From Lachnospiraceae bacterium (GTDB lineage Bacteria; Bacillota; Clostridia; Lachnospirales; Lachnospiraceae), in assembly GCA_017623295.1 (NCBI GenBank), contig JAGAPK010000010.1:1-43980 (forward strand): a DNA stretch of 43,980 bases. Reading direction: 5' to 3'. Made by a program: the position numbers and the translations under genes. The notes beneath the pieces are model-generated. The model ran no database searches and had not been told where the DNA came from. It saw only the letters and a program-made list of their open reading frames with translations. This document shows, one piece after another, positions 1 through 43,980 of this stretch (position 1 is the stretch's first letter; each line of letters opens with the position of its first letter).

Positions 1-21
1 AAACTTCATACTAAATAGACT

Positions 22-51
22 TGTTGTGAAACGACCTTTTTATGTTGTGAA
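22..51 (-). promoter_or_regulatory. Putative LytTR-regulator operator (9-12-9 direct repeat)
   Basis: On the minus strand TTCACAACA occurs twice with a 12-bp spacer. The 9-12-9 layout is the usual one for dimeric LytTR-family regulators. A near-identical element lies before the LytTR regulator at 2258-2287. This copy sits after the kinase terminator, so it should control a minus-strand gene lying left of the window. No convincing -10 box is visible in the remaining 21 bases. The binding protein is inferred. Confidence 0.6.
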
Positions 52-53
52 CC

Positions 54-98
54 AAAAATAAAAGACACAATCCATACCCATTCGTACAGAATTGTGTC
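54..98 (-). terminator. Rho-independent terminator of the LytTR regulator/kinase operon
   Basis: The minus strand has an 8-bp perfect stem (GACACAAT / ATTGTGTC, 91-98 with 64-71) followed by TTTTATTTTT. It begins ten bases past the kinase stop codon. Confidence 0.85.
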
Positions 99-107
99 CC
101 TTATTTC

Positions 108-1474
108 TTATTCAACCATTAACATAACCGTCAATGTAAAGTTATTTTCATCCTGACTTATATCTATGTCTCCATAATATTTCTGAGCTACTTTACGGAT
201 ATTGGCAAGTCCAAATCCATGACTCCGCTTATCCTTCTTCGTGGTTTCCGGCAGACCCGTTTCATTATCAATTTCTACGCTATGCTTAATGCAATTTATT
301 ACTTCCAGCATATAGGCATTTTTCTTACGATATGCAGATACAGAAACATACGGATTTGGGCAACCTCTTGTTCCCTCAAACGCATTTGCAATGGCATTGC
401 TCAATATCACACTGACATCAAAAGCATTGATATTTGTGTCCGTTGGATAAAAAAACTCACATTGAAAATCAATCCTTTTTTCCTCTGCCTCTTTCTGCTT
501 CTGTGTTAGGATCACATCGGTAACAGGATTTCCGGTCTTAATTTCCGCTACACTCTCGCTCCATGCCGATTTCAGTTCAGCCATATACTTTTCAAGTTCT
601 TCTGTCTCATTTTTCATAAAGAGATTTTCCAATACAGAGATATGATTGCCCATATCATGCTTTAATGCCCGAATATCCCCATACAGTTTTTCTACTTCGC
701 TGATATGCTGCTTTGTGTTTTCTATCTGCTCTGCCAATAGCAAATTCACATTTTCTTCCCGCTGCTTTTCCTTTATCCTCTGATAAATGACAACTGCGAT
801 AAGTATAGTCGCAAAAGAAACTATCTGATACATTACTCGTAAAAAAGTATATCCCGGATGAACATTCCAGACATAATTTCCTGTATCTTCCACATACACA
901 TTGGAAAAGAAATTAAATGTGAAATAGCCTATCATTACTGTCAGCAGGGTCGCAAAAAGTAATACCAATTCTTTCCCTGATATATCCTCTTTTTTATTCA
1001 CATACACCTTATGAATCAGCTTGATTACAAGCCACATGGTGGTTATGGCAACACCGTAATAAATCAGTTCCACAATGATATATGCTATCAGTTGCTTTAC
1101 CGGTTCTGTTAGCATATATGGGGTGTTAATAAATAGAGCAAACATAATATCCCTAAGTACCAATGTTACACCATAAACCCCCACCGAATCAAGTACATGG
1201 AAATTGCTAAAAATACTTTCTGCTTGATGTTTTGACCTTCTATCAGACACATTATAGTCCACGCCACAAGGATACCTAACAGATACGGATAAGTAATCTC
1301 CTGTGGCACAAGGTAAAACACAAGCATTGCCGCTGAATAACTTAATCCCACACAGCATGTCTTACCTTTCATAAATGGCTTTACAAACCGATAAACCGGC
1401 CAGCCTTCTATAATTATATTGATTATAGCTATTGTTTTATTTGCTATTGCCCAATAAGTTTCTATATTTTCCAT
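108..1474 (-). pseudogene. AgrC-like GHKL sensor histidine kinase, split by a one-base frameshift
   Basis: Two overlapping minus-strand frames make one protein. The first (start 1474 or TTG at 1480, stop 1166) encodes the first membrane segments of an AgrC/VirS-type kinase. The second (open from about 1358 to 108) encodes the remaining membrane segments, a coiled linker, the H-box (LKHDMGNH), the N-box (SNAIANAFEG) and the G-box (HGFGLANI). The frames join in register if one G is added to the G5 run at 1178-1182, giving RWGVYGV and a normal-length product of about 455 residues. The gene starts just after the stop of its cognate regulator. The catalytic half looks intact, so this could be a recent lesion, a phase-variable tract or an assembly error. 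The signal sensed is unknown; cyclic peptides are typical for the family. Confidence 0.8.
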
Positions 1475-1480
1475 AAGCAA

Positions 1481-2188
1481 TTACCCTTTCCTCTGATTGT
1501 ACTTCATGTATTTTTTTACAAAGTCCGGGTAATTCTGCTTTGCCATAAGAGCAGTTCCTTTTTCAAGATAAATGGTAGTGGCATCATATTTCTCTACATA
1601 CTTAAAATTTACAAGATATGCCCTGTGAGGTCTGAAAAAACTATCTCCTGCTACTGCCTCAAGGTCAGACATTTTTCCATAATACTCAATTTCATCGTCC
1701 AACTTATGAATAACCACTTTACGGTTGAATACCTCTGCATAGACAATATCCTCTATAATTACCTTTGTATGAACACCACCATTGTTGATCATCACATAAT
1801 TTGCTTCCGGCTCCCTTACATTTGTACCTTGCGAATACCATTCATCAACTGCCCTGCAAAGTACATCAACAAACTTCGTATCATCAATCGGCTTCACAAT
1901 ATAGTTAAATGCTCCCACATCAAATGCCTGAAATACATATTCCTCCACAGCAGTCACAAAAATGAGTATAACACTTTTGTCCTTCTTGCGAAGTTCTCTA
2001 GCTGTTTCCATGCCATTTCTGCTAGACATTTGAATATCCAAAAATAGAATATCTATATGCTTATCCGATAAAAGCAGTTCTTCTCCAGACGAAAAGAAAA
2101 CTATCTCCGCCTTCGGGTACTGCTTCGCCACTTTATTTCCTATTAACTCTCGAATGTTCTTTTCATCATCACAAATTGCTATACGCAT
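1481..2188 (-). CDS. LytTR-family response regulator (AgrA-like)
   Basis: Response regulator of 235 residues. An N-terminal receiver domain (about 1-120) has acidic residues D7/D8, the phospho-acceptor D51 in LFLDIQM and the conserved lysine in NYIVKPID. A C-terminal LytTR DNA-binding domain (about 135-230) shows FFRPHRAYLVNFKYV. The start ATG at 2188 follows AAAGGAAGTGG. The next gene is its probable kinase, whose start is a few bases from this stop codon. It probably binds the 9-12-9 repeats at 2258-2287 and 22-51, controlling its own operon and the next gene beyond the window. The target process (peptide signalling, bacteriocin, adhesion) cannot be told from this window. Confidence 0.92.
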   Translation of the reverse strand: MRIAICDDEKNIRELIGNKVAKQYPKAEIVFFSSGEELLLSDKHIDILFLDIQMSSRNGMETARELRKKDKSVILIFVTAVEEYVFQAFDVGAFNYIVKPIDDTKFVDVLCRAVDEWYSQGTNVREPEANYVMINNGGVHTKVIIEDIVYAEVFNRKVVIHKLDDEIEYYGKMSDLEAVAGDSFFRPHRAYLVNFKYVEKYDATTIYLEKGTALMAKQNYPDFVKKYMKYNQRKG

Positions 2189-2237
2189 AAGCCCACTTCC
2201 TTTACAATTCTTTTACTGTTATTGTATCGGACCCTAT

Positions 2238-2287
2238 ATTATATTTCGATACTAAGATGTTGTGAACCGACCTTTTTATGTTGTGAA
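2238..2287 (-). promoter_or_regulatory. Promoter and LytTR-type operator of the regulator/kinase operon
   Basis: Direct repeats TTCACAACA lie at 2279-2287 and 2258-2266 with a 12-bp spacer. The proximal repeat contains TTCACA (2261-2266), one base from a consensus -35. A perfect TATAAT (2238-2243) follows at a 17-bp spacer. The operator therefore overlaps the -35, pointing to autoregulation by direct contact at the promoter. The boxes are seen; the regulation is inferred. Confidence 0.7.
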
Positions 2288-2467
2288 AAGAATGCAACAC
2301 CTTCTGCGTTCTACCCACCTCATCCATTATTCCATTTACTTCCTTCATGTCCTCTTCATAAACGTTCTGAACAGGCTACAATAAACATACACCCATAGTC
2401 AGCCAATCTTACTAGAGACAAACGGATGAAAAACACATAAACTCATCTCAAACAATAAATACAGAGT

Positions 2468-2511
2468 GTATACCACCTGTATATCACTTGTATACCACCT
2501 GTATATAACGA
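2468..2511. repeat. Four tandem 11-bp repeats (GTATAYCACYT)
   Basis: GTATACCACCT, GTATATCACTT, GTATACCACCT and GTATATAACGA follow head to tail. Units 1 and 3 are identical. The period is about one helical turn, which suits cooperative protein binding on one DNA face. It lies about 180 bp upstream of the LytTR promoter and after the gdhA terminator. The function is unknown. Confidence 0.6.
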
Positions 2512-2606
2512 CCTCAAAATAACGTAAATTATCATCTATTTATGAATATTCTGACCATTCTCATTCATCATGAAATGCTGAATTGGTCACTTCAATACAT
2601 AAAGAA

Positions 2607-2649
2607 AAGTCCCATAAACACAGACGAAATCGTCTTGTTTACAGGACTT
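2607..2649. terminator. Terminator hairpin after gdhA
   Basis: A long, slightly bulged stem (AAGTCC, TAAACA, AGACGA paired with TCGTCT, TGTTTA, GGACTT) with a two-base loop, followed on the minus strand by TTCTTTATG. The T-tract is weak. It lies 34 bp past the gdhA stop and is nearly symmetrical. Confidence 0.7.
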
Positions 2650-2682
2650 ATCAATATCAATTTTTATCTTAGAATTTCGTGC

Positions 2683-4032
<1,350 letters not shown>

Positions 4033-4106
4033 TCATGTCCTCCTTTAGTTATAAAATATATAAAAAGCTTCACAAGTCAGCCTTTTGACTTTCTTGCCCT
4101 TGTTAC

Positions 4107-4135
4107 ATTATAGTATGATGATGCAAATTCTACAA
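4107..4135 (-). promoter_or_regulatory. gdhA promoter
   Basis: The minus strand shows TTGTAG (4130-4135), a 17-bp spacer and perfect TATAAT (4107-4112). Two palindromes lie upstream, ATTGTACAAT (4187-4196) and ATTGTATACAAT (4217-4228), and could be regulator sites. A small stem AAGTCA/TGACTT lies in the leader near 4077-4094. Confidence 0.6.
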
Positions 4136-4229
4136 GACCGATTTAGCAAGTTAAAGTATAAAAATTTTATGTGTTTTTTTAGACAAATTGTACAATGATA
4201 CAAATATTCTAGTATAATTGTATACAATG

Positions 4230-4661
4230 TCAAAGGTATTCTTTCATAATTTCTATACTTTTTTTATCAAAATTCATTAGTTCTTGTGCAAGTTCAATGG
4301 ATTTAGCCTCTGCCCGTGTATGATGCTTTACAGACTTATACATATCCATCAGACCTCTGTTACTTCCCTGAATCATCATATCTGCCAAATGACTGGTACT
4401 GACGTTTAATAACGTATTTGCGTGAATACTCCCACGCAGCAGCATATCATTCAACTGGTTACTTCGATAAGTGCCACTACCTTCTTCTATCAGCTGCTCC
4501 ACTGCATCATTATGGATTTTGGCATAACCAATGGATTGTCTGGACAAATTCAGTATAAATTCATTGTCCTCTGCCTTATCTAAAAGGGTATCTATGGCAG
4601 TCATTGCCATATGGGTATTTTTTTGTATATCTTTTAAAAGCGTAATATCATCCTGTTTCAT
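4230..4661 (-). CDS. Conserved hypothetical, all-helical small protein
   Basis: About 143 residues, predicted almost entirely helical, with no signal peptide or membrane segment. I do not recognise the family. Three histidines are clustered in KHHTRAEAKSIE near the C-terminus and MANY polar helices suggest a bundle, loosely ferritin-like in texture, without a clear metal ligand set. I place the start at ATG 4661, which has GAGG six bases upstream, rather than at 4673. It lies upstream of gdhA on the same strand, but gdhA has its own promoter. Function unknown. Confidence 0.65.
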   Translation of the reverse strand: MKQDDITLLKDIQKNTHMAMTAIDTLLDKAEDNEFILNLSRQSIGYAKIHNDAVEQLIEEGSGTYRSNQLNDMLLRGSIHANTLLNVSTSHLADMMIQGSNRGLMDMYKSVKHHTRAEAKSIELAQELMNFDKKSIEIMKEYL

Positions 4662-4731
4662 ATTCATCCTCATTTCTGCGTACGTTTTTATACTATCTCC
4701 TTCTCACATGCCTTCTGACTTATTACTGAAT

Positions 4732-4765
4732 AAAAAAAGAGCATAGATTTTACTCTATACTCTTT
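4732..4765 (-). terminator. Terminator after the SH3 membrane-protein gene
   Basis: Minus-strand stem AAAGAGTATAGA / TCTATGCTCTTT with a single mismatch and a six-base loop, followed by TTTTTT. It lies about 40 bp past the stop codon at 4806. Confidence 0.85.
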
Positions 4766-4805
4766 ATCATTACCTTATTTTGTTATTCGTAATCATTACC
4801 AAATC

Positions 4806-6137
4806 TTATTCTACAAATTCGGATTTTACATACGCTGTTTTTCCGTTGTATTTGATTTTGGTCCATCCGTCAGCCTGTTTCATAATAAGCTCCAGCTCCT
4901 GACCAATATAAGCAGTTCCCAGTTTCTCACTGTCTTCACTTGCACCGCTTCTGATTCGTACATTTTCAATAACCGTTACCGTACCAGTTGCCTGTGCTGT
5001 ATCTGTCTCGTCTTCTGCCTCAGTTTCTGTTTCTGCTGTCTCTGTATCAGTAGAATCCGTTTCTTCTTGCACTTCTTCTGCCGCTACTTCCATAGTTTCT
5101 GAATCTTCCAGATATTCGCTCTTAATGTAGGCCTCCGAACCTTCATATACGATTTTGCTCCAGCCGTTTCCTTTTTTCTCTACCAGCTCGAACTCTTCAC
5201 CAATTTCTGCTTTGCCAAGCTTATCAGCTGTTTCACTATCGGAAGATCTGATATTAACAACATCGGTTGCTTTTACCTTAGTAACTACAGTAACCATTTC
5301 TTCTTCAGCAGTTTCTTCGCCTTCTGCTGTTTCTCCGGTTTCTGCCTCGGTTCCTTCAGCAGCTTCTTCTGTTGTGGTACTTCCTTCTGCCTGTGCCAGT
5401 GCTTCGCCTACGGACTTATCAATTTCTTCTCTCAAGTCCAGAATATACTGCCCAAGTTCTTCGTCTTCTGCCAGCATGTCATTATAAGCAACCGCAACTT
5501 TGTTATTCAAATCTACAACATCATCCTGTAAGCTGACTTCTTTAATATATTTCAAGTCGCTTTCGTTTTCTTCACCATTATTATTGATAAAATATTTTCC
5601 ATTCTCATCTACACACACATAGAATACTTTCATACCCGGAATAGTTTTATCATAATCTGTGAATTTTACTTCAGAACAAGCATATACCAGATAGGAATTT
5701 TCCACCGGTCCTACTTTTGTATAAATGTCTAACTTCGGATAAGACTCAATATATTTGCTCATTTCTTCTATTCTAAGAACTTCTGTATTATCTATCTTAT
5801 CCACTAATGTCTCAATCGTAGCAACATCTCCGTCTGCCATTGCAGTATAATAAGAATTCATTAACTCATTGATTTCCGGATGGGCATTTTCTTCCAATGG
5901 CACTTCCGGAGTTGCAATGGAATTGCTTGCCGCTTCTTCAATCATATTATTGACAGATACGTGTTCCTGTTCTTCTACTGCTTTTTTATTCGCATTAACG
6001 GAAATAACAACGGTAATGATTACACAGATTGCCAATACAACCGGCATGACAATCTTGGAATTTTTTACAACCCAATTTTTGAGAATTTCCAATTTTGCCA
6101 TCAGAAAATCTCGAATATTGTTATTTGACGTATTCAT
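4806..6137 (-). CDS. Membrane-anchored protein with two C-terminal bacterial SH3 domains
   Basis: 443 residues. A short cytoplasmic N-terminus is followed by one membrane segment (about 30-47, VMPVVLAICVIITVVISV), an extracellular globular region (about 75-235), an acidic Glu/Thr linker (about 245-280), and two SH3b repeats (about 283-342 and 384-443). Both repeats carry the NIRSG/VRIRSG, GW-KI and YVKSEF signatures. SH3b domains usually bind cell-wall peptides, so a wall-facing role is likely, but no catalytic domain is visible. The ATG at 6137 follows AAAGG by nine bases. The gene begins 38 bp after tRNA-Arg with no terminator between, so tRNA and mRNA may share a transcript. The middle region is not recognised. 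Confidence 0.75.
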   Translation of the reverse strand: MNTSNNNIRDFLMAKLEILKNWVVKNSKIVMPVVLAICVIITVVISVNANKKAVEEQEHVSVNNMIEEAASNSIATPEVPLEENAHPEINELMNSYYTAMADGDVATIETLVDKIDNTEVLRIEEMSKYIESYPKLDIYTKVGPVENSYLVYACSEVKFTDYDKTIPGMKVFYVCVDENGKYFINNNGEENESDLKYIKEVSLQDDVVDLNNKVAVAYNDMLAEDEELGQYILDLREEIDKSVGEALAQAEGSTTTEEAAEGTEAETGETAEGEETAEEEMVTVVTKVKATDVVNIRSSDSETADKLGKAEIGEEFELVEKKGNGWSKIVYEGSEAYIKSEYLEDSETMEVAAEEVQEETDSTDTETAETETEAEDETDTAQATGTVTVIENVRIRSGASEDSEKLGTAYIGQELELIMKQADGWTKIKYNGKTAYVKSEFVE

Positions 6138-6175
6138 GATCTACAACCTTTCTTTTTTTAACGCAATGATGTAAG

Positions 6176-6247
6176 TGCACCCGACAGGAATCGAACCTGC
6201 ATCAAAGGCGTCGGAGGCCTACGTTTTATCCGTTAGACTACGGGTGC
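6176..6247 (-). tRNA. tRNA-Arg (anticodon CCG)
   Basis: A 72-nt minus-strand cloverleaf. The acceptor arms GCACCCG/CGGGTGC have discriminator A. The anticodon loop CTCCGAC has anticodon CCG, and the T-arm is GCAGG-TTCGATT-CCTGT. CCA is not encoded. The D-stem has a C-A mismatch and the first anticodon-stem pair is T-T, but the remaining structure is sound. A promoter and a long leader hairpin lie upstream. Confidence 0.95.
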
Positions 6248-6267
6248 ATGATTTTTAGATCTATCGT

Positions 6268-6328
6268 TATCCTACCGGGGTAAAAGCAAATGATGCGTTG
6301 CATCGCTTGCTTTTCTGCCGGTAGGATA
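6268..6328 (-). ncRNA. 61-nt imperfect hairpin in the tRNA-Arg leader
   Basis: The arms are TATCCTACCGG / CCGGTAGGATA (11 bp), AAAAGCAA / TTGCTTTT (8 bp) and GATGC / GCATC with a three-base loop, separated by small bulges. It lies between the promoter at 6358-6386 and the tRNA. No T-run follows, so it is not an ordinary terminator. It could be a processing signal, a small palindromic repeat element or an independent RNA. Confidence 0.55.
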
Positions 6329-6357
6329 TGTTACAAATTTATTACATCATCCTGCTT

Positions 6358-6386
6358 ATCATACCATAACAAGAAACTGTTGTCTA
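6358..6386 (-). promoter_or_regulatory. Promoter of the tRNA-Arg / SH3-protein unit
   Basis: TAGACA (6381-6386), a 17-bp spacer and TATGAT (6358-6363) on the minus strand. It lies downstream of the DUF5688 stop and would give a leader of roughly 100 nt before the tRNA. Confidence 0.55.
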
Positions 6387-6416
6387 GTAATCAAATCATT
6401 AAGAAATAATTTCCTC

Positions 6417-7334
6417 TTATGCTAAAATTTTGATTTTTTCAGTAATTCTGTCATAGTAGTACACGCTATAAGAAAGGATTTCTTCCGGTTCAACCTGTGT
6501 ATCATTCACTTCTTTTACCATATCCTTAAAAAGGCTTTTCTCTGTCGTTCCGTTATCCGGTACTAAAATGACTTCATGTACAGAACTTGGAAGAATAATC
6601 AAATTCTTATTCAATTTCTTTGTCAGCTCTTTCATTGCTTCCGAATACAGAATGGATGCTGCGCCGAAGATTCGGTCACGATTACTCAAAACATACATCA
6701 TAGTAGAAGTACTTTCTGACAAACCGATTTCATCTTCTTCTATTTCCTGTTGTAAGTTTTTCGATAAAAACTCCTGAATAATCTTTTTAATAGGAAGTAA
6801 TTCTTCCGGCAAAAGTTTTGTCATATTCGCTTTGGCATCCTGATATAACGTATCAACGTCAATCCCCCACATTTTCAGATGGCTGTTACGAATGAGTATG
6901 GTTGCCTTTCCACAATATTCTTCTTCCATAGCATAATAGAAAACAATCGCAAGATCATTCCATTTCACATACGGAATATCCTCTAACAATTTCCGGTTAC
7001 TTTCCAGATGAATCAGCTTATATAAAACGCGTTTCTTTACCTGTGCATATTGCGTGAAGAAATTCATATCCATCTGAATTTCTTTCGCACTTCTTTGATA
7101 AGCGCATAAAATATCATAGATGATGTCGCCGAAGGCTCTGCCTTCCTTATAGTCATCATATAACTCATCAATATAGATAGTTGGCGAAACATTGCTTCCT
7201 TCTTTTGCAATAATAATACCGCGAAGAACTACACCATTGTTTTTCGTAACTTCTTTGTAAGCAATTTCATATTCTTCGCCCATCACTTCTTTTAATGCAC
7301 TGCATACTTTCGTTTTAAATTGTTCAAAAATCAT
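6417..7334 (-). CDS. DUF5688 family protein
   Basis: 305 residues, soluble, with no signal peptide. It resembles DUF5688 proteins, which are common in Lachnospiraceae and have no known function. The marks are an N-terminal TKNNGVVLRGIII block followed by SPTIYIDELYDDY, then MYVLSNRDRIFGAA and the C-terminal ILPSSVHEVILVPD and VNDTQVEPEEILS blocks. The frame is open upstream to 7523, but ATG 7334 has AGAGGAC just before it and matches the family start. The longer start would run through the efp terminator. The family name is from memory of these blocks. Confidence 0.8.
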   Translation of the reverse strand: MIFEQFKTKVCSALKEVMGEEYEIAYKEVTKNNGVVLRGIIIAKEGSNVSPTIYIDELYDDYKEGRAFGDIIYDILCAYQRSAKEIQMDMNFFTQYAQVKKRVLYKLIHLESNRKLLEDIPYVKWNDLAIVFYYAMEEEYCGKATILIRNSHLKMWGIDVDTLYQDAKANMTKLLPEELLPIKKIIQEFLSKNLQQEIEEDEIGLSESTSTMMYVLSNRDRIFGAASILYSEAMKELTKKLNKNLIILPSSVHEVILVPDNGTTEKSLFKDMVKEVNDTQVEPEEILSYSVYYYDRITEKIKILA

Positions 7335-7410
7335 TTTGTCCTCTCTTTCTTTTCTCTCCGGACAAAATTTCTTGGAAACATGCATAGCCATGTACTCAAC
7401 TAAACACACA

Positions 7411-7450
7411 AAACAAAAAGACAATGAAAAAGAAATCTTCTCCATTGTCT
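7411..7450 (-). terminator. efp terminator
   Basis: Minus-strand stem AGACAATG / CATTGTCT with a 16-base loop, followed by TTTTTGTTTT. It lies 36 bp past the efp stop codon. Confidence 0.85.
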
Positions 7451-7485
7451 TATAAGCTCTTAGAAAAATGTAGTTACAGTATCGA

Positions 7486-8043
7486 TTATACTCTGGACAG
7501 ATATTCGCCTGTTCTGGTATCAATCTTAATCACTTCACCCTGACTAACGAATAATGGTACCATAACTTTTGCACCTGTTTCAACGATAGCTGGTTTGGTT
7601 GCACCTGTAGCTGTATCGCCTTTGAAACCTGGCTCTGTATCTGTAATCTCAAGTTCTACGAATAATGGTGGCTCAATAGCGAATACATTGCCATTGTAAG
7701 AACAGATTTTAACCATCTCATTCTCTTTTACAAATTTCAAGGAATCGCCTACTGCATCAGCGTTTAATGCAATCTGGTCATATGTTTCAACATCCATGAA
7801 GTTGTATAAATCACCATCATTGTACAAATACTGCATGTCTTTTCTATCAATACGTGCCTGTGGGCATTTCTCAGTAGGTCTGAAGGTTTTTTCAACAACA
7901 CCTCCATTGATAATGTTTTTTAATTTTGTTCTAACGAAAGCAGCTCCTTTACCAGGTTTTACGTGCTGGAACTCAATTATCTGATAAACATTACCTTCAA
8001 ATTCAATGGTAATACCATTTCTGAAATCGCCTGCAGATATCAT
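7486..8043 (-). CDS. efp: Translation elongation factor P
   Basis: 185 residues, the standard length. EF-P enters stalled ribosomes and promotes peptide-bond formation at polyproline stretches. Domain I shows [13 protein letters not shown], where K32 is the loop lysine that is modified in many bacteria. The closing signature [11 protein letters not shown] is typical. The ATG at 8043 follows TTAGGAGGATTATTTT. It has its own terminator. No modification enzyme gene (epmA/epmB or ymfI-like) is seen nearby. Confidence 0.98.
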
Positions 8044-8123
8044 AAAATAATCCTCCTAAGTTTTCACAAATATAATTCTTTCTTAGTTTATACTATAAAT
8101 TCTTATTTTTCAACCTCTTTCCC

Positions 8124-8156
8124 AAAAAAAGGCTAAAACTTTTTTCATTTTAGGCC
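8124..8156 (-). terminator. Terminator of the ROK kinase gene and upstream operon
   Basis: Minus-strand GGC(C)TAAAA / TTTTAGCC stem followed by seven T. The left arm overlaps the ROK stop codon. Confidence 0.85.
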
Positions 8157-9019
8157 ATTGCCTGTCTTGCAAGCTCCAGACAGCCCATAATTCCCTGATT
8201 ATCATTCAGGCTGGCCGGCACAATATAATGTTCCAAATCTTCTATCTGTTTTGTTTTGATATATTCGCCTAATAATACCTTAACATAGCTGCGAATCATT
8301 GGGAAAAGCTGTTCCTGATGCATAACACCGCCACCTAAAATAATCATTTCCGGTGATAAAATCATAATATAATCTACCAGTGCCTGTGCAATATAATAAG
8401 CCTCCAGATCCCATACTTCTTTCCGGTCCTTTAACTCAATTGCTTTCTGGCCCCAACGATCTTCAATTGCCGGTCCGGCTGCCATACCTTCCAGACAAGT
8501 CTGATGATAATGACATTTTCCTTCATATTCATCATCACTACGTCTACGAATCAATACATGACCTGCTTCCGGGTGCATCATACCGTGAAGCAATTTTCCT
8601 TCTACATAAACTCCGGCACCGACTCCGGTTCCAATCGTAATGTAAACGACATTATTTTTTCCTTTTGCCTGACCAAAGGTTACTTCTCCAAGTGCTGAAC
8701 CATTGACATCTGTATCAAAACCAACCGGACAGCCAAGTGCTTTTTTGAAAGCACCTACCATATCACAATTAATCCAAGGTAATTTTGTCGTGCTTGTGAT
8801 ATAACCGTAAGTATCCGAATCTTTGTTCAAATCAATCGGACCGAAGCATCCGATTCCCAATGCTTCGATTCCTTTTCCCTCAAAGAAAGAAATCAATTTC
8901 GGAATCGTAATTTCCGGTGTTTCGGTTGGAATAGATACCTGTTCATAAATTTTTCCTGTTTCATCTCCGATGGCACATACCATCTTTGTTCCGCCTGCTT
9001 CTAATGCTCCTAATTTCAT
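8150..9019 (-). CDS. ROK-family sugar kinase, probable fructokinase
   Basis: 289 residues. ROK kinases phosphorylate free hexoses with ATP. The phosphate-binding block LEAGGTKMVCAIG is at the N-terminus. The catalytic aspartate lies in FDTDVNGSALGE, followed by TIGTGVGAGVYVEGKLLHG. The zinc-site motif GHVLIRR...CHYHQTCLEG has the His/Cys set of bacterial fructokinases (ScrK/YdhR/GmuE type). The start ATG 9019 has AGGAGAAGG upstream. It is the last gene after the ABC importer and its regulators, so it may phosphorylate the imported sugar. The true sugar is not determined by sequence alone. Confidence 0.85.
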   Translation of the reverse strand: MKLGALEAGGTKMVCAIGDETGKIYEQVSIPTETPEITIPKLISFFEGKGIEALGIGCFGPIDLNKDSDTYGYITSTTKLPWINCDMVGAFKKALGCPVGFDTDVNGSALGEVTFGQAKGKNNVVYITIGTGVGAGVYVEGKLLHGMMHPEAGHVLIRRRSDDEYEGKCHYHQTCLEGMAAGPAIEDRWGQKAIELKDRKEVWDLEAYYIAQALVDYIMILSPEMIILGGGVMHQEQLFPMIRSYVKVLLGEYIKTKQIEDLEHYIVPASLNDNQGIMGCLELARQAMA

Positions 9020-9061
9020 ATTTCCTTCTCCTGCTCTTTTTATTTATTGTGTTCTTTTTTA

Positions 9062-9137
9062 CTTATTCCGTTCTTCTTTATTGATTGTTCTCTTCTTTAC
9101 TTATTCCGTTGATCTTTGTTGATTGTTCTCTTCTTTA
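9062..9137 (-). repeat. Two 38-bp tandem repeats (plus a decayed third) across a stop codon
   Basis: 9062-9099 and 9100-9137 differ at only four or five positions. A shorter degenerate copy follows toward the ROK start. On the minus strand the unit is purine-rich (TAAAGAAGAGAACAATCAA...). The upstream copy encodes the C-terminus of the degenerate ABC protein and its stop lies at the unit junction. Confidence 0.8.
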
Positions 9138-10621
9138 TTGATTGCGTATTTTTCTTGATACAAATGTAGCCAAGGTGTATTGACCGGAAGCTTAATAAAC
9201 TCTTCTTTACCATATACCTCCTGCACTTTTCCATGTTTAATCCGAACAAGCCTGTCAGCCAGTGCCAGTGAATCCGCCAAATTAATTGCCAGAATCACTA
9301 CTGCTATATTTCTGTTTAGGAATCGTTCCAGCAATTCCCAAATATGGCTTCTGATAGATACCTCCGCACTTTTAAAAGGCTGCACGCAGAACACAATTTT
9401 CGGATTTTGTAATAAAATTCTGGTATAGACCAAATCGTATTTTTGCTTTTGGCTAAGCTGCTCAATCTTGCACTGAAATACATCTTTTCCCAACAAATCA
9501 CTGTACTCTTCGACAATGCTTTTGCGAATTCCGCCGGTCAGCCAGACTCTTTTGAAACGATGATCCATATTAAAACAAAGATTGTCCATATAGCTCATTC
9601 TTGGAAACAACATGGATTCTGTCGGAAGTTCCTGAATCACTGCCACTCTTCTGTCTGCATAAGAAAAATCTTTGCCATCCAAAAACAAATGTCCGCTCTC
9701 TGGTTTTGCTCCTTCAAACAAACTGATTAAATCTTTAAAAATTTTGTTGTCCAAATCCTGGAGTACCAGACATTCTCCCGGTGTCACACGGATATTCAAA
9801 TCACGCATGCTGCCATAATATAAATGACTTGTTTCAAATACCGCCTGCTTATTCCGGTTTTCTTCCGTGATATCAAACTGTTTTCTGACCCACCTGTCGT
9901 AATCTTCCACACTTTCCAGGGAAAAGGTATCCGGGAATTTCTCATTTCGTCCAAAACACTTGATAATCTGTCCATTCTCCATCAACGCAGTTCTGTCACA
10001 GATTTGTCTTGCCTCTTCAAAATGAGCCGTAATGTAAAGGAACGAAATTCCTTTTCCCGCATAATAGCGTATAATTTCATGTAGCTTTTCAAGCTCGCTC
10101 TCGCTGATAAAAGTACTGATATCTGCAAGTACAATCAATCGGGTTCCGGATACAACCGCTTTTAATAATTCTACCACAAAACACTCGAATGCGGATAGTT
10201 CATCTATGTAAGCGTTCGCATTAATTTCCATGCCAATTTCTTCCAGAAAAGGCTGTAACTGCTTCTGCAAAACATTCGGCTTTATCAGCCATTTTTTGAA
10301 GCCGGACCGAAGTACGAAAATATTATCTACTACGGTTAAATCCTCTGCCAGACAACTTTTGCTCTGGATAATGCTAATCCGGTTTGTAGTATTTGTGGTT
10401 CGGTTCCACTGGTTTACCAGCTTATCCCGATAATAGACAAAGCCATAGTGCAGAGGAAGATTCTGCTTCAATAACTTTAATAAGGAACTTAATCCATAAT
10501 GATTTACCGGCACCAGCCCAAAGATTTCTCCGGTCCAGATTGTCATGTTGAAATTATCAAGGCAAACGTTTCCCTGTTCCTTATAGGTTACTCGTTCCAT
10601 TCGCAAAGTTTCTGTTTTCAT
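9101..10621 (-). CDS. Degenerate tandem ABC ATPase (RbsA/MglA-like pseudo-ATPase)
   Basis: 506 residues, the length and two-domain layout of a RbsA/MglA sugar-import ATPase, but both nucleotide sites have decayed. Domain 1: the P-loop position reads GLVPVNHYGLSSLLKLL (about 35-51), lacking GKS/T. The signature is LSAFECFVVELLKAV and Walker B is LIVLADIST, lacking Asp-Glu. H200 survives. Domain 2: the P-loop position is LQDLDNKIFKDLISL, the signature LSQKQKYDLVYTRILL and Walker B KIVFCVQP. The frame is intact, so the protein is probably maintained. Its start (ATG 10621, AGGG upstream) overlaps the kinase gene by 41 bp, which suggests coupled translation. Energy coupling is unlikely. A structural or signalling role towards the neighbouring importer and kinase is inference. 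Confidence 0.8.
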   Translation of the reverse strand: MKTETLRMERVTYKEQGNVCLDNFNMTIWTGEIFGLVPVNHYGLSSLLKLLKQNLPLHYGFVYYRDKLVNQWNRTTNTTNRISIIQSKSCLAEDLTVVDNIFVLRSGFKKWLIKPNVLQKQLQPFLEEIGMEINANAYIDELSAFECFVVELLKAVVSGTRLIVLADISTFISESELEKLHEIIRYYAGKGISFLYITAHFEEARQICDRTALMENGQIIKCFGRNEKFPDTFSLESVEDYDRWVRKQFDITEENRNKQAVFETSHLYYGSMRDLNIRVTPGECLVLQDLDNKIFKDLISLFEGAKPESGHLFLDGKDFSYADRRVAVIQELPTESMLFPRMSYMDNLCFNMDHRFKRVWLTGGIRKSIVEEYSDLLGKDVFQCKIEQLSQKQKYDLVYTRILLQNPKIVFCVQPFKSAEVSIRSHIWELLERFLNRNIAVVILAINLADSLALADRLVRIKHGKVQEVYGKEEFIKLPVNTPWLHLYQEKYAINKEENNQQRSTE

Positions 10622-11654
10622 TCGTTATTTCCCTATCACTTGTAATCGTCGGCAATGTAATTTCTACATCGGTTCCTACATCCGGCATGGAATAAACATG
10701 CAGTCCGTATTCTTCTCCAAAAAGAAGATGGATTCGGTTATTTACATTGACCAGGGCAATACCGCCTTTGGTTTCGGATTCCTTATCCGAAAAAGCTTTT
10801 GCACTTTTCTGTAAACGCTCATTCATATCTGCAAGTGTCTTCGCATCCATTCCGACACCATCATCCGAAATACGAATCAGCAATCTTTTACCGGTACGTT
10901 CCAGACAGATTTTCAAATGTCCTGTACCGATTTTGCATTCCGTTCCATGAATAATACTGTTTTCCAGAATCGGCTGCATCGTAAGTTTCGGTAAACGATA
11001 GCTGTAAATCTCATCTTTCTCGTCTTCATTACATTCAATCGATAAATTCAGACGTTCTCCGAAACGATATTGTTGAATTTTAAAATAGGTCTTGCAGTTC
11101 TGTATCTCTTCTTCTACGGAAACCAGATTCTCAACATTACTGATTGTATATCGGAAAAAGCTCGCTAACGCTTCTGTCATATCTGCCACACTGGCAAGTC
11201 CCGCAATCAACGCTTCACTACGGATACTCTCTAACGTATTATATAAAAAATGAGGATTAATCTGGTTTTGCAATGCCAAATACTGAGCCTGCCTTTTGTT
11301 TATGTTAAGAAGCTCCGCTGAGTTCATAATCTCTTCCAGCTTCTTTGTCATCATTTCTGAAGTAGGCGTTAGCTGTGATTCTTTGCTGTTTGCTACACTG
11401 CTCGTTGTATAACCATCCAGAAAAAGTTTCATTCGGTCTTCCATTCTACGATAAGGGCGTAAAACCCATGCATAGGCAACCCACATTAAAACTGCATTCA
11501 AGGCACAACCTATGATAATCGGAATCAGAAGGAAACTCTCTCCCCTTAGAAAAGCAACGAAAAGCATAATCAGCAAAAACGCCATTAAAAATACTTCACA
11601 ACATCCCAAAGCGAATACTCTGTATGATACAAAATGCCATTTCTGTTTCTTCAT
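10581..11654 (-). CDS. YesM-type sensor histidine kinase with minimal extracellular region
   Basis: 357 residues. Two membrane segments (about 13-36 and 42-66) are joined by a loop of only a few residues (RGESF). Many YesM kinases have a large extracellular dCache sensor there. The His_kinase core follows: NQINPHFLYNTLESI with phospho-acceptor H135, and a HATPase domain with the N-box LENSIIHG and G-box SDDGVGMD. It pairs with the upstream AraC-type regulator (13-bp gap; GAGG before the ATG). With no room for its own ligand domain it probably senses through partners, plausibly the adjacent importer, binding protein or dead ATPase. Confidence 0.88.
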   Translation of the reverse strand: MKKQKWHFVSYRVFALGCCEVFLMAFLLIMLFVAFLRGESFLLIPIIIGCALNAVLMWVAYAWVLRPYRRMEDRMKLFLDGYTTSSVANSKESQLTPTSEMMTKKLEEIMNSAELLNINKRQAQYLALQNQINPHFLYNTLESIRSEALIAGLASVADMTEALASFFRYTISNVENLVSVEEEIQNCKTYFKIQQYRFGERLNLSIECNEDEKDEIYSYRLPKLTMQPILENSIIHGTECKIGTGHLKICLERTGKRLLIRISDDGVGMDAKTLADMNERLQKSAKAFSDKESETKGGIALVNVNNRIHLLFGEEYGLHVYSMPDVGTDVEITLPTITSDREITNENRNFANGTSNL

Positions 11655-11667
11655 ACACTATCCTCAC

Positions 11668-13251
11668 TTAGCCATACAGTTTTCGATATTCTGCCGGATT
11701 TACACCGGTCATTTTATGAAATGTATGGGTAAAATGCTTTCTGTCATTATAACCAACTTTTTCACATATTTCTGCTACCGGCATATTGGTTTCACGCAAA
11801 AGATTCTTGGCTTCTTCCATGCGCACCCTCATCAGGTATTTCGCAAAACCTTCTCCACATTCCTTCTTAAACATGGCACTGAAATAAGCCGCACTGAAGC
11901 CGACATATTCACAAACTTCTTCCAACGTAATATTTCTGTCAAAGTTCTGCATAATGTATTGCTTTGCAATCCGAATCGGTCTGGAAGACTCACTCTCCTG
12001 TTTCTCCATCTTATCAAGAATTGTCTTCTGCTGTAATTTCTTCAGTTCTGCAAATAATCCGGCTATTGTACCACACTGCATGCACTGTGCATCAAAAGAA
12101 CTCTGTATTTGTTCGGCATCTTCTATGCCGGTTCTTAATAGGAAAAATCTGCCTGCCATTAACACAAGTTCCAATACTTCCCGGCCTCTGATATCCACAA
12201 CTTCCATAATCGCATTCTGTAAATTCTCATCTGCCAGAAACACACCCTCCACATCCAGCACTTCAATGGAATGTTCTGCAGCTTTGACATATTTATCCAT
12301 CAAATTCTGCTTCTGAATACCAGAAGAAGGTGGCACATTTTCCAAAAGTCGTCCACAGCCCTCTAACAATCGCTCTGCGGCTGCCATCTCAGCTTTCTCC
12401 ATAGAATCTAGCAGCATTTCCGGTTTTTCTTCCACACTTCCAAGACCAAGTGTAAAATCCACAGTGCCGAGTAGATGTTTGTTCCCTTCCAACTGTTTCA
12501 AAAACTCATGAATCTGCCGTCGCACATCATCTTTATTTTCCGGCATATAATTCAAAATACCATAACCGGTGTGATCCAGAAAACCGAGAATGCAATCTTC
12601 ACAATAAGGCGCTATCTCTGTTTCAAATAATTCTCTGGCCTTTTCCTGAATCACAACAAAGGAAGAAGCATCCACTTTTTCCCTGTCACAATCAATCTTT
12701 AAAATAAAAGTCTGATAATATCCGTCTGATACCATAAAATGATATGTATCATGAAGATTTTTAACACTCAAATTCTTATTCTTACTAAGAACATCCTTTA
12801 TCAAACCTTCTCTGAGTCTGTTTAAATCATTCTGACTACGAATGAAATTCTGTATTACATCTATTTCTTGTTTTCTCTCTTCCAACCGAATTTTGATTTT
12901 CTGTAAGGTTTCTATCAATTCCTCTTGTTTGATTGGTTTGAGAATATAATTTTCTACGCCATATGTCATAGCGGTTCTTGCATATTCAAAATGAGCATAA
13001 CCGCTAATAATAACTATCTCCAAATCTGGTTTAATTTCCCTTGCCTGCTTGATTAGATCAAGTCCATTACATCCCGGCATACGGATATCTGTAATTAAAA
13101 TGTCCGGATCATGTTTTTCAATCATTTCCAACGCCTCAAGTCCATTTTCAGCCGTTGCTTCTAAACTCATATCCAATGCCGACCAGTCCACCAATGCCTG
13201 AACCAATCTGCATATCAGCTTTTCATCATCTGCGATGATTACCTTCCACAT
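11668..13251 (-). CDS. YesN-type response regulator with AraC DNA-binding domain
   Basis: 527 residues. A receiver domain (about 1-120) has D8/D9, phospho-acceptor D55 in ILITDIRMPG and the lysine in NYILKPI. A long middle region (about 135-400) of the kind common in YesN proteins follows. A C-terminal AraC pair of helix-turn-helices (about 425-527) has ITLEEVCEYVGFSAAYFS, CGEGFAKYL, and KVGYNDRKHFTHTFHKMTG followed by NPAEYRKLYG. The ATG at 13251 follows GAGGG. It lies between the binding-protein gene and its kinase. The likely target is the importer promoter region at 17840-18060, inferred from position. Confidence 0.92.
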   Translation of the reverse strand: MWKVIIADDEKLICRLVQALVDWSALDMSLEATAENGLEALEMIEKHDPDILITDIRMPGCNGLDLIKQAREIKPDLEIVIISGYAHFEYARTAMTYGVENYILKPIKQEELIETLQKIKIRLEERKQEIDVIQNFIRSQNDLNRLREGLIKDVLSKNKNLSVKNLHDTYHFMVSDGYYQTFILKIDCDREKVDASSFVVIQEKARELFETEIAPYCEDCILGFLDHTGYGILNYMPENKDDVRRQIHEFLKQLEGNKHLLGTVDFTLGLGSVEEKPEMLLDSMEKAEMAAAERLLEGCGRLLENVPPSSGIQKQNLMDKYVKAAEHSIEVLDVEGVFLADENLQNAIMEVVDIRGREVLELVLMAGRFFLLRTGIEDAEQIQSSFDAQCMQCGTIAGLFAELKKLQQKTILDKMEKQESESSRPIRIAKQYIMQNFDRNITLEEVCEYVGFSAAYFSAMFKKECGEGFAKYLMRVRMEEAKNLLRETNMPVAEICEKVGYNDRKHFTHTFHKMTGVNPAEYRKLYG

Positions 13252-13318
13252 AATCTTACCCTCATAGTTTATCCCAATTCCTTCTTTATATCATAGCATT
13301 GGTCTGTAAACAAATCAA

Positions 13319-13347
13319 CAGGAACGCCGATTTCTCAAGCGTTCCTG
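13319..13347 (-). terminator. Intercistronic hairpin after the binding-protein gene
   Basis: A perfect 9-bp stem CAGGAACGC / GCGTTCCTG with an 11-base loop, followed on the minus strand by TTGATTTGTTTAC. The T-run is poor. It could be a leaky terminator or an mRNA 3'-end stabiliser, lowering expression of the regulator genes relative to the binding protein. Confidence 0.65.
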
Positions 13348-13383
13348 TCACCTTTTATGAATGGTGTTTAATTGTTATCAGTA

Positions 13384-15189
13384 CTATTTGGAAAGTACAG
13401 AAACACCTGTATCTGATACAGCTCCACCTAAGCTTTCACCTTCCAATGCCTGTACACAAGCTTCTACACCCATAGAACCCATTACATCAGGATTCTGTGC
13501 CATTGTGCAAAGTAAATGTCCATCTTCAATTAATCCAAGAATTGCATCAGATTTATCAAAACCTACACCAATGATTTCAGCATTACCGGATGCTTTGATT
13601 GCATTACCTGCACCTGTTGTAGAACCTTCGTTACATCCGAAGATACCAACTACACCCTGTGTAATATAGTTTTCTGCAATGCTCTGAGATTTTGCCGCAT
13701 CACCTTCGCCATACTGTGTTTCAAGAAGTTCGAAATCAGTTCCTTCAAATGCGGAACGGAAACCTTCTTCTCTCATAACACAGGAATCGGTTGCTGCATT
13801 TACATTGATAATACCGATTGTACCACTTGTGATACCTTTAGCTTCTAAAGCTTTTTTCATTTCTTCGCCTGCTGTTGCACCAGCTGCTTTGTTGTCTGTA
13901 GAGAATGTTGCTTCTGCTGCTACGTTTGCAGGAGAGTCAACATAAACGATTTTAACACCGGCTGCAGATGCTTCTTCTAATGCGGAAGAAATAGCATCAG
14001 GACCATTTGCTGCAACCATGATTGCATCATAGCCGCCTGCTACTGCATTATTAACACATTCAATCTGCTGTGCATCATCTTTTGTGTTAGGGGACATGAA
14101 TGTTACGGAAACACCAAGTTCCTCTGCTTTTGCCTGAGCACCTTCATTTAATGTTACCCAGTGCTGGTCAATGGAGTCCATTGTAATTAAAGCGATTTTC
14201 CATTCTTTAGATGCTGCTACATCGGTAGTTGCTGCATCATCACTGCTTGCAGATGCATCTGCTGTTAATACGGAAACACCTGTATCAGTAACTGCGCCAC
14301 CAAGGTCTTCACCATTGATTGCTTTTACTGCTGCTTTTACGCCTTCATAACCCATTACATCAGGATTCTGAGCCATTGTACAAAGTAAGAATCCATCTTC
14401 AATCAATCCAAGGATTGCATCAGATTTATCAAAACCAACACCGATAACTTCTGTATTACCGGAAGCTTTGATTGCGTTACCTGCACCTGTTGTAGAACCT
14501 TCGTTACAACCGAAGATACCAACTACCCCCTGTGTAATGTAGTTCTCTGCGATGCTCTGAGATTTTGCTGCATCACCTTCGCCATACTGTGTTTCAAGAA
14601 GTTCGAAGTCTGTTCCTTCAAATGCGGAACGGAAACCTTCTTCTCTCATAACACAGGAATCGGTTGCTGCATTTACATTGATAATACCAATTGTACCACT
14701 TGTAATACCTTTCGCTTCCAATGCTTTTTTCATCTCTTCACCTGCTGTTGCACCGGCTGCATTGTTGTCTGTAGAGAATGTTGCTTCTGCTTCTACGTTT
14801 GCAGGAGAGTCAACATAGATAATTTTAACTCCTGCATTTGCAGCTTCTTCCAAAGCGGATGAAATAGCATCCGGGCCATTCGCTGCCACGATGATTGCTT
14901 TTGCACCTGCACTAACTGCATTATTAACACATTCGATCTGCTGTGCATCATCTTTTGTATTAGGTGCCATGAACTGAACTTCTACTCCTAACTCTGCTGC
15001 TGCCTTCTGAGCACCTTCATTTAATGTTACCCAGTGCTGGTCAATAGAGTCCATTGTGATCAATGCGATCATAGTATCGAAGCTTGCTCCTTCTGTTGAT
15101 GTGGAAGCTTCTGTTCCTTTGTCTCCACATCCTGTTAACATTGCCATCATCATGCACAATGAACAGATTACTGCTAAAAGCTTTTTCAT
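13384..15189 (-). CDS. Lipoprotein sugar-binding protein with two tandem type I periplasmic-binding domains
   Basis: 601 residues, twice the family length. A lipoprotein signal has lipobox LTGC (C21) and a Ser/Thr linker. Two complete type I (ribose/galactose-type, Peripla_BP_4) domains follow, about 38-312 and 330-601, with a period of 291 codons. Both begin IALITMDSIDQHWVTLNEGAQ, and 102 consecutive residues in the middle of each are identical. The ATG at 15189 has AAAGGAGG ten bases upstream. It should deliver ligand to the permease at 15290-16306 from the outer membrane face. Two sites per polypeptide could raise local ligand capture or separate transport from sensing. The sugar cannot be named from sequence. 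No stop or frameshift interrupts the fusion. Confidence 0.93.
   Translation of the reverse strand: MKKLLAVICSLCMMMAMLTGCGDKGTEASTSTEGASFDTMIALITMDSIDQHWVTLNEGAQKAAAELGVEVQFMAPNTKDDAQQIECVNNAVSAGAKAIIVAANGPDAISSALEEAANAGVKIIYVDSPANVEAEATFSTDNNAAGATAGEEMKKALEAKGITSGTIGIINVNAATDSCVMREEGFRSAFEGTDFELLETQYGEGDAAKSQSIAENYITQGVVGIFGCNEGSTTGAGNAIKASGNTEVIGVGFDKSDAILGLIEDGFLLCTMAQNPDVMGYEGVKAAVKAINGEDLGGAVTDTGVSVLTADASASSDDAATTDVAASKEWKIALITMDSIDQHWVTLNEGAQAKAEELGVSVTFMSPNTKDDAQQIECVNNAVAGGYDAIMVAANGPDAISSALEEASAAGVKIVYVDSPANVAAEATFSTDNKAAGATAGEEMKKALEAKGITSGTIGIINVNAATDSCVMREEGFRSAFEGTDFELLETQYGEGDAAKSQSIAENYITQGVVGIFGCNEGSTTGAGNAIKASGNAEIIGVGFDKSDAILGLIEDGHLLCTMAQNPDVMGSMGVEACVQALEGESLGGAVSDTGVSVLSK
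13390..15069 (-). repeat. 873-bp internal tandem duplication in the binding-protein gene
   Basis: Copy 1 is about 14263-15069 and copy 2 about 13390-14196. The central parts are nearly identical at the DNA level, with scattered third-position changes and a fully conserved run around 13755-13820 / 14628-14693. The edges diverge more. This pattern suits duplication plus partial gene conversion. Confidence 0.85.
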
Positions 15190-15220
15190 TTTGAAATTCC
15201 TCCTTTAATATTTATCTTAG

Positions 15221-15252
15221 CACCACACCCGAAGTTTCTTTCCGGTGTGGTG
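15221..15252 (-). other. Intercistronic hairpin before the binding-protein gene
   Basis: A perfect 9-bp stem CACCACACC / GGTGTGGTG with a 14-base loop between permease and binding protein, and no T-run after it. It is a likely processing or stability element. With the hairpin at 13319-13347 it brackets the binding-protein message. Confidence 0.6.
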
Positions 15253-15289
15253 ACTAATTCAATTTTTCTGATTTTGTGTAATCAGTCTT

Positions 15290-16306
15290 TTATGATGTTG
15301 CTTTTTTCTTGAATACACCATTTCTTACAACGACATCCAGAAGTACCGCACATACAACGATGATACCGATTACAAGTCGCTGGATACCAACCTGTGCACC
15401 GATCATGTTAAGACCATTTTCAAGTGTCTGCCATACAGCGGAACCTGCAAGTGTTCCAAGTAAAATACCGGTACCACCAAGCGGTGAAATACCACCGATA
15501 ACACCTGCTGCGACAGCGTACATTTCGTACATATTACCAGCTTCCATGTTACCCATACTTGCCTGACCGCAAAGAATCAGACCAACTACGAAAGAACAGA
15601 ATGCACTTACCAAATATGTTTTGGTAACAGTTGCTACTACATTTACACCGGATAATTTTGCCGCATCTACGTTAGAACCGATTGCATAAATATGTCGTCC
15701 TGTTCTTGTTTTAGAAAGCAAGAAGAAGAAAACAATAAATAAAATAATGGCAATCCAGAAAGTATTATACACTCCTGCTGTCTGTCCATAATAAAACACA
15801 TTCTGGAAAGTTTCTGCAGATTCTTTACCAATACCGGAAGCAATTGCATCTGTGTTACGGTTTCCGTTTACCATGTAAGCAATACCTCTTGCTACGAACA
15901 TTGTACCAAGTGTAGCAATAAACGGTGGTAACTGACATTTTCCAACTAAGAAACCATTGATAACACCGATAGCCATACAGCAGCAAAGTGAAATGAGAAT
16001 TGCCACTAATGGATTAACTCCCATTGCCATAAGGGTTGCAGTAATCATGGAACTCATGCCAACTACAGAACCGATGGATAAGTCGATGTTACCTGTAATC
16101 AATACATAACTCTGACCGATACCAATAATCAAATATTTTGACATAGAACGAAGTAAATTCATAACGTTCTGCCCTGAAAATACGTTTGGATTAATAATAC
16201 CAAAAGCAATATAAATGATAATCAAACCTACAAAAGCTGTCAGGGCTCCACCCATACCTTTAATACTTAAAAGCTTTTTCAGCGGATTTTGTTTTTTCTG
16301 ATTCAT
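15290..16306 (-). CDS. Sugar ABC transporter permease (RbsC/MglC family)
   Basis: 338 residues, about eight to ten membrane segments. It forms the membrane channel of a ribose/galactose-type importer. Family blocks seen are GQSYVLITGNIDLSIGSVVG, CQLPPFIATLGTMFVARG, TRTGRHIYAIGSNVDAAKLSGVNV and ISPLGGTGILLGT. A strong GGAGG lies ten bases before ATG 16306 and overlaps the end of the ATPase gene, so the two are co-transcribed. It should partner the intact ATPase upstream and the tandem binding protein downstream. Confidence 0.95.
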   Translation of the reverse strand: MNQKKQNPLKKLLSIKGMGGALTAFVGLIIIYIAFGIINPNVFSGQNVMNLLRSMSKYLIIGIGQSYVLITGNIDLSIGSVVGMSSMITATLMAMGVNPLVAILISLCCCMAIGVINGFLVGKCQLPPFIATLGTMFVARGIAYMVNGNRNTDAIASGIGKESAETFQNVFYYGQTAGVYNTFWIAIILFIVFFFLLSKTRTGRHIYAIGSNVDAAKLSGVNVVATVTKTYLVSAFCSFVVGLILCGQASMGNMEAGNMYEMYAVAAGVIGGISPLGGTGILLGTLAGSAVWQTLENGLNMIGAQVGIQRLVIGIIVVCAVLLDVVVRNGVFKKKATS

Positions 16307-16320
16307 TTCTTTATCTCCTC

Positions 16321-17835
16321 CTATTTCTCATCACTGACTATTTTTTTCTCAAACTGTGTTGCCAGTGTCAGAATTTCATTTTGTGTTATTCCTTCTGCCA
16401 TTACCTCACCGGTAATACGGCCGTCACACATAACAAGAATTCTATCTGCAATTCCCATTACTTCCGGCATTTCAGAGGAAACAAAAACAACGGCAATGCC
16501 TTGTTTCTTTAATTCATTCATCAGGTTATAAATCTCAACCTTAGCAGCAACGTCGATTCCTCGTGTCGGCTCATCAAAAATAACCACTCTGGAATTTCTT
16601 GCTAACCATTTTCCGACTACAACCTTCTGCTGGTTACCACCGGAAAGGTTCTTTGCATCAATCTCAACCCCCGGTGTTTTGATTTTCAAATCCTTAACTG
16701 CCTTATCACACATTTCTGTTTCTTTGCTTCTATTAACAACCCCTAATTTATTACACAAAAGATCTAAATTTGGAAGTGCTATATTATGTCTGATACTAAG
16801 TTTTGTGCACAAACCATCTTTCTTTCTATCTTCCGGTGCAAGTACGATGCCGGCCTTAATGGCATCTCTTGGACAAGTAATTTTTACTTCTTTACCATCT
16901 AAGATGATTTTACCGCCCTCTTTTGGGTCTACACCGAAAATAGCTCTTGTAGTTTCTGTTCTACCGGCACCCATCAATCCTGCAAAACCAACAATTTCGC
17001 CTTCGTATACCGAGAAACTGACATCTCTTACCATTCGTCCTGCATTCAGATGTTTTACTTCAAAAATCTTCTTTCCTTTTTCACAGGATACACGAGGAAA
17101 TTTTTCTTTGATTTCACGGCCTACCATATAAGCAATGATTTCATCCATTGTTGCATCCGCAAAGTTCATACTTGTTATGTACTGACCGTCACGCATGATG
17201 GTAACACGGTCTACAATATGCTGTAATTCCTCTAATCTGTGGGAAATATATACAATACCGCATCCTTTCGCTTTCAGTTCTTTGATGATACGGAATAAAT
17301 CTTCAATTTCTTTAGCTGTCAATGCTGATGTCGGTTCATCCATAATCAACACTTTGGCATTAACAGATAATGCCTTTGCTATTTCTACCATCTGCTGCTT
17401 GGAAACCGGAAGTTCTCCTACGGTCTGCTTCGGATCTAAGTCAATTTTTAACTCATCCAGAATACGTTTAGCTTCCTGCTCCATCTCATGATTCGAAAGA
17501 ATGATTCCTTTTCTTTTCTCTCTTCCTAAGAACATGTTCTCCGCAACCGATAAATGTTTACACATATTCAGTTCCTGATGAATAATGGCAACCCCGACTT
17601 CCTGTGCAAGTTTCGGAGTCAAGTCCCCATATTCCTTTCCGAAAATCTGCATCTCTCCTTCATCTCTTGTGTATACGCCACTGAGAATTTTCATCAATGT
17701 ACTTTTGCCAGCACCGTTCTCACCAAGAAGTGCTAATACTTCTCCCGAACGCAGCTCGAACTTTACATGATCAAGTGCTTTAACACCTGGAAAGCTTTTG
17801 CAAATATCTTTCATGGATACTATTATTTCACCCAT
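16321..17835 (-). CDS. Sugar ABC transporter ATPase, tandem domains (RbsA/MglA family)
   Basis: 504 residues from the ATG at 17835, which has GGAGG six bases upstream; an earlier in-frame ATG (17856) lacks one. Domain 1 has intact Walker A GENGAGKST, a signature-region PVSKQQMVEIAKAL and Walker B LIMDEPTSAL. Domain 2 has the usual RbsA second-site variant GLMGAGRTE, the signature LSGGNQQKVV and DEPTRGIDV. It powers import through the permease that follows 14 bp downstream. It contrasts directly with the decayed relative at 9101-10621, which probably arose from a copy of such a gene. It is the first gene of the cluster. Confidence 0.95.
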   Translation of the reverse strand: MGEIIVSMKDICKSFPGVKALDHVKFELRSGEVLALLGENGAGKSTLMKILSGVYTRDEGEMQIFGKEYGDLTPKLAQEVGVAIIHQELNMCKHLSVAENMFLGREKRKGIILSNHEMEQEAKRILDELKIDLDPKQTVGELPVSKQQMVEIAKALSVNAKVLIMDEPTSALTAKEIEDLFRIIKELKAKGCGIVYISHRLEELQHIVDRVTIMRDGQYITSMNFADATMDEIIAYMVGREIKEKFPRVSCEKGKKIFEVKHLNAGRMVRDVSFSVYEGEIVGFAGLMGAGRTETTRAIFGVDPKEGGKIILDGKEVKITCPRDAIKAGIVLAPEDRKKDGLCTKLSIRHNIALPNLDLLCNKLGVVNRSKETEMCDKAVKDLKIKTPGVEIDAKNLSGGNQQKVVVGKWLARNSRVVIFDEPTRGIDVAAKVEIYNLMNELKKQGIAVVFVSSEMPEVMGIADRILVMCDGRITGEVMAEGITQNEILTLATQFEKKIVSDEK

Positions 17836-17854
17836 TTTATACCTCCACGCTTTC

Positions 17855-17884
17855 AAAACAATTGTTTTCGTTTTTTACAGTATA
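17855..17884 (-). promoter_or_regulatory. Putative promoter -10 and palindromic operator of the sugar ABC operon
   Basis: TATACT (17879-17884) has only a weak -35 (TTATTT) at 17 bp, as expected of an activator-dependent promoter. A perfect 14-bp palindrome, AAAACAATTGTTTT (17855-17868), would begin at about the transcription start, followed by a TGAAAGCG cre-like half site. Binding proteins are not identified. Confidence 0.4.
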
Positions 17885-18064
17885 GCAAAGAGCTTTCCAA
17901 CAAATAAGGTGGTAGATTTGTTTCTTATGGGGGTATTTTTATGCAGTTTTAATACTTATTTTATCTGTTTTTTCGAATATTTTCGTCAAATTATAATTTT
18001 TAAACAGTTTTTACAATCAGTTTTTGTCTATTTTTCACATATCGCTATTATAGTTACTCCATTC

Positions 18065-18109
18065 AAAAAAAGAAGCCCTATGCACTTTTCCAAATGCAGG
18101 GACTTCTTT
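18065..18109 (-). terminator. aroQ operon terminator
   Basis: Minus-strand AAGAAGTCCCTGCA / TGCATAGGGCTTCTT stem with one bulge, followed by TTTTTTT. It lies 40 bp past the aroQ stop. Confidence 0.9.
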
Positions 18110-18148
18110 ACTTTCTTACTCTTGTTTGTTTCTCTTGTTTCTTACTCT

Positions 18149-18580
18149 TTACTCTTTTCCCAGAATAAAATCAATCGCCATCAGATAACCTTCCAAACCA
18201 TGTCCATAAATTTGCTTATCACATGCCGGAGCCGTTACAGATACTTTTCTGAAATCTTCTCTTTCCATAATATTCGAAATATGTATCTCTACCTTTGGAA
18301 CGGTAATGCTGGCAAGTGCATCATGAATTGCATAACTGTAATGCGTATAAGCTCCCGGATTGATTACAATGCCCTCCGTTCCGTCAAAGTAAGCATCCTG
18401 AATTCTATCAATTATAGCTCCCTCATGATTACTCTGGAACACTTCAATCGTACAATTTTCTTTCTGCCCTTTCTCTGCTATCATATTTAACAAATAATCA
18501 TAGTCCTGTGTTCCGTATATGTTTTTCTCCCGAATACCAAGAAAATTCAAGTTCGGTCCGTTTATTACCAATAGCTTCAT
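18149..18580 (-). CDS. aroQ: 3-dehydroquinate dehydratase, type II
   Basis: 143 residues, a normal type II dehydroquinase. It converts 3-dehydroquinate to 3-dehydroshikimate, step three of the shikimate pathway. Marks are the N-terminal INGPNLNFLGIRE with the flexible-lid region after it (catalytic Y in NIYG), QSNHEGAIIDRIQ, INPGAYTHYSYAIHDAL and EIHISNI. The last gene of a yqeG-aroE-aroK-aroQ run, 45 bp after aroK, and followed by a strong terminator. Confidence 0.97.
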   Translation of the reverse strand: MKLLVINGPNLNFLGIREKNIYGTQDYDYLLNMIAEKGQKENCTIEVFQSNHEGAIIDRIQDAYFDGTEGIVINPGAYTHYSYAIHDALASITVPKVEIHISNIMEREDFRKVSVTAPACDKQIYGHGLEGYLMAIDFILGKE

Positions 18581-18625
18581 TCCTTATACCTCTCTTTCTC
18601 TCTGTTCCTATATTTTCCTTTTTTA

Positions 18626-19147
18626 CTACTCCAAAAAAGAACTTTCATTCAGTCTCTCTGCAATTTCATCCAGAATCATATCAAAATCCTTCTCATCTAC
18701 ATCGATAATTACATCTGCAACTTTCTCATAAATCGCTGCTCTTTGTCCCATCAGGGTCTTAATTTTCTCCTGTGGATTTTCCCCCTGCAGAAGCGGTCTT
18801 GTAGTATCGTGCTTTAACCTTTCATAAATCGTTTCCGGTTTTGCACGCAGATACACTACTGTTCCCAATTCTTTTAACAAAGTATGATTTTCTTCCCGAA
18901 TCGGCAACCCACCGCCTACGGATATAATCTGATTCTTCTCTGTCTGAATCAGTTTCTTCAGACACTGGGTTTCCAAATCACGGAAGTACCCTTCTCCATC
19001 TGTCGCAAAAATATCGGAAATTGCTCTGTTTTCCTCTTTTTCAATAATTTTGTCCGTATCCAAAAGAGAACGTCTTAAACGATACGACAATTTAATTCCT
19101 ATCGTCGATTTCCCGCATCCCATGAAACCAATTAAAATGACATTCAT
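18626..19147 (-). CDS. aroK: Shikimate kinase
   Basis: 173 residues. It phosphorylates shikimate with ATP. The P-loop is GFMGCGKST (7-15). The shikimate-binding DTDKIIE, the EGYFRDLE block and SVGGGLPIR follow, and the lid region has DTTRPLLQG. Its ATG overlaps the aroE stop by four bases (19144-19147), so translation is probably coupled. Confidence 0.97.
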   Translation of the reverse strand: MNVILIGFMGCGKSTIGIKLSYRLRRSLLDTDKIIEKEENRAISDIFATDGEGYFRDLETQCLKKLIQTEKNQIISVGGGLPIREENHTLLKELGTVVYLRAKPETIYERLKHDTTRPLLQGENPQEKIKTLMGQRAAIYEKVADVIIDVDEKDFDMILDEIAERLNESSFLE

Positions 19148-20007
19148 AATCCCATAGCCTCTTTCATTTTCTCATATGCCGCCAATGCATCTTCTCTGGT
19201 AATCTCTACCTCATTCCATAATTCATATGCAATAATTCCCTGATACAGAAGCATCTTCAGGCCATTATAGGCCTCTCCACCATTTTCCTTCACAAGCTTC
19301 ATAAATCGCGTGGTAAAAGGTCGGTATATCAAATCATAACCGGTATGTATTTTCTGATAAAAAGCTTTGTCTGCAATGACTACCTCATCATCATGCGGTG
19401 CAAGTCCCACAGAAGTACCTTGAATGGCTAAAAATTTCTTATCCGGAAGCTTATCGTAATCAGACAGCAGCATCGGTACAATAATCTCTTTGCCGACAGC
19501 CTGATTCACTTCGGCTGCCACTTCTTCCGCTTTTGCAATTGTCCGGTTTAACATATATACTTTCGCTGCTCCCTTGGAGGCACACAGATATGCTACCGCT
19601 CGCGCCGCACCACCAGCGCCAAGAAGAACAATTTCTTCATCCTCGATTTGCACACCATCCTCTAACATCGCCCGGTACAGTCCCAGCATATCGGTATTAT
19701 AACCTTTGTAACCTCCTGCTACACGAACCAGCGTATTAACTGCGCCAATCTGTGCTGCCAGTTCATCCACTTCCACAAGGCTCTTTATTACCTCACTTTT
19801 ATAAGGAACCGTCACATTCATACCAAGTATGTTCAAAGCGTAAGCTCCTTTGACTGCCGTATCCACCTGACCTTCTTCCACCAGAAAAGGCACGTACACC
19901 AGATTATGACCTCTTCGTGTTGCAAGTGTATTATGAATTGCCGGTGACATGGTATGCTCTACCGGATTTCCTATCAAACCACAGGTTCTTGTTTTACCAT
20001 CTATCAT
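19144..20007 (-). CDS. aroE: Shikimate dehydrogenase (NADP+)
   Basis: 287 residues. It reduces 3-dehydroshikimate to shikimate. Substrate residues are seen in GNPVEHTMSPAIHN and NVTVPYKSEV (catalytic lysine). GAVNTLV and NTDMLGL follow. The NADP loop is LLGAGGAARAVAY and the adjacent basic NRTIAKAEE suits NADP. Overlaps of four bases on both sides (yqeG upstream, aroK downstream) indicate a tight operon. Confidence 0.97.
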   Translation of the reverse strand: MIDGKTRTCGLIGNPVEHTMSPAIHNTLATRRGHNLVYVPFLVEEGQVDTAVKGAYALNILGMNVTVPYKSEVIKSLVEVDELAAQIGAVNTLVRVAGGYKGYNTDMLGLYRAMLEDGVQIEDEEIVLLGAGGAARAVAYLCASKGAAKVYMLNRTIAKAEEVAAEVNQAVGKEIIVPMLLSDYDKLPDKKFLAIQGTSVGLAPHDDEVVIADKAFYQKIHTGYDLIYRPFTTRFMKLVKENGGEAYNGLKMLLYQGIIAYELWNEVEITREDALAAYEKMKEAMGL

Positions 20008-20507
20008 GCTTTGTCCTTTCTCTCATAAAAAAATAAGACAATTTTCTCCAAATATCTTTTCAATACAATCTGTATTTCTTCCTTCGGATGAATCGGCTTC
20101 ACCAGATATGTCTTGATTCCTGCTTTCTTCGCTCCCCACACATCCGTAAAAAGCTGGTCCCCGATAAATATTGTCGTTTCCGGAGTTGTTCCCATCTCTT
20201 CCATTGCCCTTCGATAATTGACCGGAGAAGGTTTATTTGCTTTAAAGATATAACGGGAATGTACCTTATCGTTAAACATCTTCACGCGCGGTTCCTTGTT
20301 ATTAGACAAAAGCATACTCTCATAACCGATACTTCTCAGTCTTTCAAACAGTGCAATGCTGCGTTCATCTGCGGGTGCTCCATGCGGTACTAACGTATTA
20401 TCCACATCAAAAATAACGCCTCGATACCCCTGTTTATACAGTCCTTCGTAATCTACTTCATATGCAGAATCCAGATAAACATCCGGATAGAAACGTTCCA
20501 ATATCAT
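20004..20507 (-). CDS. yqeG: YqeG family HAD-type phosphatase
   Basis: 167 residues. A compact HAD hydrolase with motif I DVDNTLV (first Asp nucleophile), motif II LLSNN, the lysine in KANKPSP and motif III GDQLFTDVWGAKKAG. It belongs to the YqeG / YggS-linked subfamily found next to aroE or yqeH in many Firmicutes. Substrate is not settled; the yeast relative Gep4 acts on phosphatidylglycerophosphate, so a lipid phosphatase role is possible. It is the first gene of the aro run and overlaps aroE by four bases. Confidence 0.92.
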   Translation of the reverse strand: MILERFYPDVYLDSAYEVDYEGLYKQGYRGVIFDVDNTLVPHGAPADERSIALFERLRSIGYESMLLSNNKEPRVKMFNDKVHSRYIFKANKPSPVNYRRAMEEMGTTPETTIFIGDQLFTDVWGAKKAGIKTYLVKPIHPKEEIQIVLKRYLEKIVLFFYERKDKA

Positions 20508-20578
20508 TTCTCTGCCCTTTCTTACTTACCAATAATACATACTCTTCTTCTATTACTTCTCACTTGTATAATAATAAC

Positions 20579-20608
20579 AAAACACCCTGCAACTATGCAA
20601 GGTGTTTT
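20579..20608. terminator. Bidirectional-type hairpin between a hypothetical gene and yqeG
   Basis: AAAACACC / GGTGTTTT with TGCA/TGCA inside and a four-base loop. The minus-strand continuation TTTTGTTATT makes it a terminator for the gene at 20670-21101. Confidence 0.75.
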
Positions 20609-20669
20609 CCTCATGAAACCTATTTCATTCTTTGTTCTTATTACAACATTCTTGTATAACACACTTCTG

Positions 20670-21101
20670 CTATACCATTCCTGTTTCATTTTTCAGAAGA
20701 ACCATACCATCCGGTGTCTGTTCGCCAAACAGATTTTTGGCGCTTCCTACAAAATACTGGTATTCCTGTAATACCTGATCTTTCTTCATATCCGAAACAG
20801 CTTTCTGCATATCCAGATTATCAAGGCTACTGTCATTTCCAATATAATCAAAGTTTTCTTCCTTATGGAAGGTCAGTGAAACATTTTCTAAATCAATCGG
20901 TTTTGCTGCTTCTTTCTTATCTTCCAAAACAGCATTATGTAAGTTATCCTGTTTTTGCGCTATTTCTTTGTCCTTCTCTGCCGCAGTCAATTCTTTGTCC
21001 GCTTCTGTGCGCTGCGCCGGAAGCTGCTCCTGTCTTACTGAAGGAATCTGCTGCATACCGTAGCTATTCTGAAAAGAATTCAAAACACCGTTTACCATCA
21101 T
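20670..21101 (-). CDS. Conserved hypothetical protein (Lachnospiraceae type)
   Basis: 143 residues, soluble, strongly charged. The N-terminus is Gln-rich and disordered (about 1-70). The conserved part is the C-terminus: FDYIGNDSSLDNLDMQKAV, then SDMKKDQVLQEYQYFVG. I recall this block from unannotated Lachnospiraceae proteins but know no function. The ATG pair at 21101 follows AGGTGG by eight bases. It has its own terminator (20579-20608). No membrane segment or export signal is seen. Confidence 0.7.
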   Translation of the reverse strand: MMVNGVLNSFQNSYGMQQIPSVRQEQLPAQRTEADKELTAAEKDKEIAQKQDNLHNAVLEDKKEAAKPIDLENVSLTFHKEENFDYIGNDSSLDNLDMQKAVSDMKKDQVLQEYQYFVGSAKNLFGEQTPDGMVLLKNETGMV

Positions 21102-21203
21102 AACTTACACCACCTTTCCCCATCTTACATTTTTCGACATATCTTTTCATATAATATATCGGAATATATCGCATATTTCTTAATATGTCGTATCTTCTTT
21201 TCT

Positions 21204-21270
21204 ACTTCTTATTCCTAAAGTTTCTTATTCTTCCTAAAGTTTCTTATTCCCAAAGATTCTTATTCTCAGA
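21204..21270. repeat. Short degenerate tandem repeats (TTCTTATTCCTAAAG type)
   Basis: Four imperfect units of 16-19 bp, each holding TTCTTATTC followed by an AAAG/AGAG block, lie just after the stop of the small membrane-protein gene. Likely slippage-born; no function is evident. Confidence 0.5.
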
Positions 21271-21283
21271 GTTCTCAGAGCCC

Positions 21284-21553
21284 TTAGAGTTTCTTAACGA
21301 TATGATTATATCTTGCTGTAAACACAATCTTTAAAATAGTGCTAATGAGCATCAACAAAATATCCCACATCAAAAATCCATAGGATTTCTGGACAAAGTT
21401 TTCATACCATGCCACACCTGCCCATATTTTTCCTCCAAAAAAGATAAAAAGCAATAAAAATAATGCTATTATCATAAACAACCAGCGAAAACCATTTGCA
21501 ATCGTCATCGGAACGCTGGCTTTCGCCACAATTTCTTTTTCCTGTTCTGTCAT
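21284..21553 (-). CDS. Small two-helix membrane protein, unknown
   Basis: 89 residues with two predicted membrane segments (about 22-42 and 60-78) and a short loop, cytoplasmic charged ends. I do not recognise a family. It starts 17 bp after nrdR and is probably co-transcribed. No catalytic motif is visible. Confidence 0.65.
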   Translation of the reverse strand: MTEQEKEIVAKASVPMTIANGFRWLFMIIALFLLLFIFFGGKIWAGVAWYENFVQKSYGFLMWDILLMLISTILKIVFTARYNHIVKKL

Positions 21554-21570
21554 AACGTATCCCTTATTTC

Positions 21571-22023
21571 CTATTTATCTAATACTTTCTTTAATTCGTC
21601 CATAAAAGTATTGATATCTTTAAATTCACGATATACGGAAGCAAATCTTACATAAGCTACCGCTTCTAAGTTTTTCAGCTTATTCATAACAATTTCACCA
21701 ATTACCTGACTAGGAATTTCCTTCTCTTCACGATTGAAGATTTCTGTTTCTACTTCATCGACAAGCTGGTTAATCTGATTAGCACTGATTGGTCTTTTAT
21801 GACATGCACGAAGCACACCTGCTTCAATCTTCGCACGATCATAAGTTTCTCTGTTATTATCTTTCTTGATAATAATAAGTGGGATGGTTTCTACCTTTTC
21901 ATAGGTTGTAAAACGCTTATCGCATTCATCGCACACTCTTCTTCTTCTAATGGAATTGTTATCTTCTGCTGGTCTACTATCAATAACTCTCGTATTCTCA
22001 TGACCACAAAATGGACATTTCAT
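21571..22023 (-). CDS. nrdR: Transcriptional repressor NrdR
   Basis: 150 residues, the normal length. It represses ribonucleotide reductase genes in response to ATP/dATP. An N-terminal zinc ribbon (CPFCGHENTRVIDSR, then RRRVCDECDKRFTTYE) is followed by an ATP-cone domain (about 46-136), which begins IIKKDNNRETYDR. No ribonucleotide reductase gene is in the window, so its targets are elsewhere. It lies in the ymxH-nrdR neighbourhood that follows sigG in many Clostridia. Confidence 0.98.
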   Translation of the reverse strand: MKCPFCGHENTRVIDSRPAEDNNSIRRRRVCDECDKRFTTYEKVETIPLIIIKKDNNRETYDRAKIEAGVLRACHKRPISANQINQLVDEVETEIFNREEKEIPSQVIGEIVMNKLKNLEAVAYVRFASVYREFKDINTFMDELKKVLDK

Positions 22024-22169
22024 CCGTATATCCCCCTGCTTCTATTCTATTTTCGACATGATAATGCCTTTCTTACATAAAATCATTTAAGAACATTATA
22101 GGGGATAATAATTTTTATGTCAACTATTTTATGGAAACCACTTGCAAACAATATATGCTAAGAAAATGT

Positions 22170-22406
22170 TTATTTTCTACATATATCTACAATAATAATG
22201 TCCGGTCCTATCTGTTTAATGTCTTTATAGCAGATTACATAATCTGGCTCAGAACCAAACAGATCGCACCACTTATTTTTTCCCTGCACAATCAATTTGA
22301 AAATTTGTCCGGTACATTCATCAAATTCAAAATCGGTTACTCTGCCGAGTTTCTGACAATCCTTCAAATTGATAACTTCTTTTTTCTTAAATTCTGAAAA
22401 CAGCAT
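22170..22406 (-). CDS. ymxH: YlmC/YmxH family PRC-barrel sporulation protein
   Basis: 78 residues, one PRC-barrel domain. The marks are KEVINLKDCQKLGRVTDFEFD and an unusual WCDLFGSEPDYVICYKDIKQIG then the C-terminal DIIIVDI strand. YlmC/YmxH proteins occur almost only in spore formers and are near sigG in Clostridia. The molecular role is not known. Confidence 0.88.
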   Translation of the reverse strand: MLFSEFKKKEVINLKDCQKLGRVTDFEFDECTGQIFKLIVQGKNKWCDLFGSEPDYVICYKDIKQIGPDIIIVDICRK

Positions 22407-22462
22407 ACCAGCCCTGCATTCTGCTCTTTTTACTATTAAATGCAGAAATTTTTAAGTGGTTC

Positions 22463-23407
22463 CTAATTCACAGAAATATAATCCTTAAAGACATAGCCAA
22501 TGCTGCCATCTTCTAACAGAATCACATACCACTCACCGTCTTCTACCTGACCGCAATATTGATACATCTCCCCGGCTTTTGCAACTTTAATGATATTCGT
22601 GCCCTCAGTACCCGGATTATCTCTTACATTCACATTCGAATCAATCGTAAGGATACCAACAACTTCCAGACCTTCCGCGCTTACACTGCCTATCTGCTCT
22701 CCATCTGCTGCATCTCCATCCGTAACACTTCCATCGCCTTCCGTTCCTTCTTCCTGCACGCTTTCGATGCTTTCACCATAATCTTTGATTGGCTTGTTAC
22801 GAACCATATTGATAATAAGGAATGCGGCAATTGCAAAAATCAGAAAAGCCATAACGACCGTAACGATTGTCATAATGTTATGGTCATTTTCTTCGTACTC
22901 TTCCTCTTCATCGTCTTCCCAGTCTTCTTCGTATACTCTTTTCCGGCTTACTTTTTCTCTTGTCGGTCTTTCCAACTCTGATTTTACCTTTTTCTTTGAC
23001 GGCACCGGGTCTGCCTTTACCGGCTTTCTTTTTTCCGCTGGTTTGGCTCTTTCCACTGGTTTTGCTTTTTCCACCGGTCTTGTTTTCTTGATAGGTGCTC
23101 CGATTTCGTGTTCTGTCTCTAACAAAATATTTTTCTCAATATCTGCAATCGGAATTTCTAACGTTTCATTTCCTACTGTGCTTCCGGCTGTACCTCCAGT
23201 TGCCCTTGCCTCTGTATTTCCCACTGTACTTCCTGCCATACCGACTCCCGAACCTACCAGTCGTCCGCACTCATGACAGAATTTCATACCGTCGCGAAGG
23301 ACCGTCCCACATTCCGGACATCTACGTTCTTTTATCACTTTCCAGCCACAGCTCGCACAGAACTGGTCTGTATCCTGCAAGCCTGCTCCACAATTTTTAC
23401 ACTTCAT
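22463..23407 (-). CDS. Double zinc-ribbon membrane protein with extracellular SH3 domain
   Basis: 314 residues. Two CxxC...CxxC ribbons lie at the N-terminus (CKNCG...CASCG and CPECG...CHECG, about 3-47). A basic Lys/Pro/Glu linker (about 100-150) has four KPVE[K/R]A-like repeats, followed by an acidic patch, one membrane segment (about 178-200, IMTIVTVVMAFLIFAIAAF) and a C-terminal SH3b domain (about 250-314, NVNVRDNPGTEGTNII...). Cytoplasmic ribbons and an external SH3 domain suggest a link from wall to inside of the cell. It lies divergent from sigG, with a 231-bp spacer. The function is unknown. The second SH3b membrane protein of this window. Confidence 0.78.
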   Translation of the reverse strand: MKCKNCGAGLQDTDQFCASCGWKVIKERRCPECGTVLRDGMKFCHECGRLVGSGVGMAGSTVGNTEARATGGTAGSTVGNETLEIPIADIEKNILLETEHEIGAPIKKTRPVEKAKPVERAKPAEKRKPVKADPVPSKKKVKSELERPTREKVSRKRVYEEDWEDDEEEEYEENDHNIMTIVTVVMAFLIFAIAAFLIINMVRNKPIKDYGESIESVQEEGTEGDGSVTDGDAADGEQIGSVSAEGLEVVGILTIDSNVNVRDNPGTEGTNIIKVAKAGEMYQYCGQVEDGEWYVILLEDGSIGYVFKDYISVN

Positions 23408-23566
23408 GGTATTTCACCTCTTTTGTCATTCTTCCTACATAAAACAAATAAAATAATAGAACAAATAAAATATATGTAATAATGTAACAAATATATGCCC
23501 TCTTGTAAAACACTTTTTCAAATTGGAAAAGGTTACAAAAAAGTTTAGAAATTTCCACTCCATTTA

Positions 23567-23596
23567 TGAATAATTCCGTCTCTTTCGTACATCCTT
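23567..23596 (+). promoter_or_regulatory. Possible forespore (sigma-F/G-type) promoter of sigG
   Basis: TGAATA (23567-23572), a 17-bp spacer and CATCCTT (23590-23596). This resembles the TGAATA / CATACTA pattern of forespore sigma factors, with five of seven matches at -10. Suggestive only. Confidence 0.3.
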
Positions 23597-23638
23597 TTTA
23601 GAAAGAACATCAGAATAAAAAAGGAAATGGAGAACGCT

Positions 23639-24418
23639 ATGATTCAGGGAAAAGTGGAAATCTGTGGGGTAAATACAGCAAAGCTACCGCTACTTAAAAA
23701 TTCAGAAAAAGAAGAACTTTTCAAGAAAATCAGTGACGGGGACGAAGCAGCAAGAAAAGAATATATTAATGGCAATTTACGACTTGTTTTAAGTGTTATA
23801 AAACGCTTCCACTCCAGCAATGAGAATGTGGATGACCTTTTTCAGATTGGCTGTATTGGTTTAATTAAAGCAATCGACAATTTTGATTGCAGTCTAAATG
23901 TCAAATTCTCAACCTATGCTGTTCCTATGATTATTGGTGAAATTCGCCGCTATCTGCGTGATTCTAACAGCATCCGCGTATCCCGCTCTCTCAAAGATAC
24001 CGCATATAAAGCAATTTATGCCAAAGAAAATCTGACCAGAAAAAATGCCCAGGAACCTACCATTAACGAAATTGCTGAAGAAATTGGTATTCCGAAGGAA
24101 GATATTGTTTATGCCCTGGATGCCATCCAAAGTCCGATGAGTCTTTATGAGCCAATTTATACGGATGGTGGGGATACGCTTTATGTCATGGACCAAATCA
24201 GCGACAAAAAGAACAAAGAAGAACTCTGGGTAGAACATATTTCGCTCAGTGAAGCTATGAAAAAGCTTTCCGAACGTGAATATGAGATTATTACATTGCG
24301 TTTCTTTGAAGGAAAAACCCAGATGGAAGTAGCTGAAAAAATCGGCATTTCCCAGGCTCAGGTTTCCCGTTTGGAAAAAAACGCACTGAAAGTCATGCGA
24401 AACTATCTTTCCGCATGA
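23639..24418 (+). CDS. sigG: RNA polymerase sporulation sigma factor G
   Basis: About 259 residues. The late forespore sigma factor. Marks are the KVEICGVNTAKLPLLK start, VDDLFQIGCIGLIKAIDNFD and KFSTYAVPMIIGEIRRYLRDS (region 2), EPIYTDGGDTLYVMDQISD, and the region 4 helix-turn-helix KTQMEVAEKIGISQAQVSRLEK. I prefer ATG 23639, with GGAG six bases upstream; ATG 23627 is in frame but its AGGA is too close. This is the only gene on the plus strand, unlike the collinear spoIIGA-sigE-sigG order in most spore formers. Confidence 0.97.
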   Translation: MIQGKVEICGVNTAKLPLLKNSEKEELFKKISDGDEAARKEYINGNLRLVLSVIKRFHSSNENVDDLFQIGCIGLIKAIDNFDCSLNVKFSTYAVPMIIGEIRRYLRDSNSIRVSRSLKDTAYKAIYAKENLTRKNAQEPTINEIAEEIGIPKEDIVYALDAIQSPMSLYEPIYTDGGDTLYVMDQISDKKNKEELWVEHISLSEAMKKLSEREYEIITLRFFEGKTQMEVAEKIGISQAQVSRLEKNALKVMRNYLSA

Positions 24419-24485
24419 CTCCCGGTATCATTTTCATGTAATCATTTTTATATAATTATTTTTATGCAATTATGCTATATAGCTG

Positions 24486-26504
24486 CTACATTTCTGTGTT
24501 GTGAAGGTCTGCAATATCATAAGACAGCGTAATATCTCTCTTACCGTATAATTTGAAATAATTCTGCACAATTCGATCTGTAACAATCCTGATATCGCTT
24601 TTTCCGGTTCCCATCAGTACCACAAGGAACTGGGAACTGCTGTATCTCGTACCTACGTCAACACCACGAAGTGACTTCACAATTGCCTGTTCCATACACT
24701 GCATCGCATGCTCCATCTGTTCCAAACGAATGTCACTGCCATCTGCGGAATACAAGGTAAACAGAATCAACTGCACTTCCTGATTGTTACGCTGTGAAAA
24801 ATGAACAACGAAATCATAAACTCTTCCAAATTCTGCATAATCAATCTGGAAGGCACCTTCATATGACTCTCTGTTTTCTACCATACCGACCAGACGATTT
24901 AAATCTGCTTTGGACTGTTCCAATGTCTTCAGCATATCAGTACTCTGATAGAAGGAATAGCATGTTTTACCCTCTGCCTGTTTTACATGATACAATGCTT
25001 TGTCTGCCTTACGCACAAGTTCTGTAAAATCGCCGCCATCGATACCGAACAAACTGATACCGATTGATAAAGAAATATCCTGTAATATTTCAATTTCTTT
25101 TTTCTTATCGGCGAATACAGAAAGAATCTGTTCTGCTTTGTCCACTGCTTCATTTTTGTCCTTGATTCCTTCTGCATAGTAAAGGAATTCATCTCCACCC
25201 ATTCGGCAAACAATATCTTTTTCCGAAACTTCTTTCAAAACATCTGCCGTTAACTTCAGGACGTAGTCACCTGCAAGATGTCCAAATTTTTCATTCAACT
25301 GTCTGAAGTTGTCTAAATCAATCATCATCACGCAACCACTTCCGTTACGCAGACTTTCTTCGATTTCCTTCTCGCCCTGTTCTCTTCCAAGAAGTCCGGT
25401 AAGATAATCCATCTTGGTATCTAAACCGCTTTCTTCTTTCGTAATACCGCCATAAATTTTGTCGCTGTTGAAAATCGGCATTACCATATCTTCTTCCGGA
25501 ATATTTTCCTGCAGATTACCTTCTTCCAGAAGTTCCATAAATTTATCAATCAACTCCGGATCAAATTGTGTTCCTCGTCCTTTTAAAAGCTCCGCTTTCA
25601 CAACTTCATCCTGTAATCTCTTACGATAAACACGATTGCTTGTCATGGCATCATAAGAATCCACAATTCCTATAATTCTTGCTACCAGTGGAATTTCTTC
25701 GCCCTTCAATCCATTTGGATATCCTTTGCCATCATAGCGTTCGTGATGATATTTCGCTCCCACATTGACATCTTTAAACATTTTGATGTCTTTTAAGATT
25801 TCCGCACCCATAATGGTATGATTCTTAATCAGTTCAAATTCTATATTCGTAAGCTTGAATGGTTTGTTCAAAACAGAATCCGGCACACCGATTTTACCAA
25901 TATCATGTAATAGTGCTATGTAATGGATGTTCTGAACTTCCTCTTCTGACCAGCCCAATTTTCGTGCCAGCGCTTCGGAATAATGCGCCACACGAATGGA
26001 ATGACCTTTGGTATAATCATCCTTCGCATCAATTGTATTGGCAACCGTAGTAATCGCCTGAATCATAACAAGTTCTACTTCCCTTGTCTTCTCCTCCAGT
26101 CGCTGCTGTAAATTCTGTCTGTAACCTTCCAATTCAATCGTACGACGAATGCGGTTTAACATAATACGGGGATCAAAAGGCTTGGTAATAAAATCGTGTG
26201 CTCCCATCTCGAATCCTTCGGCTTCACTTTCCGTCTTCTTATCTGCAGTCAGGAAAATAACCGGAATTTTGCACCACTGTTCATGTTCCTGCAAAATTTT
26301 CATTACCTCAAAGCCACCGATTTCCGGCATAAAAATATCAAGCAAAATCAAATCCGGCGTATATTTTTCAAGATATTTAAAGGCCTGTTTACCGGAATTA
26401 ACACCCACAACTTTATATTCTTCTATTAAAAGCTTCTGCGCTGTTATAAGATTCCATCTGTCATCATCTACAATTAAGATTGTTTTCTTTTCTCCCATAA
26501 CCAT
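24486..26504 (-). CDS. Response regulator with HD-GYP, GGDEF and a degenerate second GGDEF domain
   Basis: 672 residues in four parts. Receiver (about 8-125; acidic D13-D15, phospho-acceptor D56). HD-GYP phosphodiesterase (about 145-330) with HD at 200-201 and HHERYDGKGYP ending at 263. A GGDEF diguanylate cyclase (about 365-520) with intact GGDEF at 436-440, but no RxxD inhibition site (SEKD stands there). Last, a region (about 575-670) reading LRGVDVGTRYSSSQFLVVL and ITLSYDIA, which matches a GGDEF fold with SSSQF in place of the catalytic motif. The protein could both make and break cyclic di-GMP. It lies between sigG and sigE. Start is ATG 26504 or 26498, both after a G-rich site. A kinase partner is not visible. 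Confidence 0.9.
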   Translation of the reverse strand: MVMGEKKTILIVDDDRWNLITAQKLLIEEYKVVGVNSGKQAFKYLEKYTPDLILLDIFMPEIGGFEVMKILQEHEQWCKIPVIFLTADKKTESEAEGFEMGAHDFITKPFDPRIMLNRIRRTIELEGYRQNLQQRLEEKTREVELVMIQAITTVANTIDAKDDYTKGHSIRVAHYSEALARKLGWSEEEVQNIHYIALLHDIGKIGVPDSVLNKPFKLTNIEFELIKNHTIMGAEILKDIKMFKDVNVGAKYHHERYDGKGYPNGLKGEEIPLVARIIGIVDSYDAMTSNRVYRKRLQDEVVKAELLKGRGTQFDPELIDKFMELLEEGNLQENIPEEDMVMPIFNSDKIYGGITKEESGLDTKMDYLTGLLGREQGEKEIEESLRNGSGCVMMIDLDNFRQLNEKFGHLAGDYVLKLTADVLKEVSEKDIVCRMGGDEFLYYAEGIKDKNEAVDKAEQILSVFADKKKEIEILQDISLSIGISLFGIDGGDFTELVRKADKALYHVKQAEGKTCYSFYQSTDMLKTLEQSKADLNRLVGMVENRESYEGAFQIDYAEFGRVYDFVVHFSQRNNQEVQLILFTLYSADGSDIRLEQMEHAMQCMEQAIVKSLRGVDVGTRYSSSQFLVVLMGTGKSDIRIVTDRIVQNYFKLYGKRDITLSYDIADLHNTEM

Positions 26505-26552
26505 TCCCCCCGCACTTCAGAATTCTAGTCTTATTATACTTTTTTCTAATAT

Positions 26553-26593
26553 AAAAAGCAATCGAATATCGGATAATACTCGATTGCTTTTTT
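26553..26593. terminator. Terminator after sigE
   Basis: AAAAAGCAATCGA / TCGATTGCTTTTT stem with a 14-base loop, followed by T on either strand. It ends the spoIIGA-sigE transcript about 5 bp past the sigE stop. Confidence 0.88.
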
Positions 26594-26597
26594 CGTT

Positions 26598-27338
26598 TTA
26601 TGTCTCCCGCAAAATTTCTTTTTTCAGTCTGCGCATGATTTTCTTTTCCAATCTGGAGATATAAGACTGGGAAATACCTAATAACTCTGCAACTTCTTTC
26701 TGTGTCAGTTCTTTTCCGTCCGGATTTCCAAGCCCAAAACGCAGTTTAATAATAGTTTGTTCTCGTTCTGTGAGTTTGGAAATTGCTTTGATTAAAAGCT
26801 TACGTTCCACCTCATTTTCAATATCCTGATAAATAACATCTTCATCGGTTCCGAGAATATCGGAAAGCAACAATTCATTGCCATCCCAATCTACATTTAA
26901 CGGTTCATCAATAGAAACTTCCATTTTATGTTTGCTGTTTCTTCGCAAGTACATTAATATTTCATTCTCAATACAACGGGATGCATAAGTTGCCAGTTTT
27001 ATATTTTTCTCCGGATTAAAAGTATTGATGGATTTAATGAGTCCTATCGTCCCAATCGAAATTAAATCCTCCACCCCGACTCCTGTATTATCAAACTTTT
27101 TGGCTATGTATACAACAAGACGTAAGTTATGTTCAATCAGAATCGCTTTCGCTTCATCTTCATATTCGGTTCCCAAATCACTGATAATTTCGTTTTCCTT
27201 CTCAATCTCTAATGGCGGTGGCAGAACTTCTGCTCCCCCAATATAATGTATATCTCCCTGCTTATGAATAAGGAATCTGGTATCCTTACGCACCATTTTA
27301 AACTGTACTTTGCCGGGAATTGCCACTTTAAAAACCAT
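26598..27338 (-). CDS. sigE: RNA polymerase sporulation sigma factor E (pro-sigma-E)
   Basis: 246 residues. Mother-cell sigma factor. An N-terminal pro-sequence of about 30 residues precedes the core: [14 protein letters not shown], then [32 protein letters not shown] region 2 and [20 protein letters not shown]. Region 4 shows [22 protein letters not shown]. The ATG at 27338 follows AGGAGG. It lies 11 bp after spoIIGA, whose protease product removes the pro-sequence. Confidence 0.98.
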
Positions 27339-27349
27339 TTCTTTTCCTC

Positions 27350-28168
27350 CTAGTCCTCCAATAATTGGGGATGCAATATCATCTGGTAAATACTGTCCTC
27401 CGATATCCCTGCATTACAAATTGCAACAATAACTTTCTTTCGATGGATTTCCCGATAAGTATCTTCTATAATAAGTTCCGGCAGTTCATACGCCTCTAAA
27501 ACACCGCTTTGTTTTCCAACACTCCGGTAAGGAATTGCATGAAAATGTTCCGGTAGAAAATCATTTTGCAAAAGTCTGGCCGCTTTTTCACTTACAATAC
27601 AAACCGGCGCTCCGCTTACCGGATCTGCTAAATGATTTCCGGTATCGACCAATGCTTTCATTTCCACTTTCTTTTCTTTTAATGGAACATGAACCTCTCT
27701 GATATCATTTTTCTTTCCTTTTTCCATTCTATGTATCAGAAATTTTAAAATACTATAACCTACATATCCATAGAAAAATACCGACCAGATATTGTATCCT
27801 GTCTTTGCTCCGTAAAAAATTTTTCCAACAACCCGTCCATCAAGCCATGTGACAATACTTCCAAAGAAAAAACCACACATGCCCATTAGCAGGCTGCTTT
27901 TTAATAGCATTTCCAGAGTTCGGATACCAAATACCATTCGCATCATGCACATACTGACAGGTAGAATTCCACAAATGAGCCTGATTTTTATAGTTCCAAT
28001 CGGTAATAATATGACCAGACATATCATTCCGGCTCCAAACAAGGCTCCGAGCAAAATTCTGCGATGTGTGGCAGTACATTTCAGAACTTTCCCCGTTATG
28101 GACAACAGATACAGATTCATTACGAATTGAATGAAAAATACACTGTCAATATATAATTTGTAATACAC
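27350..28168 (-). CDS. spoIIGA: Sigma-E processing protease SpoIIGA
   Basis: 272 residues. A five-helix membrane domain (about 1-140) and a cytoplasmic aspartic protease-like domain with catalytic D175 in ALVDTGNHL. It dimerises in the sporulation septum and cleaves pro-sigma-E when signalled by SpoIIR. Start is GTG at 28168 with GGAGG six bases upstream. It is transcribed with sigE from the promoter at 28193-28268. Confidence 0.96.
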
Positions 28169-28192
28169 TCTCCACCTCCATGTTTCTGCTTC

Positions 28193-28268
28193 ATTATAAA
28201 GAATCCAGCGCGATTATTTTGTCAAATTGTGAGAGCATTTCCAGAATATTTTCTGACTTTTTCCGACA
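28193..28268 (-). promoter_or_regulatory. Spo0A-activated spoIIG-type promoter with 0A-like boxes
   Basis: TTGACA (28220-28225) and TATAAT (28193-28198), both perfect, but with a 21-bp spacer instead of 17. B. subtilis spoIIG has the same overlong spacer and needs Spo0A. TTTTGTCAA (28217-28225, plus strand) overlaps the -35. Upstream, on the minus strand, TGTCGGAAAA and AGTCAGAAAA (28249-28268) repeat with a 10-bp period like paired 0A boxes. Spo0A binding is inferred. Confidence 0.75.
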
Positions 28269-28271
28269 CAC

Positions 28272-28306
28272 AAAAAAACCACCAGAGTTTCTAACTCTGA
28301 TGGTTT
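28272..28306 (-). terminator. ftsZ terminator
   Basis: Minus-strand AAACCATCAGAGTT / AACTCTGGTGGTTT stem, one mismatch, three- to four-base loop, then TTTT. It separates the division cluster from spoIIGA-sigE. Confidence 0.9.
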
Positions 28307-28348
28307 ATCATATCATACTTATTCATGCCGGTCGTATTTATACCAGTC

Positions 28349-29587
28349 TTATTTACGCTGTAAGAAATCCGGAATCTTCAAGGATTTCTCTTCTACAGAA
28401 CTTCTGATGTCTGTTGTTCTGTTAATACCGGTAATTGGTTTTACCGGAGTAGGCTGGGCACCGCCTGCCTGCGCTGCTGGTGTTGCAGTCGTAGTTGCTG
28501 TTGCAGATGGTCTGATTCCGAGGTTTCCTGCACTGAAACTTCCCAGTCCGGAACCTGCTCCAACAGTTGTTTTACCCTGTAATGAGGTAGGTGTAATATA
28601 TGTAGACTTAAAGCCTAAACCTTTTGCCTGATTGGCTTTCTCTTCAATACCAGTAGCAATAATAGTAACGTTACAGGTATCTGTCTTATTGGCATCATAC
28701 ATAGCACCAAAGATGATATTTACATCATCACCTGTTAATTCTCTTACATAATCTGCTGCATCGGATGCATCTGCCAAAGAAATGTCACCGGATACGTTGA
28801 TAATAACATGTGTTGCACCGGAAATAGTTGTTTCCAGAAGTGGACTTTCTACTGCCATCTTAACAGCTTCACTTGCCTTATCATCACCTTTACCGGTACC
28901 AATACCGATATGAGCAATACCCTTGTCCTTCATAACTGTCTGTACATCGGCAAAGTCAAGGTTAATAACTGCCGGTACATTAATCAAGTCTGTAATACCC
29001 TGAACTGCCTGCTGCAATACTTCATCTGCCTTCTTCAAAGCATCCGGCATGGTTGTCCGTCTGTCAACAATCTCTAATAACTTGTCATTCGGGATAACAA
29101 TCAGTGTATCTACGTTATCTTTAATCTTCTCGATACCATTTAATGCATTTACCATACGTGCTTTCGCTTCGAAACGGAAAGGTTTGGTAACTACACCAAC
29201 AGTAAGAATTCCCATATCTTTTGCTAATTTAGCTACAACCGGAGCTGCACCTGTACCGGTTCCGCCACCCATACCACAGGTTACGAATACCATATCGGCA
29301 CCTTTCAGTGCTGCCGCAACTTCTTCTTCACTTTCCTCAGCTGCCTTCTCACCGATTTCCGGTTTCGCACCTGCACCAAGTCCTTTGGTCAGTTTCTCAC
29401 CAATCTGTAACAGCTTAGGAGCCTTACAAAGCTGTAAAGCCTGTTTATCTGTATTGATTCCAATGAAATCAACTCCGTCAATATTTTCATCAATCATTCT
29501 ATTAACAGCATTATTACCTGCACCGCCAACACCAACTACTATAATTTTAGCTGCAGCTTCTGCGTCGTTTGTCTTAATTTCGAGCAA
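28349..29587 (-). CDS. ftsZ: Cell division protein FtsZ
   Basis: 412 residues. The tubulin-like GTPase that forms the division ring. Marks are [14 protein letters not shown], the GTP loop [20 protein letters not shown] and a flexible Ala/Thr/Pro/Gln linker (about 320-390) before the C-terminal partner-binding peptide ending [10 protein letters not shown]. The start appears to be TTG at 29587, nine to ten bases after GGAGG; no ATG is available there. It lies about 140 bp after ftsQ and is last in the dcw cluster. Confidence 0.98.
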
Positions 29588-29730
29588 GGGTACTTCCTCC
29601 TTCTATTCCTCAATAAACTCATATAGATTATCATATAATTATTTTTTCAATTTATCAACCCTATTTTTTCGTTTCCTAGAATTTTTTTCTTATCATATCA
29701 GACCTTTTTCCTATTTTTTCTATTCTGATT

Positions 29731-30570
29731 TTAGTCTGCCTCAAAACTTATTGTCTTAGTTTCTTCCGTATATTCCTTCATGTCCAATGTACCTTTTTTG
29801 CCTTCCAGCTCCGGCAGCATATATTGCAGTTTCATGATTTTCTCATCAATATCATCACTTGCTCCCATTGCCACCTTCACCTCTCCGAAAATAAGCGTTA
29901 CCTGATAATCCGGGTCGAAATAAATTTTATCTACTGACATGGCATACTTGTCCAACAATTGGGTAATTTTCAAAATATCCTGAAAAACATCCTGATTTTC
30001 CACAGGAAGTGGTTCATGCAGAATAACATGGTCAAATGTAAGTCCTGTTACCTGCGGAATTCCCGGTGTACTCTCTTCCGAGGTTTCTACCACAATTCCT
30101 TCATTATCAAAATACATATATCTGCCAAGATAGGTTACATATCCGGCTATTGCTTTCTCATAAACACTTATTCTTACGGTATCCTTCGCTTCTATTGACA
30201 CATCCATTGTTTCAATAAACGGAATGTCTTTTATTTCTTTATCCCGATATTTCATAGACAGAAAAAGGGAATTATGCCCATAAGCACCATCCATAACCAT
30301 TTCAATAATTTCTTCATTGGTATAATGAATATTACCTTCTACATAGACCGTTGTAATTGTATAATTTTGCATAACATAGAGATAACCACCTAATAAAACT
30401 GCCAGAAGTACACACAGAATCGCAGAAAGAACAGCAATCCGTTTTCCTTTTCCAAAACGAAGTTTCTGCTCTCTCTGCTCATTCTGTATCTTTCGTTTTG
30501 TATCACTTTTTACCAGTCTTAAATTAGGATTTTTCTTATTTACTTTCCTAACAACTTTCTTGCTGCCCAT
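29731..30570 (-). CDS. ftsQ: Cell division protein FtsQ/DivIB
   Basis: 279 residues. A basic cytoplasmic N-terminus, one membrane segment (about 45-65, VLSAILCVLLAVLLGGYLYV), then a POTRA domain (TTVYVEGNIHYTNEEI) and the FtsQ beta domain. It scaffolds septal wall synthesis with FtsL and FtsB-type proteins. The start is ATG 30570 with AAAGGA eight bases before it. The frame stays open into murA but those codons lack support. Confidence 0.92.
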   Translation of the reverse strand: MGSKKVVRKVNKKNPNLRLVKSDTKRKIQNEQREQKLRFGKGKRIAVLSAILCVLLAVLLGGYLYVMQNYTITTVYVEGNIHYTNEEIIEMVMDGAYGHNSLFLSMKYRDKEIKDIPFIETMDVSIEAKDTVRISVYEKAIAGYVTYLGRYMYFDNEGIVVETSEESTPGIPQVTGLTFDHVILHEPLPVENQDVFQDILKITQLLDKYAMSVDKIYFDPDYQVTLIFGEVKVAMGASDDIDEKIMKLQYMLPELEGKKGTLDMKEYTEETKTISFEAD

Positions 30571-30581
30571 ACTATCGTCCT

Positions 30582-31853
30582 TTAAGTATCTATAACAGGA
30601 TAGTCTATCTTCTGACACCTGATGCCAAGCTTCTGTAAGTCAAAGCAGATATCCTCATAGCCTCTTTCTATAAAATGCCTGTTGGTAACAATCGTTACCC
30701 CTTCTGCTACCGCACCTGCCATAACAAGTGCCGCGCCGCCGCGAAGCTCCTCCGCCTGTATGACTGCACCTTGCAAACATTCTGTTCCATCTACCACAAC
30801 CAGATTCTTCTTCACCTGAATGTGTGCTCCCATTTTCCGCAATTCTGGTACAATACGAAAGCGGTTTTCAAAAATTGTTTCTTCCATAACACTTCTGCCT
30901 TCTGCCACAGTCATTGCTGTCAGAAAAGCAGATTGTAAATCCGTCGGAAATCCCGGATAACTGTCCGTCTGCAATTTTGAAAGTGCTTTTCTTCTATCTT
31001 TGCAGATAACAAGAAGTCCTTCTTCGCTTTCCGCAAATTTCGCTCCCATTTTTTCGGCTGCCTGTATCACACTCTGCATCTGTGTACATGGTGCTTCCTG
31101 CAAAAAGATTTCTCCACCGCTGCACAAACAGGCTGCCAGATAAGTTCCTGCTACAATCCGGTCTGCCGGCACTCTGTAAGCTATCGGATGTAAGCTTTTG
31201 ACACCGCGAATTATCAATCTGCTTGTACCTGCCCCTTCGATGTCTGCACCAGCTTTTGTCAAAAAATCACATAACGCACTTATCTCCGGCTCTCTTGCTG
31301 CATTCTCTATTACCGTTTCTCCTTTTGCAAGCACTGCCGCCAATAGAAGATTTTCGGTTGCTCCTACACTCACAAAAGGGAGTCTGTGAAAAGCACCTGT
31401 AAGTTCTGTCGTTTCCGCATAGAATCCATCTTCTCTTTCTTCAATGGTAACACCCATTTTGCGGAGCCCCTGCAAATGCAAATCGATTGGTCTTGAGCCA
31501 ATGACACATCCACCCGGATACTGCATACTGACACTGCCGATTCTTGCCAGCAAAGCGCCTAACAGCATAATGGAAGAACGCATGACACAAACCGAATCTG
31601 ACGGCATGTCACAATGAGCAAGCTGATTGGTATAAACCTTTACTGTCTGCCCTATTCTTTCTACTTTGCAGCACATGCTTTCCAACAAACGTATCATATG
31701 GCGCACATCGCCGATATCCGGACAATTCTCTATTTCACAAGTACCGTCTATTAAAAGAGTAGCTGCCAGAATCGGCAGCACTGCATTTTTGGAACCTTGT
31801 ATTCTCGTCTGACCCATCAGACGTTTTCCCCCATATATCTGAATCGCATTCAT
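30582..31853 (-). CDS. murA: UDP-N-acetylglucosamine 1-carboxyvinyltransferase
   Basis: 423 residues. First committed step of peptidoglycan synthesis, adding enolpyruvate to UDP-GlcNAc. QGSKNAVLPILAA carries the catalytic-site lysine. The loop GGCVIGSRPIDLHLQG has C116, the residue attacked by fosfomycin, so this copy is of the Cys type. PSDSVCVMRSSIMLLG and RVPADRIVAGTYLAA are typical. It sits between ftsW and ftsQ, where murG or murB is often found. Confidence 0.97.
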   Translation of the reverse strand: MNAIQIYGGKRLMGQTRIQGSKNAVLPILAATLLIDGTCEIENCPDIGDVRHMIRLLESMCCKVERIGQTVKVYTNQLAHCDMPSDSVCVMRSSIMLLGALLARIGSVSMQYPGGCVIGSRPIDLHLQGLRKMGVTIEEREDGFYAETTELTGAFHRLPFVSVGATENLLLAAVLAKGETVIENAAREPEISALCDFLTKAGADIEGAGTSRLIIRGVKSLHPIAYRVPADRIVAGTYLAACLCSGGEIFLQEAPCTQMQSVIQAAEKMGAKFAESEEGLLVICKDRRKALSKLQTDSYPGFPTDLQSAFLTAMTVAEGRSVMEETIFENRFRIVPELRKMGAHIQVKKNLVVVDGTECLQGAVIQAEELRGGAALVMAGAVAEGVTIVTNRHFIERGYEDICFDLQKLGIRCQKIDYPVIDT

Positions 31854-31927
31854 AGCAAAACCTCAAAGCAGATAAATATATGACCTACTTTATCTATATG
31901 GGAAATTTTGAAAAAATTATCTTGTAC

Positions 31928-33094
31928 CTATAAATCTTTTAAACGAATTCCTTTTGCCACGCTTAGGACAAGTCCGATTTCAATCATCAGAAACAATACC
32001 GAGGTACCTCCGTAACTGATAAACGGAAGCGAAATACCGGTATTTGGAATTGTATTGGTTACAACCGCTATGTTCAAAATAACCTGTATTGCAATATGTC
32101 CAAGAACACCTACTACTAAAAGTGCTCCAAATAAGTCCGGTGCGTTATTGGCAATTACCATAAAACGCCAGATAAGCAGAATAAACATCAGAATAACTGC
32201 AATTCCACCAAATAAACCAAGTTCTTCACAAATAATAGAGAAAATCATATCGTTCTGTGCTTCCGGAAGGAAACCAAGCTTCTGCATGCTGGCTCCAAGC
32301 CCTTTTCCCAAAATACCACCGGAACCTATCGCATATAGTGCCTGTAATGTCTGGAAACCTTTGCCACTGGCGTAAGCTTCCGGGTCCAGCCATGCAAGAA
32401 TACGCGCACCACGAAAGTCCAGACTGTCTGTACCGCCTTCTGCCATTTTGACAATCATGAAAACAACAAGCGCGGCTCCTGCTATCGCAAGCAATCCCAG
32501 AATAATAAACCTCTTATAATCCGGACAAGATACGAATAACATTAATACAGCGATTCCCATAACAATAATTGCCGAACTCATGTTGGATGTAATTCTCCAA
32601 AGCATTAAAGCAATCGGAACCGGAACCGCAAGCACTGTATAAAAACCTTTCCTATGCCGGATTTGCTTACCCATTGAGCATATCATGCTCGCTAAGAACA
32701 AAATCATACCCAATTTGGCAACTTCCGCAGGCTGCAAAGAAATACCGGCAATTCTAAGCCATCTCTTCGCACCATTCGCCTCATAACCAAATGGAATAAT
32801 TAACAAAATCAAAACAACCGATACGGCATATCCCAAAACAGCAAATCGTTCCCAGAAATGATAAGGGATATTCGCTACAATCAGCATTACTATAATACCG
32901 AGAATACTCGCACCAAGCTGCTTTTTGAAATAATATGCCGAATCACCGAAATCCAGATTTGCTTCATAAGAACTTGTGGAATATACCATAACCAATCCAA
33001 AGCCCAAAAGGAATAATACAATGAACAGCAAACTATAATCCATGTAACGACTGCCACTATTTGATTTTCTTCGGGATGAAATTCTTTCTGCCAC
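31928..33094 (-). CDS. ftsW: Septal peptidoglycan glycosyltransferase FtsW/SpoVE (SEDS family)
   Basis: 388 residues, about ten membrane segments. SEDS polymerase working with a class B PBP. Family marks are GANGAKRWL (from YEANGAKRWLRI), LQPAEVAKLGMI, FLPEAQNDMIFSIICEELG and PFISYGGTS. The start is GTG 33094, with AAGGAG eight bases before it at the murD stop. Division (FtsW) or cortex (SpoVE) use cannot be decided; the lack of another SEDS gene here favours division. Confidence 0.95.
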   Translation of the reverse strand: MAERISSRRKSNSGSRYMDYSLLFIVLFLLGFGLVMVYSTSSYEANLDFGDSAYYFKKQLGASILGIIVMLIVANIPYHFWERFAVLGYAVSVVLILLIIPFGYEANGAKRWLRIAGISLQPAEVAKLGMILFLASMICSMGKQIRHRKGFYTVLAVPVPIALMLWRITSNMSSAIIVMGIAVLMLFVSCPDYKRFIILGLLAIAGAALVVFMIVKMAEGGTDSLDFRGARILAWLDPEAYASGKGFQTLQALYAIGSGGILGKGLGASMQKLGFLPEAQNDMIFSIICEELGLFGGIAVILMFILLIWRFMVIANNAPDLFGALLVVGVLGHIAIQVILNIAVVTNTIPNTGISLPFISYGGTSVLFLMIEIGLVLSVAKGIRLKDL

Positions 33095-33096
33095 TC

Positions 33097-34473
33097 CTAT
33101 GACTCCTTCAGATTATTTACAAACTCTTTAAACATTTTCCCTCTTACTTCATAATTCGGAAACATTCCCCAACTTGCACATGCCGGCGATAATAACACAG
33201 CATCACCAGGAACTGCATTCTGCACACAGATATCAAATGCTTCTTCAAAGGTATCTGCCAGAATAATATTCTCTACTCCATATTTTCTGGCACACTCTGC
33301 AATCTTCTCTCTTGTCTGACCAATTAAAACAAAGCATTTGACCTTGCCATCAAAAGCCTCAATCCATTCGTCATATTCGCTCTGCTTATCATAACCGCCG
33401 CCAATCAGAATCGTTGGCTTACACATCGCCTTAATGCCCTGGATTGCAGCATCCGGGTTGGTACCTTTGGAATCATTATAATAATCCACACCGCGCTTTG
33501 TTGCTACAAATTCAATTCTATGTTCTACTGCCTTAAAAGTTCTTACCGTTGCCAAAATCACATCCATTGGTACACCCATTGCCTGTGAAATTGCAATTGC
33601 TGCCATAACATTTTCTACGTTACACATACCAACCAGATTCATGTCATGAACATTCATTACACGCTCTGACATGCCGTCCTGTGCCTGATAGATTTCTTCT
33701 CCTTCCAGATAGAAACCATTCTCTAATTTTCTTGCTGATGAAAAATAAACTACCTTTGCCGGACATCTTTCTCCAAATGCTTTCGTGTATTCATTCTCAT
33801 AATTTAATACACAGACATCATCTTTCGTCTGATTCATCGCAATCGCTTCTTTGGCTGCAATATAATTTTCCATCGTATGATGGCGGTTTAAATGATCCGG
33901 TGTAATATTCAGTATCGCTGATACGGCAGGTCTGAAGGATTCTATTGTTTCCAACTGAAAGCTGCTGATTTCCGCTACTGTCACAGTCTCCTCGTTTGAT
34001 TCCAGTGCAGTCAATGTATATGGATTACCAATATTACCAACGACATCCACACTCTTATAATAGGCTGCCATGATTTCGCCTACCAGAGAAGTTGTGGTGG
34101 TCTTGCCATTGGTTCCGGTAATTGCAACTACCTTACCCTTTCCAAGAACATAAGCCAGTTCAATTTCTCCCCAGATTTTAATGCCTTTTTGCCGAAAACC
34201 GTTTACAAATTCAGTATCTGTCGGAACACCCGGGCTTAATACAACCAGTTCAATCGTATTTTTTATTTCTTCCGGAAGCTTACCAACAACCACTTCGCCT
34301 TTACAGGAATCCGAGAGCTTTGCTTCCACATCAGCTTTTATCAGTTTTTCATTTTCATCATAAAGAATCGGACAGGCTCCCACTCTGCTTAGAACTTCTG
34401 TTGCTCCTACACCACTGATGCCGGAACCTACTACCAATACTTTTTTACCTTGTAATTCCATTTTTACAACCAT
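33097..34473 (-). CDS. murD: UDP-N-acetylmuramoylalanine-D-glutamate ligase
   Basis: 458 residues; the start may instead be the ATG four codons on (34461). It adds D-glutamate to UDP-MurNAc-L-Ala with ATP. Rossmann start VLVVGSGISGVGATEVL, ATP loop ITGTNGKTTTTSL, central NITPDHLNRH and YNDSKGTNPDAA (ligase His/Lys/Ser region), then IGGGYDKQSEYDEW and LLSPACASWGMFPNYEVRG. It overlaps the ribosome site of ftsW. Confidence 0.97.
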   Translation of the reverse strand: MVVKMELQGKKVLVVGSGISGVGATEVLSRVGACPILYDENEKLIKADVEAKLSDSCKGEVVVGKLPEEIKNTIELVVLSPGVPTDTEFVNGFRQKGIKIWGEIELAYVLGKGKVVAITGTNGKTTTTSLVGEIMAAYYKSVDVVGNIGNPYTLTALESNEETVTVAEISSFQLETIESFRPAVSAILNITPDHLNRHHTMENYIAAKEAIAMNQTKDDVCVLNYENEYTKAFGERCPAKVVYFSSARKLENGFYLEGEEIYQAQDGMSERVMNVHDMNLVGMCNVENVMAAIAISQAMGVPMDVILATVRTFKAVEHRIEFVATKRGVDYYNDSKGTNPDAAIQGIKAMCKPTILIGGGYDKQSEYDEWIEAFDGKVKCFVLIGQTREKIAECARKYGVENIILADTFEEAFDICVQNAVPGDAVLLSPACASWGMFPNYEVRGKMFKEFVNNLKES

Positions 34474-34496
34474 GCCTTTCTCTTAATCTGCATCTC

Positions 34497-35456
34497 TTAC
34501 AGAATACCCATGAGCGCAACCAGACAAAGCAGTGCTGTTACAATGGAAAAAACTGCCACAACTCTTGTTTCTGACCAGCCGCATAATTCAAAATGATGGT
34601 GAATCGGTGCCATTTTAAAGATACGTTTTCCACCGGATATTTTAAAGTAGGATACCTGTATCATAACAGATAATACTTCTATTACATAAATAAAACCTAC
34701 AATTGCAAGGAATATCGGCATCTGCATCATATATGCGGTAGCCGCAACAAAACCGCCCAGTGCAAGGGAACCGGTATCTCCCATAAATACGCTTGCCGGA
34801 TGCACATTAAATAACAAGAAGCCAAGCAGTGCGCCTACCACTGCACAGGTAATCGGCTCAATTCCACTTCCAAGTCCAATTGCCACTACGGTAAAGAAGG
34901 TTGCAACCAAGACAGTTACAGAGCTTGCCAGACCATCCAGTCCATCGGTAAAATTAGTTCCATTTACCGTTCCAATCACAATAAAAAATAAAATCGGAAT
35001 GTTTAACCATCCAAAATCCAGATAAGTTCCCGGCATAAACGGAACACGCATTGCCAGAGAAACATCCGTATAATGAATAATGTAATATGCAAACACACCT
35101 GTTACCAAAATCTGCAATGCCATTTTCTGCCATGCACGAAGTCCCATAGAGCGTTTCAATACTACTTTGATATAATCATCCAGAAAACCAATCAGACCAA
35201 ATCCCAGCGTTACAAACAAAATCGGGATAATCTTCGGATAATCTTTTACATAAAGGAGAGATGTCACTACCACACTGATTAAAATCAGAATTCCGCCCAT
35301 CGTTGGCGTACCATTTTTCTTCAGATGAGATTCCGGTCCTTCATCACGAACGGTCTGCCCTACTTTTAATTTTCTTAAAAAGGGAATTATCACCGGTCCC
35401 AAAACAACACTGATTGCAAATGATAAAATTACTGACATTAAAATTGTAGCACTCAT
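34497..35456 (-). CDS. mraY: Phospho-N-acetylmuramoyl-pentapeptide transferase
   Basis: 319 residues, ten membrane segments. It joins UDP-MurNAc-pentapeptide to undecaprenyl phosphate (lipid I). Marks are the cytoplasmic loops SHLKKNGTPTMGG, FLDDYIKV (Asp pair), NGTNFTDGLDGLASS, GDTGSLALGG and APIHHHFELCGWSE. ATG 35456 begins the family N-terminus and has TTAGGTAGAA upstream; the longer open frame runs into the PBP gene and lacks support. Confidence 0.96.
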   Translation of the reverse strand: MSATILMSVILSFAISVVLGPVIIPFLRKLKVGQTVRDEGPESHLKKNGTPTMGGILILISVVVTSLLYVKDYPKIIPILFVTLGFGLIGFLDDYIKVVLKRSMGLRAWQKMALQILVTGVFAYYIIHYTDVSLAMRVPFMPGTYLDFGWLNIPILFFIVIGTVNGTNFTDGLDGLASSVTVLVATFFTVVAIGLGSGIEPITCAVVGALLGFLLFNVHPASVFMGDTGSLALGGFVAATAYMMQMPIFLAIVGFIYVIEVLSVMIQVSYFKISGGKRIFKMAPIHHHFELCGWSETRVVAVFSIVTALLCLVALMGIL

Positions 35457-35484
35457 TTTTCTACCTAACCTTCTTATTATACTC

Positions 35485-37242
35485 TCAATAACTCTTCGTA
35501 CTATTATAATCCATCTTTTCCAAATAAGGAAGGATATTTTCAAAAAGCTGCTTTATAACCGGTGCCGCAATCTGCCCTCCATAATATAATCCTTGCGGAT
35601 TGTTGATAATCGCAATCGCAAGCACCTGTGGATTATCTGCCGGAGCAAATCCCAGAAAAGAAGCAATGTATTTCCCACTGCCTCGCGGCAAAGTCTGACT
35701 GGTTGCTGTTTTGCCACCAATTCGATAGCCTTCCACATAACCATTTTTGCCGCCACCGTTCTCTACGACCTGTTCCAGAATATAACGCATCGTTGCTGAG
35801 GTTTCTTCTGATACAATGTTATCTTTTACCTGATAAGCAAAGGACTGACTGTCACTGCCATCCGTATTGGCTACCCGCACCCCGAAATGAGGTGTTACGC
35901 GCCTGCCTCCGTTAATAATAGAAGAAACGGTTACCGCCAGCTGAATCGGTGTTATCTGAAAAGATTGACCAAAAGAAATGGTAGCCAGCTCCACTTCTCC
36001 GATATTTTCTTTCTGATGCATAATGGTAGCCGCTTCTCCCGGCAAATCAATTCCGGTCTTATCAAGCAATCCAAACTGCTTAAAATATTTATAGTAATTA
36101 TCGACACCCAATCTAAGTCCCACTGTAACGAATACCGGATTACAGGAATTCATAGTCGCCTGCACAAAATCTTCTGCTCCATGCCCGGTTGTTTTGTGAC
36201 ATCGTATTCTTCTATCTCCTACCATAACGTAACCCGGACAATTAAAGGTATCACTTGTGGTAACAACACCTTCTTCCAATGCAGCAGATGCTGTAATGAT
36301 TTTGAAGGTAGAACCGGGTTCATAGGTGTCATTGATGCATCCATTACGCCACATAGCATTTAGAAGTTCCTGCTTCTTCTCTTCCGTAAGTCCCTCTGTA
36401 TCCACCGTATCCGGCAATGTATAAGGATTATTTAAATCAAACTCCGGTACATTTACCATTGCCAGAATTTCCCCATTCTGTGGGTTCATAACCAGAATGG
36501 ACACACTATCTGCCTGCTTTGTTTCCATTGTCTGTAAAGCAAGCTGTGTTGCATAACTCTGAATGTTCATATCAAGACTTATATATAAATCTTTTCCATT
36601 GACCGGTTCTACACGTTCTTCGCCCGCTTCGGATACTTCCACACCTTTGGCATCTGTTACCGTTAAAATCGTTCCCGCTTCCCCTTGTAAATATTCCTCA
36701 TAAATAACTTCCAGACCGATTATTCCCTGATTATCTCCCCCGGTAAATCCAAGTACCTTCGAGGCCAACGAATCATATGGGTAATATCGTTTGTAGTCTT
36801 CATCTACTTTGACTCCGGCAAGTTCATATTGTCTGATAATATCACCGGTTTCTTTATCAACGTTACTCTTGATTTTCTCTATGGAAGAATACTTTTCTAC
36901 CCGCTTACGCACATATTCTTCCGATAAGTCCAGTTCCTTTGACAGCACAGCAATAACCTCTTCGGCATCTTCAATCTGATTATGTATGACAGAAATGGTG
37001 CATACTGTCTTATTATCTGCCAACACTTCTCCGTTAGCATCAATAATCCTTCCCCGTGCTGCCTTAATAGTTCTCTCTCGCTCATGTAGTTCTTTCGCCT
37101 TCTGCGTATAATACTCAGACTGAAAAACCATCAGATAAACCAATCTGCCTATCAGCCCCATAAAAATAGCCAGACAAATAAACATAACGGCAACTGTTTT
37201 GTTCCGGTGAAAAGTTTTATGCAAATTTTCTTTCTCTTTCAT
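35485..37242 (-). CDS. Class B penicillin-binding protein (FtsI/SpoVD family), KTA active-site variant
   Basis: 585 residues. A membrane anchor (about 15-40), a PBP dimer domain (about 45-210) and a transpeptidase domain (about 235-585). Catalytic motifs: SxxK in YEPGSTFK (S311, K314), SxN in SCN (S366) and the third motif as KTA (K511-T-A) in RIGGKTATSQTLPRG, where KTG or KSG is the rule. No PASTA domain. The start is ATG 37242 rather than an upstream GTG. It is between the larger PBP and mraY. One of the pair probably serves division and the other sporulation; sequence alone does not settle which. Confidence 0.92.
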   Translation of the reverse strand: MKEKENLHKTFHRNKTVAVMFICLAIFMGLIGRLVYLMVFQSEYYTQKAKELHERERTIKAARGRIIDANGEVLADNKTVCTISVIHNQIEDAEEVIAVLSKELDLSEEYVRKRVEKYSSIEKIKSNVDKETGDIIRQYELAGVKVDEDYKRYYPYDSLASKVLGFTGGDNQGIIGLEVIYEEYLQGEAGTILTVTDAKGVEVSEAGEERVEPVNGKDLYISLDMNIQSYATQLALQTMETKQADSVSILVMNPQNGEILAMVNVPEFDLNNPYTLPDTVDTEGLTEEKKQELLNAMWRNGCINDTYEPGSTFKIITASAALEEGVVTTSDTFNCPGYVMVGDRRIRCHKTTGHGAEDFVQATMNSCNPVFVTVGLRLGVDNYYKYFKQFGLLDKTGIDLPGEAATIMHQKENIGEVELATISFGQSFQITPIQLAVTVSSIINGGRRVTPHFGVRVANTDGSDSQSFAYQVKDNIVSEETSATMRYILEQVVENGGGKNGYVEGYRIGGKTATSQTLPRGSGKYIASFLGFAPADNPQVLAIAIINNPQGLYYGGQIAAPVIKQLFENILPYLEKMDYNSTKSY

Positions 37243-37314
37243 CCGACAGAAAAACCTCACAAAAAGGTATTAATATAATTTATTACCGTTTTCATGAGGT
37301 TATTCTTCTGAACT

Positions 37315-39624
37315 TTATTCTTCACCTTCGTCTTCTGTATCTTCTACTGATTCTTCGCTTTGTCCTTCTTCCGATGCTTCTCCACCGGAAATAAGACTAC
37401 CACCGTTTACAACTGTTCCGGTTTCCGGATCTACTAAATTTCCGGTGTCCGGGTCTTTCAAATATCCAGTTTCCGGGTCTACCGGGAATTCTTTCCATCT
37501 ATCTGTATCTACGGTTTCTTCAGAAGTTCCTTCTTCACCGGTTCCCTCTTCGGCTGTTCCTTCCTGACCTGCTCCCTCTGTACCGGAAGTTTCTCCGGTA
37601 TCTCCTTCGGTTTCGCTGCCATCAGCACCTTCAGAAGTTCCTTCTTCGCCTTCGGTTCCTTCCTCCGTTGCAGTCTGTTGCATCGTAATCTGCATCTGCA
37701 TTTCTTCTAATTCAGCTCTTTCTTCATCAGACAGTTCTTCTGTCATAAAGATATTCAGATAAGGAAGCACTTCTGTTAATACCTTGCGCACAATTCTGGT
37801 TGCATGCTTTGCATCATGCTGAAATGCAACGTTTGGTCTGTCTACTACTACATAAATCGCAATCTGCGGATCATCTGCCGGTGCATAGCCCATGAAAGAT
37901 ACGACATATTCATTGTTACCACGCGGAAGTGTTTCGGCAGTTCCTGTCTTACCGCCAATCATATAACCAGCCGGTCTTGCAGTCTTACCGGTTCCGTTTT
38001 CTCCGGTAACAACCAGATTACAATACTCCAGTATCTTATCACTGGTAGACTGGGATACAGTCTGTTTTAACACTCTTGGCTCAATGTTTTCTATGGTAGC
38101 CCCGTCATTGGTTGTAATTTTACTTACCATATGAGGTTCATAGTAATAACCACCATTGATAAGAGAACAAAAGCCGGTAATCATCTGAATCATCGTGGCA
38201 TTGAAACCTTGTCCGAAAGAGTTTGTAGCCAGTTCTGTCGGTCCAATCGTATCTTTGTTATATACCATTGATACGGTTCTTGTTTCACCGGCGAGGTCAA
38301 TATTTGTTTTTAAACCAAAACCAAACAAATGCTGATAATCAACATATTTATCCTGCCCCATTGCAAATGCTACATTCATAAGCACCACGTTACAGGAACG
38401 TTCAATTCCCTGTGCCACTGAAATATAACCATCACCATAAATCTGGTGACATTTGATATCATAATCACCTACATGAAGTTTTCCTTCACAATTATAGGAT
38501 TCATTACCGGTAATTGCTCCACATTCAATTGCTGCTGCAACGGTAAAAGGCTTGGCAACAGACCCCGGCTCATAAGTATCAACGATACAGAAATTTTTCC
38601 ATAAGGCATCCAGATGCTGATACATGGTTTCATCATCCATTTCATCAATCAGCTCTTTTGTCAGATATTCTCCTGTCTTTTTGCCTTTTTCATCTAATTG
38701 TGGCATACCAATCAGATTATCTGTATTTCTGACATCATTTAAATCATAGTTTGGATAGCTTGCCATCGCCAGGATATTACCGGTATCCACTTCCATGATG
38801 ATACATCCGATATTCTGTGCACCGTTACCCGCTCTGTAATTATCTTTGTATTCTTCGTTATATTCCTTTAAATATTTTTCAACAATGCCCTGAATATTTG
38901 CATCAATTGTTGTCTGAATATTATAGCCGTCTACTGCCGGAATGGTTGTCCTCTCCAAATTGGAATCATTGTTCAGATAGCCATACTCTCTTCCGTTCGT
39001 GCCACACAATACATCATTATAATATTCTTCCAGTCCATACTGTCCTGCATTATCACTTCTTGTAAAACCAATTACATCACAAGCAAGCGTACCATTTGGA
39101 TATTCTCTCTTATATTCATCTTCAAACCAGATACCCTTGATATAAGCTCCCGTTTCTTCATCATTCTTCAATTCCTGAAATTTCGCCACTTTATCATAAT
39201 CCAGTCGTTTCGCTAACACATAATAGGAAGATGTCGGATGCGTAGCAATATAGTTTCTGACTTCATTCGTATCAATACCAAATGCACTTCTAAGCGCATT
39301 TAATGTAGGTTCCAGATACTCCTCATCACTCAACAAAATTTTTGTGTCCAGAATAACATTATATACTTTATTGCTAACCGCCAATATCGTACCATTTGAA
39401 TCCACAATATTTCCACGCTTAAAAGGTATTGTCTTGGAATCATACTCCTGTTGCGACAATACCTGTTTTTTATACTCTTCTCCATTATCACGGTTAATCA
39501 GAAACAACCGTACACTTAACCCAACGAAAGCCATCAGTACTATCATAAATAGCACTAACAGCTTCTTCTGCATTTTCGTTGTAAATTTGTTGACGCGGTT
39601 ACGTCCATTATTTTGTCTGCTCAA
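37315..39624 (-). CDS. Class B penicillin-binding protein with acidic repeat tail
   Basis: 769 residues. Membrane anchor (about 20-43), PBP dimer domain (about 60-225), transpeptidase domain with SVAK (S355, K358), SCN (S410) and KTG (K559). After about residue 645 comes a low-complexity tail of about 120 residues made of Glu, Gly, Thr and Ser, then three DP[ED]TG units (DPETGYL, DPDTGNL, DPETGTV) and another acidic end. No PASTA repeats, which SpoVD and many Firmicute PBPs carry there. It lies directly after ftsL, the position of the divisional PBP (PbpB) in Bacillus, so it is my preferred candidate for the septal transpeptidase. Confidence 0.92.
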   Translation of the reverse strand: MSRQNNGRNRVNKFTTKMQKKLLVLFMIVLMAFVGLSVRLFLINRDNGEEYKKQVLSQQEYDSKTIPFKRGNIVDSNGTILAVSNKVYNVILDTKILLSDEEYLEPTLNALRSAFGIDTNEVRNYIATHPTSSYYVLAKRLDYDKVAKFQELKNDEETGAYIKGIWFEDEYKREYPNGTLACDVIGFTRSDNAGQYGLEEYYNDVLCGTNGREYGYLNNDSNLERTTIPAVDGYNIQTTIDANIQGIVEKYLKEYNEEYKDNYRAGNGAQNIGCIIMEVDTGNILAMASYPNYDLNDVRNTDNLIGMPQLDEKGKKTGEYLTKELIDEMDDETMYQHLDALWKNFCIVDTYEPGSVAKPFTVAAAIECGAITGNESYNCEGKLHVGDYDIKCHQIYGDGYISVAQGIERSCNVVLMNVAFAMGQDKYVDYQHLFGFGLKTNIDLAGETRTVSMVYNKDTIGPTELATNSFGQGFNATMIQMITGFCSLINGGYYYEPHMVSKITTNDGATIENIEPRVLKQTVSQSTSDKILEYCNLVVTGENGTGKTARPAGYMIGGKTGTAETLPRGNNEYVVSFMGYAPADDPQIAIYVVVDRPNVAFQHDAKHATRIVRKVLTEVLPYLNIFMTEELSDEERAELEEMQMQITMQQTATEEGTEGEEGTSEGADGSETEGDTGETSGTEGAGQEGTAEEGTGEEGTSEETVDTDRWKEFPVDPETGYLKDPDTGNLVDPETGTVVNGGSLISGGEASEEGQSEESVEDTEDEGEE

Positions 39625-39638
39625 ATAGTCACACCTAC

Positions 39639-40154
39639 TTATTCCGGAATGGAAGCCATCTGCTTCACATAATCACTGTTTTCACTTGTAAAGGTAACAA
39701 TCTGACCTTCCTGTGCATACTGCATACCCAGTTCCTGAATAGCAACTCTTTTTACCTCTTCCAAGTCTACGTTACTTGTTATTCTACTATATTCTTCATC
39801 ATTTGCAAGCTTTAAGTCATTTAATTCGCTTTCCAGAACAGAAATATTCTTGATACTGTTGGTAATGTCAGACTGCAATGAGATATAGCCTACCAAAATC
39901 CATCCGGTTGCTAATAATGCAACTGCCAAGAACAAAACATATCCTGCACTCATGCGCTCTGCTTTTTCTCTATTCTTTCTTGCTGCATTACTTAATTTCT
40001 TTTTGGGTTCTCTCTCTATTTCTCTGGTAACATCCAGTTTTCTAACAGCACTGCCCTGTACGTATCTACTGTTTGCTGTACTTCTGTTCTGAACGTTTCT
40101 ACTCTGTGCACTTCTTCCTGTTCTCTGGTTTGCTCTCCCCTGAGCTGTTGCCAT
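39639..40154 (-). CDS. ftsL: Cell division protein FtsL-like
   Basis: About 171 residues. A long basic Arg/Ser/Asn/Gln N-terminus (about 1-70), one membrane segment (about 78-100, SAGYVLFLAVALLATGWIL) and an extracellular coiled coil with leucine-type heptads (SVLESELNDLKLANDEE) then VKRVAIQELGM, the usual FtsL closing block. The ATG at 40154 follows AGAGAGGAAAG. Identification rests on fold and position between rsmH and a class B PBP. Confidence 0.85.
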   Translation of the reverse strand: MATAQGRANQRTGRSAQSRNVQNRSTANSRYVQGSAVRKLDVTREIEREPKKKLSNAARKNREKAERMSAGYVLFLAVALLATGWILVGYISLQSDITNSIKNISVLESELNDLKLANDEEYSRITSNVDLEEVKRVAIQELGMQYAQEGQIVTFTSENSDYVKQMASIPE

Positions 40155-40182
40155 ACTTTTTCTTTCCTCTCTACCCTGATTT

Positions 40183-41124
40183 TTAACTCCCAATTCGCTC
40201 AAATACTCTGAGCTTTGCACTTTTGGATCTCTTATTATGCTCTATTTCTTCCTCTGTCGGTAAAATCGGTTTTCGGGAAACTACTTTTCCCATTGATGCT
40301 TTTCCACAAACACATACCGGAAATTCCGGTGGACAAGTACATGGATTTTCATTTTTCTTAAAGGCCGATTTTACAATTCTGTCTTCTAATGAGTGGAATG
40401 TTATGATACAAAGCCTTCCACCCGGATTTAACATTTCGATAAAATCATCTAATGAATTTTTCAATACTTCTAATTCTCTATTGCATTCAATTCGAATCGC
40501 TTGAAACGTTTTCTTGGAAGGATGACCTCCTGTCGCACGCATCTTTGCCGGAATTGCTGCTTTGATGATTTCATTCAGTTCACCGGTTGTCTCAATAGGC
40601 TTGTCCGCTCTTGCTTTCACAATATGTTTCGCAATATTTTTAGCGAACTGGTCTTCTCCGTAATCCTTAATCACCCGGAAAAGTTCCATCTCCGAATAGG
40701 TATTTACGATATCTTTGGCACTGACGGATTGTCTTGTATCCATACGCATGTCCAAATCCGTATCATATTTATAAGAAAAACCTCGTTCTACATTATCAAG
40801 CTGATATGAGGAAACTCCTAAATCCAGAACAATTCCATCAACTTTATCGATTCCGATATTTTGTAAAGCTGTTTTGGCATTACAATAATTATCGCGAATA
40901 ATCGTCACTTTTTCGGAAAAAAGCTCTAATCTTTGACTTGCCGCCAAAATGGCTTCTCCGTCCTGGTCAATTCCGATTAGTCTTCCGTTCCCGGTTAACC
41001 TGGAGGCTATCTGATAAGAATGCCCTCCGCCTCCAAGTGTGCCATCCACATAAATTCCGTCCGGTTTTATCTTTAGATTTTCTATTGTTTCCTCTAAAAG
41101 AACTGATGTGTGTTTAAATTCCAT
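40183..41124 (-). CDS. rsmH: 16S rRNA (cytosine-1402-N4)-methyltransferase
   Basis: 313 residues. It methylates C1402 of 16S rRNA with S-adenosylmethionine. Marks are [13 protein letters not shown], the SAM motif [53 protein letters not shown] and [15 protein letters not shown]. Second gene of the mra/dcw operon, 46 bp after mraZ. Confidence 0.98.
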
Positions 41125-41170
41125 CTTATTTCCTTCGTTTCTTTTTTTGTGTAAGGTCAGATATCTCTTA

Positions 41171-41608
41171 CTAAATACCCAGTCCGAGTTCTGCCATATG
41201 CTCTGCTATTTCATCCATATCTTCATAAGTTGCCATTCCATCGAAGCGTTCCTTACTCCAAATTTCAATTCGGCTTGCTACACCAATCAGAACGACATCT
41301 TTATTCAACTCTGCAAACTCTCTCAGTACATTAGGCACCAGGATTCTACCCTGTTTATCTACCTCTACTTCTGCTGCTCCTGCCAGAAAGAAACGAACAA
41401 ACTGTCTGGCATCTTTATTTGTAAGCGGCAAGGATTTCAGTTTTTCTTCGAATGCATTCCACTCTGCGTTGTCATACACAAACAGACAGCCATCCAATCC
41501 TTTGGTTACAACGAATACGTCTCCTAACGCTTCTCTGAACTTAGACGGAATAATCAGCCTGCCTTTCGCATCAATTGTGTGATTGTATTCTCCCATAAAC
41601 ATCATCAA
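41171..41608 (-). CDS. mraZ: Transcriptional regulator MraZ
   Basis: 145 residues. A pair of SpoVT-AbrB-like folds with two DXXXR motifs: DAKGRLIIP near the N-terminus and DKQGRILVP in the middle. MraZ binds repeats upstream of its own operon and represses it in several bacteria. The first ATG (41608) has AGGTGA nearby; the next one is also possible. Four matching repeats lie at 41681-41718. Confidence 0.97.
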
Positions 41609-41680
41609 TCACCTGCCATAAAGTGTCTGCCACGGTCTATGCTATCAAGTGTCTTAGTGAAAAATATAGTTTAAAATCTA

Positions 41681-41753
41681 CCACTTTGAACCACTTTATA
41701 CCACTTTCCACCACTTTTAATACAATTCTATAATAAAATAAGCCTTTATGCAA
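41681..41753 (-). promoter_or_regulatory. mra operon promoter and four-copy MraZ operator
   Basis: The minus strand has TTGCAT (41748-41753), a 17-bp spacer and TAGAAT (41725-41730). Four direct copies of AAAGTGG follow at exactly 10-bp steps (plus-strand CCACTTT at 41681, 41691, 41701, 41711). This matches the AAAGTGK MraZ boxes described in Mollicutes and the 10-bp period seen in E. coli. The operator covers the expected transcription start. Confidence 0.85.
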
Positions 41754-41798
41754 GCAAAATCAATATATTTTTGAAAAAAAGATATAAAAAAATTGCAC

Positions 41799-41834
41799 AA
41801 AAAAAGTGTTCCACTTTTTTCAAGTGAAACACTT
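41799..41834 (-). terminator. lgt terminator
   Basis: Minus-strand AAGTGTTTCACTT / AAGTGGAACACTT stem with one mismatch, followed by TTTTTTT. It isolates lgt from the mra promoter. Confidence 0.9.
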
Positions 41835-41874
41835 CTCTACCCTGCATCTTTTTTACAATTAACTTATTTTATGA

Positions 41875-42819
41875 TTATTCTGTTTTATTTTCTGTCATTT
41901 CTGATTCTTTGGTATTTTCAGTATTCTGACTATCATCAAGCGCCCCTGTGACTGTAGCTTTTCGCAGTCGCATACGAATAACTATTTCTGCTACTATCGC
42001 TATCACTACCAGAACAACCGCAAGCAGCTGTGAAACCGGAATCGTAGTTCCCATCAAATAAAGCTGGTCGGTACGGATTCCTTCTATCCAGAATCTCCCA
42101 AGTCCATAACCACCAAGATAAACAATCCACATCTCGCCTTCAAATTTCTTATGACTGCGATACAATAACATAATACATAACAATGCCAGATTCCAAAGAC
42201 TCTCATATAGGAATGTCGGATGCACCTGAATATAATTTGTACCGTCAACAATGTGCATTGCTATATTGGCTGAAATATCTCTGCTTCTGACCGCATCGAT
42301 TGGCAGACACATCGCAAGTAAAGAATCAGTATATTCACCAAAGACTTCTCGATTTGTGAAATTCCCCCATCTTCCGATAACCTGTCCCAATACCAGACCC
42401 GGCACACAAATATCTGCTATCTGTAAAAAGTTCAGTTTCTTAATGCGGCAATAAACAAATAACGTAATAAACGCTGCAATAACCGCTCCGTATATTGCCA
42501 TTCCACCATTTCGTGTATTGAATATCTGAAGCAGATCATCTTTATACATATCCCACGAAAAAATGACATAATAGAGTCTGCCGCCAATCACAGAAAAAAT
42601 AATCGCATAAATTATAAAATCCCATACGATATCCGGATTTACCTTTTCCAATTTCGCAACATGTGCTGCCAGCAAAACACCGGCTATAATGCCCAGTCCA
42701 ATCAGCACACCGTATAATGCAATTTCAAAGCCAAACACACTAAAAGTTTTTGGTACATTTTCCAGATAAATATTCCAATTCGGGAATGCGATATCCGTTG
42801 CATTCATAATATCTTTCAT
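41875..42819 (-). CDS. lgt: Prolipoprotein diacylglyceryl transferase
   Basis: About 314 residues, seven membrane segments. It moves diacylglycerol onto lipobox cysteines of prolipoproteins, needed for example by the tandem binding protein here (C21). Marks are YGVLIGLGIIAG, GGRLYYVIF, NGGMAIYGAVI and the signature GRWGNFTNREVFGE, then HPTFLYESLWNL. I prefer ATG 42819, with GAGGG upstream, over 42831. An acidic Thr/Glu C-terminal tail (about 290-314) is extra to the core. Its own terminator follows. Confidence 0.96.
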   Translation of the reverse strand: MKDIMNATDIAFPNWNIYLENVPKTFSVFGFEIALYGVLIGLGIIAGVLLAAHVAKLEKVNPDIVWDFIIYAIIFSVIGGRLYYVIFSWDMYKDDLLQIFNTRNGGMAIYGAVIAAFITLFVYCRIKKLNFLQIADICVPGLVLGQVIGRWGNFTNREVFGEYTDSLLAMCLPIDAVRSRDISANIAMHIVDGTNYIQVHPTFLYESLWNLALLCIMLLYRSHKKFEGEMWIVYLGGYGLGRFWIEGIRTDQLYLMGTTIPVSQLLAVVLVVIAIVAEIVIRMRLRKATVTGALDDSQNTENTKESEMTENKTE

Positions 42820-42894
42820 AATAGCCCTCATTTCTGCGCATGTTTCCTGCGCATAACGATATTGCCCCTCAAAGTCTTACAAACCACATACTAT

Positions 42895-43980
42895 TTAGAC
42901 GTTGAAACGGAATAAAATAACATCGCCATCCTGTACAACATATTCTTTTCCTTCCATGCCTACCAGACCTTTTTCTCTGGCTGCTGCAAGAGAGCCTTGC
43001 TCTAATAAGTCTTTGTAATTTACAACCTCTGCTTTGATGAAACCTCTTTCAAAGTCGGTATGTATTTTGCCGGCTGCCTGCGGTGCCTTTGTACCGATTT
43101 TGATTGTCCATGCTCTTGTTTCATCTTCTCCGGCTGTTAAAAAGCTCATCAGACCAAGAATATGATAGCTTGCTTTAATCAGTTTCTGCAGTCCGGATTC
43201 TTTTAATCCCAAATCTTCTAAGAACATTGCAGTTTCTTCTTCATCTAATTCCGCAATTTCCTGTTCAATCTGCGCACAGATAACAAATACTTCACTACCG
43301 TTTTCGGCTGCAAATTCTTTCACTTTTGCTACGCCTTCGTTATCAGCGCCGTCATTTGCCAAATCATCTTCTGCTACGTTTGCCGCGAAAATAACCGGTT
43401 TGTAAGTAAGCAGATTATAGGACGCCAGCAATGCCTGTTCGTCTTCGTCATCCGTTTCAAAACTTTTTGCAAGTTTTCCATCTTCCAGATGTGCTTTTAC
43501 CTTTTCCAACAAAGCAAGTTCTTTCGCCAGAGTTTTGTCCATTCTGGCACCCTTGCTTGTCTTAGCAATTCTTCTATCCAAAATCTCAATATCTGAGAAA
43601 ATAAGTTCCAAGTTAATTGTTTCAATATCACGAATCGGATTGATAGAACCGTCTACGTGTACAATATTGGAGTCTTCAAAACAACGTACCACATGTACAA
43701 TCGCATCTACTTCACGAATATTACTAAGGAACTGGTTTCCAAGACCTTCACCTTTGGAAGCACCTTTTACCAGACCGGCAATATCAACGAATTCAATCGT
43801 TGCCGGAGTTACTTTCTTAGACTGATACATATCACCCAATAATTTTAATCTTTCATCCGGTACAGCCACGATACCGATATTCGGGTCAATCGTACAAAAC
43901 GGATAGTTTGCAGATTCCGCTCCTGCCTTTGTCAAAGAATTGAATAATGTACTTTTTCCAACATTAGGTAATCCTACGAT
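42895..43980 (-). CDS. ychF: Redox-regulated ATPase YchF (5' end outside the window)
   Basis: 362 codons are visible and the start lies beyond the right edge; the full protein is about 365. Obg-family P-loop protein that prefers ATP over GTP. The frame at the edge reads [20 protein letters not shown], followed by [34 protein letters not shown] and [15 protein letters not shown] in the usual NKXD place, and the C-terminal TGS-like domain ending [14 protein letters not shown]. It binds ribosomes; its exact role is unsettled. A 60-bp gap separates it from lgt. Confidence 0.96.

Follow-up and report, generated by a model that had tools for sequence, protein, structure and literature searches.

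The 43,980-nt contig analysed here (the window), from a Lachnospiraceae bacterium, encodes a tandem ABC protein of 506 amino acids that, judged from alignment and profile comparison, is a descendant of an RbsA/MglA-type tandem ATPase without a competent ATP site. We refer to this protein and its relatives as pseudo-ABC (pABC). Their partnership with a short, sensorless histidine kinase is in our assessment very probable, and we think it rather likely that pABC serves as a nucleotide-independent adaptor coupling a CUT2 sugar importer to that kinase.

An RbsA-type ABC protein encoded beside a histidine kinase

The pABC open reading frame lies on the minus strand, has an ATG start and contains no internal stop; as the initial annotation had pointed out, it begins inside the kinase gene, with which it overlaps by 41 nt. 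It is part of a run of minus-strand genes in the order RbsA, permease, binding protein, regulator, kinase, pABC, ROK sugar kinase and elongation factor P. The labels YesM/YesN, CUT2 and elongation factor P are those that we take to apply to the window genes. The main features are as follows.

9101..10621, minus strand: pABC, RbsA-type tandem ABC protein lacking a competent ATP site (ORF and alignment)
10581..10621, minus strand: overlap of the kinase and pABC genes, 41 nt (ORF coordinates)
10581..11654, minus strand: histidine kinase of YesM/LytS type, 357 aa, His_kinase (PF06580) and HATPase_c domains (Pfam)
11668..13251, minus strand: response regulator of YesN type, 527 aa, receiver and AraC-type DNA-binding domain (Pfam)
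13384..15189, minus strand: two-domain sugar-binding protein, two Peripla_BP_4 domains in one ORF (Pfam)
15290..16306, minus strand: RbsC-type permease, BPD_transp_2, 338 aa (Pfam)
16321..17835, minus strand: intact RbsA-type tandem ATPase of the importer (Pfam, NCBIfam and motif comparison)

The size and two-domain layout of RbsA/MglA proteins, and the presence of an intact paralogue beside it, had been proposed for this locus and are both borne out: pABC aligns with the intact ATPase over 468 columns at 23% identity (E 7e-35), and within its own genome the second-best match to pABC is this same RbsA, at 24%. The only Pfam family found on pABC at E 0.001 is ABC_tran (54 bits), and no PhoU domain was found in that search. 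In a profile search against NCBIfam the top model was a xylose ATPase (131.7 bits against a cut-off of 699), and no curated cut-off was reached among the best 25 of 114 matched models; assignment to a known equivalog family was rejected on this basis. Since the intact paralogue also falls short of its best cut-off (589.5 against 699 bits), the NCBIfam cut-off alone does not discriminate pABC from RbsA. The protein has the tandem ABC fold of about 500 aa that is typical of RbsA, MglA and XylG, the CUT2 ATPases with which it has ancestry in common; it differs from them in lacking the one competent ATP site formed by the N-half Walker A and B motifs and the C-half LSGG, in being encoded with a kinase, and in having an intact RbsA in its operon. 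No CUT2 ATPase appears by title among the 50 listed VIA-align structure matches (Foldseek) to pABC. For plasmid-borne relatives, 1668 plasmid records matched; no such relative was recognised among the ten listed, whose identity was at most 25.0%, like that of canonical ATPases.

Both sides of the composite ATP site are lost

In tandem ATPases of this type the N-half Walker motifs pair with the C-half signature in a composite site. Both sides of this site can be followed in the window protein, where two remnants stand out.

10484..10510, minus strand: N-half Walker A remnant PVNHYGLSS, residues 38-46 (alignment to RbsA)
9377..9385, minus strand: C-half Walker B remnant VQP, residues 413-415 (the Glu position is Gln in 30/42 members; Pro kept in 42/42)

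In the N-half, the Walker A sequence GENGAGKST has become PVNHYGLSS and the Walker B residues DE have become AD; in the C-half, the signature LSGGNQQ reads LSQKQKY and the Walker B residues DEP read VQP. The two loops that the initial annotation had picked out as former signatures are present in the translated protein, LSAFECFVV at residues 142-150 and LSQKQKYDL at residues 389-397. Its claim that the motifs are destroyed in both halves needs some correction. The Walker B acids, the N-half lysine and the C-half signature are indeed gone; the first serine of the N-half Walker A motif is retained, however, and the threonine is replaced by serine. The C-half Walker A lysine is absent as described, but its absence is ancestral rather than a sign of destruction, because this position is arginine in all 36 operonic RbsA proteins compared. 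On these comparisons, the RbsA-type ancestor had one competent composite site, of which pABC has lost both sides.

The same losses run through the family. None of 42 members has the first glycine of the N-half Walker A motif or a strict N-half Walker A sequence, and none has the C-half LSGG or the C-half Walker B aspartate. What survives in the N-half is scattered: the Walker A lysine in 11 members, the Walker B aspartate in four, the Walker B glutamate in 13 and both acids in two. The C-half catalytic glutamate is glutamine in 30 members and glutamate in one, followed in all 42 by proline. Four of the 11 members that keep the N-half lysine also have serine or threonine directly after it, so that nucleotide binding without hydrolysis is possible for some members.

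pABC is a family under purifying selection

The 42 sequences comprise the window protein, L001-L006 and 35 further loci, and 41 of them are full-length. Two broken copies, L007 and L008, stand outside the 42 and are included in the 43 loci used for neighbour counts; L023, taken as the same genome as L001 for its equal identity to the window protein, was not counted, and L009-L014 were excluded as canonical or unrelated ABC matches. Searches used an alignment of six relatives as the query, over genome sets that overlap and all include the source genome. Among near genomes, 6 of 61 had a match above 500 bits, and the next match scored 158.5 bits. The larger samples yielded matches in at least 14 genomes of the order (392 searched), 13 of the class (391) and 7 of the phylum (398); the pABC and kinase frequencies are lower bounds, because in both the pABC-first and the kinase-first searches of the large samples only the best 3-6 candidates per genome were scored. 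In a quick tree, all 42 pABC sequences fall on one side of a branch that separates them from 45 canonical ATPases (SH-aLRT 100, with long-branch warnings); in the same tree, two pABC go with an RbsA of another clade.

The initial annotation had read the uninterrupted frame as a sign of selection, a view strengthened by the 41 full-length members among 42 and by dN/dS. In the eight of ten pairs with measurable dS, pABC dN/dS is 0.04-0.23; over the same eight pairs the kinase gives 0.02-0.24 and the regulator 0.01-0.21, with several-fold differences in both directions in single pairs. The pair of the window and L001 has saturated dS (dN 0.085) and yielded no ratio. Random stops in relatives, which would have spoken for decay, were sought in 44 members, of which 41 are full-length, L068 has an early stop, and L007 and L008 are broken. 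The tblastn alignments of the six near-genome pABC show no stop in the body of the protein and one stop at the C-terminal end, and the remaining members with flagged stops read as open ORFs, L068 excepted. On these grounds, the pABC family is under purifying selection and not in decay, and pseudogene decay was rejected in view of the fixed motif loss in 42 members and the low dN/dS.

Three copies are defective. The pABC of L068 (L068:1090-2427, minus strand) ends at what corresponds to window residue 448, around 50 residues early; no homologous in-frame sequence was found past this stop, of which decay or assembly may be the cause. In L007 and L008 assembly faults are likely, because neighbouring genes are also broken or missing.

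A short kinase without a sensor domain accompanies pABC

In the window kinase, hydropathy marks roughly residues 12-65 as hydrophobic, interrupted by charged residues around 37-40. We read this profile as two N-terminal hydrophobic helices joined by a loop of about four residues (by eye), and the kinase has no sensor domain. Two helices and a very short extracytoplasmic loop are the hallmark of intramembrane-sensing kinases, and the window kinase has this architecture as judged by hydropathy alone. Such kinases also take their input from an accessory protein or a transporter, a part for which pABC is the candidate here, by its linkage and fusion to this kinase type. The N-terminal hydrophobic stretches of the other pABC-linked kinases fit the same arrangement (hydropathy, by eye), and the catalytic motifs are invariant in 37 aligned pABC-linked kinases. 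One linked kinase, L140:7163-7936 (plus strand), is a frame of 257 aa without a membrane helix, directly after the regulator gene.

A kinase gene adjoins pABC in 42 of 43 loci. The exception is an orphan pABC at L091:8115-9569 (plus strand), located between isoleucyl-tRNA synthetase and peptidase-like genes (by eye) with no kinase or importer nearby. Of 51 kinase/pABC gene pairs, 30 overlap and 48 are no more than 30 nt apart, some overlaps among ten divergent pABC pairs being inflated by untrimmed starts. The module is ordered response regulator, short histidine kinase, pABC, usually near a CUT2 sugar importer, and one genome (G418) carries five such triads.

The association also holds when the kinase is the starting point. 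A search of 392 genomes with a kinase alignment returned 15 top matches that adjoin exactly the 15 pABC genes found separately. The next ten short kinases each have, immediately downstream, a divergent pABC that the first pABC search had missed, and LSGG is kept in none of these ten. All 25 listed short kinases in this sample (frames of at most 410 aa) therefore have an adjacent pABC, a rule that covers the listed matches only, which extend down to about 211 bits; none of eight long unfused kinases has a pABC within 1.5 kb. In the class sample an adjacent pABC was found for 14 of 15 short kinases and, within 1.5 kb, for none of 14 long kinases (at least 447 aa). The long kinases thus inspected number 22, all without pABC, with the fused kinase (L117/L141/L142) left out of the count. 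Ten of these 15 short kinases were already known through the pABC searches, and four of the five new ones have a pABC. One of the 14 is on the opposite strand from its kinase (L156:2411-3928, minus strand), the two genes being convergent rather than codirectional.

The remaining short kinase, L171, has no downstream pABC; instead, a tandem ABC protein, which we call L174_X (L174:3779-5470, plus strand), is encoded upstream of its regulator. Each half of L174_X has intact Walker A and Walker B motifs, whereas the signature is degenerate. In another quick tree, with long-branch warnings, L174_X attaches on the branch that separates the canonical ATPases from the whole of pABC, the position expected of a stem relative; its own branch is long, and it is possibly an evolutionary intermediate.

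The kinase and the pABC N-half are fused in two species

Proteins that occur naturally as a fusion are classically taken to act together. Genome G316 encodes a protein of 616 aa in which a two-helix kinase (318 bits) is followed by the N-half of pABC (profile positions 2-224); the ABC part scores 89.8 bits with the pABC profile and 29.8 bits with the RbsA profile. Genes for RbsA, permease and binding protein lie nearby on the same strand. The same in-frame fusion occurs in G1183, of the genus of G316, with 87% identity over residues 1-615, and between the two dN/dS is about 0.11 for the kinase part and about 0.16 for the pABC part. A third genome of the genus, G1184, has an unfused triad; among 17 genomes of the genus, two have the fusion, one the triad, and 14 gave no match at the threshold. 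The fusion carries the N-half only, which implies that neither the C-half nor its cleft is required in every case.

The importer operon and presumed docking segments

A same-strand canonical RbsA gene accompanies pABC at 36 of the 43 loci, and a permease gene at 34. Four of the seven loci without RbsA (L068, L076, L083 and L094) lie within about 5 kb of a contig end; the other three (L007, L074 and L091) do not. The triad may precede or follow the importer genes, and the neighbours of divergent triads are CUT2 importers of other types. In the window, the ROK kinase gene directly after pABC (8150-9019, minus strand) is closest to fructokinase ScrK (297.1 bits, cut-off 400), a hint that the importer sugar may be fructose or a relative. 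Two genes past it, at 6417-7523 (minus strand), is a DUF5688 protein of unknown function (343.9 bits). The two halves of the binding-protein gene (13384-15189) have 89% protein and 85% DNA identity across 270 codons and share one identical stretch of 77 nt; several related operons also have a two-domain binding protein (ORFs of about 600 aa), and others a single domain.

Two segments of pABC are presumed to correspond to the clefts that receive the permease.

10298..10339, minus strand: presumed N-half permease-docking cleft segment LTVVDNIFVLRSGF, residues 95-108 (family conservation)
9554..9598, minus strand: presumed C-half permease-docking cleft segment MSYMDNLCFNMDHRF, residues 342-356 (family conservation)

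Such cleft segments would dock on the permease. At the nucleotide-motif positions (61) the mean conservation percentile falls from the 76th in RbsA to the 56th in pABC; at the cleft segments (46 positions, our own choice) it is 66 in RbsA and 65 in pABC. Mann-Whitney comparisons with the remaining positions in pABC gave p = 0.03 and 7e-5. Some old motif positions are still conserved with new residues, the N-half Walker B at the 68th percentile and the H-loop at the 67th. Overall, the N-half of pABC is more conserved than the C-half (0.537 vs 0.453), and the halves of RbsA are nearly equal (0.667 vs 0.649). Docking of pABC on the permease is plausible, given the retained conservation of the cleft segments and the proximity of a CUT2 operon, and we lean towards the view that pABC reads the permease; the cleft conservation could instead be due to constraints of the fold.

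Across 41 loci (leaving out L004, L007, L008 and loci without a gene), pABC distances correlate with those of the kinase, the regulator and the importer ATPase. Partial correlations are 0.19 for the kinase, 0.20 for the regulator, 0.38 for RbsA (a value that none of 500 permutations attained) and -0.05 for the permease; in 33 core loci they are 0.17, 0.48, 0.18 and 0.14, respectively. This mirror-tree result is weak, because operon mates share history, and it weakly favours a bridging role for pABC.

Alternative roles for pABC

By giving the kinase a single ABC half, the fusion would suit a pABC that is the kinase's own cytosolic input domain, sensing a sugar phosphate, a nucleotide or another metabolite with no permease contact, the importer being a regulatory target only. 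The linked kinase of L140 without membrane helices, the greater conservation of the pABC N-half beside the near-equal halves of RbsA, and the nil partial correlation with the permease (-0.05, 41 loci) fit this reading too. It sits less well with docking segments conserved in both halves, with pABC distances that also track the importer ATPase (0.38 in 41 loci, 0.18 in 33 core loci), and with the loss of the canonical nucleotide pocket motifs, and on balance we consider it unlikely, though a serious option. The conserved docking segments, together with the RbsA ancestry and fold, would equally serve a transport brake, in which pABC competes with RbsA for the permease and leaves importers idle, the kinase being its regulator and not its client. 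Yet the fusion places an ABC half on the kinase itself, linkage to the kinase (42 of 43 loci) is tighter than linkage to RbsA (36 of 43), two pABC are paired with an RbsA from a different clade, and divergent members stand beside other importer types; a brake is accordingly improbable.

A further possibility is that pABC is a switch that binds ATP and hydrolyses it poorly, some members reporting the energy or transport state to the kinase. The N-half lysine of 11 members and the DE pair of two, the sequence GLNGSGKST kept in L137, and the Walker motifs of the possible stem relative L174_X, with its degenerate signature, are compatible with this; the window protein itself has neither the lysine nor the DE pair, no member of the 42 has the full motif set, and the C-half signature is lost in every one, which makes such a switch very improbable. 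The broken copies in L007 and L008 and the shortened L068 are what a plain pseudogene or an assembly artefact would produce, and against them stand the 41 full-length members, the low dN/dS and the conserved family-specific residues, as well as the damaged neighbourhoods that make assembly faults likely in L007 and L008; we give this explanation almost no credence.

Discussion

The proposal of the initial annotation, a pseudo-ATPase that docks on a partner rather than driving import, is supported in its core by a conserved family without the motifs, by linkage to a sensorless kinase and by a fusion in two species. In the adaptor model that we prefer, pABC would be the third component of a module with a YesN-type regulator and a short two-helix kinase of YesM/LytS type. 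It would have originated as a CUT2 importer ATPase that lost its ATP-hydrolysis motifs and was recruited as a protein-protein adaptor. The N-half would bind the kinase and signal to its core by a change of conformation. The conserved clefts would dock on the adjacent RbsC-type permease from the cytoplasmic side, and there pABC could read whether a sugar-loaded binding protein engages the importer. The sensorless kinase would then phosphorylate the regulator, and expression of the importer operon would be adjusted. Physical contact with kinase and permease, the direction and sign of the signal, the identity of the sugar and the regulated promoter are points that we infer. The N-half-only fusion, the orphan pABC of L091, the short kinase L171 without pABC and the absence of RbsA from 7 of 43 loci cut against the adaptor model.

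Several known systems resemble this arrangement in part. The importer ATPase subunit MalK doubles as a signalling protein in the MalK-MalT system; MalK is an active ATPase and acts on a transcription factor, whereas pABC, which lacks the ATP site, goes with a kinase. Clostridia also have two-component systems, such as XylFII-LytS and CuaD, that are described as coupled to sugar importers. There a binding protein feeds the kinase from outside; in contrast, next to nothing of the pABC-linked kinase lies outside the cell, and a cytoplasmic location is predicted for its partner. PstSCAB-PhoU-PhoR, in the accounts available to us, has a separate adaptor between importer and histidine kinase, as we propose here. 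PhoU is helical and is not known to be related to ABC ATPases, whereas the pABC adaptor itself descends from one.

Another functional parallel is BceAB-BceS of Gram-positive bacteria, a flux-sensing ABC transporter with an intramembrane-sensing kinase, in which, according to the cited accounts, a two-helix sensorless kinase takes its input from an ABC transporter (PMC10314905, PMC8534201, PMC7828314), the permease has a large extracellular loop (PMC7828314) and this permease contacts BceS directly (PMC10314905). The likeness lies in a sensorless two-helix kinase tied to an ABC transporter. Bce as described there is an active transporter, however, whereas here a CUT2 importer with a binding protein is combined with a YesM/LytS-type kinase and a dead ATPase as the apparent go-between, and the window permease, of BPD_transp_2 (RbsC) type with 338 aa, is not a BceB-type permease with a large extracellular loop. 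The pABC module is best explained, by analogy, as working like BceAB-BceS and Pst-PhoU-PhoR and belonging to neither. We found no paper on a histidine kinase accompanied by a dead RbsA-like protein in titles and abstract openings, a search with most subscription journals and all preprints outside its scope.

Taken together, these observations may, as a tentative proposal that we hold at somewhat less than even confidence, define a class of sugar receptor built from importer parts. On the outside it would have a binding protein and a CUT2 permease, and on the inside pABC, reading without need of nucleotide, together with a kinase that has no sensor. The class would be phylum-wide and multiplied within genomes, as in the five triads of G418, with a graded series from L174_X through dead pABC to the kinase fusion. 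For annotation, pABC genes call for caution, as they score as sugar importer ATPases yet very probably cannot power transport. The family appears to represent an ABC ATPase converted to a signalling subunit. Some histidine kinases have no recognisable sensor, and for a group of the YesM/LytS type pABC is predicted, from sequence alone, to be the missing input partner.
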